Part shown: positions 1 to 64,000 of the stretch, in pieces
Layout: every line of letters begins with the position of its first letter
How positions within the stretch are numbered: position 1 is the first letter of the stretch
Position numbers and translations under genes: made by a program
Assembly (NCBI RefSeq): GCF_014842995.1
Contig: NZ_JACYXL010000001.1
Location: 1,183 to 65,182, forward strand
Direction: 5' to 3'
DNA: 64,000 bases
Source of the DNA: Rhodanobacter sp. 7MK24
GTDB taxonomy: Bacteria; Pseudomonadota; Gammaproteobacteria; Xanthomonadales; Rhodanobacteraceae
The notes under the pieces: generated by a model
The model's input: the letters and a program-made list of their open reading frames with translations, nothing else
The model's database searches: none
What the model was told of the DNA's origin: nothing

Positions 1-183
1 TTCAACCGGACGTATCGCACCGAAGTCCTGGATCGCTACGTCTTCACCAGCCTGCACGAGGTCCGCCGCATGACCGAGGACTGGCGCCACCGCTACAACC
101 ATCAACGTCCCCATCGCTCACTCGGCGGACTCTCGCCCGTCGCGTTTGCCATGGCATCATCAACTACCTCTATTTCCGGGTGA
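1..183 (+). CDS. IS3-family transposase OrfB, C-terminal fragment
   Basis: Sixty codons are visible, entering from the left edge of the window. The segment contains W-R-x-x-Y-N-x-x-R-P-H-x-S-L-G-G-L-S-P, the standard end of the DDE integrase-core (rve) domain of IS3-family OrfB proteins, with the last catalytic Glu region just upstream. It ends with TGA at 181-183. The protein catalyses strand transfer during transposition. Only the tail is present, so whether the element is intact cannot be judged. Confidence 0.85.
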   Translation, partial: FNRTYRTEVLDRYVFTSLHEVRRMTEDWRHRYNHQRPHRSLGGLSPVAFAMASSTTSISG

Positions 184-206
184 CTCGGGAAAACGAGGAC
201 GCTTCA
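1..206 (+). mobile_element. IS3-family insertion sequence, right end
   Basis: The window opens inside an insertion sequence. A transposase reading frame ends at 183. The following 23 bases run to a TCA at 204-206, as expected for an IS3-type terminus (TG...CA ends). I placed the boundary at 206 because a DUF4279 reading frame on the other strand becomes recognisable immediately beyond it. The left end and the target duplication are outside the window, so the exact edge is inferred. Confidence 0.6.
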
Positions 207-368
207 GAGCGACCAATGTCCCGTACGTTTTTCACGGCGCCTTGGATCTAAGTCGCCTTTGAGCCAGGCCTGTGTTGGCGCGACCCCAAGCTCGGCAGTC
301 AGGGCCGACGGATCTATATCGTCGCCATAGACTGAGAAGTATGCGTAGCAGTTATTGGGTTCTGTCAT
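204..368 (-). pseudogene. DUF4279-type cassette gene truncated by IS insertion
   Basis: From ATG at 368 on the minus strand a 54-codon frame begins MTEPNNCYAYFSVYGDDIDP and ends in R-T-G-H-W-S-L. The Y-F-S-V-Y-G-D-D-x-D-P start, the L-G-V-x-P-T turn, the K-G-D and the R-R/T-G-x-W-S-L block match the first half of DUF4279 proteins, which are usually about 130 residues. The stop codon TGA at 206-204 is supplied by the terminal bases of the IS. The ATG lies 10 bases inside the cassette boundary at 378, as for the other genes in the array. DUF4279 has no established function. Confidence 0.7.
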
Positions 369-372
369 TGAG

Positions 373-429
373 CGCTAACGCTAGAGTTAAGCGGCGGCGA
401 AGCCGTCCGCCTTGAACGAAATGTTAGGC
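373..429 (-). repeat. integron attC site a (follows the 424-711 gene)
   Basis: This is a 57-bp imperfect palindrome. Read on the minus strand it has the canonical attC layout: R'' box GCCTAAC, an arm containing CGTTCAAG, a central CGGCTTCGCCG hairpin, an arm containing CTTAACTC, then R' box GTTAGCG with the cut expected at 378/379. It differs from the other three sites at only a few positions. R'' pairs with the TTAGGC that starts its own cassette at 724. Confidence 0.88.
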
Positions 430-711
430 ATGCGAGGTGCATGCCCGACGAACTAGGTTGCTGAGCATTGCTGCCTTTTCGAGGACAGGACCAGCAACGA
501 CCCCGTCATAATCTAGAGCGCGCGTGATAGATGCCTCTGGGATGTCGTGGCCAGAGGCAACTGACGCGTGCATGTCTTGGAAGACGCGAAGCCACTTAGC
601 TTGAACAACCTCGGTCCAGCCATCCGCGCGAGCCGCACCTGTGAGTGGCGCAGAAAGCGCGACCGTGAGCTGGTCGAGGAGTTGGCAGATGTGGTGGCGA
701 GGACCTTCCAT
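424..711 (-). CDS. integron cassette protein, unknown function (95 aa)
   Basis: I do not recognise this protein. It is 95 residues, soluble and probably mostly helical, with no signal peptide. The start ATG at 711 lies 13 bases inside the cassette boundary at 724/725. The stop TAA at 426-424 lies inside the R'' core of its own attC site, which is typical compact cassette design. The position between two attC sites, in the orientation where attC follows the gene, is the main support for it being a real gene. Confidence 0.6.
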   Translation of the reverse strand: MEGPRHHICQLLDQLTVALSAPLTGAARADGWTEVVQAKWLRVFQDMHASVASGHDIPEASITRALDYDGVVAGPVLEKAAMLSNLVRRACTSHA

Positions 712-718
712 GTTTGCT

Positions 719-775
719 GCCTAACGCTAGAGTTAAGCGGCGGCGAAGCCGTCCGCCTTGAACGAGTTGTTAGGC
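719..775 (-). repeat. integron attC site b (follows the 791-1009 gene)
   Basis: This 57-bp site has the same layout as the other attC copies: minus-strand R'' GCCTAAC (775-769), central hairpin, and R' GTTAGGC (725-719) with the recombination cut expected at 724/725. Unlike the others, its R'' does not complement the start of its own cassette, which begins TTATGC at 1030. That suggests a past exchange of cassette ends or mutation. Confidence 0.88.
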
Positions 776-790
776 CAGCCGCGACCTAGC

Positions 791-1009
791 CTACCTAGGA
801 ACATTGGTGATCTCGTCTGGATACATTGCGGCAAGCCAGATTGTGTAGCCGTTGCTGGAGTCGGAACACTCGACCTCAAAGGCATCGGCATAGACTTCTA
901 AGATAGTCCCTACGTCTCCTATGGCCGGCGCTCTTTGCCAGTCGGCTGCCACCTCCTTAAAGCGATCGTCACGGAGCGAGGTAACTCTGATGACGTCAAA
1001 CTGCTTCAT
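791..1009 (-). CDS. DUF4926-like integron cassette protein (72 aa)
   Basis: This small protein begins MKQFDVIRVTSLRDD and contains G-D-V-G-T-I-L-E-V-Y followed by a F-E-V-E-C-S-D strand. That pattern resembles the short SH3-like DUF4926 family (usual core: R-G-x-V-G-T-I/V-V-E-V...Y-E-V-E-F). DUF4926 proteins have no known biochemical role but are frequent in toxin-antitoxin and integron-like settings. ATG at 1009 is 21 bases inside the cassette boundary at 1030, with an AAGAG ribosome-binding site upstream. Confidence 0.65.
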   Translation of the reverse strand: MKQFDVIRVTSLRDDRFKEVAADWQRAPAIGDVGTILEVYADAFEVECSDSSNGYTIWLAAMYPDEITNVPR

Positions 1010-1024
1010 GCATGTGCTCTTGAG

Positions 1025-1081
1025 GCATAACGCTGGAGTTAAGCGGCGGCGAAGCCGTCCGCCTTGAACGAAATGTTAGGC
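1025..1081 (-). repeat. integron attC site c (follows the 1076-1399 gene)
   Basis: This 57-bp site has minus-strand R'' GCCTAAC (1081-1075), a central hairpin identical to the other copies, and R' GTTATGC (1031-1025) with the cut expected at 1030/1031. R'' is complementary to the TTAGGC that starts its own cassette at 1414, as expected for a functional circular cassette. Confidence 0.88.
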
Positions 1082-1399
1082 CTCGGTGGGATGGGTCGCC
1101 GCGTCATCTGCGAGCTTCTTTGTAAGAGCATTTGCAGCTTCGAGTGCGGCATTTTCCAACGAACCACACATCTTGATGACCGCGGACTGGCTCGACCAGT
1201 CAGATATAGACCACTGCTCAGATTCTGGATAGATGTAGATCATGTGGCGAAACGCAGTGATGCTCGAACCAAGGTTGGAAATTGGTCCGGCTCCGACACA
1301 AACCGTTTTGCCGAGACTCCAATCCCTTGCGGCTGCATGAAATCCTTTTTTGCGGAGCCACTCGATTGCTTCTTCTCGGGTATGCATCGCTGATGCCAT
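1076..1399 (-). CDS. integron cassette protein, unknown function (107 aa)
   Basis: I do not recognise this protein. It starts MASAMHTREEAIEWLRKKGF, a likely N-terminal helix, followed by a mixed alpha/beta stretch with M-I-Y-I-Y-P and a helical Ala-rich tail. It has no signal peptide or membrane segment. ATG at 1399 is 15 bases inside the cassette boundary at 1414; an in-frame ATG at 1387 is an alternative. The stop TAA lies in the R'' box of its attC. Small soluble proteins of this kind in cassettes are often immunity or toxin-antitoxin components, but nothing here proves that. Confidence 0.6.
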   Translation of the reverse strand: MASAMHTREEAIEWLRKKGFHAAARDWSLGKTVCVGAGPISNLGSSITAFRHMIYIYPESEQWSISDWSSQSAVIKMCGSLENAALEAANALTKKLADDAATHPTEA

Positions 1400-1408
1400 C
1401 GTTGAAAG

Positions 1409-1465
1409 GCCTAACGCTGGAGTTAAGCGGCGGCGAAGCCGTCCGCCTTGAACGAATTGTTATGC
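1409..1465 (-). repeat. integron attC site d (follows the 1470-1868 gene)
   Basis: This 57-bp site has minus-strand R'' GCATAAC (1465-1459), central hairpin CGGCTTCGCCG, and R' GTTAGGC (1415-1409) with the cut expected at 1414/1415. R'' is complementary to the TTATGC at 1886-1881 that begins its own cassette, so this cassette and its site appear intact. Confidence 0.88.
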
Positions 1466-1469
1466 GGCA

Positions 1470-1868
1470 CTACCAGAGCCGCCACCATGGCTTTTTGCTC
1501 GTAGGAACGGATGCTTTAGCTGGACTTTGAGGTGGTGCCACGACGTCTGTGATTTGGATACTTTTGGAGTATGTGGAGTCTCGCTGCTTCGTCTTTAGCA
1601 GGCCAGCGCTTTGAAGCGCATGGAGAACCGGAACAAGCTCGCCCAGCCCACAAACCTCGATCACGTTGTCTTTGAACTGCTGTTGGGTAGACCAAAGCAA
1701 ATTGTGAAGTCGGTTCTCGGTGAGCTGACCTTTAAACTCGGCTCTGTCGATAGAGAGCGTCCCCGGATACGCGCCGTTAAAACCAGCATCTAACTTGCAC
1801 CAGTAGTCGTGGTACCACCACTCGTCACCACGATGCGTCTCCCAACGCCCAGCCATGGCGTACCTCAC
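1470..1868 (-). CDS. integron cassette protein, unknown function (132 aa)
   Basis: This is the cassette gene nearest the presumed attI end. I do not recognise the protein. It is rich in aromatic residues at both ends (W-W-Y-H-D-Y-W near the start, P-W-W-R-L-W at the stop). The middle, K-D-N-V-I-E-V-C-G-L-G-E-L-V-P-V-L-H-A-L, looks like a strand-helix unit. The start is GTG at 1868, 18 bases inside the cassette boundary; ATG at 1856 is an alternative. The first cassette of an array is normally the best expressed. Confidence 0.6.
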   Translation of the reverse strand: MRYAMAGRWETHRGDEWWYHDYWCKLDAGFNGAYPGTLSIDRAEFKGQLTENRLHNLLWSTQQQFKDNVIEVCGLGELVPVLHALQSAGLLKTKQRDSTYSKSIQITDVVAPPQSPAKASVPTSKKPWWRLW

Positions 1869-1880
1869 ATGTGTTTTGCC

Positions 1881-1918
1881 GCATAACGCTTAGTAGACCC
1901 CGGATCGGGGCATATGCA
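1881..1918 (-). other. array boundary: degenerate attC- or attI-like site
   Basis: The outermost cassette begins at 1886/1887 with core GTTATGC (minus strand, 1887-1881). Just outside it, on the minus strand, lies a small hairpin CCCCG-ATC-CGGGG followed by TCTACTAAGC and the core. This resembles the second half of an attC arm with a shortened stem. It could be a decayed attC, a secondary insertion site or part of attI. I cannot tell these apart. Confidence 0.4.
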
Positions 1919-2206
1919 CGCCATGCTCCATCGTCGATGTGGGCCCGTCAAGCGAATGAATGGCAGCAGTTTCAAGAACTTGCTCTACCTTCCTGCGTGT
2001 TGCCAGATGATCGCTTGCTTTGCGTATCACGCTAAACGGGGCTTTTGTGGTTTATCGCCTCGAAAAGATGGATACGCACGATATCTCGTTGGAGATGGCA
2101 TCCCAGTGGTCTGCTTTTGGCGTGCAGGAGGAAGTTGCCTCCGATGGGGTGGCGAGGATGGTTCCTTGCCCGGGCCATGCCCTCGTGGGGCGTGCCGCGA
2201 GCAACC
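1887..2206. other. 320-bp gap with no convincing gene
   Basis: An integron integrase or its remnant would be expected here or further right if this were a complete integron. Translation of both strands shows no tyrosine-recombinase motif. A 78-codon plus-strand frame from TTG at 2020 runs into the 3' end of pilR and has no family resemblance. The segment probably holds flanking sequence, possibly the cassette promoter reading leftward. Confidence 0.5.
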
Positions 2207-3613
2207 TCAGTCGATACCCAGCTTCTTCAGCTTGTAGCGCAGCGCCCGGAAGGTGATGCCGAGTTTCTTCGCGGCGGCGGTCTTGTTGTAGCGGGACTCT
2301 TCCAGCGCTTTCATGATCGCGCTGCGTTCCAGGTTGCTGATGTAGTCGTCCAGACCGCCGGCAGCGGCCGAGGATACGGGTGGCGTGGTCGCCGGAGCGG
2401 CAGCGCCGTTGCCGGACGGAGGTTGGACGGCAGCGGACTCAAGGCGCTGCAGGCGTTGCGGCAGCATCAGGTCGTCGGCAGCGATAGTGTCGCCGTCGCA
2501 CATCGCGGTAGCGCGTTCGAGGATGTTCTCCAGCTCGCGCACGTTGCCGGGGAAGTCGTAGCTTTCCAGCGCCTGCTGCGCCTCAGCCAGCAGGCGGCGC
2601 GGGGCGCTGCCGTCCTTGCGGGCAAGGCCCTGCAGGATGTGGTTGGACAGCAGCGACACGTCGCCGCGGCGCTCGCGCAGCGGCGGCACGCGTAGTTCGA
2701 TCACGTTGATGCGGTAGAACAGGTCCTGGCGGAACTGGCCCTGCTCGACCAGCGCGGCGAGGTTCTTGTGGGTGGCGGAGAGGATGCGCACGTCCACCGG
2801 CACTTCCTCGCGCGCGCCGATCGGGCGCACGGCCTTTTCCTGGATCGCGCGCAGCAGTTTCACCTGCATGTGCAACGGCAGCTCGGCCACCTCGTCGAGG
2901 AACAGCGTGCCGCCGTGCGCAGCCTGGAACAGGCCTTCCTTGTCGGTATGCGCGCCGGTGAAGCTGCCCTTCCTGTGTCCGAAGAACTCGCTTTCCATCA
3001 GCTCGGAGGGGATGGCGCCGCAGTTCACGGGGATGAACGGGCCGCTCGCGCGGGGGCCCTGTTCGTGGATGAGGCGGGCGACCAGCTCCTTGCCCACGCC
3101 GGATTCGCCGGCGATGTACACCGGCGCCTGGTTGCGCGCGAGCTTGGCGATGGTGGAGCGCACCTGCTGCATCGCCGACGAGTCGCCGACCAGCCGCTCG
3201 CCGGCACCGCCGGCCTTGGCGGCGGACTTGCCGCTGCGCTTTTCTTCGGCCAGCCGCAGCGCGGTGCGCACCAGCTGGCGCAGCATCTGGATGTCCACCG
3301 GCTTGGAGACGAAGTCGAACGCACCGGCCTTCAGCGCGTTCACCGCGGCATCCACATTGCCATAGGCGGTAATCATCGCCACCGGCATATCCGGGTGGTT
3401 GGCGCTGATGTGCTCCACGATCTCGTGTCCGGTGCCGTCGGGCAGGCGCATGTCGGTGAAGCAGAGGTCGTAGCTGCGTTCGCCCAGCGCTCGGCGCGCC
3501 TCGGTGACGGTGCCCACGGCGTCGACTTGCAGATCCATTCGACCCAGCGTGATGGTGAGCAGTTCGCGGATATCGCGCTCGTCGTCGATGACCAGGACGG
3601 TCTGTTGGCTCAT
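2207..3613 (-). CDS. pilR: type IV pilus response regulator PilR (sigma-54 activator)
   Basis: This 468-residue NtrC-family regulator has a receiver domain (about 1-120; D10-D11, phosphoacceptor D54 in F-T-D-M-R-L-P-D-G, Lys in S-K-P-V-D). A sigma-54 AAA+ domain follows, with Walker A G-E-S-G-V-G-K-E, loop G-S-F-T-G-A and Walker B G-T-L-F-L-D-E. The C-terminal Fis-type helix-turn-helix is R-Y-N-K-T-A-A-A-K-K-L-G-I-T-F. PilR activates sigma-54 transcription of pilin genes after phosphorylation by PilS. I chose ATG at 3613 because it starts directly at the receiver domain; an upstream extension to 3673 has no homology. It lies 72 bases after the esterase gene on the same strand and about 15.6 kb from pilS. 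Confidence 0.88.
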   Translation of the reverse strand: MSQQTVLVIDDERDIRELLTITLGRMDLQVDAVGTVTEARRALGERSYDLCFTDMRLPDGTGHEIVEHISANHPDMPVAMITAYGNVDAAVNALKAGAFDFVSKPVDIQMLRQLVRTALRLAEEKRSGKSAAKAGGAGERLVGDSSAMQQVRSTIAKLARNQAPVYIAGESGVGKELVARLIHEQGPRASGPFIPVNCGAIPSELMESEFFGHRKGSFTGAHTDKEGLFQAAHGGTLFLDEVAELPLHMQVKLLRAIQEKAVRPIGAREEVPVDVRILSATHKNLAALVEQGQFRQDLFYRINVIELRVPPLRERRGDVSLLSNHILQGLARKDGSAPRRLLAEAQQALESYDFPGNVRELENILERATAMCDGDTIAADDLMLPQRLQRLESAAVQPPSGNGAAAPATTPPVSSAAAGGLDDYISNLERSAIMKALEESRYNKTAAAKKLGITFRALRYKLKKLGID

Positions 3614-3666
3614 GGTTGGTGCTGTCTTGGCGGGGAGTACCAGCGAGGATACTCGGGGCGCCGGCG

Positions 3667-3683
3667 GGGGCAAAGCTTGCCCC
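3667..3683 (-). other. hairpin after the esterase gene, no U-tract
   Basis: On the minus strand GGGGCAAGCTTTGCCCC follows the esterase stop codon by two bases. It forms a GGGGCAA stem-loop but continues as CGCCGG rather than a T-run. It is therefore not a standard intrinsic terminator, and read-through from the sugar genes into pilR is possible. Confidence 0.4.
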
Positions 3684-3685
3684 TT

Positions 3686-4801
3686 TCAGCGGGCCAGTCG
3701 CCGGTCGAAGAAGCCGACGATCGCGGCATAGGCCTGCTTCGACTCGGGCAATTGCGGGTCCGAGAAGAACGAGTGCCACATGCCGTCCCATACGCGCAGT
3801 TCGGCGGGTACGCCTGCCTGGTGCAGCAGTTCGCCGCTGTGCACGACCGAGCTCATCGCGAAGTCGCGCGTGCCGGTGATCAGCAGGGTGGGCGGGAACC
3901 TTGCCAGCAGCGCGGGCGACAGGCCGGGCTGCACCAGCGGATCGTCCGGGTCGGCTCCGCGGAAGTAGGGCAGCGTGGCGAGGCCGAGCGGAGGCGTGGT
4001 CGGCACGCCTTGTCCGTTGAGCATGGGCGCCACGTAGGACGAATCGCCGCCGAGGTCGACCAGCGCACCGCAGAACATGCCGATCGCGCCGGGCACCGGC
4101 AGCCTGTCGTGGATGAAGCGCGCCACCGCTTCGCCGGTGAGGATGCCGCCGGCCGAGCAGCCATAGATGCCGATTTCGCCCGGCTTGTGGGTTTTCAGCA
4201 GCTCGCGGTAGACGTTTTCCACGTCCACACTGGCGGCGGGGAAGACATGCTCCGGGCCCATCCGGTAGTCCACGCCGATCACCTCAATGCGGCCGAGACT
4301 GGCGACGGGAATCGATTCGACCAGCGCCCCGCTGTGCGCGCCCCACAGGAAAGCGCCGCCGTGCAGGTTGAGCAGCACGCGGCGGCGGTTCTCCGGCGAT
4401 ACGCCTTGGGCCGGCAGCACCACGTCGACGCCGACCCCGGCGATGGTGTCGCGCTTGAGCTTCACGGGATAGAGCTTTTCCATGAGCTCCGCCCGGCCGC
4501 GGTTCTGGCCGTCATAGAAGTCGCGGCTTGCGGCAATGGGGCCGCCGATCGGGGGTGCCTTGGCGCCGAAGGCGAGCATGCCCGGGAAGAATGCGCGCGC
4601 CTGCGGCGAGGCGAATGCAGAGTAAGGCACGCTGGCGGCCGGTGCGGTGACGGTGGCGTCGGCGCGTACGCCAGGTTTGGCGTCCTGCGCTATGGCGGGG
4701 GCGGCAAGCAGGGCGCCGCAGAGCGACAGCGCAGCAGCCAGCCGCGTGGGCAGCGCATGACGCGCGACCGTTCTCCATGTGCCGCTCGTGCCTGCGCGCA
4801 T
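3686..4801 (-). CDS. secreted HSL-type alpha/beta-hydrolase (esterase)
   Basis: This 371-residue protein has an N-terminal signal peptide ending near A-P-A-I-A-Q. The oxyanion motif L-H-G-G-A-F, the nucleophile elbow G-C-S-A-G-G, an acidic residue in G-T-R-D-F-A and a final His in M-W-H-S-F-F define the hormone-sensitive-lipase group of carboxylesterases. The substrate is unknown; deacylation of a sugar substrate would fit the neighbourhood but is inference. ATG at 4801 overlaps the trehalase stop by one base; GTG at 4804 gives a 4-base overlap. Translational coupling with the trehalase is likely either way. Confidence 0.8.
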   Translation of the reverse strand: MRAGTSGTWRTVARHALPTRLAAALSLCGALLAAPAIAQDAKPGVRADATVTAPAASVPYSAFASPQARAFFPGMLAFGAKAPPIGGPIAASRDFYDGQNRGRAELMEKLYPVKLKRDTIAGVGVDVVLPAQGVSPENRRRVLLNLHGGAFLWGAHSGALVESIPVASLGRIEVIGVDYRMGPEHVFPAASVDVENVYRELLKTHKPGEIGIYGCSAGGILTGEAVARFIHDRLPVPGAIGMFCGALVDLGGDSSYVAPMLNGQGVPTTPPLGLATLPYFRGADPDDPLVQPGLSPALLARFPPTLLITGTRDFAMSSVVHSGELLHQAGVPAELRVWDGMWHSFFSDPQLPESKQAYAAIVGFFDRRLAR

Positions 4802-6495
4802 CACGTTCCGGGCCGCACTGCGGGCGAGGGTCGCGGCGTCGCGGCCGGTGGCGGTGCGGCTTGTCCGGCAGGGCCGTCGAGCAACTGGTGCAGCTTGAGA
4901 TACACGCCATTCGTCCAGCCGAAGCCGACCACGTTCTGCGTGTAGCCGGCCGTGATTTTCACGTCGGCGTTGCCGCTCGCCATGTTGTATTTCTCGCGGA
5001 TGGTGCGGTCATGGGCGAAGCCGTTGTCCACGGTGGCCATGAACTTCGCGCCGAGGCGCCGCGCGTCGGCGTCGAAGCCATAGTCCGCCAGCCCCTTGAT
5101 GGCGAGCCAGTTGGTCGGCGCCCAGCCGAACGGCGCGTCCCATTGTGCGCCGGTGGCGCGCGTGCTCATGGCCAGGCCGCCGCGCTGCTCGAACAAGCCC
5201 AGCCTGCCACGCAGTGCCTGCGCTTGTGCGGGGGATGCGGCGCCGGCCCACAGCGGATAGAACATGCTGAGGTAGGGATCGCTGGAGGGCTTGCCGGCGA
5301 CGAAGTCGTAGTCCATGTACCTGCCCTGCGTGGGTTGCCACAGGTATTTGTCCATCGCCGCCTTGCGTGCCGCGGCCGCTTGTTGCCAGCGCTCGGCGTC
5401 GGCGGTCTTGCCGAGAACGGCTGCGAAGTCGTGCAGGTCGCGTTCGTAGCGGTAGAGCAGGCTGTTCAACCCGACCGGAGCGTAGTGGTGGGTGGAGCCG
5501 GCGAACGGGCCGAAGTGGAAGTCGGTGTCGAAGCCCGATTCGCGCATGGCGCGGTCGCCGAGGTAGTAGTCGGCGGTGAGGCGATAGCCGCCGACCCATG
5601 CATCGGCGCAGGCCTTCGAAGCCGCGGTGTCGCAGCTCGCGGTTTTCAGCTGTTCCGCTTCGGCGTCGTCGGGGTGTTGCGGCGCCTTGACGAGATAGCC
5701 CGGATCTTCCGCGCGATGCGCCAGCAGCCAGCGGATCACGCCCTGGTAATAGCTGGCGTCATGCGCTTCCAGCACCGGGCCGTGGCCATAGTCGAAGTAA
5801 CGCGACAGGCCGGTATCGCCTGCGCGGTGCCCGGTGCGCATCCACAGGTCGTGGTTGCGCACCGCCAGCGGATAGGCCTGCGCCAGCCAAGCACGCCTGT
5901 CGGCCTCGTCGCGGAAACTCGCGGGGTCGGCCAGCAGCGCCGCCATCATCGCGCCGAGGAAGGGCGGCTGCGAGCGGCTGAGGTAGTAGCTGCGATTGGC
6001 GTTGAGCACGCCGCCGTAGTGCTGCACCTCGAACAGTGCGTTGTCCACCATGTCGCGCGCCAGCGTTTCCTGGTGATCGGCAAGCAGGCCCAGCTCGATG
6101 AAGTAACTGTCCCAGCCGTACATCTCGTTGAAGAAGCCGCCGGGCACCACGTAGGGATGCGGCAGGTAGAGCAGACCCTGCACCGGCAGCGTGGCGGGAT
6201 CGAACTCGCCGAGCTCGCGTATCGATTGCGGCAGCCGGCGTACTTCCACATGGCAGGTCTTCGCGATGCGCGGAAGCTCCTGCGGCATCGGCAACTGATG
6301 CGGCAGGTAGATCGCCAGCTGCGTATCGCCCGGCCCCTTGCCGAAGGCGGAACAGTCTTCAATCCGGCGTGTGAGCGTTGGCCACGCGTGATGGATGTAG
6401 GCCAGCGTTTTCGCGGCATCGGGCGTGGCCGCGGAGGCCAGTGGCGTGGACAGCAGCGCGGACAGCAGGATGGCGAGGCGTGTGCGGGATTTCAT
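4801..6495 (-). CDS. treA: periplasmic trehalase, GH37
   Basis: This 564-residue protein has a signal peptide (MKSRTRLAILLSALLSTPLA...A). It carries both GH37 signatures: P-G-G-F-F-N-E-M-Y-G-W-D-S-Y-F (about residues 140-155) and Q-W-D-A-P-F-G-W-A-P (about 450-460). It hydrolyses alpha,alpha-trehalose to two glucoses in the periplasm. The length matches E. coli TreA (565). ATG at 6495 was chosen because it starts the signal peptide; a longer frame to 6570 adds unrelated sequence. It sits in a minus-strand run with a TonB receptor and an MFS permease, and is linked by overlap to the esterase gene. Confidence 0.9.
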   Translation of the reverse strand: MKSRTRLAILLSALLSTPLASAATPDAAKTLAYIHHAWPTLTRRIEDCSAFGKGPGDTQLAIYLPHQLPMPQELPRIAKTCHVEVRRLPQSIRELGEFDPATLPVQGLLYLPHPYVVPGGFFNEMYGWDSYFIELGLLADHQETLARDMVDNALFEVQHYGGVLNANRSYYLSRSQPPFLGAMMAALLADPASFRDEADRRAWLAQAYPLAVRNHDLWMRTGHRAGDTGLSRYFDYGHGPVLEAHDASYYQGVIRWLLAHRAEDPGYLVKAPQHPDDAEAEQLKTASCDTAASKACADAWVGGYRLTADYYLGDRAMRESGFDTDFHFGPFAGSTHHYAPVGLNSLLYRYERDLHDFAAVLGKTADAERWQQAAAARKAAMDKYLWQPTQGRYMDYDFVAGKPSSDPYLSMFYPLWAGAASPAQAQALRGRLGLFEQRGGLAMSTRATGAQWDAPFGWAPTNWLAIKGLADYGFDADARRLGAKFMATVDNGFAHDRTIREKYNMASGNADVKITAGYTQNVVGFGWTNGVYLKLHQLLDGPAGQAAPPPAATPRPSPAVRPGT

Positions 6496-6609
6496 GGCGA
6501 AGTGTTCCCGGTGGAAGGGCGGGCGGTCATCGACAAGGCAGACTTGCCCTTGGCGAGGGCACACGGTCATGGTGCTGGCATGCGTGACCGTCGGCGGTAC
6601 AAGAACGCT

Positions 6610-8427
6610 TCATGCCGACAATCCCGGTACAGCATCGAAAGCGACCGTCAGGCGCGCGCGGTCGCCGCGGAACGGCACGGTGCCGTGCCAGATGTAGGAC
6701 GGAAAGAGCGCCAGCATGCCGGTCGCGGGACGCACCACGTGCTGCGCGTGCAACGGCGGCGCCGTGACGATGCCGGGCTCGCCGAAGGCGAGGCAGCCAT
6801 CCGTCGTCTCCGCCTCGGCGATGCCGTCGGGCAGGTCGATGTAGCAGGCCGAGGAGATCCAGCCGCGTGGATGCACGTGATTGGCGTGGAAGCCCGCGCT
6901 GCGCAGTCGCACCGACCAGCTGCCGTTGAAGCGGTAGTTGTCGCGGTTGCGCCGGCGCAACGGGTCGTCGCCGTGGCCGATGTGTTCGAGATAGTCGCGG
7001 ATCGGCGCGTCGAAGGTCGTGAACAGGGCGCGTATCGCCGGGTCGTCGTGGCGCGCGAGATCCTCGGTGGTCTCGGTGCCATGGCGCAGCGACTGGAACA
7101 GCAGCGGGTGGCCGTGCGGATCGTGCAGGCGCTCCAGGCTGCGCTTCAGGTCGGCGAGGAAGGCCGCGAGGTCCGGCCAGCCTTCCGGTGTCTGCAGACG
7201 GTAGCGCTTCACCAGTTGTGCGTAGTCGCAATATGCCTCGTGGCGTGCGTCGCCTAGCAGTCGCCACGCGGTGGTCTGCAGCGCGATCAGGTACTGGTCG
7301 TCGGGCGCGTCGGCGAGCAGGGCCTCGCAGTGGACCAGGGCCTGCTGCGCATCGCCGGTGCCGAGCAGGGCGGCGGCGAGCAGGTTGCGTGCGGCGGCAG
7401 TGGGCGAGCGCTGCAGCGCTCGCTCCGCCAGCGCGCGTGCGCCGGCCGGGTCGAACTCCAGTGCGGCCAGCCCTGCGCGTACCAGCAGGGCCGGCGAGGC
7501 CCGCGTGCGCGCGGCCGGTTCGGCGAGGCAGGCCCAGGCGCCGCGCGCGTCGCCCGCGCCTTGCAGGATCGCGGCCTTGGCGGCGAGCAGCGGCTCGTCG
7601 TGCGGGAAGCGGCGCATGGCCTCGTCGAGCGTCGCCGTGCTCTGCGCAAGGTCGCCGCTGCGCATCCACACCAGCCGCGCGAGATGGTCGTGCGCTTCGA
7701 CCTGGCGCGGCTCCAGCCGCAGGCCTTCGCGCAGGGCCGTCTCGGCGCGTGCGAATTCGCCCAGTGCGATCAGGCTGCGTGCCAGCGTGAAGCAGGCGGA
7801 GGCGGTCGGCTGGCCGTGCGCCAGTGCGCGTGCAACGTGGCGTTCGGCCGCCGCATGCTGGCCGGACGCCGCGAGTGCGATGGCCAGGGCATGTGCGAGC
7901 GCCGGGTTGTCCGGCGCGGCTTCGGCGACGCCGCGATAGAACTGCACGGCCTCGTCTGCTCGCCCCAGTGCCGCCAGTGCCGCCACGTGCTGCGTGGCGA
8001 CTTCGGCATCGACCAGCCCGGTGGCGCACAGCGGTGCGAGCAGGGCCAGCGCCTCGGCCGGGCGCTGGCGGTCGTTGCAGTGTCGCGCCAGCCTGAGCGC
8101 GGCCTGCGGCAGTTTCGTGGCTGCGCGACGCAGTAGCGGCTCGGCCTCGTCGTCGCGGCCGGTGTTGAGCAGCAGTTCGCCCAGCGTGGCGAGCGTGGGT
8201 GCCCAGTTTGGATCGAGCGTCAGCGCGCGGCGCAGCAGCGTCTCGGCGCCCTCCGCGTCACCGAAGCCGAGGCGCAGGCCGCCAAGCAGGCGCAGCGCTT
8301 CCGCGCTGTCCGGGTGTTCCGCGACGATGGCCTGCAGGCGGTCATGCGCGTTGCGCAAATCGCCAGTCTGCAGCAATGCGCCGATCTGTCGCATGGATTC
8401 GAGCAATGAAGGCGGCGTAGTGGACAT
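6610..8427 (-). CDS. TPR protein with C-terminal 2OG-Fe(II) oxygenase domain
   Basis: This protein has 605 residues. Residues 1 to about 390 are consecutive tetratricopeptide repeats (for example A-E-A-L-R-L-L-G-G-L-R-L-G-F-G-D-A-E-G-A). The last 200 residues match the putative 2OG-Fe(II) oxygenase family (2OG-FeII_Oxy_5): F-H-A-N-H-V-H-P-R-G-W, then V-R-P-A-T-G-M-L-A-L-F-P-S-Y-I-W-H-G-T-V-P-F, giving the H-x-H...H iron ligands and a following Arg. The target is unknown. It has no signal peptide, so it is cytoplasmic. Such proteins recur in TonB-receptor sugar loci of Xanthomonads, Caulobacter and relatives. ATG at 8427 is preferred over 8448. Confidence 0.8.
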   Translation of the reverse strand: MSTTPPSLLESMRQIGALLQTGDLRNAHDRLQAIVAEHPDSAEALRLLGGLRLGFGDAEGAETLLRRALTLDPNWAPTLATLGELLLNTGRDDEAEPLLRRAATKLPQAALRLARHCNDRQRPAEALALLAPLCATGLVDAEVATQHVAALAALGRADEAVQFYRGVAEAAPDNPALAHALAIALAASGQHAAAERHVARALAHGQPTASACFTLARSLIALGEFARAETALREGLRLEPRQVEAHDHLARLVWMRSGDLAQSTATLDEAMRRFPHDEPLLAAKAAILQGAGDARGAWACLAEPAARTRASPALLVRAGLAALEFDPAGARALAERALQRSPTAAARNLLAAALLGTGDAQQALVHCEALLADAPDDQYLIALQTTAWRLLGDARHEAYCDYAQLVKRYRLQTPEGWPDLAAFLADLKRSLERLHDPHGHPLLFQSLRHGTETTEDLARHDDPAIRALFTTFDAPIRDYLEHIGHGDDPLRRRNRDNYRFNGSWSVRLRSAGFHANHVHPRGWISSACYIDLPDGIAEAETTDGCLAFGEPGIVTAPPLHAQHVVRPATGMLALFPSYIWHGTVPFRGDRARLTVAFDAVPGLSA

Positions 8428-8467
8428 AAGCTGTTTCCAGCCCATCACGCCGGGGCGCTTTTGGGCT

Positions 8468-8555
8468 CGTCATTCCAGCACAGGCCGGAATCCGGTAACC
8501 GCGGGGCACGGACCAGCCTTATCGCTGCTGGATTCCGGCCTGCGCCGGAATGACG
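8468..8555. repeat. intergenic inverted repeat with CGTCATTCC ends
   Basis: Two 26-bp arms, 8468-8493 and 8530-8555, are inverted copies with 24 of 26 positions matching. Each starts CGTCATTCC and contains GGCCGGAATCC. This is the style of dispersed extragenic repeat seen in many Xanthomonadales genomes. It lies between the secreted GH65 gene and the TPR/oxygenase gene and would form a long hairpin in the transcript, perhaps protecting or attenuating it. Confidence 0.75.
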
Positions 8556-8586
8556 GAATGGAGGCATGGGTTTCATCGGGAACTCT

Positions 8587-10821
8587 TCACAGCGCCTTTT
8601 GCACCAGTTTCGCCTTGCCTTCCGCATCGCGCTCGACGCTGATGTCGTAGCGCTTGCCGCGGAAGTCCACATCCTGGAGCGTGAGCGATTTCCACCCAGG
8701 CGGCAGCACCGGCGCGTAGGCAGGATCCAGCCCCTTGCCGTCAATGCGCAGGCCGGTGAGGCCGTAGACCAGGCTCTGGATGTAGCCGGCCGAGGTGGCG
8801 AGGATATAGCCGGCGTTGTTGGCCACGGTCTCGGTGCGCACGTTGAACGGCGGCTTGAGGAAGCCCAGAAGGTTGCGCTGCAGCCAGTCGCCGGCGGCCT
8901 TGCCGTCGCCCAGTTCCGCTTCGCCCACGGCCAGCATCACCATCATCATCTCGTTCGGATCGTCGCCGTGCGTCTTCAGTTCGTGCAACTGGAAGTCGAA
9001 GTCGTTGCGGCGCACGGCGTCGCTCATCGGCAGGTCGAGGTTGGGGTACATCAGCCACGCCAGCGAGGAACCCATCCAGGTGATCTTGTCGTGCGGCACC
9101 GACGGATCGAAGTCGTAGTGGCGCTGCGCGGCGTCGTCGAACGGTATGTACATCCGGTCTGCGATGCGCGACCACTGCGGGTCGGGCGTGGCACCCACCA
9201 GCTTCGACGCCTCGACGGCGATGCGCAGCGCCTTCTGTGCGGCAGCGTTGGTGAAGGCGTCGTTGGGCACGTCGTTGTAGGCCTCGTCGGGCGAAGTGAC
9301 GTGCAGGATCTCGTAGCGGTCGCGTGCCTTGTCCCAGGTGACGCGGCTGGTCCAGAACTCGGCCACGCCCTGGATCACCGGCCAGCCGTACTGCTTCAGC
9401 CAGGCCTGGTCGCCGCTGGCGAGCCAGTACTGCCACTGTGCGATGGCGACGTCGGCGTTGACGTGGATCTCGCGGTACACGTCGTAGGCGAAGTGCGGCG
9501 TGTTGTCGATGCCGGTCTGCGGGTCGGCTTCCCATGGATACATCAACCCCTTGGCGCCGTATTGCCGCGCGCGTTCGCGTGCCGGCTGCATGGTGCGGTG
9601 GCGGAACATCACGATGGGCTTGGCGCGCTCGGGGTGCAGCAGGAGCAGTGCCGGGAACACCCACGAGTCGCTGTCCCAGAACGCGTGGCCGGCATAGTTG
9701 GGGGTCAGCGCGCAGGCACCCATCGGCCACGCCGTGCCGGCCGTGGTGTTGGACAGCAGGTAGTACAGGTCCGAATGCACCGCCTTCTGTACCTGCGGGT
9801 CGCCATCGACCACGATGTCGGATTGCCACAGCCCGTGCCATGCGTCGCGGTGGCGCGCGAGCAGTTTGTCGAAGCCGGCATCGCGCGCCTGCGTGGCGAG
9901 CGCGAGGTCGGCCCTGGCGTCGCCGCCCCAGCCTTCGCGCGAGAGGGCCACGTACTTGGTGAAGCTGTAGTGCTTGCCCTGTTCGACGTGCACCACAAGG
10001 TCGAGCGACAGCTTGTACGGCCCCCTCGACACCGTGGCGCTCTTCACCGCAATGCCGGGAGGCAACTCGAGCGCCGCCGCCTCGGCCATCGCGAGGCCCT
10101 GCTCGGCACGGCCGTCCAGCCACAGCGTGAGCGCCTTCGCATCGCCATCGTTCGACAGCACCTGCGTGTAGCCGGGGTACCACACCGCAGCGCGGTCGGG
10201 CGTGGGCACCGGCTTGTTGTCGAGGTTCTGCCCGCTGGCGATCACCGCAGCGATCATCTGGTCGCCGGTCATGCTGCCGATGGGAAACCGCGGCTGGTGT
10301 TCCGACCATAGCCGGATCGGGAAGCTGAGCTGCACGTCGCCGCTGAACGCCGGCGTGACGGTAAAGCGCACCGCGGCGAGATGCGGGTCGGCCTGGCTGA
10401 CGAAACTCTGCACCTCCACGCCGGTGGACTTGTTCGCGTAGTCGAAGTCGTAGCGTGTGGTCAGCGTGGCGTCGTGCATGTCCAGCGTCTGCGCGTAGCC
10501 GGCGAAGATCTTCGCGTCCAGCCGCGTCGAATTGAGCCAGCCGCCGCCCGGGTTGTAATCGATCTCGTTCCAGCCGGGCACTGCGGCGGGACGGGCGATG
10601 TCACCCTTGCCGTAATCCATGAACGCGACCATGTAGCCGCGGTCGGGCTCCGTGCCGCGCGGCGAGGTCATCACCGAGAAATAGCCGTTCGCCAGGTAGC
10701 CAGGGAAATAGCTGCCGAAATCGTCGCTGGTGCCGGTGAGCAGGAAGCTGGGATCGGTAGCCGCCATCGCAGGGGCGGCGAACAGGGCCGCGAGGGCAAG
10801 GCAGGCGAGTCGGGTTTTCAT
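8587..10821 (-). CDS. secreted GH65-family glycoside hydrolase
   Basis: This 744-residue protein has a signal peptide (MKTRLACLALAALFAAPAMA). The (alpha/alpha)6 GH65 architecture is recognisable from H-A-F-W-D-S-D-S-W-V-F-P (residues about 395-405) and the general-acid region H-V-T-S-P-D-E-A-Y-N-D-V. The phosphate-binding H-D/G-S-x-L-S loop of GH65 phosphorylases is not evident, so I expect a hydrolase of the acid-trehalase/alpha-glucosidase type acting in the periplasm. ATG at 10821 starts the signal peptide; the open frame continues upstream over the MFS gene but that part is shadow. It lies 23 bases downstream of the MFS gene, in the same operon. Confidence 0.8.
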   Translation of the reverse strand: MKTRLACLALAALFAAPAMAATDPSFLLTGTSDDFGSYFPGYLANGYFSVMTSPRGTEPDRGYMVAFMDYGKGDIARPAAVPGWNEIDYNPGGGWLNSTRLDAKIFAGYAQTLDMHDATLTTRYDFDYANKSTGVEVQSFVSQADPHLAAVRFTVTPAFSGDVQLSFPIRLWSEHQPRFPIGSMTGDQMIAAVIASGQNLDNKPVPTPDRAAVWYPGYTQVLSNDGDAKALTLWLDGRAEQGLAMAEAAALELPPGIAVKSATVSRGPYKLSLDLVVHVEQGKHYSFTKYVALSREGWGGDARADLALATQARDAGFDKLLARHRDAWHGLWQSDIVVDGDPQVQKAVHSDLYYLLSNTTAGTAWPMGACALTPNYAGHAFWDSDSWVFPALLLLHPERAKPIVMFRHRTMQPARERARQYGAKGLMYPWEADPQTGIDNTPHFAYDVYREIHVNADVAIAQWQYWLASGDQAWLKQYGWPVIQGVAEFWTSRVTWDKARDRYEILHVTSPDEAYNDVPNDAFTNAAAQKALRIAVEASKLVGATPDPQWSRIADRMYIPFDDAAQRHYDFDPSVPHDKITWMGSSLAWLMYPNLDLPMSDAVRRNDFDFQLHELKTHGDDPNEMMMVMLAVGEAELGDGKAAGDWLQRNLLGFLKPPFNVRTETVANNAGYILATSAGYIQSLVYGLTGLRIDGKGLDPAYAPVLPPGWKSLTLQDVDFRGKRYDISVERDAEGKAKLVQKAL

Positions 10822-10844
10822 GCGCGCTCCGGCGATGGTTGGTG

Positions 10845-12104
10845 TCATTCGGCCGCCAGACCGACGGTGACACGGGAGTTCGAGCGATCCGTTTCGCGCT
10901 TGAAGAAGAACAGCGCCAGCAGCACCAGGCTCATCGGCAGCAGCGAGAAATAGAACGCGGCGATGCCGTCGAAGCGGGCGAATACGATGGCGGTGATGCG
11001 CGAGCCGAGCGTGCCGCCCAGCGCGGAGAAGATCACGATCAGTCCGGTCATCGCCGCGTGCGCGGGTTTGGGCAGCGAGCTGAGTACCACCGAGTTGATG
11101 ACCGGGTAGATCGGCGCCATCAGCAGCCCGACCAGCGGGAACAGCCACGCAGCAGCGGGTGCGTTACGCCAGCCGACCGTGGCGCCGGGTTCGACGTCGC
11201 GCGCCAGCGGCAGGCTCACCATCACGATGACCGCCATGCCGACCACGCAGAAGTTGAGCAAGGTGTACCAATGCATGCGCCGCAAGGCCTGGCCCGCGGC
11301 CAGCCGTCCCAGCGCGATGGTGCCGGGCAGGATGCTGGCCAGTTGGATGCTCATCGCGTTCGGCAGCTTGAGGATCTCGTTGTTGAAGGTGGGCAGCCAG
11401 GTGGAGAAGCTCTGTTCGATCAGTACGTAGAGGAAGGCCGAGATCAGGAACACGTAGACCAACGGTCGCGCGAACAATTGCAGCATTTCGACCAGCGAGC
11501 CTTTGATCGTGGTGGTGCGCGTGTTGCGCGCCGCCGACTCGTCCATGCGCGAACCGGCGAGCAGCACGATCACCAGCATGCACAGCGCGGCCAGCACCCA
11601 GTACACGCGCAACCACACAAGGTCGGCGGGTGCAGCGTGGTTGATGAAAGCGCTGAACAGCCAGTTGCCGGCGAGCACGCCGAGCATGAACGTGCCTTCG
11701 ATAGTCGAGGTGAGGCGCCCATGCGCGGCGCGATCCGTGGTCAGCAGGCCGATCGACGAGTACACGCCGACCTTGGCCAGCGCGAACGAGATGCCCACGC
11801 AGGTGAACAGCACCTCGGTGGTGCGGAAGCCCGGCCACAGCGGCATCAGCGCGCAGGCGACGCCGAGCAGCGCCAGCGCCAGGATCATCGCGCGCCGGTA
11901 GCCGATCAGCGGCAGGAAGGAGGCCACGCCGAAGGAGACCACGGCGATGGTGAGGTCCTTGAACAGTTCGAGCAGGCTGGCTTCGGTCTTGCCCACGCCG
12001 AAGCTGGCGATGGATTGCAGGATCACCGTGCCCACGCTGTTGAGCAGGATCGCGAAGACCACATAGGTCAGCGCGAGTGCGGCGATCATGCGGTAACGGT
12101 TCAT
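10845..12104 (-). CDS. MFS sugar permease
   Basis: This 419-residue protein has about 12 hydrophobic segments and ends in a short basic tail. N-terminal membrane helices, the G-Y-R-R-A loop 2-3 motif and a second half beginning near F-A-R-P-L-V-Y place it in the major facilitator superfamily. The context (TonB receptor upstream, cytosolic GH65-PGM enzyme, secreted glycosidases) implies inner-membrane import of a disaccharide or glucose, probably by proton symport. ATG at 12104 starts just before helix 1; the upstream extension to 12155 is not supported. Its substrate is not readable from sequence. Confidence 0.8.
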   Translation of the reverse strand: MNRYRMIAALALTYVVFAILLNSVGTVILQSIASFGVGKTEASLLELFKDLTIAVVSFGVASFLPLIGYRRAMILALALLGVACALMPLWPGFRTTEVLFTCVGISFALAKVGVYSSIGLLTTDRAAHGRLTSTIEGTFMLGVLAGNWLFSAFINHAAPADLVWLRVYWVLAALCMLVIVLLAGSRMDESAARNTRTTTIKGSLVEMLQLFARPLVYVFLISAFLYVLIEQSFSTWLPTFNNEILKLPNAMSIQLASILPGTIALGRLAAGQALRRMHWYTLLNFCVVGMAVIVMVSLPLARDVEPGATVGWRNAPAAAWLFPLVGLLMAPIYPVINSVVLSSLPKPAHAAMTGLIVIFSALGGTLGSRITAIVFARFDGIAAFYFSLLPMSLVLLALFFFKRETDRSNSRVTVGLAAE

Positions 12105-12131
12105 GCACACCTCGTGGTGGCGAGCTTCGCA

Positions 12132-12170
12132 GAAAAAGACGGCCCGGGTCGCCATCGCGCAATCCGGGCC
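12132..12170 (-). terminator. possible intrinsic terminator/attenuator after the TonB receptor
   Basis: On the minus strand a GGCCCGG...CCGGGCC stem with a 16-base loop is followed by GTCTTTTTC. It lies in the 162-bp gap between the TonB-receptor gene and the MFS gene. It may reduce transcription of the distal sugar genes relative to the receptor. The loop is large and the T-run short, so activity is uncertain. Confidence 0.45.
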
Positions 12171-12266
12171 GGAACGCGGGGAGAGCTGTTGTTGCGGGAG
12201 CTTCCGGACCCTGCCGTCGTTTCCGCGTGTGCGTCGCGGCGGCAGGGGGCGGCTTTCACGCTTGCA

Positions 12267-14834
12267 TCAGAACTGGTACTTCACCTGGAAGGTGTACTGG
12301 TGGCCTTCCAGCGTGCGGGCCAGCAGCACGCCGGACGCGTCGGTGGCGTTGCCCGCGATGCGCGAGTTCGACTCGGTCAGGCCCAGCGTGTCGGTGACGT
12401 TGGAGCCGAGCAGGGTGAACACCCAGTGCTTGTCGTAGGTGTATTGCGCGCCGACATTGAAGTCGGTGTAGCTGCCCAGCTGCTGCAGCGCGAGCTGGTC
12501 CTGGGTGTGCGGGCCCACGTATTCCATCGTGGCCCACAGGCGCAGGTCGCCCTGCGGCATGCTGAAGTGCAGGGATGGCGTGATGCGCACCTGGAACTTG
12601 GGCTGACGCTGCAACTGCTTGCCCTCGTAGGTGCTGACGAACTCGCCGGTGGGGTTGTCCGACGTCGGCAGGCCGTAGAACACCGCGTCGCCTTCGAAGT
12701 GCGAATAGTGTCCCTGCATCCAGTCGCCCGAGGCGCTGATCGAGAACACCTGGTCCGGCGTGGTGGCCCGTACCGCGAAGTTCAGCCCCTTGGTGTCCGA
12801 TCCGTAGGTGGAATAGCCGCCCAGCGGCACGCCCAGTATCGACGGCTGGTAGGACAGGCCGTTGAATTGGCGGTGGTAGAACGCCAGGTCGGCGCTGAGC
12901 AGATCGGACGAGTACTTGTAGCCCACCTCGAAGTTCTGGATGGTCAGCAGCGGCGGCGTGTTGCCGGTGGTGTTGCCGCGCATGTCGTCGAAGCTGTTGA
13001 AATGCGCACCCTTGTTGGCGCGGGCGTAGATGGCCATGTCGTCGCTGAGCTTGTAGGTGGCACCCAGCGTCCACGAGGTGTGGGTCTTGTCGTAGTCGGT
13101 GACCGAGTAGGAGCCGTTGCACATCGCCACAGCGTTGTCGTACAGCGTGTAGGCGTTGCCGTCGATATTGACGTTGGAGAGGTTGCACACGGTGTTGCGC
13201 GCGTTCTCGTTCTCCACGCGGGCCGACGCGTCGAAGATCCACTGGTCGAGCTTCCACGTATCGGACAGGTAGAACGCCTTGTTGTCGGATTCGCCGTTCT
13301 CGGTGATGTTGTAGCCGCCGTTGTAGATCAGGCCCTGGCTATTGGTGACGTAGTAGGTCTTGCCGCCTTGCTCGTAGCTCACCGCGATAGGCGTGGCGTT
13401 CGGCGTGTTGGTCATCAGCATCGGGTTGCCGAGCGACCAGCGGTCGTCGTCGGTGTAGTGCGCCAGGTACAGGCCGGCGGTCAGCGTATTGCCGTCGAAC
13501 AGATCCCTGCTGACGCGGAAGTCGTTGATCACGCTGTGCAGATTCTTGTGGATGTGCCACAGGCCCTGGCTGATCACATCCAGATTGGGATTGGTGATCG
13601 TGCCGGTGCCGTTGGTGTAGCTGGCGTTGTACACGGCGCCGGTGGGAACGGTGTTGTCCGGGTAGGTGCCGGCGGTGTTTTCCCAGCTGCTCAGCGACTG
13701 CGGATTGGAGCCCGAGAACAGCGCGTTGGTATCCATGTTGCCGCCGTCGACGAGGAACTTGTCGCTGACCGTCCAGCCGTCGCCGAAGTCCCAGTCGAAG
13801 TTGACGCCGAAGAAGCCGAGCTGCGCGCCGCGTCCGTTGGCGAGGTTCACGCCGGTGCCGCCGCCCGGGTAGCTCTCCAGGTAGGTGTGCTGCATCGCGC
13901 TGCTGTAATACGTGCTGGTCAGCGGGTCGAAGCCGGGGTAGTCGGAGAAGATGCCCGAGCGATCCTGGATCAGCGGCACCGGGGTGATGAACTGGTTCTT
14001 GTCGTCGAGGCCACGCGTCCAGAACACCAGCGAGCCGTTGTCCCAGTCCTTGGTCAGCGTGGCCGTGAGCTGGCCGCCCTTGTCGGCGGCGTACTGCGGA
14101 TCGCGTACGCCGTTGGAGTCGCGGTAGAAGCCGCCCACGCTGCCGTACCAGCCGTTCTTGCCGATCGGGAAGCCGTAGAAGCCGTCGATGCGGCGCAGGT
14201 CGCCCGTGCCGTAGGTGACGCCGATGTCGCCGGACGGCGTGTCGGTGCCCTGCTTGAGGATGTAGTTGGAGGTGAGGCCGATCTGACCGTCGCCGAAGAC
14301 CACCGACGGGCCGCCCTGCAGCAGCTCCACATGGTCGACGGTGTCGTCGAGGCGGAACATCGAGCTCTGCTCGAAGAACGACAGCGACGGCATGCCGTAA
14401 AGCGGCGTGCCCATGATCTGGTTGGTGTAGAACGGCGCGTCGCCGCCGCCCGGAAAGCCGGCGATCTCGACGTTGGCGCCGGTTTCGCCGCCGGAGGATT
14501 CCGGCCACACGCCGGGCGAAAGCTTCAGCAGGTCGGCAGCGCTGCGCGGGTTGATCTGCTGGATCTGCGCATCGGTGGCGGTGGTGATCGAATAACTGGC
14601 GTCGATCTTGCGCACGCCGGCATTGCTGGCCGAGCCGGTGACGACGACCTGCTCCAGCGACTGCACGGATTTGCCGTTCTTCGCGTTGCTCTTGGCCTTC
14701 TGCGTAGCGTTGGTGGCGACGGTCGGCGCGCTGCTGGCGTTCTGGCCGTTGTCCTGGGCCTGTGCGGTGCCGGATGCCAGCGCAGCCGCGATCGCCGCGG
14801 ACAACGTCAAGCTTGTAAGTATGCGAGCACTCAT
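12267..14834 (-). CDS. TonB-dependent outer-membrane receptor, carbohydrate type
   Basis: This 855-residue protein has a signal peptide (...A-S-G-T-A-Q-A-Q). After it comes a TonB-box-like L-E-Q-V-V-V-T-G-S near residue 60 and a plug domain with V-E-L-L-Q-G-G-P-S-V-V-F-G-D-G-Q-I-G. A 22-strand barrel ends in aromatic F (Y-T-F-Q-V-K-Y-Q-F). There is no N-terminal STN signalling domain, so it is a transporter and not a transducer. It lies only 15 bases after the GH65-PGM gene, with GGGGAG as ribosome-binding site. It probably brings alpha-glucosides across the outer membrane. Confidence 0.88.
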   Translation of the reverse strand: MSARILTSLTLSAAIAAALASGTAQAQDNGQNASSAPTVATNATQKAKSNAKNGKSVQSLEQVVVTGSASNAGVRKIDASYSITTATDAQIQQINPRSAADLLKLSPGVWPESSGGETGANVEIAGFPGGGDAPFYTNQIMGTPLYGMPSLSFFEQSSMFRLDDTVDHVELLQGGPSVVFGDGQIGLTSNYILKQGTDTPSGDIGVTYGTGDLRRIDGFYGFPIGKNGWYGSVGGFYRDSNGVRDPQYAADKGGQLTATLTKDWDNGSLVFWTRGLDDKNQFITPVPLIQDRSGIFSDYPGFDPLTSTYYSSAMQHTYLESYPGGGTGVNLANGRGAQLGFFGVNFDWDFGDGWTVSDKFLVDGGNMDTNALFSGSNPQSLSSWENTAGTYPDNTVPTGAVYNASYTNGTGTITNPNLDVISQGLWHIHKNLHSVINDFRVSRDLFDGNTLTAGLYLAHYTDDDRWSLGNPMLMTNTPNATPIAVSYEQGGKTYYVTNSQGLIYNGGYNITENGESDNKAFYLSDTWKLDQWIFDASARVENENARNTVCNLSNVNIDGNAYTLYDNAVAMCNGSYSVTDYDKTHTSWTLGATYKLSDDMAIYARANKGAHFNSFDDMRGNTTGNTPPLLTIQNFEVGYKYSSDLLSADLAFYHRQFNGLSYQPSILGVPLGGYSTYGSDTKGLNFAVRATTPDQVFSISASGDWMQGHYSHFEGDAVFYGLPTSDNPTGEFVSTYEGKQLQRQPKFQVRITPSLHFSMPQGDLRLWATMEYVGPHTQDQLALQQLGSYTDFNVGAQYTYDKHWVFTLLGSNVTDTLGLTESNSRIAGNATDASGVLLARTLEGHQYTFQVKYQF

Positions 14835-14849
14835 GTTCTGACTCCCCGT

Positions 14850-17800
14850 TCAGTTCGGATTGCAAAGTGAGACGGCGTCGGCGCGAAGCCGTGCCGGTGG
14901 GCCGCTTTTCGTTCTTATCCGGTCGATGTCGAACGCGGCGATGTTCGGCAACAACACGTCGGCCTCGGCCAGGGCATCCGCCCGACCGATGCCTACCGCC
15001 GCCATCCCCGCGGCGTGAATGCTGGCGATGCCCGCTGCGGCGTCTTCCACGCCTAGGCAGTCGGCCGGCGCCAGGCCGAGGCCGGCGGCAGCGGCGAGAT
15101 AGATTTCCGGGTCGGGCTTCGAATGCGTGATGTGACTGGCATCGACCACGTAGTCGAACAGGTCGGCGATGCCCAGCCGCTCGATGAGTCGTGGCGCGTT
15201 GCGGCTGGCCGAGGCCAATGCGGTCTTCAGCCCCGCGTGGCGCACCGATTCCACCGCGGCGCGGGCGCCGGGGAGCAGGTTGTTCGGGTCGAGGTGCTCG
15301 ATGAGTTCGGCGTAGCGGGCGTTCTTGCGTGCGGCAAGCTCGGCCTTTTCCGCATCGCCGTAGCGGCGCGGTGCGTGTTCCAGCAGGATCTCGAGCGAAC
15401 CCATGCGGTCCACGCCCTTCATGCGCTCGGCGGTCGCTTCGTCGAGCGGCGCGTCGATCTCGGCGGCCAGTTGCTGCCACGCGGCGCGGTGCAGCACGGC
15501 GGTATCGGCGAGTACGCCGTCGAGGTCGAAGACCACGGCCTTCAGTTCGTGCGCTGGCGCAGCCGGGTGCGCCAGCTGCAGGGTTTCGCCCTTGCGCAGG
15601 CGCTGCGGCTCGCCACGATGCAGAAAGTCGAGCATGTCGCCGTCGAGCAGTGTGTAGCGCGCACCGGCGGCATCCACCTCCACGCGCAGTTGCGTATCGC
15701 GCCAGCGCAGCCCGAAGCGATAGCCGCGCCAGGGCTGCGGCAACTGCGGCGCCAGTGCGGGCTGGCCGTTGCGCACGCGCAAGCCGCCGAAGCCCCAGGT
15801 CAGCGCCAGCCAGCTGCCGGCCATCGCCGCCATGTGCAGCCCGTGGGCGGCGTTGCCGTGCAGGTCGTCCAGATCCACGCGCAGCGTGTCGAGGAAGTAG
15901 CGGTACGCCTGCGCCGCGCGTCCGGTCTCGGCGGCGAGCACCGCGAAGGTGGAGGCGGAGAGCGTGGAATCGTGGACGGTGACGCCTTCGTAGTAGTCGA
16001 AGTTGCGCCGCTTCGCGGCTGCGTCCACGTCTTCGCCGGCCAGCATCAAGGCGAGCAGGGTATCGGCCTGCTTGCATACCTGATGGCGGTAGATGGTCAG
16101 TGGGTGCCAGTGCAGCAGCAGTGGCCGCAGCGCCGGGTCGCCCATCTGTTCGGGCGGGAGCCGCGGTTTGTCGAGGAAGCCGTCGTCCTGCGGGAAGATG
16201 CCCAGTTCGGCGTCTTCCGCCAGATACATCGCGTCTGCGGCATGCCGCCACTGGGCGGCCTCGTCCGCGTCCAGATCGATGCGCTTCGCCAGTGCGGCGT
16301 GCTCGGCCGGATGGGTGGCGAGCAACCACTCGACGGTGGCCGCGGCGTCACGCAGGTGCCGCTGCGCCATGCGGTTGGTGTAGTGGTTGTTGTCGACCAG
16401 GGCGGAGTATTCGTCCGGCCCGGTGACCTCGTGGATGCAGAAGGCGCCGCCGCGGCGCGGGTTGTAGTGGCCGACTTGCAGCCAGACGCGCGCGGTCTCG
16501 CATAGCATTTCCGCGCCCAGATCGCGCAGAAAGGCTTCGTCGCCGCTGGCGTCCACGTACAGGCGGATCGCCCAGGCCACCGCCGCATTGATGTGGTATT
16601 GCGCGGAGCCGCCGGGAAAGTAGGCCGAACATTCGTCGCCGGCGATGGTGCGCCAGGGATACAGCGCGCCGCGTGCGTGGTTCAGCTCACGGGCGTGGAT
16701 GCGGGCGCGATCCAGCGTGGCGTGGCGCCAGGCCAGCATGTGCCGCGCCAGTGCTGGCGCCGTCGTGGCCAGCACCGGCAGCATGAAGGCCTCGGCATCC
16801 CAGAAGCAGTGGCCTTCGTAGCCCTCGCCGGTGAGACCCTTGGCCGCGACGCTGCCTTGGTCGTTGCGGCTGCCGGACTGGAACAGCTGGAACAGATTGA
16901 AGCGCAGCGCCTGCGCCACTTCAGGGGCGCCGTCGATGGCGATATCGGATGCCTGCCACAGCGCGGCGAGTTGCCCTGCCTGGCCGGCCAACAGGGAGGG
17001 GAAGCCTGCGTGGCCGGCCGATTCCAGCGTGGCCTTTGCGCTGGTCAGCAGGACAGGATAGGAGCTTGCGTCGGCGGTGGGTTGCGACCAAGACCAGGCG
17101 GCGAACTTGTCCAGCACCACGTCGCTGCCGGGAGCGAGTTCGGCCGCCCAGACCTGCGCCACGCCGTGCGGCGTGCGTGCGGCGCCTTGAAACGCCAACG
17201 CGCCGTCGGCCGCAAGGCGATGGGTCTGCGCACAGACCACTCGGATGCCGCTGTGCGTGGTGCGCTGGCTCAGCCAGGCGACGTCGGCGTCGGCGTGGGC
17301 GTCATCCAGATGCAGGCCGCCGCTCAGGTGCGCGCCGATACGCGGGTCGTCGCCCTGGGTCACGGCGGTACGTACGGTATCGATGGCCGACTCCAGCGCG
17401 ATGGGGCCGCGGTAGTCGATCGAGCGCACCCGGTAACGGATCGCCAGCAAGCCGGGGCGGTCCAGCGCCACTAACCGTTCCGAGCTGATTTCCAGTGTGC
17501 CGCCGCCCGGCGCGCGCCAACGCAGGGTCCGCCGGTAGCTGCCGTTGCGCAGATCGAGCCGGCGTTCCAGTGCCAGCCATTCGCCGTCGTCCAGCCGCAC
17601 CGGGACATCGCCGAGCCGCAGCCGGATGCGGCTGGCGTCGGCCACCGGCACGCGCGTGTCGGTATTGCGGGCGTATCCGGTGAAGCGTTCGTGGTAGGCG
17701 ATGGGCGAGCGTTCCCATACGCCAGCAAGGAAGCAGCCCTGGCTCGGGCTGTCGTCTTCCTCCAGCCCGCCACGCACGCCCAGCGATCCGTTGGCGAGGG

Positions 17801-17942
17801 CAAACAGGCTTTCGTCCTGGGCAAAGCCTGCACGATCGCGGCCATGACGCACGAGCTGCCAGGGATCGGCTGTGCCGGTGGCATGCGTCGCCGAGCCCGC
17901 ATCGGCGGACAAAGCGGGCGTGGCCGCATCGTGTGTCTGCAC
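14850..17942 (-). CDS. GH65 glycoside phosphorylase fused to beta-phosphoglucomutase
   Basis: This 1030-residue protein has two enzymes in one chain. Residues about 30-770 are GH65, with F-W-D-A-E-A-F-M-L-P, general acid in H-E-V-T-G-P-D-E-Y-S-A, K-Q-A-D, and the phosphate-binding loop V-H-D-S-T-L-S typical of maltose/trehalose/kojibiose phosphorylases. Residues about 800-1010 are a HAD beta-phosphoglucomutase (V-F-D-L-D-G-V-L-A-D, K-P-D-P-E-I-Y, G-V-E-D-A-A-A-G-I). Together they would convert disaccharide plus phosphate to glucose and beta-glucose-1-phosphate, then glucose-6-phosphate. The enzyme is cytosolic. I chose GTG at 17942 for its GAGGG ribosome-binding site; ATG at 17957 or 17978 is possible. 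It is the first gene of the operon. Confidence 0.88.
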   Translation of the reverse strand: MQTHDAATPALSADAGSATHATGTADPWQLVRHGRDRAGFAQDESLFALANGSLGVRGGLEEDDSPSQGCFLAGVWERSPIAYHERFTGYARNTDTRVPVADASRIRLRLGDVPVRLDDGEWLALERRLDLRNGSYRRTLRWRAPGGGTLEISSERLVALDRPGLLAIRYRVRSIDYRGPIALESAIDTVRTAVTQGDDPRIGAHLSGGLHLDDAHADADVAWLSQRTTHSGIRVVCAQTHRLAADGALAFQGAARTPHGVAQVWAAELAPGSDVVLDKFAAWSWSQPTADASSYPVLLTSAKATLESAGHAGFPSLLAGQAGQLAALWQASDIAIDGAPEVAQALRFNLFQLFQSGSRNDQGSVAAKGLTGEGYEGHCFWDAEAFMLPVLATTAPALARHMLAWRHATLDRARIHARELNHARGALYPWRTIAGDECSAYFPGGSAQYHINAAVAWAIRLYVDASGDEAFLRDLGAEMLCETARVWLQVGHYNPRRGGAFCIHEVTGPDEYSALVDNNHYTNRMAQRHLRDAAATVEWLLATHPAEHAALAKRIDLDADEAAQWRHAADAMYLAEDAELGIFPQDDGFLDKPRLPPEQMGDPALRPLLLHWHPLTIYRHQVCKQADTLLALMLAGEDVDAAAKRRNFDYYEGVTVHDSTLSASTFAVLAAETGRAAQAYRYFLDTLRVDLDDLHGNAAHGLHMAAMAGSWLALTWGFGGLRVRNGQPALAPQLPQPWRGYRFGLRWRDTQLRVEVDAAGARYTLLDGDMLDFLHRGEPQRLRKGETLQLAHPAAPAHELKAVVFDLDGVLADTAVLHRAAWQQLAAEIDAPLDEATAERMKGVDRMGSLEILLEHAPRRYGDAEKAELAARKNARYAELIEHLDPNNLLPGARAAVESVRHAGLKTALASASRNAPRLIERLGIADLFDYVVDASHITHSKPDPEIYLAAAAGLGLAPADCLGVEDAAAGIASIHAAGMAAVGIGRADALAEADVLLPNIAAFDIDRIRTKSGPPARLRADAVSLCNPN

Positions 17943-17990
17943 GTGGTTCCCTCGCATGGTTGCATGCCGCGACGGCATCTGTCCGGGCGC

Positions 17991-18019
17991 AGCATACGAG
18001 TGAATGATATCGATATCAA
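17991..18019 (-). promoter_or_regulatory. sigma-70 promoter of the sugar operon
   Basis: On the minus strand TTGATA (-35, 18019-18014) and TATGCT (-10, 17996-17991) are separated by exactly 17 bases. The -35 box lies inside the inverted repeat at 18002-18035, so a bound repressor would block RNA polymerase directly. The predicted start is near 17984, leaving a leader of about 40 bases before the GTG. Confidence 0.7.
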
Positions 18020-18035
18020 GATATCGATATCATTC
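18002..18035. promoter_or_regulatory. LacI-family operator: perfect 16-bp inverted repeat
   Basis: Arms GAATGATATCGATATC (18002-18017) and its exact reverse complement (18020-18035) flank a 2-bp AA centre. Each arm also contains its own palindrome, TGATATCGATATCA at 18005-18018 and GATATCGATATC at 18020-18031, with centres 14 bp apart. It may therefore be two adjoining LacI-dimer sites. It sits between the divergent LacI gene and the sugar operon and covers the operon's -35 region. Confidence 0.85.
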
Positions 18036-18165
18036 GTTGCGGAGCCGTCTCGGGTGGCTTGCGGGCTGGATGTCGGCGCATTGAACCCTTCGGCTTTGCG
18101 GGCCACACTAAGCCGTCGCCAAGGCCGGCCTCCCGCCGCCTGCACTCTTGCCCGAGGGCCGTTGC

Positions 18166-19176
18166 GTGAGCCACGCCAAGAAGAAGTCTCCCGCCGCGGC
18201 ACAGCCCGGCTTGACCATGGCGGATCTGGCGAAGCTGGCGGGGGTTTCCAAGATCACCGTGTCGCGGGCGCTGGGTGACAGTCCGCTGGTGACAGCCGAA
18301 ACCCGCGAGCGCATCCAGGCGCTGGCCCGCAAGCATGGCTACAAGCTCAACGTCAGCGCACGCAACCTGCGGCTGCGGCGCAGCCATACCGTGGCGGTGA
18401 TCGTGGAGATGAAGCCTTCGTCCAGCCGCACCATGTGGGATCCCTACCCGCTGTCACTGCTGGGCGGCATTTCGCAGGAATTGACCTCGGCCGGCTACAG
18501 CGTGCTGCTGACCACCCGCCATGACGCGGCGAACGCCGCGGTGCAGGCGGCCGACGGGTTGATCCTGCTGGGCCAGGGCGAACACGAGGACGCGGTGAAG
18601 CTGTACGACCGCATGGGCTTGCCGATGGTGGTGTGGGGCGCCGAATCCGCGCAGGACAACCACATCGTGGTGGGCAGCGACAACCGGCACAGCGGCGTCA
18701 GCGTGGCCGAGCGCTTCCTGTCGATCGGGCGGCGCCATCCGGTGTTCATCGGCAACTCCGACCATCCCGAGATGGCGCAGCGCCTGCATGGCTTCGTCGA
18801 CGAGCTGGCCGGTCACGGCATCAAGCCGCTGCTGCTGCGCCGGGTGGACTGGACGCTGGAATCGGGCGTCGAAGCGGTGCGATCGCTGGCCGCCCGCAAG
18901 GTGCATTTCGACTCGATCTTCGCCTGCAGCGACCTGTTGGCGATGGGTGCGATCCGCGCGCTGGTGGAGCTGGGGCTGTCGGTGCCGAACGACGTCTCGG
19001 TGGTGGGCTACGACGACACCCCGCATGGCGCCAGCTTCCTGCCGCCGCTGTCCAGCGTTCGGCAGAACTGGCAGGAGGGTGGCGTGCTGCTGGCGCGCAA
19101 GGTGCTTGCGCTGATCGACGGGCTTCCAGTGTCTTCGCAGGTGTTGCCCACCAGCCTGGTCGTGCGCGCAACCTGA
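18166..19176 (+). CDS. LacI-family transcriptional repressor of the sugar operon
   Basis: This 336-residue protein has an N-terminal LacI helix-turn-helix (M-A-D-L-A-K-L-A-G-V-S-K-I-T-V-S-R-A-L), the hinge-helix region S-A-R-N-L-R-L-R-R-S, and a periplasmic-binding-protein-like effector domain. The C-terminal signature is G-Y-D-D-T-P. Such proteins leave their operator when an imported sugar or phosphorylated product binds. GTG at 18166 was chosen because GAGGGC lies 6-7 bases upstream; a TTG at 18148 is also open. It is divergent from the GH65-PGM gene across the palindromic operator, and meets pilS tail-to-tail with 22 bases between stops. Confidence 0.88.
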   Translation: MSHAKKKSPAAAQPGLTMADLAKLAGVSKITVSRALGDSPLVTAETRERIQALARKHGYKLNVSARNLRLRRSHTVAVIVEMKPSSSRTMWDPYPLSLLGGISQELTSAGYSVLLTTRHDAANAAVQAADGLILLGQGEHEDAVKLYDRMGLPMVVWGAESAQDNHIVVGSDNRHSGVSVAERFLSIGRRHPVFIGNSDHPEMAQRLHGFVDELAGHGIKPLLLRRVDWTLESGVEAVRSLAARKVHFDSIFACSDLLAMGAIRALVELGLSVPNDVSVVGYDDTPHGASFLPPLSSVRQNWQEGGVLLARKVLALIDGLPVSSQVLPTSLVVRAT

Positions 19177-19198
19177 GGTCGCGGACAGGCTCTGAGCT

Positions 19199-20893
19199 TC
19201 AGGTGCCCGTTGCCTCGCCCGCCATGCGGCCCATCTGCGCCGGCGTGAGCACCAGCCGGAAGCAGCTGCCGCCGCCCGCCACGCGCACGTATTCCAGCGA
19301 AGCCTGGTTCGCCTCGGCCATCTGCCGTGCCAGGTACAGGCCGAGGCCGGTGCCGTATTCGTGGGTGGTGTAGAACGGTTCGAAGATCTGCGTGGCCACC
19401 TTGGGCGCGATGCCGGGACCGCGGTCGGTGACTTCCAGGATGGGCTCGCCGTGCTCGCCGGTGCGCACGATCACGATCACGCGTGCCGGTTCCCCGGGCA
19501 TGCGGCCATAGCGCAGTGCGTTCTGCACCAGGTTCCACGCCACTTGCTGCAGTTGCTGCGGATCGGCCAGCGCGGCCACCGCGGTGGGGCCGCCCACGAC
19601 CACGCGCAGCGTGTCGTTGCCGATGTCGTTGCCCTGCTTGTACTCGTCCACGAAGCTCTGCGCCCAGCGCCCGAGATCCAGCGTTTCCGGGCGCGAGCGC
19701 TCGCGCCGCGACAGCTGCAGGATGTTCTCGATGATCTCGTTGAGCCGCACGCAGTGGTTGTTGATGATCTCGACCATGCGCTGGTCGGCGCTGTCCATGC
19801 TTTCCGACTCGGCCAGCAGCTGCGCCGAGTAGCGGATCGCCGCCAGCGGGTTGCGGATTTCGTGCGCGATCGAGGCAGACAGGCGGCCCAGCGAACTGAG
19901 CGTGAGCTCCTCGGCGCGGCGCGACACCAGCGAGGTGTCGTCGAGGAAGATCAGCACCAGCGAATCGTCGTTCGGTGCGAGGCGGGAGAACCGCGGCACC
20001 ACTTCGGGCACGCCGTCGGCGAGCTGGGTGGCGGTTTCGTCCAGCTTGCCGGAGGTCATCCAGTGGTACAGGCGGCGCGACAGTTCCGGCGCGAGGCGGC
20101 CGAGATCGCGCTGTTCGGCGCTGGGGTTGCCCAGCAGCATCCATGCCGATTCGTTGATCTGGTGGATGCGGTTGGCGTCGTCCACCAGCAGTACGCCGGT
20201 TTTCATGCGGCGGATGATGAGTTCGTTGACCTGCGAGAGGTTGGCCAGGTCGGTGCTGCGTTGTTCGGCCAGGGCCTCGCTGGCGCGCAGTTGCCGGCTC
20301 AGCACGTGGCACAACGTGGTGATGGCGAAATAAGCCACGCCGAACAACGCCGATTCCAGCAGGCTGCTTTCGCCGCCACCACCGCCGCCGCCGTGCTGGA
20401 TGAACAGGGCGCGGCCGAGCAGGCCCAGCGTGGCCAGTGCGGCGAAGAAGCTGGAAACCCGCAGCGACAGGATCAATGCGCCCACGCCAAGGTTCACCGC
20501 CAGCATCATCGCGATGCCGATGCGGGAGTAGTCGATCGCACTCAGCGCCAGCACCGCGGCGATGATGTCCACCACCAGCCAGATCGATACGGCCGCCTTC
20601 GCGTAAGGCACGCAGCGTCGGGTCAGCGCCAGCGCCGCCACCGCAAACAGCAGATAGGGCAGGGTCACCACGAGGGCGAAGCGCAGCGATTCCAGCGACA
20701 GGCCGTGAATCTGCGCGGGCGCGAACGCCAGTCCGATGTACACCAGCGCCTGCATCAACCGGAAGCCGTTGAAGAACAGCATCTCGTGGCGGATCGCCGC
20801 CGGAATGGGGCGTGGGGCGTTGAGCTGCGGCAGGGCGGGGTTGGACACGACGTTCGGCGCTCCGGGGCGGTCTGGACAGAGTATATGTTCCAT
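19199..20893 (-). CDS. pilS: type IV pilus sensor histidine kinase PilS
   Basis: About 564 residues. The N-terminal region has six hydrophobic segments (about residues 35-200), followed by a PAS-like domain (V-L-L-V-D-D-A-N-R-I-H-Q-I-N-E). HisKA carries phospho-His in S-I-A-H-E-I-R-N-P-L-A-A-I-R. An HATPase domain has N-L-V-Q-N-A-L-R-Y-G-R, D-R-G-P-G-I-A-P and G-T-G-L-G-L-Y-L-A. PilS senses inner-membrane pilin and phosphorylates PilR. ATG at 20893 or a GTG about 15 codons later are both possible starts. pilR is not next door but about 15.6 kb downstream, beyond the sugar genes. Confidence 0.85.
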   Translation of the reverse strand: MEHILCPDRPGAPNVVSNPALPQLNAPRPIPAAIRHEMLFFNGFRLMQALVYIGLAFAPAQIHGLSLESLRFALVVTLPYLLFAVAALALTRRCVPYAKAAVSIWLVVDIIAAVLALSAIDYSRIGIAMMLAVNLGVGALILSLRVSSFFAALATLGLLGRALFIQHGGGGGGGESSLLESALFGVAYFAITTLCHVLSRQLRASEALAEQRSTDLANLSQVNELIIRRMKTGVLLVDDANRIHQINESAWMLLGNPSAEQRDLGRLAPELSRRLYHWMTSGKLDETATQLADGVPEVVPRFSRLAPNDDSLVLIFLDDTSLVSRRAEELTLSSLGRLSASIAHEIRNPLAAIRYSAQLLAESESMDSADQRMVEIINNHCVRLNEIIENILQLSRRERSRPETLDLGRWAQSFVDEYKQGNDIGNDTLRVVVGGPTAVAALADPQQLQQVAWNLVQNALRYGRMPGEPARVIVIVRTGEHGEPILEVTDRGPGIAPKVATQIFEPFYTTHEYGTGLGLYLARQMAEANQASLEYVRVAGGGSCFRLVLTPAQMGRMAGEATGT

Positions 20894-21369
20894 ACCTTCC
20901 GCGTGGCCCGCGCCGGGAGCTGTATGCAGGCAGGCCAAGCAAGAAAGGTGGGGCCATGATGGACTCGGCCATGAGCGGCGAGAAGTGGACGTCCGTCCAC
21001 GACCGAGTGATGACGCCACCATGAGGGCAAACAGACCCGGCTTTTCGGGCAGCCCTGCCGTAGCCGCAAGACCTGCCCTGCCAGTCAGGAGGGCGTTGCG
21101 CCGCTCGCTGCCGCCCGGCGGCCACGGCAGGGTAATGAGGGCCACGCAGAGGCATGGAGCAGGCATCGCAGGATGAGCGGTTTGGCCCGCCCCTTTCCAT
21201 TGGGGGCCGCTTCCGCGAAAATGGGCGGCCGTTTCGCGCCGTTCCTGTCCTCTCGGGCATGGCGCCGCGCATCGACATGCCGGCAGCGTCCGCGCCGCCC
21301 GACTCCCCCAGCCCGCGCCGCGCTCTTTCCGCGCGAGGCCGTGTTTCCCCGTTCGCTCGAGGCTTTCGA
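20894..21369. other. divergent pilS/sucC intergenic region
   Basis: These 476 bp separate the divergent pilS and sucC starts. I see no coding frame with family features; the open frames here are GC-rich shadows. It should contain the promoters of pilS (leftward) and sucCD (rightward). I could not single out convincing -35/-10 pairs or a riboswitch. Confidence 0.5.
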
Positions 21370-22530
<1,161 letters not shown>

Positions 22531-22544
22531 GGAGCAACTAAGTC

Positions 22545-23420
22545 ATGTCCGTTCTCATCAACAAGAACACCAAGGTGCTGGTGCAGGGCTTCACCGGCCA
22601 GCAGGGCACCTTCCACGCGCAGCAGGCGATCGACTACGGCACCAAGGTCGTGGGCGGCGTCACCCCCGGCAAGGGCGGCAGCGAGCACATCGGCCTGCCG
22701 GTCTTCAATTCGGTGGACGAAGCCGTGCTGGAAACCGGCGCCGACGCCTCCGTCATCTTCGTGCCGCCGCCGTTCGCGGCCGATTCGATCCTCGAAGCGG
22801 TCGACGCCGGCATCAAGGTGATCGTGGCGATCACCGAAGGCATTCCGGTGCTGGACATGCTGCGCGTGAAGAACGTGCTGGCGCAGCATCCGGAAACCGT
22901 GCTGATCGGGCCGAACTGCCCCGGCGTGATCACCCCGGGCGAATGCAAGATCGGCATCATGCCGGGCCACATCCACCAGCCGGGCAAGGTCGGCATCGTG
23001 TCACGCTCCGGCACCCTGACCTATGAAGCCGTGTTCCAGACCACCAACGAAGGCCTGGGCCAGTCCACCTGCATCGGCATCGGCGGCGACCCGATCAACG
23101 GCCTCAGCTTCATCGACTGCCTCAAGCTGTTCCAAGACGATCCGCAGACCGAAGGCATCATCATGGTCGGCGAGATCGGCGGTTCGGCCGAGGAAGATGC
23201 CGCCGAGTTCATCGGCGAGTACGTCAAGAAGCCGGTGGTGTCGTTCATCGCCGGCGCTTCGGCCCCGGCGGGCAAGCGCATGGGCCATGCCGGTGCGATC
23301 ATTTCCGGCGGCAAGGGCACGGCGGCGGCGAAGTTCGCGGCGCTGGAGAAGGCCGGCGTCACCACGGTGAAGTCGCCTGCCGACCTCGGCAAGACGCTCG
23401 CCAAGCTGATGAAGAAGTAA
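22545..23420 (+). CDS. sucD: succinate-CoA ligase, alpha subunit
   Basis: This 291-residue protein starts [21 protein letters not shown]. It has a CoA-binding Rossmann domain and the active-site His region G-R-x-G-H-A-G-A-I (here [16 protein letters not shown]), which is phosphorylated during catalysis. It forms an operon with sucC, with a GGAGCAA ribosome-binding site, and is followed by a strong terminator. Confidence 0.97.
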
Positions 23421-23444
23421 AACCGGGTCCATCCGGCCGGTACG

Positions 23445-23477
23445 GGAAGGGCCGCTTCGTGCGGCCCTTCCTTTTTT
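23445..23477 (+). terminator. intrinsic terminator of sucCD
   Basis: An 11-bp perfect stem GGAAGGGCCGC/GCGGCCCTTCC with a 5-base loop is followed by TTTTTTC. It lies 24 bases after the sucD stop and just before the convergent argP stop. Confidence 0.9.
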
Positions 23478-23484
23478 CTGGCGC

Positions 23485-24393
23485 CTACGAGGAAGCGCGC
23501 GCGTTGCGCAGGCCGTGACGGGCCGCATGCAGCAGCGCCTCGGTGACCTTGGCCAATGCGGTCGAGCGGATCGACCAGTGTTGCCAGTACAACGGCACGT
23601 CCAGCCACCGCCGGGGCGCGATTGGCTGCAGCGAGCCCAGGGCGAAGGGTTGTTCCAGCATGGCCTCCGGCGCCATCGCCCAGCCCAGGCCCAGCGCCGC
23701 GCCTTCCACGAAGGCAGTGGAGGAGGGCAGGTAATGCATGGGCGGGGCCAGCCGGGCATGGGTCACGCTGCGGATGAAGCGCCATTGCAGGGCGTCCTTG
23801 CGGTTGAACACCAGCATCGGCGCCGCGCCCAGCGATGCTGCATCCAGGCCTTTGGAGAAATGCTTCGCGACGAAAGCAGGCGAGGCAATCGGCAGGTAGC
23901 GCATCACCCCCAGCTTCTTCACCGTGCAGCCCTGCACGGGGCGGGCGTCCGCGGTGATCGCGCCGAGCACCGAGCCGTCGCGCAGCAGGTCGACGGAATG
24001 ATCCTGGTCCTCCACCCGCACGTCGAACAGCAGCCCGTCGTGCTGGTGCGGTTCGACCAGGGCGCCGAGCGCCCAGGTGGCAAGGGAGTCTGCGTTCACG
24101 GCAATGGCTATCGTGACCGGCGCGGTGTGTGTCGCTTCGACGGCGAAGTCGCAGAGAATCTCTGCCTCCAGCAGGCGCATCTGCTGCACGCCGCGCAGCA
24201 GTCGCTCACCCGCCGGCGTGGCCCGGCTGGGCGATTGGCGCAACACCAGCACCTGACCCAGGCGATCTTCCAGCGCCTTGATGCGTTGCGAGACGGCCGA
24301 CGGGGTCAACGCGAGCCGTCGCGCGGCGCCATCGAAGCTGCCTTCGTCCAGTACGGCGACGAAGGCGGCCAGTTGGGGGTTGAGCATTCGCAT
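23485..24393 (-). CDS. argP: LysR-family regulator ArgP
   Basis: This 302-residue protein has an N-terminal LysR winged helix (F-D-G-A-A-R-R-L-A-L-T-P-S-A-V-S-Q-R-I-K-A-L-E) and a C-terminal effector domain. It is divergent from a LysE/ArgO exporter with a 100-bp gap, the classical arrangement of ArgP/LysG regulators that activate amino-acid export when lysine or arginine accumulates. I chose ATG at 24393; ATG at 24387 is equally plausible, and the TTG at 24405 is weak. Confidence 0.85.
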   Translation of the reverse strand: MRMLNPQLAAFVAVLDEGSFDGAARRLALTPSAVSQRIKALEDRLGQVLVLRQSPSRATPAGERLLRGVQQMRLLEAEILCDFAVEATHTAPVTIAIAVNADSLATWALGALVEPHQHDGLLFDVRVEDQDHSVDLLRDGSVLGAITADARPVQGCTVKKLGVMRYLPIASPAFVAKHFSKGLDAASLGAAPMLVFNRKDALQWRFIRSVTHARLAPPMHYLPSSTAFVEGAALGLGWAMAPEAMLEQPFALGSLQPIAPRRWLDVPLYWQHWSIRSTALAKVTEALLHAARHGLRNARASS

Positions 24394-24493
24394 GGGCGCA
24401 CCCAAAATTAGAAAATCTGAATTGACTTAAGCAAATATAGTTTTACTGATGCAGACGGCTATTCGAAAGTAGGCCTCCTTTCGTGAGGTCCGC

Positions 24494-25111
24494 ATGCTCG
24501 CATCCGCTTATCTCGCCGGGCTCGGTACCGGGGCCGGCCTGATCGTCGCCATCGGTGCGCAGAATGCCTTCGTCTTGCGCCAGGGACTGCAGCGCCTGCA
24601 TGTCGGTGCGGTGGTACTGGTCTGCGTGCTGGCCGACGTCGCGCTGATCGCCCTGGGCGTGGCCGGCATGGGGCTGGCGGTGAAGCAGCAGCCCGGGTTG
24701 CTGCAGGTCCTGCGTTTCGCGGGTGCTGCCTTTCTCGCCTCGTATGGCGTGTTGGCAGCGCGACGTGCCGGGCGCGGCGAAAGCGGCCTGCGTCCGGCCG
24801 ATGCAACGGCGGGCGGGCAAGGCCGCACGGTGCTGGCCTGCCTGGGATTCACCCTGCTCAACCCACATGTTTATCTGGATACCGTGGTGCTGCTCGGCAG
24901 CTTGTCCACCCATTACCGGGGTGGCGTCCAGTGGTCGTTCGCAGCTGGGGCAGGTACGGCCAGCTTGCTGTGGTTCACGGCGCTGGGCTACGGGGCGCGG
25001 CTGCTGCTGCCGGTATTCCGCAGCCCGGTTGCCTGGCGCGTGTTCGACGTGCTCGTGGCGTTGCTGATGTGGGGGCTGGCTACCCTGTTGCTGTTGCGGC
25101 CAATGGCCTGA
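24494..25111 (+). CDS. argO: LysE/ArgO-family amino-acid exporter
   Basis: This 205-residue membrane protein has about six hydrophobic helices. It starts with G-L-G-T-G-A-G-L-I-V-A-I-G-A-Q-N-A-F-V-L-R-Q-G, the LysE-family signature, and has N-P-H-V-Y-L-D-T-V-V-L-L-G in helix 4. It exports basic amino acids (arginine or lysine) across the inner membrane. It is divergently paired with argP, which presumably activates it. The specific substrate cannot be read from sequence. Confidence 0.85.
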   Translation: MLASAYLAGLGTGAGLIVAIGAQNAFVLRQGLQRLHVGAVVLVCVLADVALIALGVAGMGLAVKQQPGLLQVLRFAGAAFLASYGVLAARRAGRGESGLRPADATAGGQGRTVLACLGFTLLNPHVYLDTVVLLGSLSTHYRGGVQWSFAAGAGTASLLWFTALGYGARLLLPVFRSPVAWRVFDVLVALLMWGLATLLLLRPMA

Positions 25112-25229
25112 GGCCGGCAGGGCACGAAAAGCTGGCGAAGGAGCGTTTGGGGGAAGGCGGCCGCCCTCTTGTGTCGATGGCGATGCACTACCATTTCGTC
25201 CCCGATTCCATCCCCGAAGAGCTTGATCC

Positions 25230-26852
25230 ATGGCTGTCCTGAGACTGGCGCTGGCCCAGCACGATTTCCCGGTCGGCGCGGTCGCGGCGAATGCCGCGAA
25301 GGTGGGCGACCTGATGGCGCAGGCCCGCGGCGGCGGCGCCGACCTCGTGGCGTTCCCCGAGCTGACCCTCTCGGGCTATCCGCCGGAAGACTTGCTGCTG
25401 CGCCCGAGTTTCCTCGCTGCCTGCCAGCAGGAGCTGGATGCGCTGGCCGCGGCGACGGACGACATGGCCGCGCTGGTGGGTTTCCCGCACAGCGAGGGCG
25501 AGGTGTACAACGCCGCCGCGCTGTTGCGCGAGGGCCGCATCACGCAGGTGGCGCACAAGCAGGCGCTGCCGAACTACGGCGTGTTCGATGACAAGCGCTA
25601 CTTCCGTCCCGGTCATGCCAGCACGGTGGCCACGCTGGCTGGCGTGCGTGTCGGCCTGTTGATCTGCGAGGACGTGTGGCGGCCCGAGCCGGCTGCCGCG
25701 ATGGCGCGTGCCGGCGCCGAGCTGATCGTGGTGATCAATGCCTCGCCCTGGGACGACGCCAAGCAGGCCGAGCGCGAGGCGGTGCTGGTCGAGCGCGCCA
25801 GGGAGACCGGCTGCGCGCTGGCCTACCTCAACCTGGTCGGCGGGCAGGACGAGGTTGTGTACGACGGCGGCTCATTGCTGGTGAACGGCGACGGTTCGGT
25901 CGCGGCGCGAGCGCCAGCCTTCGTCGATGCGCTGCTGTGGGCGGAATTCGACCCGGCGACACGCAGCCTGCAGGCCGAAAACTGGCCGGTCGCCACCGAC
26001 GCCTCGGCCGAGGCCACGCTGTACGCCGCGCTGGTGCGAGGCATCCGTGACTACATCGACAAAAACGGTTTTCCCGGCGTGCTGCTGGGCCTGTCCGGTG
26101 GCATCGATTCGGCGTTGACGCTGGCGCTGGCGGTGGATGCGCTGGGAGCAGATCGCGTTGTCGCGGTGATGATGCCGACGCGCTATACCTCGCAACTGTC
26201 GCTGGACGGCGCGCGCGTGCAGGCTGAGCAGCTGGGGGTGGACTACCACGTCATCGGCATCGAGCCGATGACCGAAGCCTTCCTCGCTGCGCTGGCACCC
26301 GCCTTTGCCGGCAAGGCTGCCGACACTACCGAGGAAAACCTGCAGTCGCGCACGCGCGGCGTGACCTTGATGGCACTGTCCAACAAGCACGGCAAGTTGC
26401 TGCTCGCCACCGGCAACAAGAGCGAGATGGCGGTGGGCTACTGCACCCTGTATGGCGACATGTGCGGTGCCTATGCGCCGCTCAAGGATGTCTACAAGAC
26501 GGCGGTGTATCGGCTCGCACGCTGGCGCAACGCCCAGGCTGGCGGCGAGGAGGCGATTCCGGTGGCGGTGATCGACAGGCCGCCCTCGGCCGAGCTGCGC
26601 GACAACCAGACCGACCAGGACTCGCTGCCGCCCTACGAGGTGCTTGACGCGATCCTGGAGCGCTTCATCGAGGGCGAGCAGTCACAGGCCGAGATCATCG
26701 CGGCCGGTTTCGCCGCCGACGTGGTGCATCGCGTGGTGCGGCTGGTGCTTGCCAACGAATTCAAGCGCCGCCAGTCCGCGCCGGGGCCGCGCGTCACTAC
26801 CCGTGCGTTCGGCCGCGAAAGGCGATACCCGATCACCTCGGGCTGGCGGTGA
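25230..26852 (+). CDS. nadE: glutamine-dependent NAD+ synthetase
   Basis: This 540-residue protein is the two-domain form. The nitrilase-type glutaminase domain (1-260) has catalytic Glu in F-P-E-L-T-L-S-G-Y, Lys in H-K-Q-A-L-P-N-Y-G-V-F and Cys in L-L-I-C-E-D-V-W. The ATP-PPase synthetase domain (275-540) has P-loop G-L-S-G-G-I-D-S-A-L and the G-N-K-S-E-M-A-V-G-Y region. It amidates nicotinic acid adenine dinucleotide to NAD using ammonia from glutamine. It appears to stand alone. Confidence 0.95.
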   Translation: MAVLRLALAQHDFPVGAVAANAAKVGDLMAQARGGGADLVAFPELTLSGYPPEDLLLRPSFLAACQQELDALAAATDDMAALVGFPHSEGEVYNAAALLREGRITQVAHKQALPNYGVFDDKRYFRPGHASTVATLAGVRVGLLICEDVWRPEPAAAMARAGAELIVVINASPWDDAKQAEREAVLVERARETGCALAYLNLVGGQDEVVYDGGSLLVNGDGSVAARAPAFVDALLWAEFDPATRSLQAENWPVATDASAEATLYAALVRGIRDYIDKNGFPGVLLGLSGGIDSALTLALAVDALGADRVVAVMMPTRYTSQLSLDGARVQAEQLGVDYHVIGIEPMTEAFLAALAPAFAGKAADTTEENLQSRTRGVTLMALSNKHGKLLLATGNKSEMAVGYCTLYGDMCGAYAPLKDVYKTAVYRLARWRNAQAGGEEAIPVAVIDRPPSAELRDNQTDQDSLPPYEVLDAILERFIEGEQSQAEIIAAGFAADVVHRVVRLVLANEFKRRQSAPGPRVTTRAFGRERRYPITSGWR

Positions 26853-27177
26853 AGCCTGCGCGGCATCCTAGTCGTTGCCGGTAGTTATAGATGCTGCCGA
26901 CGATCATCAGGATGATCGACCGCAGCGAGACGAGCATGACCGACCGAGGGCTGATCCATCGGCCTTGCCTGGCGGACTGGTAGATCTCTTGTGGCGTTCG
27001 GCCAAAGCCCGGCCCCGGGTAGTAAAACGCTACCCATGCGCCCAGCAGCAAGCCGCAACCGCTGAAGGCCGATGCGGGCGGCCTTTCGGTCTAGAGGGTG
27101 GCCACGGCGGTCAGCAGCAGGATGCCGGTCCATATCCTGTGACCTTTGCGGCTGCCGGATCTGCTTTCCTGGCTCAT
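26833..27177 (-). pseudogene. small membrane-protein ORF interrupted by an in-frame stop
   Basis: From ATG at 27177 on the minus strand the frame reads MSQESRSGSRKGHRIWTGILL... and meets TAG at 27093-27091 after 28 codons. The same frame then stays open to 26833 and encodes hydrophobic L-L-L-G-A-W-V-A-F-Y-Y, a loop I-S-P-R-S and a second hydrophobic helix S-I-I-L-M-I-V-G-S-I-Y. The whole looks like a two-to-three-helix membrane protein of about 114 residues with a nonsense mutation. The 3' end overlaps nadE by 20 bases. It could instead be non-coding. Confidence 0.35.
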
Positions 27178-27223
27178 GGCGATTCCGGCGCAGCGGCTCT
27201 CATGGAAATGGCGGAGCTTGCAT

Positions 27224-27252
27224 AAAAAAACCGGCGATCGCTCGCCGGTTTC
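27224..27252 (-). terminator. intrinsic terminator of bamD
   Basis: On the minus strand ACCGGCGA...TCGCCGGT forms a GC-rich stem followed by TTTTTT (27230-27224). It lies about 20 bases after the bamD stop. Confidence 0.85.
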
Positions 27253-27273
27253 TGTTGTACTGACCTGTCGGCA

Positions 27274-28140
27274 TCAATGGTGCCGCATGAAGGGAACCAT
27301 CTTGCGCCACTTCGCCACTTCGTGCGGCCAGGTGGGATCCTTCAGGTAAGGGTGATCCGGGTAGTTGAGCGCCAGCACCTGGCGGGTCTGATCGGCCAGC
27401 TTGTCCTCTTTCAGCGCAAGGTAGCTGCGAGTGAGGATGGCCAGTGCATCACCGGTCTGCGGCGCCTGCTGGTAGTGCTCGATCACGTACTGCGCGCGAT
27501 CCGCCGCACCGACATAGACGCGATTGAACAGGTAGAACTCGGCCACGTTGACCTCGTACTGCGCCAGCACGTTGCGCAGGTAGATCATGCGCTGGCGCGC
27601 ATCGGCAGCATAGGCGCTGTTGGGAAAGCGGCGCGACAGCTCGGCAAAGTCGTCGAAGGACTGCAGGTTGTAGCCCTGGTCACGGCGCGACTGCGCCTGC
27701 TTGTCGCGGGAAACCTTGTCCATGAAGCCGGTAGTGCGGTCGAAATTGATCAATCCGCGCAAGTAATAGGCATAATCGATGTGCTTGTTCGACGAATCGG
27801 CCTTGATGAAGCGGTTGATCGTCGAGTACGCGTCTTCCCACTGGGCGTCCTTGTACTGCGCGTAGGTCAGCTCCAACTGGGCCTGTTCGTTGTAATCACC
27901 GGCGGGGAAGCGCGCGATCAGGCGTTGGTAGTCCTTGATGGCGGCGGAGTAGTCGGCATTCTCCAGCGAGACGTGTGCCTTCTTGTACAAGACGTCCACC
28001 GGCATGGTGTCGATGTTGTCGCGCTTGTGGTGGAACAGCGAGCAGGCGCTCATCGCCAGCGCCAGACCAAGCAAGGCGAGTGTCCTGAGGCAGAACCGGG
28101 TGGTCGTCGGCAGCTTGGGCGAGTCGATAATTGAACGCAT
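27274..28140 (-). CDS. bamD: outer-membrane assembly lipoprotein BamD
   Basis: This 288-residue lipoprotein has a hydrophobic leader ending in lipobox M-S-A-C. TPR-type repeats follow (Y-K-K-A-H-V-S-L-E-N-A-D-Y-S-A-A-I-K-D-Y-Q-R-L, then R-F-P-N-S-A-Y-A-A-D-A-R-Q-R-M). BamD is the essential partner of BamA in inserting beta-barrel proteins into the outer membrane. ATG at 28140 was chosen over 28173 because it starts the signal sequence. It is divergent from rluD, the common proteobacterial arrangement. Confidence 0.93.
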   Translation of the reverse strand: MRSIIDSPKLPTTTRFCLRTLALLGLALAMSACSLFHHKRDNIDTMPVDVLYKKAHVSLENADYSAAIKDYQRLIARFPAGDYNEQAQLELTYAQYKDAQWEDAYSTINRFIKADSSNKHIDYAYYLRGLINFDRTTGFMDKVSRDKQAQSRRDQGYNLQSFDDFAELSRRFPNSAYAADARQRMIYLRNVLAQYEVNVAEFYLFNRVYVGAADRAQYVIEHYQQAPQTGDALAILTRSYLALKEDKLADQTRQVLALNYPDHPYLKDPTWPHEVAKWRKMVPFMRHH

Positions 28141-28230
28141 GGAAAAGGATCGTATGTTGGATCGAAAGGGCATGATAGCTGAAACCGGAGCCGCCCCGCG
28201 GCCCGCGGTCCGCTACACGAGGGCTGTTGC

Positions 28231-29202
28231 ATGACCGTGATAAGCCACGAGGCTAGGGTGCCGCTGGCATTGGCCGGACGCAGGTTCGACCAGGTGTTGG
28301 CCGAGTTGTTCCCTGACTACTCGCGTTCGCGCCTCACTGGCTGGATCAAGTCCGGTGCGGCCACCCTGGACGGCGCGATGGCGCCGCCCCGCCTGCTGCT
28401 GAAGGGCGGCGAACTGGTACAGCTGGAAGCCGAGCTGGAAACCGAGGTGGAGAGCGCGCCGGAAGACATCGCCCTGACCATCGTGCACGAGGACGAACAC
28501 CTGCTGGTGCTCGACAAGCCCGCCGGCCTGGTAGTGCACCCCGGTGCCGGCAAAGCCTCCGGCACTCTGCTCAACGCTTTGCTGCACCACGACCCGAAGC
28601 TGGCCGAGTTGCCGCGCGCGGGCATCGTGCACCGGCTGGACAAGGACACCAGTGGCCTGATGGTGGTGGCGAAGACGCTGCCCACCATGACTGCGCTGGT
28701 GGAGAGGTTGTCCAACCACGACGTGCAACGCCAGTACGAAGCCGTGGTGCTGGGAAGCATGGTGTCCGGCGGCACCGTGGACGCGCCCATCGGCCGCAGC
28801 ATGGGCGACCGCCTGCGGCAGGCCGTGCGCGAGGACGAAACCGGCAAGCATGCCGTGACCCACTACCGCCTGCGCGAACGCTTTCGCGCGCACAGCCTGC
28901 TCCAGTGCAACCTGGAAACCGGCCGCACCCACCAGATCCGCGTCCATCTCACGCATATCGGCCATCCGCTGGTGGGGGACCCGCTTTACGGTGGTGGTCT
29001 CAAGCTGCCGAAGCGCGCCATGCCGGAGCTGGTCACTGCGTTGCGCGGCTTCCGCCGGCAGGCCCTGCACGCCGAGCGGCTCGCGTTCGAACATCCGGCG
29101 ACGGGGGAGGCGCTGTCTTTTGCCGCGCCACGCCCTGACGACATGAACGTCCTGATTGCGGCCTTGCGTGACGACCTTGCCGCCCACGGCCACGACGACT
29201 GA
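28231..29202 (+). CDS. rluD: 23S rRNA pseudouridine synthase RluD
   Basis: This 323-residue protein has an N-terminal S4 RNA-binding domain ([16 protein letters not shown]) and the RluA-family catalytic motif [10 protein letters not shown] with the nucleophilic Asp. R-T-H-Q-I-R-V-H-L follows near residue 230. It modifies uridines in helix 69 of 23S rRNA. It is divergent from bamD and followed by pgeF after 4 bases, as in many gammaproteobacteria. Confidence 0.93.
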
Positions 29203-29206
29203 TTGC

Positions 29207-29956
29207 ATGATCGACCCCTGGCTCTTCCCCGATTGGCCTGCTCCCGTGCACGTGCACGCGGTCGTGAGTACGCGCGAAGGCCCGGGTGTTTCGGCGCCGC
29301 CGTTCGGTCGTTTCAACCTCGGCATGCGCAGCGGCGAGTCCACCGAGGTGGTCGGCAGCAACCGCGACGTGTTGCGGCAGGCACTGGGCCTGCCGAGCGC
29401 TCCGCGCTGGCTGCATCAGGTGCATGGCACCACCGTGGCTGAGCTGGGTCCGCTGCCCGGCGGACACGAGCCGCAGGCCGACGCCGCCGTGTCGCGCATT
29501 CCCGGCACCGCGCTCGCCATCCTTACCGCCGACTGCCTGCCGGTGTTGTTCTGCACCGACGATGGCAGCGCCATCGGCGCGGCACATGCAGGCTGGCGTG
29601 GCCTTGCTGCCGGCGTGCTGGAAGCCACCATCGAACAGATGCAGGCGTCGCCGGCGCGGCTGATGGCGTGGCTGGGGCCGTGCATAGCCGGGGCTTCCTA
29701 CGAAGTGGGCGAGGAGGTGCGCGCCGCCTTCGTCGATCGTGCGCCCGGCGCGGCGACCTGCTTCGCGTCCACGCGACCGGGTCACTGGCATTGCGACCTT
29801 GCCGCGTTGGCACGGCAGCGACTGGCCGCCGCCGGCGTCGCACGCGTGCATGGCGGCGGTTTCGACACGTTCCAGGACGTGCGGTTCTATTCGTACCGCC
29901 GCGAAGGCGCGCGCAGTGGGCGTTTCGCCAGCCTGATCTGGCTGGCCGAAGGCTGA
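29207..29956 (+). CDS. pgeF: peptidoglycan editing factor PgeF (laccase-domain YfiH family)
   Basis: This 249-residue protein has the YfiH/DUF152 motifs: W-L-H-Q-V-H-G, L-T-A-D-C-L-P-V-L-F-C, A-H-A-G-W-R-G-L-A-A-G-V and G-P-C-I. The Cys and His residues form the metal/active site. The family removes mis-incorporated serine from peptidoglycan precursors in E. coli. ATG at 29207 starts 4 bases after the rluD stop; an in-frame extension into rluD is unlikely. Confidence 0.88.
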   Translation: MIDPWLFPDWPAPVHVHAVVSTREGPGVSAPPFGRFNLGMRSGESTEVVGSNRDVLRQALGLPSAPRWLHQVHGTTVAELGPLPGGHEPQADAAVSRIPGTALAILTADCLPVLFCTDDGSAIGAAHAGWRGLAAGVLEATIEQMQASPARLMAWLGPCIAGASYEVGEEVRAAFVDRAPGAATCFASTRPGHWHCDLAALARQRLAAAGVARVHGGGFDTFQDVRFYSYRREGARSGRFASLIWLAEG

Positions 29957-30031
29957 ATGTCCGTACCCGCATGGCGCCATCGTCCCAATTGAACGTTGCA
30001 CGTCTGGCGTCCGGGCGGATCCCCTCCGTCC

Positions 30032-30058
30032 GCTGAAACCTTGACGTTTTCCCCGCAT
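30032..30058 (+). promoter_or_regulatory. candidate heat-shock (sigma-32) promoter of clpB
   Basis: GCTGAAA (30032-30038) and CCCCGCAT (30051-30058) are separated by 12 bases. They resemble the sigma-32 elements CTTGAAA and CCCCATNT, upstream of a gene expected to be heat-inducible. The predicted leader is about 80 bases. Confidence 0.5.
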
Positions 30059-30143
30059 GCCGGCTGCTTGAATCGCTGGCGGCCACCCGCATCTCAGCGG
30101 GCAGTGGCGGCCAGTCCGCCAAACCTTTCGTGGGGATCAACCG

Positions 30144-32726
30144 ATGCGGATGGACAAACTCACCTCGCGTTTCCAGCAGGCGCTGGCCGACGCACAGTCG
30201 CTGGCCGTGGGGCGCGACAACAACATGCTGGAATCCGCGCACGTGATGGCGGCGCTGTTGAACCAGCAAGGCGGCTCGACCGCGCCGCTGCTCACGCATG
30301 CGGGCGTCAACGTGCCGGCGCTGCGCCAGCGCGTGAACGAGCTGCTCGACCGCCTGCCCAGGGTCAGCGGGCAGGAGGGCAACATCAATGTGGGCAACGA
30401 CCTGTCGCGCCTGCTCAACCTCACCGACAAGCTGGCGCAGCAGCGCGGCGACCAGTTCATTGCCAGCGAGTTGTTCGTGCTGGCGGCGCTGGAGGACAAG
30501 GGCGAGCTGGGCTCGGCGCTGAAGGCGGCGGGTGCGACCAAGGCGAACCTCGAGGCCGCCATCGAGCAGGTGCGCGGCGGCGAGAAGGTGCAGAGCGAGA
30601 ACGCCGAGGACCAGCGCCAGGCGCTGCAGAAGTACTGTATCGACCTCACCGAGCGCGCCGAGTCCGGCAAGCTCGATCCGGTGATCGGTCGCGACGAGGA
30701 GATCCGCCGCACCATCCAGGTGCTGCAGCGGCGCACCAAGAACAACCCGGTACTGATCGGCGAGCCCGGCGTGGGCAAGACCGCCATCGTGGAAGGCCTC
30801 GCCCAGCGCATCGTGAAAGGCGAGGTGCCGGAAGGCCTGCGCGATCGCCGTGTGCTCGCGCTGGACATGGGCGCGCTGATCGCTGGCGCGAAGTTCCGCG
30901 GCGAATTCGAGGAGCGCCTCAAGGCGGTACTCAACGACCTCGCCAAGAACGAAGGCCAGATCATCCTGTTCATCGACGAACTGCACACCATGGTCGGCGC
31001 CGGCAAGGGCGAAGGTGCGATGGATGCGGGCAACATGCTCAAGCCCGCGCTCGCGCGTGGCGAACTGCATTGCATCGGCGCCACCACGCTGGATGAATAC
31101 CGCAAGTACATCGAGAAGGATGCGGCCCTCGAGCGCCGCTTTCAGAAGGTGTTCGTGGGCGAGCCCTCGGTGGAAGACACCATCGCGATCCTGCGAGGCC
31201 TCAAGGAGCGCTATGCCGTGCACCACGGCGTGGAGATCACCGACCCGGCCATCGTCGCCGCCGCCACGCTCAGCAACCGCTACATCCCTGACCGCCAGCT
31301 TCCCGACAAGGCCATCGATCTGATGGACGAGGCGGCCTCGCGCATCCGCATGGAGATCGACTCCAAGCCGGAGGAGCTGGATCGTCTCGAGCGCCGGTTG
31401 ATCCAGCTGAAGATCCAGCGCGAGATGCTGAAGAAGGAAAAGGACGTCGAGTCGAAGCAACGCCTCGCCGACCTGGACGCCGACATCGCCAAGCTAGAAC
31501 GTGAGTTCTCGGACCTCAACGAGGTGTGGAAATCCGAGAAAGCCGCGCTGCAGGGCGCGACCAAGATCAAGGAGCAGATCGAGCAGGCGCGCACGGAACT
31601 GGAAGCGGCTCAGCGCCGGCAGGACTACGCCAAGATGAGCGAGATCCAGTACGGCAGGCTGCCGGAGCTGGAGAAGCAGCTCGCCGTCGCGCAGGCTGCC
31701 GAGACGCAGGAATTCACCCTGGTCAAGGACAAGGTCACCGCCGAAGAGATCGCCGAGGTCGTGGCGCGCTGGACCGGCATCCCGGTGGCGAAGATGCTGG
31801 AAGGCGAGCGCGAGAAGCTGCTGCACATGGAGGACGACCTGCACCGGCGCGTGGTGGGTCAGGACGAGGCGGTACGCGCGGTGTCCGATGCCGTGCGTCG
31901 CGCACGTGCCGGACTGTCCGACCCCAACCGGCCCAGCGGTTCCTTCCTGTTCCTCGGGCCCACCGGCGTGGGCAAGACCGAGCTGTGCAAGGCGCTGGCC
32001 GAGTTCCTGTTCGACACCCAGGACGCGATGGTGCGCATCGACATGAGCGAATTCATGGAAAAGCATTCCGTGAGTCGCCTGATCGGCGCGCCCCCAGGCT
32101 ACGTGGGCTATGAAGAGGGCGGCTATCTCACCGAGGCCGTGCGCCGCCGTCCGTACAGCGTGATCCTGCTCGACGAGGTGGAGAAGGCGCATCCGGACGT
32201 GTTCAACATCCTGCTGCAGGTGCTGGACGACGGCCGCCTCACCGACGGCCAGGGTCGCACGGTGGATTTTCGCAACACCGTGATCGTGATGACCTCCAAC
32301 CTTGGATCGCAGCTGATCCAGGAGCAGGCCGGCGATTCGGAAGCGGATTACGTGCAGATGAAGGCCGCGGTGCTAGGCGTGGTACAGGCGCACTTCCGCC
32401 CCGAGTTCATCAACCGCCTCGACGAACTGGTGGTGTTCCGCCCGCTGGAGAAAAAACAGATCCGCCGCATCGCGCTGATCCAGCTGACCGCGTTGGAGAA
32501 GCGTCTCGCCGAACGCCAGCTGAAATTCGAGATCAGCGAGAAAGCACTGGATCTGCTCGGCAACGTGGGTTTCGACCCGGTATACGGCGCACGACCGCTG
32601 AAGCGTGCGATCCAGCAGCAACTGGAGAACCCGCTGGCCAAGGAGATCCTCGAAGGCCGTTACGCGCCAGGCAGCATCATTGCGGTGGACGTGGCCGGCG
32701 GCCACCTGGTGTTCCGCAAGGGTTGA
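30144..32726 (+). CDS. clpB: ATP-dependent disaggregase ClpB
   Basis: This 860-residue Hsp104-type AAA+ protein has an N-domain (1-145) and AAA1 with Walker A G-E-P-G-V-G-K-T and Walker B I-I-L-F-I-D-E. The long coiled-coil M-domain spans about 410-525, and AAA2 has G-P-T-G-V-G-K-T-E and [11 protein letters not shown]. The pore loop G-Y-V-G-Y is present. ClpB extracts proteins from aggregates with DnaK. There is no IGF/IGL ClpP-binding loop, as expected. Confidence 0.97.
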
Positions 32727-32760
32727 GCGTGCCGGCGATCGTCGCATTGCCTTCATGAAA

Positions 32761-32800
32761 CGAAACGGCCGACCCGAAACCATCGGGCCGGCCGTTTCGT
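32761..32800. terminator. hairpin between convergent clpB and ggt
   Basis: An inverted repeat CGAAACGGCC (32761-32770) and GGCCGTTTCG (32790-32799) with inner GC pairs lies between the two convergent stops. It lacks a clear T-run but could end transcription from either side. Confidence 0.5.
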
Positions 32801-32812
32801 CTGCGATTTCCG

Positions 32813-34585
32813 TCAATAGCCGGCGGCCAGCCCGGCAGGTCGACGGCGATCGTTGGCACCCTCGAGTGCACCGGTCTTCGGGTCGACCAGGATGGCCTCG
32901 TCGGCACCCCACGACTGCACTTGCCTGAACTTGTAGCCCATCGCCTCGAGCTGCTTCTGCGCTTCGGGCGCGAACAGGCCGGGCTCGATCATCACCGTGT
33001 CCGGCAGCCATTGCATGTGCATGCGCGGCGCGTCCACCGCCTGCTTGATGTTCATGCCGAACTCGGCCACGTTGAGGAAGCTCTGCAGCACGGTGGTGAT
33101 GATGGTGGAGCCGCCGGGGCTTCCGATCACCATGTAGAGCTTCTTTTCCGGGCCACGCAGCACGATGCTGGGCGACATGGAGCTGAGCGGGCGCTTGCCG
33201 GGTTCGATCCGGTTGGCTTTGTCCTGAACCAGGCCAAAGGAGTTGGGCACGCCCGGCTTGGAGGTGAAGTCGTCCATCTCGTTGTTGAGGAAGAAGCCGG
33301 TGTCGCCGGCGATCTGGCCGTTACCGAACAGGTAGTTGATCGTGTATGTCACGGCTACCGCATTGCCGTGGCTGTCCACGACGGAGTAGTGGGTGGTGTT
33401 GGTGCCTTCCTCCGGCCCCAGGCTGCCCTTGACCTCGGAGGACGGCGTTGCCTTGCCGGGCAGGATGGTGTCGCGCAGGGCGGCCACGTGGTCGGGCGCA
33501 AGCAACTTCGCTATGGGGTTGTGCACGAAGGCAGGATCGCCGAGGTAGGTGTTGCGATCGGCGTAGGCGCGTCGTTCGGCTTCGATGATGGCATGTGCGC
33601 CGTTCACCGAGCCGTAGCCCCATTTGGCCAGCGGATACGGTTCCAGTATCTGCAGGATCTGGCAGATCGATACACCGCCGGAACTCGGTGGTGGCGCGGC
33701 GACATAGGTATAGCCGTGGTACGTGCAGGTGATCGGGGTTTCCCACTGCACCGTGTAGTCGGCGAAGTCCTGCAGCGACAGGAGGCCGCCATTGGCGTCG
33801 CTGCCGGCGACGACGTCCTGCGCGATGGGGCCCCGGTAGAAGGCGCCGGTGCCGTCCTTCGAGATCAGTTCCAGCGTTTTCGCCAGCTGCGGCTGGCGCA
33901 GGCGGTCGCCCGGTACGTAAGGCTTGCCCTGGTTGAGGAAGATCGCCGCAACGTTGGGGTGCTTGGCGAAATCCTTCACGCGCTGATTGAGGACGTTCAC
34001 GTCACCCTGGTCCAGCTCGAAGCCATCGTTGGCCAGCTTGATCGCCGGCGCGATCACCTGACCTAGCGACATCGTTCCGTATTTCTTCAAGGCGGTATCG
34101 AGGCCCATCACCGTGCCGGGTACGCCCACGCCGAGATAGGTGCTGGTGCTCTTGCCATGGATCACGTTGCCCTTGGCGTCCTGGAACATGGTGGGTGTGG
34201 CCTTCAGCGGGGCCTTTTCGCGGAAATCGAGGAACACGTTCTGGCCGTTGGCCAGATGCACCAGCATGAAGCCGCCGCCGCCGATGTTGCCGCAGCAGGG
34301 GTTCACCACCGCCTGCGCGAAGCCGACCGCCACCGCAGCGTCCACGGCATTGCCGCCTTCCTTGAGGATTTCCACGCCAACGTCCGAGGCAAGGTGCTGG
34401 TCGGAGACCACCATGCCGTGCATCGCCGTCACCGGCCTGGCGTTGGCGAGCTCCGCCATCGTGGTGCCATGCGCGGTGGCGTCGAGTGCCTGCTGGGGAA
34501 TCGGCGCCTGCTGCGATGCGGCTTGTGCCACGGGGACTGCCGCCAGCGCGGCGGCGAAGCCCCATAGGGGAACTGACTTGGTCAT
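32813..34585 (-). CDS. ggt: gamma-glutamyltransferase (periplasmic)
   Basis: This 590-residue protein has a signal peptide (MTKSVPLWGFAAALAAVPVAQA). It matches the Ntn-hydrolase Ggt family: G-G-N-A-V-D-A-A-V-A-V-G-F near residue 75 and G-G-G-G-F-M. The autoprocessing/catalytic Thr is in G-T-N-T-T-H-Y-S-V-V-D (about residue 390), with R-P-L-S-S-M-S-P-S and G-S-P-G-G later. It cleaves glutathione and gamma-glutamyl peptides in the periplasm. ATG at 34585 starts the signal peptide. Confidence 0.93.
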   Translation of the reverse strand: MTKSVPLWGFAAALAAVPVAQAASQQAPIPQQALDATAHGTTMAELANARPVTAMHGMVVSDQHLASDVGVEILKEGGNAVDAAVAVGFAQAVVNPCCGNIGGGGFMLVHLANGQNVFLDFREKAPLKATPTMFQDAKGNVIHGKSTSTYLGVGVPGTVMGLDTALKKYGTMSLGQVIAPAIKLANDGFELDQGDVNVLNQRVKDFAKHPNVAAIFLNQGKPYVPGDRLRQPQLAKTLELISKDGTGAFYRGPIAQDVVAGSDANGGLLSLQDFADYTVQWETPITCTYHGYTYVAAPPPSSGGVSICQILQILEPYPLAKWGYGSVNGAHAIIEAERRAYADRNTYLGDPAFVHNPIAKLLAPDHVAALRDTILPGKATPSSEVKGSLGPEEGTNTTHYSVVDSHGNAVAVTYTINYLFGNGQIAGDTGFFLNNEMDDFTSKPGVPNSFGLVQDKANRIEPGKRPLSSMSPSIVLRGPEKKLYMVIGSPGGSTIITTVLQSFLNVAEFGMNIKQAVDAPRMHMQWLPDTVMIEPGLFAPEAQKQLEAMGYKFRQVQSWGADEAILVDPKTGALEGANDRRRPAGLAAGY

Positions 34586-34675
34586 GTGGCGAACCTTATG
34601 GATGGCGCGGAATATCGCCGGGAGCGGTTTCGAGGGCGCGGAGGCGACGGTTCGAAGAGGCAAGGACGCCGGCCG

Positions 34676-34710
34676 CAAAAAAAACGGCGCAGCCGAAGCC
34701 GCGCCGTTTG
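34676..34710 (-). terminator. intrinsic terminator of the second TonB receptor
   Basis: On the minus strand AAACGGCGC...GCGCCGTTT pairs around GGCTTCGGCT and is followed by a run of eight T residues. It lies just after the receptor stop at 34721. Confidence 0.9.
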
Positions 34711-34720
34711 GGGTGAGTCG

Positions 34721-37213
34721 TTACCAGCTGTAGCGCACCTTGCCGTACACGTAGGCACCGTTGTAGCCGAACGGCGAGAACGTCGAATAGGGCAGGGTGC
34801 CGTTGTTGCTCTGGCTGGCGATGTTCTTGTCCGGATAGGTGTCGGTGGCGTCGTCCACACCCAGGGTGAAGGTCCAGCTCTGCCAGCGATAGCTGCCGGA
34901 CAGGTCCAGCACCCACTTCGGAGTGAAGGTCTGGTCCACCACACCCGTCGTTGGGTTGTAGCTGGCGATGTTGCTCACGTAGCTGGTGTAGCGGCCGTAG
35001 CGGGTCAACGTGCCGTTGAAGCTCCAGTTGCCGATGCCGTACTGCTCGCCGAGGATCAGCTTGCTGCGCGGCGTGGAGTTGGCGAGGTAGCCTTCGATGT
35101 CCTGGCGGTTGAGGCGCACGAAGTTGACGCCGAGGTTGTCGAGCACCGTTGGGTTGGGTTTGACGCTGGTCACCACGTTCTGGTTGTAGTTCGCGCTCAG
35201 CGTGGTGGTGAACGTGCCGATGTTGCCGAGATCCTTCACCCAGGTGCCCACGAAATCCACGCCGCGGGTGCGCGTGTCGCCGGCGTTGGTGAAGTAGTCG
35301 ACGCTGCTGTAGTCGAGATTGGTGACGCCGTTGGCCGCGAGGTAATTGACGACGGTGGGCGACGTGGTGGAGATGGCGCCGGACAGCGCGATGCGGTTGT
35401 CGATGTAGATCTGGTACACGTCCATGCTGAGGTTCAGCGTGTCAGTGGGATTCCACACCGCGCCGAAGGTGTAGTTGCGCGACTTCTCCGGCTTCAATGC
35501 CTGGGCGCCGAGCAACTGGGCGATCTGGCTGGTCGCCGGCACCAGGCCGCTGTTGTAGATGCCGGGCGTCAGGCCTGCCGCGTTGCCTGCGGCGTAGTAC
35601 AGCGAGGAGATCTGCGAGAAGTACTCCTGGCCCAGCGAAGGCGCGCGGAAGCCGGTGCCTGCGGTGCCGCGCAGGGCGAAGCTGTCGGTGAAGTCGTAGC
35701 GCAGCGAGATCGAACCCGAAGTCGTGTTGCCGAAGTCGGAGTAGTCCTCATGGCGCACCGCCAGCGAGGCACCGAGCTTGTCGGTGAGGTTGGTTTCGAA
35801 ATCGAGGTACTCGGCCACGTCGTGGCGGGCGGCGTCCACCGCGTTGGCCGGCTGCCAGCCGGCGAAGCCCTGCGCGCCGCCGGAGACGCCCGAGGTGCCC
35901 ACGTAGTACGAAGCCAGGTCGCCCGGCGCGATCTGGTAGGTCTGGCGCCGGTACTCGGTGCCGAATGCCATGGTCAGCGCATTCGGCAGCCAGCTGACGT
36001 TGAGATCCTTGGCGATGTCGATGTCGAACGACTGCTGCCCGGCCGTGAGGATGCCGTCGCGGAATACCGTGGGCGAATAGCCGAAGTCGTGGTAGTAGGC
36101 GAAATTCATGGTGTCCTGCGTCTCGTACGAGACGCGGTTGGCGCCCTCGTTGGCCGAGACGTCCCAGCGCCAGCCGTCCACCGTGCCGCGCAGGCCAGCC
36201 ACGAACGACTGGTCGAAGGAATTGGAGTTCTCCAGCGGCAGGAAGCCGTCGGGGTAGTACGCCGCCATCAGCTTGCTCTTCGGCGACGGCGAGTTCAGGC
36301 CGTAGCGGAAGAACGCCGGCGAGATGCTGTCGCGGTTGCCGTAGTGGCCGAAGGCGTAGAACTCGACGTCCGGCGTGATGTCGTACTGCATGTTGACCAT
36401 CACGTTGTTGCTGTGCACCCATGGGTCGCCCTGGCGGTAGTTCACGCCCAGTGCCTCCCATGCCGGCGAGCGATCGTCGGGGCCGGCGCGGTTGGTGTTG
36501 TCTTCGTTGCCGCTTTCCACGGTGAAGCGCATCCAGCCCTTGTCGTCGCCGAGCGGAATGCCGAAGTTGGCCGAGCCCAGCCACTGCCGGCCGTCGCCGG
36601 CCGAGTACTGGCCGCCGCTCACTTCCACGTCGCCGCCCTGGGCGCCTTTCTTGAGGATGATGTTGATCACGCCGGCAATGGCGTCGGAGCCGTATTGCGC
36701 GGAAGCGCCGTCGCGCAGCACTTCGATGTGGTCGATGGCCGAGACCGGAATGGTGTTGAGATCCACCGGCTGCGAGCCGCGGCCGATCACGCCGTTGTTG
36801 AGCAGCATGGCACCGGGATGCCAGCGTTTGCCGTTCACCAGCACCAGTACCTGGTCGGGCGACAGGCCACGCAGCTGTGCCGGGCGCTGGGTATCCGCGG
36901 TGTCGGCGGCGGACGGCCGCGGGAAATTCAGCGAAGGGATGATGCGCGCCAGCGCAGTGGGCAAGTCGGTGGTGCCGGTCTGCTGCAGCACTTGCGCGGA
37001 CACGACGTCGATCGGCGTCAGCGCACTGCTTTCGGTGCGGTTCGCGGAACGCGTGCCGGTGACGATCACCGTCTCCAGCTTCTTGGCATTGGCGGCCGTG
37101 GTGCTGTTGTTGTTGTTGTCCTGGGCGGCGGCCGGTGTGCCGACGAGCGCGAGCAGCACGGCGGCAGCCAGCGCGCTGGGAAGCAGGATGCGATTCGAGT
37201 TGTTCTTGTTCAT
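34721..37213 (-). CDS. TonB-dependent outer-membrane receptor
   Basis: This 830-residue protein has a signal peptide ending in T-P-A-A-A-Q and an Asn-rich stretch. Next is a TonB-box-like L-E-T-V-I-V-T-G-T-R and a plug with V-N-G-K-R-W and I-E-V-L-R-D-G-A-S-A-Q-Y-G-S-D-A-I-A-G-V. The barrel ends in W (Y-G-K-V-R-Y-S-W). There is no STN domain. The plug sequence is the oligomeric 'Q-Y-G-S-D-A-I' type common in Xanthomonadales receptors for peptides, sugars or siderophores. The neighbour ggt might suggest a peptide or glutathione-related ligand, but this is only proximity. It is monocistronic, with its own terminator. Confidence 0.88.
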   Translation of the reverse strand: MNKNNSNRILLPSALAAAVLLALVGTPAAAQDNNNNSTTAANAKKLETVIVTGTRSANRTESSALTPIDVVSAQVLQQTGTTDLPTALARIIPSLNFPRPSAADTADTQRPAQLRGLSPDQVLVLVNGKRWHPGAMLLNNGVIGRGSQPVDLNTIPVSAIDHIEVLRDGASAQYGSDAIAGVINIILKKGAQGGDVEVSGGQYSAGDGRQWLGSANFGIPLGDDKGWMRFTVESGNEDNTNRAGPDDRSPAWEALGVNYRQGDPWVHSNNVMVNMQYDITPDVEFYAFGHYGNRDSISPAFFRYGLNSPSPKSKLMAAYYPDGFLPLENSNSFDQSFVAGLRGTVDGWRWDVSANEGANRVSYETQDTMNFAYYHDFGYSPTVFRDGILTAGQQSFDIDIAKDLNVSWLPNALTMAFGTEYRRQTYQIAPGDLASYYVGTSGVSGGAQGFAGWQPANAVDAARHDVAEYLDFETNLTDKLGASLAVRHEDYSDFGNTTSGSISLRYDFTDSFALRGTAGTGFRAPSLGQEYFSQISSLYYAAGNAAGLTPGIYNSGLVPATSQIAQLLGAQALKPEKSRNYTFGAVWNPTDTLNLSMDVYQIYIDNRIALSGAISTTSPTVVNYLAANGVTNLDYSSVDYFTNAGDTRTRGVDFVGTWVKDLGNIGTFTTTLSANYNQNVVTSVKPNPTVLDNLGVNFVRLNRQDIEGYLANSTPRSKLILGEQYGIGNWSFNGTLTRYGRYTSYVSNIASYNPTTGVVDQTFTPKWVLDLSGSYRWQSWTFTLGVDDATDTYPDKNIASQSNNGTLPYSTFSPFGYNGAYVYGKVRYSW

Positions 37214-37477
37214 GGTGTCTCCCCGGAGTGATTGATGCATTGCAGCAACTGCAGGCTAACGTTGCGACTGTCATGCGTCAACAGCCGTATAGACGTCCAA
37301 ATGAAACAAGTCGCCTTTCTGGAGGTGGTACGATTCTCCACATTTCCCTCCCTGCAGCCTGCTGGGTGACCCGGTCTGCTGTCCATGCGCCATCCGTCGC
37401 ATTGAAAAGCGGAGCCCGGCACCGAATAATGGGATGCTGCCGGGTCGCTTGCCCGATCAGGCAGCCACGGAGTAATC

Positions 37478-37777
37478 ATGCCCATCTACGAATTCGAATG
37501 CAGCCAGTGCGGTCACCGTTTCGACCGCCTGCAGAAACTGTCCGATGCCGATCCCGCCGACTGCCCCCAGTGCGGTGCGCCCAAGGTGCATCGTCGCGTG
37601 AGCGCACCCTCGTTCCGCCTGTCCGGCGGCGGTTGGTACGAGACCGACTTCAAGAAGGACGGCGACAAGAAGCGCAACCTCGCCGGCGATGGCGCCGCCG
37701 CCCCGCCAGCCGCCGCCACCCCAGCGGCAGCACCGGCCCCTGCCGCCCCTGCGCCAAGTTCCTCGTCCGGCGATTAG
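37478..37777 (+). CDS. FmdB-family putative regulatory zinc-ribbon protein
   Basis: This 99-residue protein begins MPIYEFECSQCGHRFDRLQK and has a second C-P-Q-C-G, the CxxC...CxxC zinc ribbon of the FmdB/CxxC_CxxC_SSSS family. After residue 65 it becomes Ala/Pro-rich and low complexity. The role is unknown; in many proteobacteria it precedes aspS, as here with one gene between. Confidence 0.88.
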   Translation: MPIYEFECSQCGHRFDRLQKLSDADPADCPQCGAPKVHRRVSAPSFRLSGGGWYETDFKKDGDKKRNLAGDGAAAPPAAATPAAAPAPAAPAPSSSSGD

Positions 37778-37848
37778 CCTGTGCGGAAGCGGCGCGAGGT
37801 ATGCCGTTCCGGCCTTCCCGAGGCCGTCATTGCCAACGGAGACTAAGC

Positions 37849-38373
37849 ATGCACAGCGCACTCAGGATCGCATCGGCCATGGCGGTGGCGCTGATGTCCG
37901 CGAGTTTCATGGCGGACGATGCAGAGGCGCAGCGATATGGTGGCGACGGCGGACCTCGGCCCGTCTATTGCGCCAGCAACGACACTCGCGGCACGCGTTG
38001 CCAGATGCCCTGGCGCGATTCGGTGCTGGTGCAGCAGTTGTCCAAGGCGCCGTGCGTCGAAGGGCAGACCTGGGGGCGCGACCCGTACAGCGTGTGGATC
38101 AAGGGCGGTTGTCGCGGCAACTTCGGCGATGCGCGTGCCTATGGTCGCCCCGGTTACGGGCCTGGCCCTGGCCAGGAAGTCTATTGCGCCAGCAACGACA
38201 ACCGCGGCAACCGTTGCCAGGTGCCCTGGCGCTACTCGGTACTGTCGAGGCAGATGTCCGACGCCGGCTGCATCGAGGGGCGCACCTGGGGCAGCGACCC
38301 CTACAGCGTGTGGGTGAAGGGCGGCTGTCGCGGCCAGTTCCGCGATGCGCGGGACGTGCGGCCGCGCTGGTAA
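37849..38373 (+). CDS. secreted DUF3011 protein with two repeats
   Basis: This 174-residue protein has a signal peptide (MHSALRIASAMAVALMSASFMA). It contains two near-identical 55-residue DUF3011 units at about 38-93 and 108-165. Each runs Y-C-A-S-N-D-x-R-G, then R-C-Q-x-P-W-R, then a C-x-E-G-x-T-W-G-x-D-P-Y-S-V-W-x-K-G-G-C-R-G-x-F core. The conserved cysteines suggest disulfides in the envelope. The function of DUF3011 is unknown. ATG at 37849 starts the signal peptide. Confidence 0.85.
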   Translation: MHSALRIASAMAVALMSASFMADDAEAQRYGGDGGPRPVYCASNDTRGTRCQMPWRDSVLVQQLSKAPCVEGQTWGRDPYSVWIKGGCRGNFGDARAYGRPGYGPGPGQEVYCASNDNRGNRCQVPWRYSVLSRQMSDAGCIEGRTWGSDPYSVWVKGGCRGQFRDARDVRPRW

Positions 38374-38472
38374 CCGCGCGGACTGGCCGCTGCCGGCCTT
38401 CGGTAGCGGGATGCTAGAATTCCGGGTCTTTCTTCCTGTTCCCCAAGGGCTGCGGCCCGGAGTTCCAAGCGC

Positions 38473-40236
38473 ATGCGCACGCATTACTGCGGCCTCATCG
38501 ACGAGTCGCTGATCGGCCAGACCGTCACCTTGTGCGGCTGGGTCAACAAGATCCGCCTGCAGGCCCATGTGGCTTTCGTCGATCTGCGCGACCACGAGGG
38601 TCTGGCGCAGGTGGTGGTGGAGCGCGAGAACGCCGACGCGTTCGCCGTCGCCGGCGAGCTGGGCAACGAGTACTGCGTGCGCGTCACCGGCACGCTGCGC
38701 AAACGCCTGTCGGTGAACGACAAGCTGCGTACCGGCACGGTGGAAGTGCTGGCCGATACGGTGGAGGTGCTCAACGCCGCGAAGGACCTGCCGTTCGCGC
38801 TGCACGAGAACCCCAACGAAGACCTGCGGATGACCTACCGCTACCTCGACCTGCGCCGTCCCGAGATGCAGGCGATGATGCGCAAGCGCATCAAGCTGGT
38901 GCAGGCGCTGCGTCGCTATCTCGACGCGCGCGGCTTCCAGGACATCGAGACGCCCATCCTCACCAAGGCCACCCCGGAAGGCGCGCGCGACTACCTGGTG
39001 CCCAGCCGCGTGCATCCGGGCCAGTTCTATGCGCTGCCGCAGTCGCCGCAACTGTTCAAGCAGATCCTGATGATGGCGGGCTTCGACCGCTACTACCAGA
39101 TCGCCCGCTGTTTCCGCGACGAGGACCTGCGCGCCGATCGCCAGCCGGAATTCACCCAGCTCGACCTCGAGTTCGCCTTCGTCGAGGAAAAGGACGTGCA
39201 GGATTTCGTGGAGGAACTGATCCGCCACGTGTTCAAGGAAGTGCAGGGCGTCGAGCTGGACGCGAGCTTCCCGCGCATGACGTGGGCGGAGGCGATGCGC
39301 CGCTTCGGTTCCGACAAGCCCGACCTGCGCATCACGCTGGAACTGGTGGACGTGGCCGAGGCACTGAAGCACATCGAGTTCAAGGTGTTCGCCGAGCCCG
39401 CCAACGACGCGGCCGGCCGCGTGGCCGCGCTGCGCGTGCCGGGCGGTGCGGCGCTGTCGCGCAAGGAGATCGACGGCCTTGCCGAATACGTCGCCAAGTA
39501 CGGCGCCAAGGGCCTGGCGTGGATCAAGGTGGACGACCTCGCCAAGGGCCGCGAAGGCATCAATTCGCCGGTGGTGAAGTTCCTCGACGACGCAGCGCTG
39601 GATGCCGTGCTCAAGGCCACGGGCGCCGAGTCCGGCGACATCGTGTTCGTGGGCGCGGGCAAGTGGAAGGCCGTCACCGATTTCATGGGCGCGCTGCGCC
39701 TCAAGGTCGGCAAGGACCGCGGCCTGGTCGACGAGGGCTGGCGCCCACTGTGGGTCACCGACTTCCCGATGTTCGAGTACGACGAGGAGGAGCAGCGCTA
39801 CGTGGCCCTGCATCACCCGTTCACCGCGCCGAAGATCGACGACATCGCCGATCTCAAGAGCCATGCCGCCACCGCGGTGAGCCGCGGCTATGACATGGTG
39901 CTCAACGGCAACGAGATCGGCGGCGGTTCGATCCGCATCCATCGCCCGGAGATGCAGAGCGCGGTGTTCGAGCTGCTCGGCATCGGCGCGGACGAGGCCG
40001 AGATGAAGTTCGGCTTCCTGCTCAAGGCGCTGAAGTTCGGCGCGCCGCCGCATGGCGGCCTGGCCTTCGGCATCGATCGCATCGCGGCGCTGATGGCCGG
40101 CACCGAATCGATCCGCGACGTGATCGCCTTCCCCAAGACCACCAGCGCGCAATGCCTGATGACCGACGCGCCGTCGGTGGTGAGCGAGGCGCAGCTGAAG
40201 GAACTCAGCGTGGCGGTGGCGATCGAGAAGGCCTGA
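38473..40236 (+). CDS. aspS: aspartyl-tRNA synthetase
   Basis: This 587-residue class II synthetase has an N-terminal OB anticodon-binding domain ([12 protein letters not shown], then L-C-G-W-V-N). Motif 2 is [18 protein letters not shown], the GAD insertion domain spans about 290-420, and motif 3 is G-G-L-A-F-G-I-D-R. It charges tRNA-Asp. Whether it is discriminating or also charges tRNA-Asn cannot be decided from this window. Confidence 0.97.
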
Positions 40237-40333
40237 CCTTCCATTCCCCTTTCCTCCTGCAGGGATGAGGTGGCCAGAATGACTGGATGAGGGGAAGCTT
40301 GCGTTGAGCAAGATTGGGCTCCTCATCTCAGTC

Positions 40334-40352
40334 CTCTCCCCGACGGGGAGAG
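40334..40352. repeat. short palindrome CTCTCCCC-GAC-GGGGAGAG
   Basis: An 8-bp perfect stem with a 3-base loop lies in the aspS-lipase gap. Similar 'cctctcccc..ggggagagg' palindromes are frequent dispersed intergenic elements in related genomes. It has no T-run. Confidence 0.5.
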
Positions 40353-40377
40353 CGAGCAACGGCGAAGCGCGGAACTG

Positions 40378-41010
40378 ATGACCCAACACGTGATCCTGTT
40401 GCACGGCCTGTGGATGCGCGGCTTCGCGCTGGGCATGCTGCATCGCCGGCTGATCGCCGACGGCTATCGCGTGCATCGCTTCGACTACCTGAGCGTGGCT
40501 TCGTCGCAGGAACGCATCCTCGCGCGGCTGCAGGCGCGGATGGCCGACTATGCTCCCGATACGGTGCATCTGGTGGGGCACAGCCTGGGTGGCCTGCTGG
40601 CCTTGCGTGCCTGCCTCGATGCCACGGCGTTGCCGTCGGGTCGCGTCGTCTGCCTCGGTTCGCCGCTCATGGGCAGCGCGGCGGCACGCGCCTTCGCAGC
40701 GTGGGGGCGTGGTGGCGAGGTGCTGCTGGGGCACAACCGCGACTTGTTGGAGCAGGGCTTCGAACGCTGGAATGGTCCGCGCGAAGTCGGCTTGATTGCC
40801 GGCCGCCTGCCGCTGGGGCTCGGCGCGATGCTGGGCCAGCTGGACGGCGAGCACGATGGCACCGTGGCGGTGGAGGAAACGCGCCTGCCCGGTCTGGCCG
40901 ACCATCGCGTGGTCGAGGCCAACCACACCGGCCTGCTGTTCTCGCAGGAAGTGGCGCGGCAGGTGGACGCCTTCCTGCGGCATGGCCGTTTTGACGCCCC
41001 CCAGGCCTGA
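40378..41010 (+). CDS. alpha/beta-fold hydrolase, lipase-like
   Basis: This 210-residue protein starts with a beta strand and oxyanion motif V-I-L-L-H-G-L-W-M. The nucleophile elbow is V-G-H-S-L-G-G-L, followed by G-S-P-L-M-G-S and a late Asp/His pair (D-G-T-V-A-V-E-E-T and V-V-E-A-N-H). This fits PGAP1/triacylglycerol-lipase-like alpha/beta hydrolases. There is no signal peptide and the substrate is unknown. Confidence 0.8.
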   Translation: MTQHVILLHGLWMRGFALGMLHRRLIADGYRVHRFDYLSVASSQERILARLQARMADYAPDTVHLVGHSLGGLLALRACLDATALPSGRVVCLGSPLMGSAAARAFAAWGRGGEVLLGHNRDLLEQGFERWNGPREVGLIAGRLPLGLGAMLGQLDGEHDGTVAVEETRLPGLADHRVVEANHTGLLFSQEVARQVDAFLRHGRFDAPQA

Positions 41011-41090
41011 TTCCGGCGCACTGGCGGCGATCTGCCCGTATTGCGGTAAAATCGTCCGCTTGTCTCTCTTGAGCACGTCCGGGAACCGCC

Positions 41091-41819
41091 ATGGGTAGAG
41101 GTCCGTCCATCGAAGGCCGCAAGAACGCCGAAGACGCCAAGCGCGCCAAGGTGTTCACCAAGCTGATTCGCGAGATCACCGTCGCCACGCGCGCCGGCGT
41201 GGCTGATCCGGCGAGCAATCCGCGTCTGCGGGCGGCGGTGGACAAGGCGCTGGCGGCCAACATGCCCAAGGACACCATCGAGCGCGCGATCAAGCGCGGC
41301 TCGGGCGCCGACGGCGCCGGCGAGGAAATGCGCTACGAGGGCTACGGCCCCGGCGGCATCGCGCTGATCGTCGATTGCTTCACCGACAACCCGGTGCGTA
41401 CCGTGGCCGACGTGCGCCACGCGCTGACCAAGTATGGCGGCAACCTCGGCACCTCCGGCTCGGTGGCCTTCCAGTTCACCCGCTGCGGCGAGCTGGTGTT
41501 CGTCACCGGCGGCGATGCGGCGAAGGAGGAGAAGGTGCTGGAAGCGGCCCTGGACGCCGGTGCCGACGACGTGGTGAACGAGAACGGCGAAAGCACGGTG
41601 CTCTGCGCACCGGAAAACTTCGAAACGGTGCAGCAGGCGCTGGCCGCGGCTGGCCTGGAGTCCGAGCACGCCGGCGTGAGCATGCGCCCCAACAACCGCA
41701 CTGCGGTGAGCGGCGAAGCGCTGGAGGCGCTGCACACGCTGCTGGAGAAGCTCGACGCGCTGGACGACGTGAGCGAGGTCTACCACAACGCCCTGTTGCC
41801 CGCCGAGTCCGGCGAGTAA
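41091..41819 (+). CDS. yebC: YebC/PmpR-family protein (TACO1-like)
   Basis: This 242-residue protein starts [20 protein letters not shown], the YebC N-terminus, and has the conserved [12 protein letters not shown] and E-G-Y-G-P-G-G-I-A motifs. The family binds DNA or ribosomes and is linked to translation of polyproline stretches and to transcription control. The gene sits immediately upstream of ruvC, the usual place. Confidence 0.95.
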
Positions 41820-41850
41820 GCACTCACCCGCCTTCGCATCCATCACCCTG

Positions 41851-42372
41851 ATGACCCGCATCATCGGCATCGACCCGGGCAGCCAGCGGACCGGCGTGGG
41901 CATCGTCGATGTCGATGCGCAGGGCAAGCTGGTGCACGTGTTTCACGGCGCACTCGCGGTGGCTGGCGAGGCGAGTTTCCCGCTGCGCCTGAAACGCATT
42001 TTTGACGAGCTGAATGACATCATCGCCGCCCATCGCCCGGACGAGTGCGGCATCGAGCGCGTGTTCATGGCGCGCAATGCCGACTCTGCCCTGAAACTGG
42101 GGCAGGCGAGAGGCGCCGCGATCTGCGCGGTGGTGAGCCAGGGGATCGCGGTGCACGAGTACGCAGCGACGGAAGTGAAGCAGGCCGTGGTCGGCAGCGG
42201 CCGCGGCGACAAGGCCCAGGTGCAGCACATGATCGGCGTCCTGCTCGGGCTGAAAGGGCCGATCCAGGCCGACGCCGCCGATGCGCTGGCGGTGGCGGTG
42301 GCGCATGCGCACACCCGTTCCAGCCTGCAGCGCGTGGGCATCCCGCGCACGGCATGGAGACGTCGCCGATGA
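41851..42372 (+). CDS. ruvC: crossover-junction endodeoxyribonuclease RuvC
   Basis: This 173-residue protein starts [20 protein letters not shown] with the first catalytic Asp. C-G-I-E-R-V-F and D-A-A-D-A-L-A-V-A follow, carrying the remaining acidic residues. It cuts Holliday junctions. The stop overlaps ruvA by 4 bases (ATGA). Confidence 0.95.
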
Positions 42373-42962
42373 TCGGTCGCCTGCGCGGCATCCTCGTGTC
42401 GAAGCAGCCGCCATGGTTGCTGGTGGAAGTGGGCGGGGTCGGCTACGAGCTGGAAGCGCCGATGTCCACCGTCTATGACCTGCCGGGCCTGGGCAAGGAA
42501 GTGACCTTGCTCACCCATTACGCGCAGAAAGAAGACAGCGTGTCGCTGTACGGCTTCCTCACCGACGCCGAGCGCGCGCTGTTCCGCAATTTGCAGAAGG
42601 TCTCGGGCATCGGCGCGAAGATCGCGTTGGCGGTGCTGTCCGGCGTCTCGACCAGCGACTTCGCGCGGCTGGTGCAGGCCGGCGACGTGGTGGCGCTGAC
42701 CAAGATCCCCGGCATCGGCAAGAAGACCGCCGAGCGCATCATCGTGGAGCTGCGCGATCGCTTGGATGGCATGGCGGTGAGCCTGTCCGGCGCTTCGCCG
42801 GCCAGCGCACCGCTCGACGCGGTCGGCGAGGCCACGGTGGCGCTGCAGCAGTTGGGTTACAAGCCTGCCGAAGTGACGCGGCTGGTGCAGAAGGTTGCCG
42901 CCGACGGCGACGATGCCGAAACCATCATCCGCAAGGCGCTGCGCGCCGCGCTGGGGAGTTGA
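42369..42962 (+). CDS. ruvA: Holliday-junction branch-migration protein RuvA
   Basis: This 197-residue protein starts [20 protein letters not shown]. It has an OB domain, two helix-hairpin-helix motifs (V-S-G-I-G-A-K-I-A and [11 protein letters not shown]) and a C-terminal RuvB-contact domain. ATG at 42369 overlaps the ruvC stop. ruvB is not next; a potassium transporter gene intervenes. Confidence 0.95.
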
Positions 42963-42964
42963 TC

Positions 42965-44866
42965 GTGGGTTACGACGTACATCAAGGCATGGGCGATGCC
43001 GAAACCAAGAAGCGCCTCGCGGCGCTCGCGCTGGGCGCGATCGGCGTCGTCTATGGCGACATCGGCACGAGTCCGCTGTACACGCTGCAGAGCACGCTCA
43101 GCATGGACGGGCTGAGACCCACGCAGGAAAGCATCTTCGGCGTGCTGTCGCTGATCTTCTGGGCGCAGATCATCGTGGTGTCGCTCAAGTACGTGGTGTT
43201 CATCATGCGCGCCGACAACAAGGGCGAGGGCGGCATCATGGCCCTGATGGCGCTGGCGCTGCGCAGCGTGCGCGAGCAGCCGAGGCTGCGCTGGGGGCTT
43301 GCGATTCTCGGCATTTTCGGCGCGTCGCTGTTCTACGGTGACGGCGTGATCACGCCGGCGATTTCTGTACTGGGCGCGGTGGAAGGCGTGAAGGTGGCGG
43401 CGCCCGGGCTGGGTCATTGGGTGGTGCCGTTGACGGTGGTCGTGCTGCTGGTGCTGTTCTGGCTGCAGCGACGCGGCACCGACCACGTAGGGCGACTGTT
43501 CGGGCCGGTGATGGTGGTGTGGTTCGTGGTGATTGCCCTGCTGGGCGTCAACATGATCCTGCGCAATCCGCATGTCCTGTGGGCGCTCGATCCGATGTAT
43601 GGCGTACGCTTCTTCCACACGCACGGGAGCAAGGCGTTCATCTCGTTGGGCGGCGTGGTGCTGGCGCTGACCGGAGCGGAGGCGCTGTATGCCGACATGG
43701 GGCATTTCGGCAAGCGGCCCATCCGGATGGCCTGGTTCAGCTTCGTGCTGCCAGCGCTGATCCTGAATTATTTCGGCCAGGGCGCATTGCTGCTGGACCA
43801 GCCGGGAGCCATCGACAGTCCGTTCTTCAAGATGGTGCCGTCCATGATGCTGTACCCGGTGATCGGCCTGGCCACCGCGGCTGCGGTGATCGCTTCGCAA
43901 GCGGTGATCTCGGGTGCATTCTCGATGACGCGCGAGGCGATGTCGCTGGGGTATTCCATGCGCATGCCGGTAGTGCACACCTCGCGCGAGATGTCCGGCC
44001 AGATCTTCGTGCCGTGGGTCAACAGCTTCCTGCTGGTGATGGTGCTGTTCGCGGTGCTGCATTTCGGCAGCTCCGACTCGCTTAGTGCGGCTTATGGCAT
44101 CGCGGTGACCGGCACGATGAGCATCACGACCCTCCTGGCGCTGTTCGTGGCACGCCATCAGTGGGGCTGGAAACTGCCGCTGGTGGTGGTGGTGGGCGCC
44201 TGCTTCCTGGCCATCGACCTGGCGTTCTTCTCCGCCAACGCGATCAAGATCGAGGCCGGTGGCTGGTTTCCGCTGGTGCTGGGCGTGGCCGTGTTCATCG
44301 TGATGACCACGTGGCGCCGCGGCCGCGAGCTGGTGGTGCGCGAGATCAAGCAGGGCGGTCTGGCGCTGGCTCCGTTCATCGAGGCCATGCGCAAGCATTC
44401 GCCGCTGCGCGTGCCGGGTACGGCGGTGTTCCTCACTGCCAACCAGAACGCGGTGCCACATGCACTGTTGCACAACCTCAAGCACAACAAGGTGCTGCAC
44501 GAGCGCAATGTGCTGCTGACGGTGGAAGTGCTGGAGTCGCCAGTGGCCGACGCCGATGAGCGCATCCACATCGATGCGCTGGGTGACGAGTTCTACGGTA
44601 TCGCGTTGCGCTTCGGCTTCGCCGAGGATCCGAATGTGCCGGTATCGCTGTCGCAATGCTCGCGTGCGGGCGCCTCATTCGACATGATGGACACCACCTT
44701 CTTCCTGTCGCGCGAGAACATCGTGGCCGACAAGCGGCGCCCTGGTATGGCGCTCTGGCGCGACAAGCTGTTCGCCTTCATGTTCCGCAACGCCCTGCCG
44801 GCGACCGCATATTTCAAGATTCCGGGCAATCGGTTGATCGAACTGGGCGCTCAGGTCGAAATCTGA
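42965..44866 (+). CDS. kup: Kup-family potassium uptake protein
   Basis: This 633-residue protein has about 12 membrane helices up to residue 450 and a cytoplasmic tail. Family motifs are [13 protein letters not shown] and [12 protein letters not shown]. It imports K+ with protons. I chose GTG at 42965 because GGGGAG lies 6-7 bases upstream; TTG at 42959 and ATG at 42989 are alternatives. It begins 3 bases after ruvA, so it is probably co-transcribed with the ruv genes. Confidence 0.93.
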
Positions 44867-44883
44867 TCGGCCATAATGCCGGC

Positions 44884-45925
<1,042 letters not shown>

Positions 45926-45933
<8 letters not shown>

Positions 45934-46339
45934 GCGCGAACCCTTCCGCTGGCCGGTGCGGGTGTACTGGGAAGACACCGATGCCGGTGGCGTGGTCTAC
46001 CACGCCAGCTATCTGCGCTTCCTGGAGCGCGCCCGCAGCGAATGGCTGCGCGCGCTGGGCATCAGCCAGATGGCCTACAAGGAAAGCACCGGGCTGGCCT
46101 TCCTGGTGCGCGAGATGCAGCTGGATTTCCTGCGCGCCGCCCTGCTGGACGATGAACTGTCGGTGACGGTGGCTGTCAAGGAACGGCGCGCAGCCAGTAT
46201 CCTTTTCACCCAGACGATAGATCGTGCTGACGGTGCCTGCCTGGTTCGCGCCGGGGTGCGCGTGGCCTGCGTGGATACGCGGCGCATGCGCGCCGTAGCC
46301 ATGCCTGCCGATCTGTTCCCCGAATCATCCCCTCTCTGA
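45926..46339 (+). CDS. ybgC: acyl-CoA thioesterase YbgC (Tol-Pal associated)
   Basis: This 137-residue hotdog-fold protein has the 4-hydroxybenzoyl-CoA-thioesterase-type active site [16 protein letters not shown]. It precedes tolQ in most gammaproteobacteria and overlaps the ruvB end. ATG at 45926 has GGGGA upstream; ATG at 45917 is also possible. Confidence 0.92.
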
Positions 46340-46370
46340 CAACCTTGCCGACGCGGAGTGCCCCAAGCCA

Positions 46371-47054
46371 ATGAACGGCGGACTCAATGTTCTCGACCTG
46401 ATCATCCATTCCAGTCTGCCGGTACAGGGCGTGCTGGTGATCCTGATGATCTTCTCCTTCCTGTCGTGGGTCATCATCATCCGCAAGCTGGGCCAGACCA
46501 AGGCGGCGCTGGAGAACGCGGAGAATTTCGAGGAGCGCTTCTGGTCCGGCGGCGACCTGGCACAGCTGTTCCGCGAAGTGAGCAGTCGCGGTGCGGAAGG
46601 CGGCCTGGAGACCATCTTCGAATCGGGCTTCCGCGAATTCGCCCGCCAGCGACAGCGCAGGACCCACGACACGCGCGGCGTGATCGAGGGCACCGAGCGC
46701 GCGATGCAGGTAGCCAGCACCCGCGAAATCGGTGCACTTGAGCGCAGCCTGGAGTTCCTCGCCAACGTCGGCTCGATCAGTCCCTACGTGGGTCTGTTCG
46801 GCACGGTGTGGGGCATCATGGGCGCGTTCCAGGGCCTGGGCGACATGAAGGACGTCACCATCGCCGTGGTCGCGCCGCACATCTCCGAGGCGCTGATCGC
46901 CACCGCGATGGGCCTGTTTGCGGCGATCCCGGCGCAATGGATGTACAACCGCTTCGCCACCAAGGTGGAGCGCATCGCCTCGCGCTACGACGTCTTCCAG
47001 GAAGAGTTCTCCTCCGTGTTGCAGCGGCAGATCCAGGCCGACGACGCGGCTTGA
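46371..47054 (+). CDS. tolQ: Tol-Pal proton-channel subunit TolQ
   Basis: This 227-residue ExbB/TolQ-family protein has one N-terminal membrane helix and two later helices (V-G-L-F-G-T-V-W-G-I-M-G-A-F and A-T-A-M-G-L-F-A-A-I-P-A). The large cytoplasmic loop is basic. With TolR it uses the proton gradient to move TolA during cell constriction. Confidence 0.95.
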   Translation: MNGGLNVLDLIIHSSLPVQGVLVILMIFSFLSWVIIIRKLGQTKAALENAENFEERFWSGGDLAQLFREVSSRGAEGGLETIFESGFREFARQRQRRTHDTRGVIEGTERAMQVASTREIGALERSLEFLANVGSISPYVGLFGTVWGIMGAFQGLGDMKDVTIAVVAPHISEALIATAMGLFAAIPAQWMYNRFATKVERIASRYDVFQEEFSSVLQRQIQADDAA

Positions 47055-47067
47055 GTGGAGCGTTGAC

Positions 47068-47529
47068 ATGCGAAATGCGCGGCGCCACAAGCGCTACAAG
47101 CTGAAATCCGAGATCAACGTCGTTCCCTATATCGACGTGATGCTGGTGCTGCTCATCATTTTCATGGTGACCACGCCCATGCTGAACTCCAACGTGGACG
47201 TGAACCTGCCGCAGGCCAATGCCAAGGCGCTGCAGGGCAAGAAGGATTCGTTGGTGGTGCAGGTGGCGAAGGACGGCACGCTGGCCCTCATCATAGGCAA
47301 TGGCAAACCCCAGCCGGTGGACGAGGCCGACCTGCAGACCAAGGTCAAGGCGTTCCTGGATGCCAACCAGCAGCTCACCGTGCTGGTGGCAGGCGACACC
47401 AGCGGCAACTACGGCGGCGTGTACAAGGTGCTGGCGGACCTGCAGCAGGCCGGCGTGGACAAGGTTGGCCTGATGAGCACGCCCGGCGACGGTTCCAGCC
47501 AGGGTCAGGGGTCCCATGGACGACCGTAA
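47068..47529 (+). CDS. tolR: Tol-Pal channel subunit TolR
   Basis: This 153-residue ExbD/TolR protein has one membrane helix carrying the essential Asp (V-P-Y-I-D-V-M-L-V-L-L-I-I-F-M-V) and a periplasmic domain. ATG at 47068 follows GGAGCG. The stop overlaps tolA by 14 bases, pointing to coupled translation. Confidence 0.94.
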   Translation: MRNARRHKRYKLKSEINVVPYIDVMLVLLIIFMVTTPMLNSNVDVNLPQANAKALQGKKDSLVVQVAKDGTLALIIGNGKPQPVDEADLQTKVKAFLDANQQLTVLVAGDTSGNYGGVYKVLADLQQAGVDKVGLMSTPGDGSSQGQGSHGRP

Positions 47530-48454
47530 GGGCATCCCGCGGGCAGTAGTGCTGTCCGCGCTGCTGCATCTGGGCATCGTCGCGTTTCTGTTCCTCGCGG
47601 TACTGCCCTGCACCAGCTACGAAAACTTCATCAACACGCTGGGCCTGCCCGCGTGGATGAACCCGATCACCTGTTCACCTCCCTTGCAGCTGAAAGGGCC
47701 GGTGATCGAGGCCACTCTGATCGGGCCCACCGGCAGTCCGCCCCCGAAATCGGTCAAGGTCAAGCCGGTTCCCAACACCGTGCCGCCGCCGCCTTCGGTG
47801 CCGCCACCGCCCCCTCCGCCGGTGACGCAGCCCAAGATTGCGCCGTTGCCGCCCCCGCCGGAGCACCCCGACGTGAAGGACCAGGAGCGCGTGGTCGAGC
47901 AGGGCGTGCAGCAGGCCGAGGAGAAACAAGTCCAGGAAGAGAAGCAGCGCCAGCGCCAGGCGGAGCTGGACGCGCAGGCCGCCAAGCAGAAGGAAGATCT
48001 GAAGAAATTCGACCAGATGCTCGCCCAGGTGGACGCGGCCTCGGCGCAGACCAAGAAACTGGACAGCAAGGCGAAGCAGGCCAAGCAGCAACTCGACGAC
48101 CTCAAGAACGCCCAGGACAATGGCCAGCCCGACCTGCCCAATGCCGCGCAGCGGCAAACCGGCAACAATGCGCAGAACAGCGACCTTACCAGCGAGTACA
48201 TAGCCGCCATTCAGAATGCGGTCACGCCCAACTGGAGGCGCCCAGATAACATGCCGAGTGCCCCATGTAAGGTGCATATCGTGCAGATGGTCGGTGGAGA
48301 AGTGGTCAGCGCGACAGCCGATCCCAGTTGCCCGTATGACGAAGTAGGCCGGCGCTCAGTGGAAAATGCGATCCTGACCACCCACACCTTGCCGTACAAG
48401 GGTTTCGAGAGCCTGTTCAGCCGAAACCTGACTTTCACATTCACGCCGCAATGA
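47516..48454 (+). CDS. tolA: Tol-Pal periplasm-spanning protein TolA
   Basis: This 312-residue protein has an N-terminal membrane anchor (about residues 15-30) and a Pro-rich segment (about 85-115). A long Lys/Gln/Ala-rich helix follows (about 120-205), then a C-terminal globular TolB/Pal-binding domain. The length and low-complexity helix are shorter than in E. coli TolA (421) but typical of Xanthomonadales. Confidence 0.9.
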   Translation: MDDRKGIPRAVVLSALLHLGIVAFLFLAVLPCTSYENFINTLGLPAWMNPITCSPPLQLKGPVIEATLIGPTGSPPPKSVKVKPVPNTVPPPPSVPPPPPPPVTQPKIAPLPPPPEHPDVKDQERVVEQGVQQAEEKQVQEEKQRQRQAELDAQAAKQKEDLKKFDQMLAQVDAASAQTKKLDSKAKQAKQQLDDLKNAQDNGQPDLPNAAQRQTGNNAQNSDLTSEYIAAIQNAVTPNWRRPDNMPSAPCKVHIVQMVGGEVVSATADPSCPYDEVGRRSVENAILTTHTLPYKGFESLFSRNLTFTFTPQ

Positions 48455-49788
48455 AGAACCTCATGCGCAAACCGAATCCGTTGTATTCCTTCGTCCTGTT
48501 GCTCGTGACGGTGCTGTTTGCCAACACAGCGGTAGCCCAGACCTCCGGCCTCGACATCCAGATCGTCGGCGGCGTGAAGACCGCCACCCCGATCGCCGTG
48601 GTGCCGTTCGCGCAGCCCGGCGTGGCGCCCTTGCCCACCGACGTGGCCGACGTGATTCGTGCCGATCTCAACCGCTGCGGCAAGTTCCGTGCGCTGGCCA
48701 AGAGCGACATCGTCGAGTTCCCAGCCAAAGGCGCCGACATCAACTACGGCACCTGGCGCCTGCTCAAGCAGGACTACATCACGGTCGGCCATATCAGCGA
48801 CGCCGGCAACGGCATGGTGCGGGTCGATTACGAGCTGTGGGACGTGAACCGGCAGCAGAACCTGCTGGCAGGGTATTTCGCGGCCCCGGCAGGCGACCTG
48901 CGTGGTGTGGCCCATCAGATCGCCGACGCCATCTACCAGAAGATCACCGGTGTGCGCGGCGCGTTCTGGACCCGTATCGCCTACATCACCCAGACCGGCC
49001 TGGGCGACAACACCAACTATGCACTGGTGGTGGCCGATTCGGATGGTTACAACCCGCAGGTCGTGGCGCGTTCGCGCGAGTCGCTGATGTCGCCGGCATG
49101 GTCGCCGGACGGCAAGAAGATCGCCTACGTCTCCTTCGAGAGCGGCAATTCGCAAATCTACGTGCAGGACCTCACCACCGGTGCCCGCCAGTTGGTGGAG
49201 TCCCACAAGAAGGGTATCAATGGCGCGCCGGCATGGTCGCCGGATGGTCGCAGGTTGGCGGTGGCGCTGTCCTTCACCGGCCACCTCGAGTTGTACGTGC
49301 TCGATGTGGCGTCGCACCAGGAAACCCAGTTGACCCATGGCATGTCGATCAACACCGAGTCGGTGTGGGCGCCGGATGGCCAGTCCCTCTATTTCACTTC
49401 CGACCGCTCGGGCCGCCCCCAGATCTACCAGATACCGGCGAGCGGCGGCACGCCCCAGCGCATCAGTTTCCAGGGTACGTACAACTCCAACTCCGACATC
49501 AGCTACGACGGCAAGGAACTTGCCATGGTGCAGGGCAACGGGAACGTGTATCGTATTGCAATCATGGATCTGGGCTTGGGCGGGCAGGTGCGTTACCTCT
49601 CGCCGGGCCCGCTGGATTTCGGCCCCAGTTGGGCGCCGAACGCCAGCATGTTGCTGTACGGTGCAACTGAAGGCCCGCGCGGCGTGCTGTATGCCACTTC
49701 GTCGGATGGCATGGTGCGTCAGCGCCTCGCGCTCGCCAATGGCAGCGTGAGCGATCCTTCCTGGGGACCGTATCGGCAACAGCAATGA
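48451..49788 (+). CDS. tolB: Tol-Pal beta-propeller protein TolB
   Basis: This 445-residue protein has a signal peptide ending in A-V-A-Q. The TolB N-terminal domain (V-P-F-A-Q-P-G...) comes first, then WD40-like PD40 repeats such as S-P-A-W-S-P-D-G-K-K-I-A-Y-V-S and G-A-P-A-W-S-P-D-G-R-R-L-A. It binds Pal at the outer membrane. It overlaps tolA by 4 bases. Confidence 0.95.
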   Translation: MKNLMRKPNPLYSFVLLLVTVLFANTAVAQTSGLDIQIVGGVKTATPIAVVPFAQPGVAPLPTDVADVIRADLNRCGKFRALAKSDIVEFPAKGADINYGTWRLLKQDYITVGHISDAGNGMVRVDYELWDVNRQQNLLAGYFAAPAGDLRGVAHQIADAIYQKITGVRGAFWTRIAYITQTGLGDNTNYALVVADSDGYNPQVVARSRESLMSPAWSPDGKKIAYVSFESGNSQIYVQDLTTGARQLVESHKKGINGAPAWSPDGRRLAVALSFTGHLELYVLDVASHQETQLTHGMSINTESVWAPDGQSLYFTSDRSGRPQIYQIPASGGTPQRISFQGTYNSNSDISYDGKELAMVQGNGNVYRIAIMDLGLGGQVRYLSPGPLDFGPSWAPNASMLLYGATEGPRGVLYATSSDGMVRQRLALANGSVSDPSWGPYRQQQ

Positions 49789-50028
49789 ATTCGTGCCGCC
49801 GCATTCGCGTGAGGCGGTCGATGCCGGGGACGGCCCGCGAGGGTCGCGCCCGGCGTGTTTTGCGGTCGGGGCGTTGTCGTGCCAAGGCCAGCCACTGATG
49901 GCGAGCATCACACGCCGTTGATCTTGCAATAACAAAAATCAATAACAGCCGGACCACCGGCGAATTTCGTCCCGTAACCCGTCCGTCACTGCATGTCGGA
50001 TCTCACACACGTTTGAAGGAACGTCACC

Positions 50029-50538
50029 ATGAATAAGACCGTTCGCGTCGCCCTGGTCGCCCTGCTCTGCGTTGGCGCGGCCGCCTGTTCCAAGAAGCAG
50101 CAGGTCAAGCCGCAGGGCCCGACCAGCGAGCCCGTTACCCAGACCCAGCCGGCTGACACCAGCGGCAAGTACCAGCTCGGCGACCTGGAGAAGGATGCCT
50201 GCCTGCGTCAGCGCGTCGTGTACTTCGATTTCGACAAGGACGAGATCAAGCCGGAGTTCCAGCAGATCATGGCTTGCCATGCCAAGTACCTGCAGGATCG
50301 CCCGATGGCGCAGATGCGCCTCGAAGGCAACACCGACGAGCGCGGTTCGAAGGAATACAACCTGGGCCTCGGCGAGCGTCGTGCGAACGCCGTGTCCAGC
50401 GCGCTGCAGGCCAACGGCGGTTCCGCCAGCCAGGTCAGCGTGATCTCGTACGGCAAGGAAAAGCCGGTGTGCCGCGAGCACAACGAGGACTGCTGGAGCA
50501 AGAACCGTCGCGTCGAGATCGTCTACACGGCCGAGTAA
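50029..50538 (+). CDS. pal: peptidoglycan-associated lipoprotein Pal
   Basis: This 169-residue lipoprotein has lipobox G-A-A-A-C and an OmpA-type C-terminal domain binding meso-DAP peptidoglycan (Y-F-D-F-D-K-D, G-N-T-D-E-R-G-S-K-E-Y-N). A 240-bp gap separates it from tolB and probably holds its own promoter, though I could not define one. Confidence 0.95.
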   Translation: MNKTVRVALVALLCVGAAACSKKQQVKPQGPTSEPVTQTQPADTSGKYQLGDLEKDACLRQRVVYFDFDKDEIKPEFQQIMACHAKYLQDRPMAQMRLEGNTDERGSKEYNLGLGERRANAVSSALQANGGSASQVSVISYGKEKPVCREHNEDCWSKNRRVEIVYTAE

Positions 50539-50541
50539 TCG

Positions 50542-51411
50542 ATGCAACGACTGGTCAGCAAATTTGCAGCCAGAATCGGCATGGCGGGCGCAATCGCGTC
50601 CGCCATGCTTTTCGTGCTGCCGGCATCCGCACAGGACTCGCGCCTGAGCCTCGCCGATCGCGTTTCGCTGCTTGAGCAGCAGGCGCAGAACAAGAACCAG
50701 AGCGGCGCCGAACTGGTCAACCAGTTGCAGCAGATGCAATCGCAGCTGCGCGACATGCAGGGCCAGATCGAGGAATTGCAGCACCAGCTGCAGCAGCTTC
50801 AGGACAAGAGCAAGGATCAGTACACCGATCTCGACTCCCGCATGGGACGTCTCGAGGCCGGCAATCAGACACAGGGCGGGGGCGCACCAGGCTCGTCCAG
50901 CAGCAGCGCACCGGCTGCGGCCGCCACAGGCTCGGCCACTGCAGGCGCAGCTGCTCCGGCAACCAGCGCGGCCGCTCCGGCGCAAGCTGGCGACAGCGGC
51001 AAGCCGCCGCTTTCCGCCGCGGACAATGCGGCAGCACAGGCTGCCTACGATGCCGCTTTCAAGACCCTGCGCAGCGGCGATTACGTGGGCGCCTCGCGCC
51101 AGTTCCGCACCTTCATCGAGAAGTACCCGAATCACTCGCTCACCCCCAATGCCTTCTACTGGCTGGGCGAGTCGTACTACGTCACCACCAACTACGACGT
51201 GGCTCTGCAGGCCTTCCAGCACCTGCTGAGCCAGTTCCCGCAGAGCGAGAAGGCGCCCGACGCAATGCTCAAGGTCGGCTACTGCCAGTACGAGTTGAAG
51301 CAGGTGCCTGCGGCCAAGTCCACGCTTGAAGCGTTGGTCAGCAAGTATCCCGGCTCCAAGGCCGCCAATCTGGCGAAGGAGCGGCTGAGCCGCATCCAGC
51401 AGGCTGGCTGA
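50542..51411 (+). CDS. cpoB: cell-division coordinator CpoB (YbgF)
   Basis: This 289-residue periplasmic protein has a signal peptide ending A-S-A-Q and an N-terminal trimeric coiled coil (about 30-105). An Ala-rich linker follows, then TPR repeats (about 165-285; Y-P-N-H-S-L-T-P-N-A-F-Y-W-L-G-E). CpoB links peptidoglycan synthesis to Tol-Pal constriction. It lies 3 bases after pal. Confidence 0.92.
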   Translation: MQRLVSKFAARIGMAGAIASAMLFVLPASAQDSRLSLADRVSLLEQQAQNKNQSGAELVNQLQQMQSQLRDMQGQIEELQHQLQQLQDKSKDQYTDLDSRMGRLEAGNQTQGGGAPGSSSSSAPAAAATGSATAGAAAPATSAAAPAQAGDSGKPPLSAADNAAAQAAYDAAFKTLRSGDYVGASRQFRTFIEKYPNHSLTPNAFYWLGESYYVTTNYDVALQAFQHLLSQFPQSEKAPDAMLKVGYCQYELKQVPAAKSTLEALVSKYPGSKAANLAKERLSRIQQAG

Positions 51412-51421
51412 GGTTGCGGCC

Positions 51422-52111
51422 GTGGTCGATGCAGACAGCAGCGTGGTGATCGCCGCGCCTTCGATGGCCGCCGAGCGGTTGCGCATCACCGAGATCTTCC
51501 ACTCGATCCAGGGCGAAGCCGACGCGATCGGTTGGCGCACCGTGTTCGTGCGCTTGACCGGTTGCCCGCTGCGCTGCACTTGGTGCGATACCACTTACTC
51601 GTTTTACGGCGGTGAATGGCGGGCCATCGACGAGATCCTTGCCGAGGTCGCCAGCCATGGCGCGCGGCATGTCTGCGTTACCGGTGGCGAGCCACTGGCG
51701 CAGAAGCGTTGCCTGATCTTGCTGCAGCGCCTGTGCGATGCGGGTTACGAGGTTTCGCTGGAAACCTCCGGCGCACTGGATGTCTCCACGGTCGATCCGC
51801 GCGTGCGCAAAGTGGTGGATTTGAAGGCGCCGGACTCCGGCGAAAGCGCACGCAACCTGTGGTCGAATCTGGATCACTTGTTGCCGCACGACCAGATCAA
51901 GATCGTGATCGCCAGCCGGGCCGACTACGAATGGGCGCGCGATGTGGTGGCCGAACACGCCATTGAGCAGCGCTGCATGGTGCTGTTCTCGCCGGTATGG
52001 GGGAACGTCGAGCCACGCGAGCTGGCTGAATGGATCATCGACGACAAATTGCCGGTGCGCTTCCAGTTGCAGTTGCACAAACTGTTGTGGAACGACGCAA
52101 AGGGAAAGTGA
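51422..52111 (+). CDS. queE: 7-carboxy-7-deazaguanine synthase QueE
   Basis: This 229-residue radical SAM enzyme has cluster motif G-C-P-L-R-C-T-W-C-D (CxxxCxxC) and V-T-G-G-E-P-L-A. It makes 7-carboxy-7-deazaguanine for queuosine synthesis. It starts with GTG 10 bases after cpoB; ATG codons at 51431 (MQTAA frame excluded) and at in-frame position M15 leave the exact start uncertain. Confidence 0.93.
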   Translation: MVDADSSVVIAAPSMAAERLRITEIFHSIQGEADAIGWRTVFVRLTGCPLRCTWCDTTYSFYGGEWRAIDEILAEVASHGARHVCVTGGEPLAQKRCLILLQRLCDAGYEVSLETSGALDVSTVDPRVRKVVDLKAPDSGESARNLWSNLDHLLPHDQIKIVIASRADYEWARDVVAEHAIEQRCMVLFSPVWGNVEPRELAEWIIDDKLPVRFQLQLHKLLWNDAKGK

Positions 52112-52227
52112 GAGTCGACGAGCGCGTTCGACCCACGGCCGCGCTCAAGGAAAATCCGCGCTGTGGCCTGTCTTGCCGCAAGCGTTTCTCCGGCCGGTGA
52201 CCGGCCGTTCTGTAGTGGACGAAACCC

Positions 52228-52923
52228 ATGACTGAAACTTCAACCCGCAAGGCCGTCGTGCTCGTTTCCGGCGGCATGGATTCGGCTGTCACTGTGGCCA
52301 TCGCTCGCGAGCAGGGCTATCAGGTGCATGCGCTCAGTGTTGCCTATGGCCAGCGCCACAGTTCCGAACTGGAAGCTTCCGAGCGCGTGTCGCACTTGCT
52401 GGGTGCGGTCGAGCACAAGACCGTGCAGGTAGATCTGCGCAGCATCGGTGGCTCGGCGCTCACCGCCGACATCGACGTGCCGCTGGACGACGACGCGCAC
52501 GACGGCGACGGCCATATCCCAGCCACCTACGTGCCTGCGCGCAACACCATCATGCTGTCGATCGCATTGGGCTGGGCCGAGGTGCTGGGCTCCACCGACA
52601 TCTGGTGCGGCGTCAATGCGGTGGATTATTCGGGGTACCCGGACTGTCGTCCGGCCTTCATCGAGGCATTCGAGACACTGGCGAACGTGGCCACTAAGGC
52701 AGGTGTTGAAGGTGCGGGCTTCCGCATCCATGCACCGCTGATGCGCATGAGCAAGGCCGACATCGCGCGCGAAGGCCGGCGCCTCGGCGTGGATTTCTCC
52801 ACCACCGTGAGCTGCTACCAGGCCGACACCGAAGGCCGCGCCTGTGGCCATTGCGACGCCTGCCGCCTGCGTGCGCAGGGTTTCCGCGAGGCTGGGTTGC
52901 CTGACCCTACGCGTTACGTCTGA
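52228..52923 (+). CDS. queC: 7-cyano-7-deazaguanine synthase QueC
   Basis: This 231-residue ATP-pyrophosphatase has P-loop [10 protein letters not shown] and zinc-binding C-G-H-C-D-A-C near the C-terminus. It converts carboxy-deazaguanine to preQ0 with ammonia and ATP, following QueE in the queuosine pathway. A 116-bp gap with a CCGGCCGGTGACCGGCCG palindrome separates it from queE. Confidence 0.95.
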
Positions 52924-52985
52924 GGCGCTTTTTGCTTGTGCGCATGCAGCGCAATCCCTAAAATCGCCAATCCGCTTGTCATGAC

Positions 52986-53061
52986 GGGTCGTTAGCTCAG
53001 TTGGTAGAGCACTGGACTTTTAATCCATTGGTCCCGGGTTCGAGTCCCGGACGACCCACCA
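52986..53061 (+). tRNA. tRNA-Lys (anticodon UUU)
   Basis: A 76-base cloverleaf including encoded CCA. The acceptor stem is GGGTCGT/ACGACCC, the D arm is GCTC...GAGC, the anticodon loop is CTTTTAA with anticodon TTT, and the T arm is GGGTTCGAGTCCC. It follows queC and is closed by a strong terminator. Confidence 0.97.
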
Positions 53062-53070
53062 AGCCTCAGT

Positions 53071-53101
53071 AGAGCGCCCGTCGTCGGGCGCTCTTTTTTT
53101 T
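53071..53101 (+). terminator. intrinsic terminator after tRNA-Lys
   Basis: AGAGCGCCCG-TCGT-CGGGCGCTCT, a 10-bp perfect stem, is followed by a run of T residues (53094-53101). Confidence 0.93.
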
Positions 53102-53160
53102 GAAGGCACGGCCGTGAACGGTCGCCGATTTGATTCCTGCGATCGGGAGTGACCGCGGCC

Positions 53161-54150
53161 TCAATGCGAACCGACCACCAGTGCGGTGAAATCCTTCACC
53201 GGAGCGTGGCGCGGGGCAGGGGCCGCGGCGACCAGCCAGATGCGATGGGTGGCCTGGTCCAGCGCCATGGTGCGGGCGCCGGCTTGGGTGGGCACGTTGG
53301 CCACCACGCTGTAGTGGTTGGCGTCGTCCTCGTGCACGATGGTCAGGGTGCCATCGTGGTTGGAGCTGTAGGCCAACCGGGTGGCCGGGTCGAAGCGGGC
53401 GGCGTCCGGGCCGTCGCCGATGGCCGCGGTGGCGACCTGGTGGCCATCGTCGGCGTCGGTGATGACCATGAGCTTGTTGTCGCAGACCGAGAACAGGCGG
53501 CGGGATTGTGCGTCGATGGCCAGGCCGCTGGGCGAGTCGCAGGGCGCGAGCTTCCACACGGCGTCGACCTTGTTCGCCTTGGTGTCGACGCGTGCCAGCT
53601 CGTTCTTGTCCTCGATGTTGACGAACACGTGGCCGCGACCGTCGCTTACCGCGAACTCGGGCCTGCCGGGGAGGGCAATGTTGGCAACGGCCTTGTCGCT
53701 GGCGGTGTCGATCACGCTGGCGTTGCCGCTATGGCCGTTCATGGTCAGCACGTGGCCGGTCGCGGGATCGAACACGATGCCGTCCGGACCCTTGCCGCCA
53801 ACCGGGATGTCGTGCAGCGTCTTGAGTGTGTCGAGATCGATCACGTGCACGCTGTTGGCGGTGCCATCGGTCACATAGCCGTGCCGCGACTTCTGCACCA
53901 GCGCGATGCCGTGGATGTGCTGCATGCCGGGGATTTCGCCAGCCAGCTTGCCGTCGCGCGTATCCACCACCATCACGCGGTTGCCGCGCGCGATCAGCAG
54001 GTGATGTGCGACCGGATCGATGGTGAGGTAGTCCCAGCCGCCATCGCCACCCAGCGGGTAACGTTGCAGGACGGTGGCATCCGGCGTGGCGGCATAGGCG
54101 GTGGCAGTGGCGCTGGCGGCTAGGAACAGCAGCAGTGCGGGGGATTTCAT
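53161..54150 (-). CDS. secreted YncE-like beta-propeller protein
   Basis: This 329-residue protein has a signal peptide (MKSPALLLFLAASATATAYA). It carries repeated V-x-V-I-D-T/L-D...G-x-I-P-V-G-x-x-P-D-G-I blade motifs of the YVTN/YncE seven-bladed propeller family. The family binds partners or DNA in the periplasm; no enzymatic residues are evident. It is separate from the gene above it by about 70 bases. Confidence 0.82.
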   Translation of the reverse strand: MKSPALLLFLAASATATAYAATPDATVLQRYPLGGDGGWDYLTIDPVAHHLLIARGNRVMVVDTRDGKLAGEIPGMQHIHGIALVQKSRHGYVTDGTANSVHVIDLDTLKTLHDIPVGGKGPDGIVFDPATGHVLTMNGHSGNASVIDTASDKAVANIALPGRPEFAVSDGRGHVFVNIEDKNELARVDTKANKVDAVWKLAPCDSPSGLAIDAQSRRLFSVCDNKLMVITDADDGHQVATAAIGDGPDAARFDPATRLAYSSNHDGTLTIVHEDDANHYSVVANVPTQAGARTMALDQATHRIWLVAAAPAPRHAPVKDFTALVVGSH

Positions 54151-54220
54151 GGCGGGCTCCGGCGGGTTGGACGACTGCGTTCAAGCATGCCGCCGGGGGA
54201 TTAGCAAACGCTGTGGGCGC

Positions 54221-54940
54221 TCAGTCCGGCTTGTCTGCCGGCGCCCGGCGCCGATGCCTAGTCAGGCGGCCAATCAGCAGCGGCAGCAGCGCCAGCGCGG
54301 CGAGAGCGCCCATCGGCAGCAGCACGGATGGGTGCAGCAACAGGCCGATGTCGAGTGCGCCATCGTGGTCCAGCGCTTCGCCGAGGCCTGCGCCGATCGA
54401 ACTCTCGAACACCAGCGACACGGTGCCGCCCAGCCAGCTCGCACCGAGGAACAGCCATAGCGGGCAGCGGAGCCACGCCAGGCCTACGGTGACCGCGCCG
54501 AAAGGCATCACCGGAACGAAGCGCAGGAACAGCGTGTAGCTCACCGGGTGGCGCTCGAAACCGTGGTGCAGTTTCGCGACGATGGCCGGCGGATGCTTGC
54601 TGCCTGTGCCAAAGGCGTAGCGGCTGGCCAGGTACAGGATCAGCGTGCCCAGCGTGAGGCCGGTGGACGAGCAAAGGGTGCCGTCCACCACGCCGAACGC
54701 GTAGCCGCCGGCAAGGATGATGAAGATGGTGCCAGGGATGCCGGTGGCCATGCCCAAGGTGAGCAGTCCGACATAGGTCAGCCGGCTGAGCCAGGGATGC
54801 TCGGCGATGTGCATGCGTATCTGTTGCTGGTGCGCGACCAGATGTTGCGGGCTGAAGCGATCCAGCATGCCGGAGGCATACAGCGTGATGCCGGCGAGCA
54901 GCAGCAGGATCAGCGGCAACGCGGCGCGCAGGCGTTTCAA
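54221..54940 (-). CDS. TVP38/TMEM64-family (DedA-like) membrane protein
   Basis: This 239-residue protein has 5-6 hydrophobic segments. The SNARE-associated/VTT-domain signature is in G-I-P-G-T-I-F-I-I-L-A-G-G-Y-A-F-G and R-F-V-P-V-M-P-F-G-A-V-T-V-G-L-A. The family is linked to lipid scrambling and flipping. Its ATG at 54940 overlaps the deaminase stop by 4 bases. Confidence 0.85.
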   Translation of the reverse strand: MKRLRAALPLILLLLAGITLYASGMLDRFSPQHLVAHQQQIRMHIAEHPWLSRLTYVGLLTLGMATGIPGTIFIILAGGYAFGVVDGTLCSSTGLTLGTLILYLASRYAFGTGSKHPPAIVAKLHHGFERHPVSYTLFLRFVPVMPFGAVTVGLAWLRCPLWLFLGASWLGGTVSLVFESSIGAGLGEALDHDGALDIGLLLHPSVLLPMGALAALALLPLLIGRLTRHRRRAPADKPD

Positions 54941-55485
54941 TACGATGCGCCGCGTGCGCCATAGGTGGCAAGGACATCGCGCGCTTCGTCACGCCGGATG
55001 TCGCAGCGCACGCTGATACCGCGGCGCTCCAGTTCGCCCATCCAGTCGGCGGGTAGCGGGCCTTCGTCGAACTCGGTGAGCTCTTCCACGTCTTCGGCGC
55101 GTGCGCCGATCAACAGTTCGTCGACACCGGCCCACACCGTGGCGCCGAAGCACTGGCAGCAGGGCTGTGCGCTGCTGGCCAGCGTGTAGCGGCCCCCGTT
55201 GGCGTTGATGCGAAAACTGGCGAGACGCTGTTGCGCACTCATGTAGGCCATCATCTCGGCGTGCGCCACCGAGCAGGTCTGCGGCACCACGCGGTTCACA
55301 CCCGCCGACACCACGCGTCCCTCCGCGTCGAACACCGCGGCGCCGAATGGGCCGCCTTCGCCGTGATCGATGTTGCGACGGGCCAGCGCGATGGCGAGTC
55401 CCACGCGTGCCTCATCGGTGACGTAGCGGTTCGCCCCATCCACCACTTCGTTGATCCACGGCGGAAGCGTAAGGTGGATTTGCAT
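54937..55485 (-). CDS. nucleoside/guanine deaminase-type protein
   Basis: This 182-residue cytidine-deaminase-fold protein has zinc-site His and proton-shuttle Glu in V-A-H-A-E-M-M and the two zinc Cys in Q-P-C-C-Q-C. The closest broad group is guanine deaminase/tRNA-adenosine deaminase-like proteins. The spacing of the zinc motif (P-C-x-x-C form) is standard. The substrate is not certain. It starts at ATG 55485, 20 bases after glnS. Confidence 0.82.
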   Translation of the reverse strand: MQIHLTLPPWINEVVDGANRYVTDEARVGLAIALARRNIDHGEGGPFGAAVFDAEGRVVSAGVNRVVPQTCSVAHAEMMAYMSAQQRLASFRINANGGRYTLASSAQPCCQCFGATVWAGVDELLIGARAEDVEELTEFDEGPLPADWMGELERRGISVRCDIRRDEARDVLATYGARGASY

Positions 55486-55505
55486 GGGCAGAAGCATCGC
55501 AGGCC

Positions 55506-57254
<1,749 letters not shown>

Positions 57255-57357
57255 GCAACGATCTCGTGGGCTGGCAAGGGAATCCCCCGAAGTTTACCCT
57301 GTCCCCGGTGGCGGCCGCAGGCTTGCCGTAGGCGCGCGGCGGGGCTAGCGTGCAACC

Positions 57358-57636
57358 ATGCATACCGTTTATCGCGCCGAAAACCTGTTCGATGCGCATC
57401 TGGTGAAGGATGCGCTGGAGCATGCGCAGATCCCCGCCTTCATCGCCGGCGAGTACCTCACCGGCGGCGTGGGTCAGTTGCCGGCGCTGGATTACCTTGC
57501 GGTGATGGTGCCCGACTCCGGCGTGGAAACCGCCGAAGGCATCGTGCGTGAGGTCGAGGCGCAACTGACCGAAGCGCGCGAGGCGTTGCGCGAATGGGAC
57601 GACGATCCCGGCCTGCCGGTGGGCGTGCCTTGCTGA
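57358..57636 (+). CDS. DUF2007 putative signal-transducing protein
   Basis: This 92-residue protein starts MHTVYRAENLFDAHLVKDAL and contains G-I-x-A-F-I-A-G-E-Y-L-like and P-x-L-D-Y-L-A-V-M-V-P motifs, matching the ferredoxin-like DUF2007 family. The family is thought to be regulatory, but its role is unknown. It overlaps the likely apt start. Confidence 0.82.
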   Translation: MHTVYRAENLFDAHLVKDALEHAQIPAFIAGEYLTGGVGQLPALDYLAVMVPDSGVETAEGIVREVEAQLTEAREALREWDDDPGLPVGVPC

Positions 57637-58169
57637 CCGTGGAAGACGCGAGGCCCCCATTCGCCGCATTGATCCGCGCCGTGGCTGACTTCCCCAAGCC
57701 CGGCGTGCTGTTCCGCGACGTCACGCCGCTGCTGGCCGACGCGCAAGGCTTCGCCGACTGCGTTGCCGCGCTGGCCTTACCGTGGCGCGATGCCGGCGTG
57801 CAGGCGGTATGCGGCATCGAGGCGCGCGGCTTCATCTTCGGCGCTGCACTGGCGCAAGCGCTGGGCGCGGGCTTCGTGCCGCTGCGCAAGCCAGGCAAGC
57901 TGCCGCCGCCGGTGCTGGCGGTGGACTATCAACTGGAATACGGCAGCGACCGGCTGGAGGCGCGCAGCGACGCGATTGCGCCGGACACGCGCGTGCTGCT
58001 GGTGGACGATGTGCTGGCCACCGGAGGCACGCTCGCCGCCGCGCAGGCGCTGGTGGCGCGTTTCGGCGGCGACGTGGTGGGCGCGTCGGTGCTCATCGAG
58101 CTGGAGGCGCTTCGTGGCCGCGAGCGCTGGATGGGCGAGCGGCCATTGCACGCCCTGTTGCGATACTGA
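57630..58169 (+). CDS. apt: adenine phosphoribosyltransferase
   Basis: This protein of about 179 residues contains D-F-P-K-P-G-V-L-F-R-D-V-T-P-L-L and G-I-E-A-R-G-F-I-F-G. The PRPP-binding motif is V-L-L-V-D-D-V-L-A-T-G-G-T. It salvages adenine to AMP. No ATG lies near the start; TTG at 57630 (overlapping the upstream stop) or GTG at 57639 are the candidates. Confidence 0.92.
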   Translation: MLTVEDARPPFAALIRAVADFPKPGVLFRDVTPLLADAQGFADCVAALALPWRDAGVQAVCGIEARGFIFGAALAQALGAGFVPLRKPGKLPPPVLAVDYQLEYGSDRLEARSDAIAPDTRVLLVDDVLATGGTLAAAQALVARFGGDVVGASVLIELEALRGRERWMGERPLHALLRY

Positions 58170-58339
58170 TCGCAAGGCGCAGCGCAACGGGGTGTCGAAT
58201 CCTGGTCCGCGTATGTTCCCTGCGGCGCTATCGGGCCACGAGGAGTCGTGAGGCACCGTCCGTCTCGGATTGCGTCGCCGCCTCGGCTTCACATGGCCCG
58301 GTGGCGGAATCGGTATTACTTATCGCAATACCCCGATGG

Positions 58340-58984
58340 CTATTCGGAACTGGGCGGGGCCGGATCGGTCTGGTCCACGGGTGAATCGACCGTCGTGACA
58401 TAGAACAATTCGCATGCCCCGTCGCCGGTATCGTCGCGCGTCATCGACGTGCGCCAATGCCATCCGCCCGCACGGTCCGCGTCCACAAGGAAACCATCCA
58501 GCGCCACCACTTGCCCCACGCGTATGCGTCCCAGTGCGCGACGCACGCCCACGTCGGCGGGGATCAGGTGCATGTTGGCGCTGTGTGTTTCGATTTCGCG
58601 GCGCGGTATCGGAAATTGCCGCACGCTCCAGTAATAGAAGCGACCGGATTGCGAGATGTCGATGTCTTTCAGGATCGCGCTGTCGGACATGCGGCCCCAG
58701 CCGAACGCGAAATCCTCCGGCACCAGTGCTGCACCGGCATCGAAGCGATAGTGCTCGGTGGACAGCACGCGCGCCACGAGGTCGAACTTCGCGCGCGGGG
58801 TGAGCGTGAAGTCGCCGAAATGGATGGGCTCCATCGGCGTATCCAGCGCTGTCTGCACGGGATCGTCAGGAGCAAGTTCACCCGGCCCGGGATGCAGTGG
58901 CCGCATGTGCCACCACGACCAGCCGCCCCAGAGTACAAGCAGCAGGGCGGCGATGAGCCAAGGGGAGAGCCGGTCGCGGCGCAT
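58340..58984 (-). CDS. membrane-anchored hypothetical protein (214 aa)
   Basis: I do not recognise a named family. There is one N-terminal membrane helix (P-W-L-I-A-A-L-L-L-V-L-W-G-G-W-S-W-W), a Pro-rich linker, and a periplasmic domain of about 160 residues with F-G-W-G-R-M-S-D-S, Y-Y-W-S-V-R-Q-F-P and H-S-A-N-M-H-L-I-P-A. No catalytic signature is visible. The 170-bp gap to apt holds nothing I can identify. Confidence 0.75.
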   Translation of the reverse strand: MRRDRLSPWLIAALLLVLWGGWSWWHMRPLHPGPGELAPDDPVQTALDTPMEPIHFGDFTLTPRAKFDLVARVLSTEHYRFDAGAALVPEDFAFGWGRMSDSAILKDIDISQSGRFYYWSVRQFPIPRREIETHSANMHLIPADVGVRRALGRIRVGQVVALDGFLVDADRAGGWHWRTSMTRDDTGDGACELFYVTTVDSPVDQTDPAPPSSE

Positions 58985-59022
58985 TCAGTCGAGCTCCCGG
59001 GAAGGCCGTCGTGCGTGCATTG

Positions 59023-59973
59023 TCATGCCGATGCTGTGCGCTTTGCGCTTGCAGGCGTGACAACGTCACGCGGATCCAGCAGGCCCTTAGGCAGTTCGCG
59101 GACCACGGCGGCGAGCTGCTTGAGGAAGCCGCCCATGGCGGAACTCTTGCGCCAGAGCATCGCGATGCGGCGGCTGGGCGGGTGGCTGCCGCGGAACTCG
59201 ATCAGGCGCAGGTTCGGCGCCTGCGCCACCGGCGGCTTCACCGCCAGCGTGGGCAGCAGGGTGATGCCGACTTCGGCGGCCACCATCTGGCGCAGGGTTT
59301 CCAGGCTGGTGGCGCGAAAGCCGCTTTTCTCGCCCGCGCCGGCGAGCTGGCAGACTTCCAGCGCCTGGTCGCGCAGGCAGTGGCCATCCTCCAGCAGCAA
59401 CAGGTTCTGGTCGCTCAGGTCGGTCAGCTTCAGCGAGGGTCGCTTCGCCAGGGGATGCGATTGCGGCACGGCGAGCAGGAACGGCTCCTCGAACAGGAAC
59501 TCCGTGTGCAGGCTTTCGTCGTGCACGGGCAAGGCAAGGATGCCGGCGTCGAGTCGGCCTTCGCGCAGGCGGCGCAGCACTTCCTCGGTTTTCTCCTCGA
59601 CCAGCAGCAGTTCCAGTCGCGGAAAGCGTTCACGCATGCGCGGCACCACATGCGGCAGCAGGTAAGGGCCGAGGGTGGGGAAGATGCCCAGCCGCACCGT
59701 GCCGGATTCGGGATCCAGCGTACGCCGTGCGATGCCCTTGATCTGTTCCACCTCGTTGATCACGTCGCGCGCGCGCGCGACGATTTCGCGGCCCACGTCG
59801 GTGAGCAGCACCTTGCGCGGCGTGCGTTCCACCAGGGCCACGCCCAGTTCTTCCTCCAGCTTCTTGATCTGCGTGGACAGCGTGGGCTGACTGACGAAGC
59901 AGGCCTCTGCCGCACGGCCGAAATGGCGCTGCTCGGCAAGCGCCACGAGATAGTGCAGGTCGCGCAGGTTCAT
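59023..59973 (-). CDS. oxyR: redox-sensing regulator OxyR
   Basis: This 316-residue LysR-family protein has an N-terminal helix-turn-helix (F-G-R-A-A-E-A-C-F-V-S-Q-P-T-L-S-T-Q-I-K-K-L-E-E). Both redox cysteines lie in L-E-D-G-H-C-L-R-D-Q-A-L-E-V-C, matching C199 and C208 of E. coli OxyR. It activates peroxide-defence genes after disulfide formation. It is divergent from the aminopeptidase gene. Confidence 0.93.
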   Translation of the reverse strand: MNLRDLHYLVALAEQRHFGRAAEACFVSQPTLSTQIKKLEEELGVALVERTPRKVLLTDVGREIVARARDVINEVEQIKGIARRTLDPESGTVRLGIFPTLGPYLLPHVVPRMRERFPRLELLLVEEKTEEVLRRLREGRLDAGILALPVHDESLHTEFLFEEPFLLAVPQSHPLAKRPSLKLTDLSDQNLLLLEDGHCLRDQALEVCQLAGAGEKSGFRATSLETLRQMVAAEVGITLLPTLAVKPPVAQAPNLRLIEFRGSHPPSRRIAMLWRKSSAMGGFLKQLAAVVRELPKGLLDPRDVVTPASAKRTASA

Positions 59974-60126
59974 CGCGGGCTCTTGTCATAGACATGGACT
60001 ATGGAATGTGATGTTAGCCATTGGATTGGCCGGCGCAAGCAAGGCTGCACGCATGCCTTATGGCACTGTGTGGAAAGTCATGCCGGACCTAGCGTGCGGG
60101 GTCACCTCACCCGATGGGAAAACGCC

Positions 60127-62808
60127 ATGCGCCGTCATCTTCGTCCCCTTCTGCTCACCGCGCTGGCCGCCAGTTGCGGCATGGCTTTCGCGGCTTCCGC
60201 GGACCAGGTGCCTGCGGGCCGCCTGCCGGCGTGGGCCGTGCCGCAGTCCTATCGGATCGCGTTCAAGGTGGACCCGGCGCAAACCGATTTCTCCGGTACC
60301 ACCACGATCAAGGTGAAGCTCGCGCAGGCATCCGATCATATGTGGCTGGATGGCGCCGAGCTCAAAGTGTCGAAGGTGACGGTGACGGATGCGGCGGGCA
60401 AGGCGCACGACGCGAAGTACGTGGAAGCCGACCCCAAGGCCGGCGTGGTCCGCGTGGATTTCGGCAGCACCTTGCCGGCCGGCGAAATCACGCTGAAGTT
60501 CGACTACACCGCTCCGCTCAACGCACAGTTGCAGGGCCTCTACAAGGTCACCGCCAAGGGCCAGCCCTATGCGATGACGCAGATGGAGCCGATCAGCGCG
60601 CGCTTCGCCTTCCCGAGCTTCGACGAACCCGGTTTCAAGACGCCGTTCGATATTTCCATCACTCTGCCCGACAGCCAGGTTGCGGTGGCGAACACGCAGC
60701 AGGTGAGCGAAAAGCCAGCCGGCCAGGGCTGGAAGACGGTGACCTTCGCGCAGACCCTGCCGCTGCCCACCTACCTCGTGGCCTTCGGCGTGGGTCCCTG
60801 GGACATCACGCCGACCGCGGAAATCTCGCCCGATGCCTATCGCAGCAAGCCGCTGCCGCTGCGCGGCATCGCCGCCGCCGGCGAGGCGCACCGCATGAGC
60901 CACGTGATCTCCGAGACGCCGAGCATCATCCACGCGCTGGAGAACTACTACGGCTTCGGTTACCCGTGGGACAAGCTGGACGTGCTCGCCGCGCCTGACT
61001 TCTCCGCGGGCGCGATGGAGAACGCGGGCCTGGTCACCTTCCGCGACTGGCTGCTGCTGCTCGACAAGGATTCGCCGGCGCGCAACGTGCGCGGCTCGTT
61101 CAACGTCACCGCGCACGAACTGGCCCACCAGTGGACCGGCGACACCGTGACACTGGCCTGGTGGAACGACATCTGGCTCAACGAGGCCTTCGCCACCTGG
61201 ATGCAGGAGAAGGTCACCGAGGAAGTCCACCCCGAATACCGCGCCGACCTCGACCGCGTGCGCGGCGCGCAGGGTGCGATGGCCAACGACAGCCTGGTCA
61301 GCGCGCGCAGCATCCGCCAGCCGATCACCGGCAACGGCGACATCATGACCGCCTTCGACGGCATCACCTACCAGAAGGGTGCCTCGGTGATCGGCATGTT
61401 CGAGAACTACGTGGGCGACAAGACCTTCCAGAAGGGCATGCACGCTTACATCGAGGCGCACAAGTTCGGCAACGCGGATGCCGACGACTTGGTCAATGCC
61501 ATCGCCACTGCCGCGGGCAAGGGCGACGACTTCAAGCACGCGTTCAAGAGCTTCCTCGACCAGTCCGGCGTGCCTTATGTGCAGACCGCGCTGGAGCAGA
61601 AGAACGGCCAGACCGTGCTTACGCTCAAGCAGAGCCGTTACCTGCCGCTGGGCAGCCGCGGCGACAGCCAGCGCATCTGGGGCATCCCGGTGTGCGTGCG
61701 CTACGGCACCGCCGATGGCAGCAAGGTGGCCTGCGAAATGCTCGACAAGGCCACCGGCTCGGTGGCGCTGCCGGGCGCCAGCAACCCCACCTGGGTGATG
61801 CCGAACGCGAACGCCGCCGGCTATTACCGCTTCAGCCTCGACAAGAGCGAGCTGGATGCGCTGACCAAGGAGGTCGCCAAGCTCAGCGACACCGAGCAAT
61901 TGGCCTACGCCGATGCCATCAACGCCAGTTTCGAGCACGGCGACCTCGACGCTGGCCAGGTGCTCGCCGCGCTCAAGCCGCTCACCGAATCCAAGACCAG
62001 CCAGGTGGCCACCGCGCCGCTGGGTCAGCTCGAATGGATCTACCACCACGTGGCCAAGACCGACGCCCAGCGCGCGCGCATTGCGGATTGGGTGAAGGCC
62101 GCCTACCTGCCCAGGCTCGAAGCCCTGGGTTACCAGCGCAAGGCTGGCGAGTCGGATGACGATTCCCTGCTGCGCAGCACGCTGGCCGCGGCGCTGGGCC
62201 TCGACTACAAGCTGCCGGAAGTACGCGCGGAACTGCTCAAGCAGGGCGAAGCCGCGCTGCAGAAGAACACCGATGGCCGCTTGAACCTCGCCGCCGCCAA
62301 CCCGGACCTGCTCGGCGATGCGCTGGGCGTCGCGGTGCAGACGCAAGGCAAGAGCGCGGTGGATGCCTTGATCGCCGAGCTGCCGCAGACCAGCGACCCG
62401 GCCTCGCGCAATGGCATGCTCGGCGGCCTGGCCAGTGTCGAGGATCCCGCGCTGGCCGAGCAGGTGCGCGACTTCGCCCTGAGCAAGCCGGTGAAGGTGG
62501 GTGAGATGGCTTCGCTGCTGCGCTCGGGCCGGGATACGCAAGCCCAGCGCGACGCGATGTGGTCGTGGTTCAACGGTCACTACTCGCAGATCCTCGCGCG
62601 CACCGGCAGCTTTGCCGGCGGCTTCCTGCCGATGCTGGCGGGCGGCGGCGGTTGCTCCACCGGCGAGGCGCAACGCCTGCAGGCGTTCTTCCAGCCGCGC
62701 ATCAACGATGCCGCCGGCATCGCGCGCGGCCTGGCGCAGACCACTGAGTCCATCGAACTGTGCGCGGCATTGACCGCCAAGCAGGATCCGGCCTCGATCA
62801 CGCACTGA
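60127..62808 (+). CDS. secreted M1-family zinc aminopeptidase
   Basis: This 893-residue protein has a signal peptide (MRRHLRPLLLTALAASCGMAFA). It has the exopeptidase motif G-A-M-E-N (about residue 297) and zinc site H-E-L-A-H-Q-W...N-E-A-F-A-T-W (HExxH-18-E). A large C-terminal ERAP1-like helical domain is present. It removes N-terminal residues from peptides in the periplasm. ATG at 60127 starts the signal peptide. Confidence 0.93.
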   Translation: MRRHLRPLLLTALAASCGMAFAASADQVPAGRLPAWAVPQSYRIAFKVDPAQTDFSGTTTIKVKLAQASDHMWLDGAELKVSKVTVTDAAGKAHDAKYVEADPKAGVVRVDFGSTLPAGEITLKFDYTAPLNAQLQGLYKVTAKGQPYAMTQMEPISARFAFPSFDEPGFKTPFDISITLPDSQVAVANTQQVSEKPAGQGWKTVTFAQTLPLPTYLVAFGVGPWDITPTAEISPDAYRSKPLPLRGIAAAGEAHRMSHVISETPSIIHALENYYGFGYPWDKLDVLAAPDFSAGAMENAGLVTFRDWLLLLDKDSPARNVRGSFNVTAHELAHQWTGDTVTLAWWNDIWLNEAFATWMQEKVTEEVHPEYRADLDRVRGAQGAMANDSLVSARSIRQPITGNGDIMTAFDGITYQKGASVIGMFENYVGDKTFQKGMHAYIEAHKFGNADADDLVNAIATAAGKGDDFKHAFKSFLDQSGVPYVQTALEQKNGQTVLTLKQSRYLPLGSRGDSQRIWGIPVCVRYGTADGSKVACEMLDKATGSVALPGASNPTWVMPNANAAGYYRFSLDKSELDALTKEVAKLSDTEQLAYADAINASFEHGDLDAGQVLAALKPLTESKTSQVATAPLGQLEWIYHHVAKTDAQRARIADWVKAAYLPRLEALGYQRKAGESDDDSLLRSTLAAALGLDYKLPEVRAELLKQGEAALQKNTDGRLNLAAANPDLLGDALGVAVQTQGKSAVDALIAELPQTSDPASRNGMLGGLASVEDPALAEQVRDFALSKPVKVGEMASLLRSGRDTQAQRDAMWSWFNGHYSQILARTGSFAGGFLPMLAGGGGCSTGEAQRLQAFFQPRINDAAGIARGLAQTTESIELCAALTAKQDPASITH

Positions 62809-62829
62809 CCGGCCTCGTGCTCCGGATGA

Positions 62830-62863
62830 CTGCAAGCCCCGCCACGGCGGGGCTTGCAGTTAT
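62830..62863 (+). terminator. stem-loop terminator after the aminopeptidase
   Basis: CTGCAAGCCCCGCC and its reverse complement (62846-62859) are separated by 2 bases and followed by TTATT. The stem is strong; the T-run is imperfect. Confidence 0.65.
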
Positions 62864-62979
62864 TGGCAATGCCGCTGGGTGTGCATCCGTTCGGTGCGAC
62901 GTCTGGCAAGGTATTGCCGTCGCGGTTGTCGTAGCATGGCCGTCCATTCAACCCACCGACATCGTCTACAGGGGGACGC

Positions 62980-63939
62980 ATGATCGAGCTGGAAATCCAG
63001 GCGCTCGCGTTGCAACGCGAGGGCCTGCTCATCGAGGTTGGTCGACTGGCCGGCACCTGCGGCTACACGTTGGTGCGGCAACGGTCGGTGCAGGATCCGC
63101 ACGGAACCCTGCTCTCCATGATCGTGCGCGGCTCGTGGTTCAAGAAGCGCGCGTTGCGTGCGGCGCTGGCGACCTGCGACCGTCTGGTCAGCTTCGAGCT
63201 GCATGGCGTCGTGGAAGGCGAGCAGCGCGAGCATTTCGCCGCCACCAACAAGACCGTTTCCAACTATGTGCCGCCACCTGCACCCGAGCCCGAGACGGTG
63301 GAAAAGCCGGTGGAAGAGGTTGCTGCGGTTGCCGAAGCTGAGCCGGCGCCCGCCGCCGTCAAGCCGACTGTGCAGGCCCCCGAACCTGCGCCGCCGGAGT
63401 CGTTCGATGAGTTCATTGTGGTGCATCAGCGCGCGCCCGCACCGGCGCCGGCGGAACCGCCGCCTGCACCCTTCATCGAGGTGGAGGTGCTGGAAGCCGA
63501 CGTGATGGCCGTCGACAAAGCCCTGGCCTCGCTGGAATACGACTATCCGCGCATCATGCCCAACCTGCTGGCGCTGGACCGCAAGGTGGCCGCAGGCGCA
63601 CGCGAATCCTCGCTGCAACTGGCGGGGCAGCGGGTCGGCGCGTGGCTGCATGCACGGGAACATGCCCAGCGTGGCAAGCAGACACTCCCTGCCGCGCTTG
63701 CCGCCATTGGGGCGCCCGCCTTGCAGGGCATCGTCGAGGTCGACCTGCAGGACGGCCAGTTGCACATACGCCACAGTCCCCTATGCGCGGAAGGCGGCCA
63801 TTCCGGCTGCAGCTTCTACAGCGGCTTCCTCGAGGGGCTGCTGGCACACGCGATCGCTCCACAAGGGCTGTCGATTTTCCCCGTCTGCTGTCGCAGCTTC
63901 GGGGCAGACGACTGCGTGCTTGCCGTATCCGAATCCTGA
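62980..63939 (+). CDS. protein with proline-rich linker and V4R-like C-terminal domain
   Basis: This 319-residue protein is cytosolic by sequence. The N-terminal domain (1-85) is an alpha/beta unit with Y-T-L-V-R-Q-R-S-V-Q-D-P-H-G. A Pro/Ala/Glu linker spans about 92-165. The C-terminal half (about 170-319) resembles a V4R (4-vinyl-reductase) small-molecule-binding domain: H-S-P-L-C...G-C-S-F-Y-S-G-F-L-E-G-L-L...V-C-C-R-S-F-G-A-D-D-C. The cysteines might bind a metal or act in sensing. The exact function is unknown. Confidence 0.7.
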   Translation: MIELEIQALALQREGLLIEVGRLAGTCGYTLVRQRSVQDPHGTLLSMIVRGSWFKKRALRAALATCDRLVSFELHGVVEGEQREHFAATNKTVSNYVPPPAPEPETVEKPVEEVAAVAEAEPAPAAVKPTVQAPEPAPPESFDEFIVVHQRAPAPAPAEPPPAPFIEVEVLEADVMAVDKALASLEYDYPRIMPNLLALDRKVAAGARESSLQLAGQRVGAWLHAREHAQRGKQTLPAALAAIGAPALQGIVEVDLQDGQLHIRHSPLCAEGGHSGCSFYSGFLEGLLAHAIAPQGLSIFPVCCRSFGADDCVLAVSES

Positions 63940-63984
63940 CCGCCGCGATTCCTTACACTGTGCCGGCCATGTAGGCACAGGGAG

Positions 63985-64000
63985 ATGGGGATGCTCGCTC
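63985..64000 (+). other. possible start of a gene leaving the window
   Basis: CACAGGGAG is followed by ATG at 63985 and another ATG at 63991, in a position that would suit a new gene after the V4R-like gene. Only 10-16 bases are available, so this is a note and not a gene call. Confidence 0.2.

Follow-up and report, generated by a model that had tools for sequence, protein, structure and literature searches.

Arrays of attC sites that lack an integron integrase are usually classed as CALINs, and their origin is unclear. The array analysed here lies in a 64,000-nucleotide stretch of Rhodanobacter sp. 7MK24 DNA (the window, G000:C11:1183-65182, where G000 is the source genome and C numbers are its contigs) and fits the CALIN definition of at least two attC sites with intI absent nearby. 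It differs from such arrays in having an attI of its own, which comes with a conserved leader. The authors of IntegronFinder 2.0, in the excerpted text, call attI sites outside class 1 poorly described and not detected (PMC9024848), so that the attI heads of such arrays would escape notice.

The closest described system within the same taxonomic order is the sedentary chromosomal integron of Xanthomonas, with intI beside ilvD. The available portion of Colombi et al. describes a single platform, at ilvD, and reports that about 50% of Xanthomonas genomes have CALINs at other conserved loci, which are taken as a sign of ancestral activity; that portion mentions no attI for these CALINs (PMC12444791), whereas the solo platforms reported below are headed by attI. 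R1, a sequence model that we built from 66 leaders of the family including the three of G000, detects the ilvD-side leaders. In group g67, probably Xanthomonas as judged from the ilvD linkage, it matched five of nine chosen genomes, four with one leader and one with two; the leaders lie beside ilvD in two loci scanned with Pfam (G283 and G395), and the second leader of G315 lies elsewhere.

Earlier work on intI pseudogenes and on genomes with more than one intI describes both intI decay and integron duplication; as far as the excerpt of that survey goes, intI genes only were sought (PMC2426708), so that attI platforms without intI fell outside it. The delta-attI cassettes of mobile integrons supply extra attI copies that are functional with an integrase, and the excerpted account places a truncated attI inside a cassette (PMC12901181); the window attI instead heads an array at a chromosomal locus. 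A search of the open-access literature, with most subscription papers outside its reach, found no prior report of attI-headed integrase-less platforms occurring several per genome.

The window array and its boundaries

The first-pass annotation of this DNA had reported four closely similar 57-bp attC sites on the minus strand and no integrase in the window. Both observations hold. The cores start at 373, 719, 1025 and 1409, within repeat copies at 368-429, 714-775, 1020-1081 and 1404-1465 that are spaced by 346, 306 and 384 nt (sequence comparison within the window); relative to the first copy, copies 2-4 show 90, 94 and 87% identity across 62 nt, and a profile search of the window gave no integrase-family match. 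Read on the minus strand, each site has RYYYAAC-like and GTTRRRY-like ends that flank a common inner hairpin. DNA folding of the plus strand, the attC bottom strand, gave the full-length hairpin as the best structure for two of the four sites (719 and 1409) and pieces only for those at 373 and 1025, with z between -0.7 and -2.3 over the four. A gathering-threshold Rfam scan of the whole window returned a tRNA at 52986 as its sole match. The minus-strand ORFs between the sites encode 132, 107, 72, 95 and 54 aa (the 54-aa one is cut); three of the five (132, 107 and 95 aa) have no Pfam or NCBIfam match. They begin about 11-22 nt inside the G/TT points by eye, in agreement with the 10-21 bases given earlier for genes starting just inside each boundary. 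The features of the locus, in window positions, are:

1..206, plus: right end of an IS3-like element with an rve_3 transposase piece, in the last cassette (Pfam rve_3, E 9.5e-18)
207..378, minus: cassette 5, a DUF4279 gene (E 2e-7) cut by the IS3 element, its other half on C36
373..429, minus: attC, 57 bp (repeat comparison)
379..724, minus: cassette 4, ORF 424-711 (95 aa), no family found
719..775, minus: attC, 57 bp (repeat comparison, full-length fold)
725..1030, minus: cassette 3, ORF 791-1009 (72 aa), weak DUF4926 match (E 2.8e-6, slightly below the Pfam cut-off)
1025..1081, minus: attC, 57 bp (repeat comparison)
1031..1414, minus: cassette 2, ORF 1076-1399 (107 aa), no family found
1409..1465, minus: attC, 57 bp (repeat comparison, full-length fold)
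1415..1886, minus: cassette 1, adjoining attI, ORF 1470-1868 (132 aa), no family found
1885..1902, minus: attI core CGGGGTCTACTAAGCGTT (core-pattern search, G000:C11:3067-3084)
1885..2079, minus: attI leader of about 195 nt, homologous to the C6 integron leader (R1 match G000:C11:3066-3216, E 4.6e-20; alignments)
1946..1951, minus: -35-like TTGACG (leader comparison)
about 1961..1966, minus: position of a GTAGGA-like box, degenerate in the window (mapped through L030, the C6 intI locus)
2047..2085, plus: about 13 codons left of the intI start (alignments; end by eye)
2207..3673, minus: NtrC-type response regulator gene flanking the platform (Pfam Response_reg, Sigma54_activat, HTH_8)

The first-pass annotation lacked the attI core at 1885-1902 with its leader, the intI stub, and the IS3 end by which the last cassette is interrupted. 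Its description of an array without integrase in the window is borne out, as is one of the options that it offered, an integrase lost here and present elsewhere; the description proved incomplete in view of these additional parts. It had also held that single copies of the repeat scattered over unrelated places would speak against a cassette array. The 57-bp repeat does give 24 matches at 11 genomic places, the one on C36 being the last attC of the window array, and the attC cassette reading stands. The match at C37:152924 covers 24 nt without attC ends and was taken as chance. Among the parts of a complete integron, the window has the attC array and the attI heading it; of an adjacent intI there are about 13 codons left. 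Homology to the region upstream of the C6 integron continues through this remnant and stops near 2085. The outer limit of the leader was placed by eye at the GTGCGTATCC arm. A strict sigma-70 scan of the window leader found no promoter and no -10 element matching TTGACG. Judged by sequence, the window array is an integrase-less integron platform headed by its own attI, not a plain CALIN.

The window begins just past a gap near the left end of contig C11, inside an IS3 copy, and contigs C6, C36 and C37 likewise terminate in the same IS3. The end of C36 carries the other IS3 end, the rest of the DUF4279 cassette, the last attC (288388-288438) and then a hybrid histidine kinase gene (receiver, HisKA and HATPase domains in Pfam); GAGC is present on either side of the IS3, in the C11 and C36 flanks. 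The locus thus runs from the regulator gene, which we take to be pilR, through leader-attI and the cassettes (IS3 in the last) to the final attC and the kinase gene. In five platform-free relatives (G174, G127, G041, G069 and G095) the kinase gene comes after the NtrC-type regulator gene. Since these genes are consecutive there, the window array is a closed insertion between them, and a locus closed on both sides is not a stray fragment of the intI locus. The regulator gene is found in 14 of 15 genomes of the genus. An attI core lies next to it in G000, G022 and G082 and in none of the other 11, in which 0.4-1.5 kb after the gene was examined; G147 has a 49-nt leader-like stretch there. Between G000 and G022 the leader aligns at 86% over 205 nt (84% in a second leader comparison), and the roughly 100 nt past the regulator gene give no alignment at E 1e-8.

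The integrase, its sister platforms and their spread

Profile searches of G000 found integrase-family matches on C6, on C37 and at C11:199.5-200.1 kb, and the C6 gene alone is a recognisable intI. Its 327-aa product scores 450 bits to TIGR02249 (cut-off 265); the other two fall far under the family cut-off and score as XerC/D-like. The C6 intI adjoins a second attI, on a contig other than the window's, and its closest match among named genomes, at 95%, comes from Rhodanobacter sp. DHB23 (in a search that may omit the genome itself). Right past the active-site region (L030:2640-2676), C6 IntI diverges from 22 other IntI of the family and ends in a shorter, unrelated tail. Because of this altered C-terminus its present activity is uncertain, and the enzyme could be weakly active or inactive, or the tail could be an assembly error.

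Searching G000 with the sequence that lies upstream of the C6 intI gave three copies, at C6, at C11:300.7 kb and in the window (R1 E values 1.5e-25, 9.1e-25 and 4.6e-20, respectively). The attI at C11:300.7 kb heads another integrase-less array. A degenerate fourth leader (C31:82302, R1 E 1e-3) lies about 300 nt before two attC sites, and C37:29355 gives a weak R1 match (E 0.0044). On the strength of these matches G000 has at least three well-conserved attI platforms, the window one among them, besides a degenerate one, and a single recognisable intI. The C6 and window leaders are 60% identical. The leader at C11:300 kb is mosaic in that the 60 nt or so nearest attI are those of the C6 leader and the outer end resembles the G022 orthologue; leaders therefore recombine with each other.

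More attC sites, single or in short arrays and without an R1 leader, occur in G000 at C11:634 kb, C22:89 kb, C5:25 kb, C31:549 kb and C37:163-165 kb; they are possibly off-target insertions or decayed arrays. An upstream repeat, GCGCGCATCCTGCGCGCCAGAAGC, has five copies in G000 (at most three mismatches), one of them beside the C11:300 kb platform; it also occurs beside other solo platforms of the genus and was considered as an insertion target.

The attI core pattern, with at most two mismatches, was run against 197 genomes of the family Rhodanobacteraceae and matched 85 places in 41 genomes, compared with 24 for a reversed control pattern (sums by eye). We examined 76 of the 82 places outside G000 (leaving out G128:C203, G092, G152, G164:C28, G164:C34 and G036) and the three in G000, 79 in all; dropping L183, L228 and L229 as likely chance left 76 platforms in 36 genomes, 22 of which have two or more. 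tblastn tagged 27 of the 76 as intI-bearing. Reading these results by hand gave 23 platforms with a near-full-length intI at about -145, three with a broken intI (L176, L205 and L217) and 50 without intI beside attI (solo platforms); L177 had been wrongly tagged for an intI match 3.6 kb off. Of the platforms with at least 1000 nt of downstream sequence, 39 of 42 solo ones and 20 of 21 intI-labelled ones have an attC on the expected strand in the first 1000 nt, and only five attC sites were found elsewhere. The attC finder used is strand-symmetric and insensitive, recovering 0, 1, 0 and 1 site in four known arrays; at 20 loci from other genomes it placed attC downstream in 11 and upstream in none.

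Across the order, 125 of 398 genomes have an R1 leader match with E <=0.001, and 76 of these genomes have more than one (by eye); these are counts of leader matches, mostly without an array check, by a model built from one family. In G470, from another family, a leader on that genome's contig C6 is followed by 11 attC-like sites, with no intI match on the contig. intI scored above the family cut-off in 33 of 40 family genomes and in 18 of 19 further multi-hit genomes, some of the passes being partial genes. Four multi-platform genomes have no intI above the cut-off (G003, G018, G034 and G413) and four have partial intI only (G039, G146, G460 and G468); solo platforms therefore also outlive the integrase. 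In G030 several stages occur within one genome, where a full intI adjoins one leader and four other leaders adjoin intI pieces, which end at residues 53, 77, 78 (with a stop) and 114; the five leaders (L260-L264) have a different attI core, TACTTGTAGTTAG. Copies of an integron, or of the intI 5' end with attI, may seed new loci, where intI would then decay.

Leader elements and cassette turnover

We compared 23 leaders with intI and 48 without it (L156, L227, L176, L205 and L217 excluded). The attI core is present in 22 of the 23 intI leaders and 41 of the 48 solo leaders, and a TTGAC-like element in 23/23 and 44/48. A GT[AG][AG]G[AG] box that precedes the attI core by about 60 nt behaves differently, being present in all 23 intI leaders versus four of 48 solo leaders (5/48 in a wider stretch); all three broken-intI leaders have it. 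The same pattern in a control stretch occurs in 8/23 and 7/48, and a looser box allowing one transition in 13/48 solo leaders. As the box was chosen after viewing the alignment, all 123 usable columns were scanned. The five best separators all fall within the box (best p 3.1e-10), and the intI start codon ranks lower; the p-values are descriptive rather than tests, since the platforms share ancestry. Among 16 genomes with both kinds of leader, 12 have the box in every intI leader and in no solo leader; in the remaining four some solo leader also has it, and an intI leader without the box occurs in none of the 16. In this comparison solo leaders keep attI and the -35-like element and mostly lack the intI-tied box, a selective loss. 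The box is a candidate control element of intI.

Leaders L154-L229 also have a motif that forms inverted and direct repeats roughly 185 to 120 nt ahead of the attI core (by eye). Its types (GCATATC..GATATGC, GTTACAC..GTGTAAC and others) vary between lineages and match within a leader; it looks like an operator with a co-evolving binder. Cutting by IntI at the outer arm of the leader was set aside because GTGCATATC-type leaders have no GTT there.

Cassette content was compared for 23 orthologous solo pairs (of at least 24) at 11 loci, with arrays viewed out to about 6 kb from attI or as far as the contig end; pairs and platforms are not phylogenetically independent. In 20 of the 23, attC was found on both sides, and a block of at least 150 nt was common to one of these 20 (287 nt, 69%). 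Such blocks were found in none of seven intI-labelled orthologous pairs, one of which lacks a detected attC on one side and one of which includes a broken intI. Between the species compared, cassettes have been replaced while the locus stays, and by this measure solo platforms turn over like intI platforms. Cassettes differ even where orthologous leaders are close, as in window/G022 (84%), L168/L170 (95%) and L157/L161 (97%). Conversely, in the groups L159/L162/L163/L165 and L188/L190/L200 the flanks are 82-91% identical and the leaders only 43-62%, so the leader seems to be swapped at a fixed locus. Exchange of entire loci could produce the turnover seen at solo platforms as well.

Sharing between platforms of one genome (at least 200 nt, at least 80%) was found in five of the 18 genomes having two sizeable arrays, and in three of the five the block is common to an intI and a solo platform; the best such block, 426 nt at 99%, links the intI platform of G031 to one of its solo platforms. 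Likeness of attC as a test for a shared pool gave no signal, solo attC sites being closer to same-genome sister platforms in 43 of 95 cases and to orthologous platforms in 52. Four genomes have, within their cassette arrays, an element of about 1.57 kb with an IS110-family transposase (Pfam Transposase_20 and DEDD_Tnp_IS110), the copies being 79-100% alike (L166:7206-8276, with similar blocks in L165, L167, L169, L222 (two), L224 and L225); it presumably resembles the IS1111-attC group, which targets attC.

Readings of the integrase-less platforms

We regard it as probable that these platforms are remote attI ports, derived from integron copies that lost intI and served in trans by one IntI. 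The remaining IntI would insert and excise cassettes at all platforms, and first cassettes would be transcribed from the leader. The cassette turnover at solo platforms bears on service in trans indirectly. Two rivals concern the family as a whole. Exchange of the whole locus, by which homologous recombination in the flanks imports ready-made arrays from intI-bearing relatives, seems unlikely to us: it would suit a locus whose flanks stay 82-91% alike while leaders fall to 43-62%, and the mosaic of C6 leader and orthologue at C11:300 kb, yet cassettes differ even where orthologous leaders are 84-97% alike. We consider it rather improbable that the platforms are dead relics in which, intI once lost, attI and cassettes decay passively and conservation reflects shared ancestry. 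Loss of the box and of the intI start codon is what such a relic would display, as are the stubs and pieces of intI that G000 and G030 contain, genomes that have solo platforms without a full intI, and the altered tail of the G000 IntI. The attI core and TTGAC element, however, are as well kept as beside intI, nearly all cassettes have been exchanged at orthologous solo loci, and the window leader is 86% identical to that of G022 although the preceding 100 nt or so cannot be aligned.

Two further alternatives concern the window itself. An assembly artefact, in which the array would be part of the C6 integron, separated from it at IS3 copies, is very unlikely. The window does start at a contig gap in IS3, and C6, C36 and C37 end in the same IS, but the array has its own attI and a leader 60% identical to that of C6, the same locus is found in G022 and G082, the two IS flanks have GAGC in common, and the kinase gene recreates the neighbourhood of the relatives. 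CALINs are known to arise when IntI places cassettes in a non-classical genomic (attG) site (excerpt of PMC8618304), and other attC sites of G000 have no detected leader. The head of the window array, though, is a complete attI core that comes with a homologous leader and an intI stub; for this array off-target insertion is refuted by the presence of attI, and we give it next to no weight.

Beyond remote attI ports served in trans, a broader reading, which we hold tentatively and at somewhat less than even chances, is that Xanthomonadales have a distributed integron. One IntI would serve several attI ports maintained by selection at fixed chromosomal loci, the leader (attI, -35-like element and outer repeated motif) would be a module swapped between loci that sheds the intI-expression box after intI loss, and several first cassettes might be expressed at once. 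A distributed integron, if true, would also account for CALINs at conserved positions.

The usual LexA box is reported, in the available part of PMC3108266, to be inapplicable to intI in Xanthomonadales, and a box mostly missing from solo leaders may point to a control element of intI in this order. Because many integrase-less arrays have a selectively conserved attI, their origin, upkeep and expression become testable in a common soil group.
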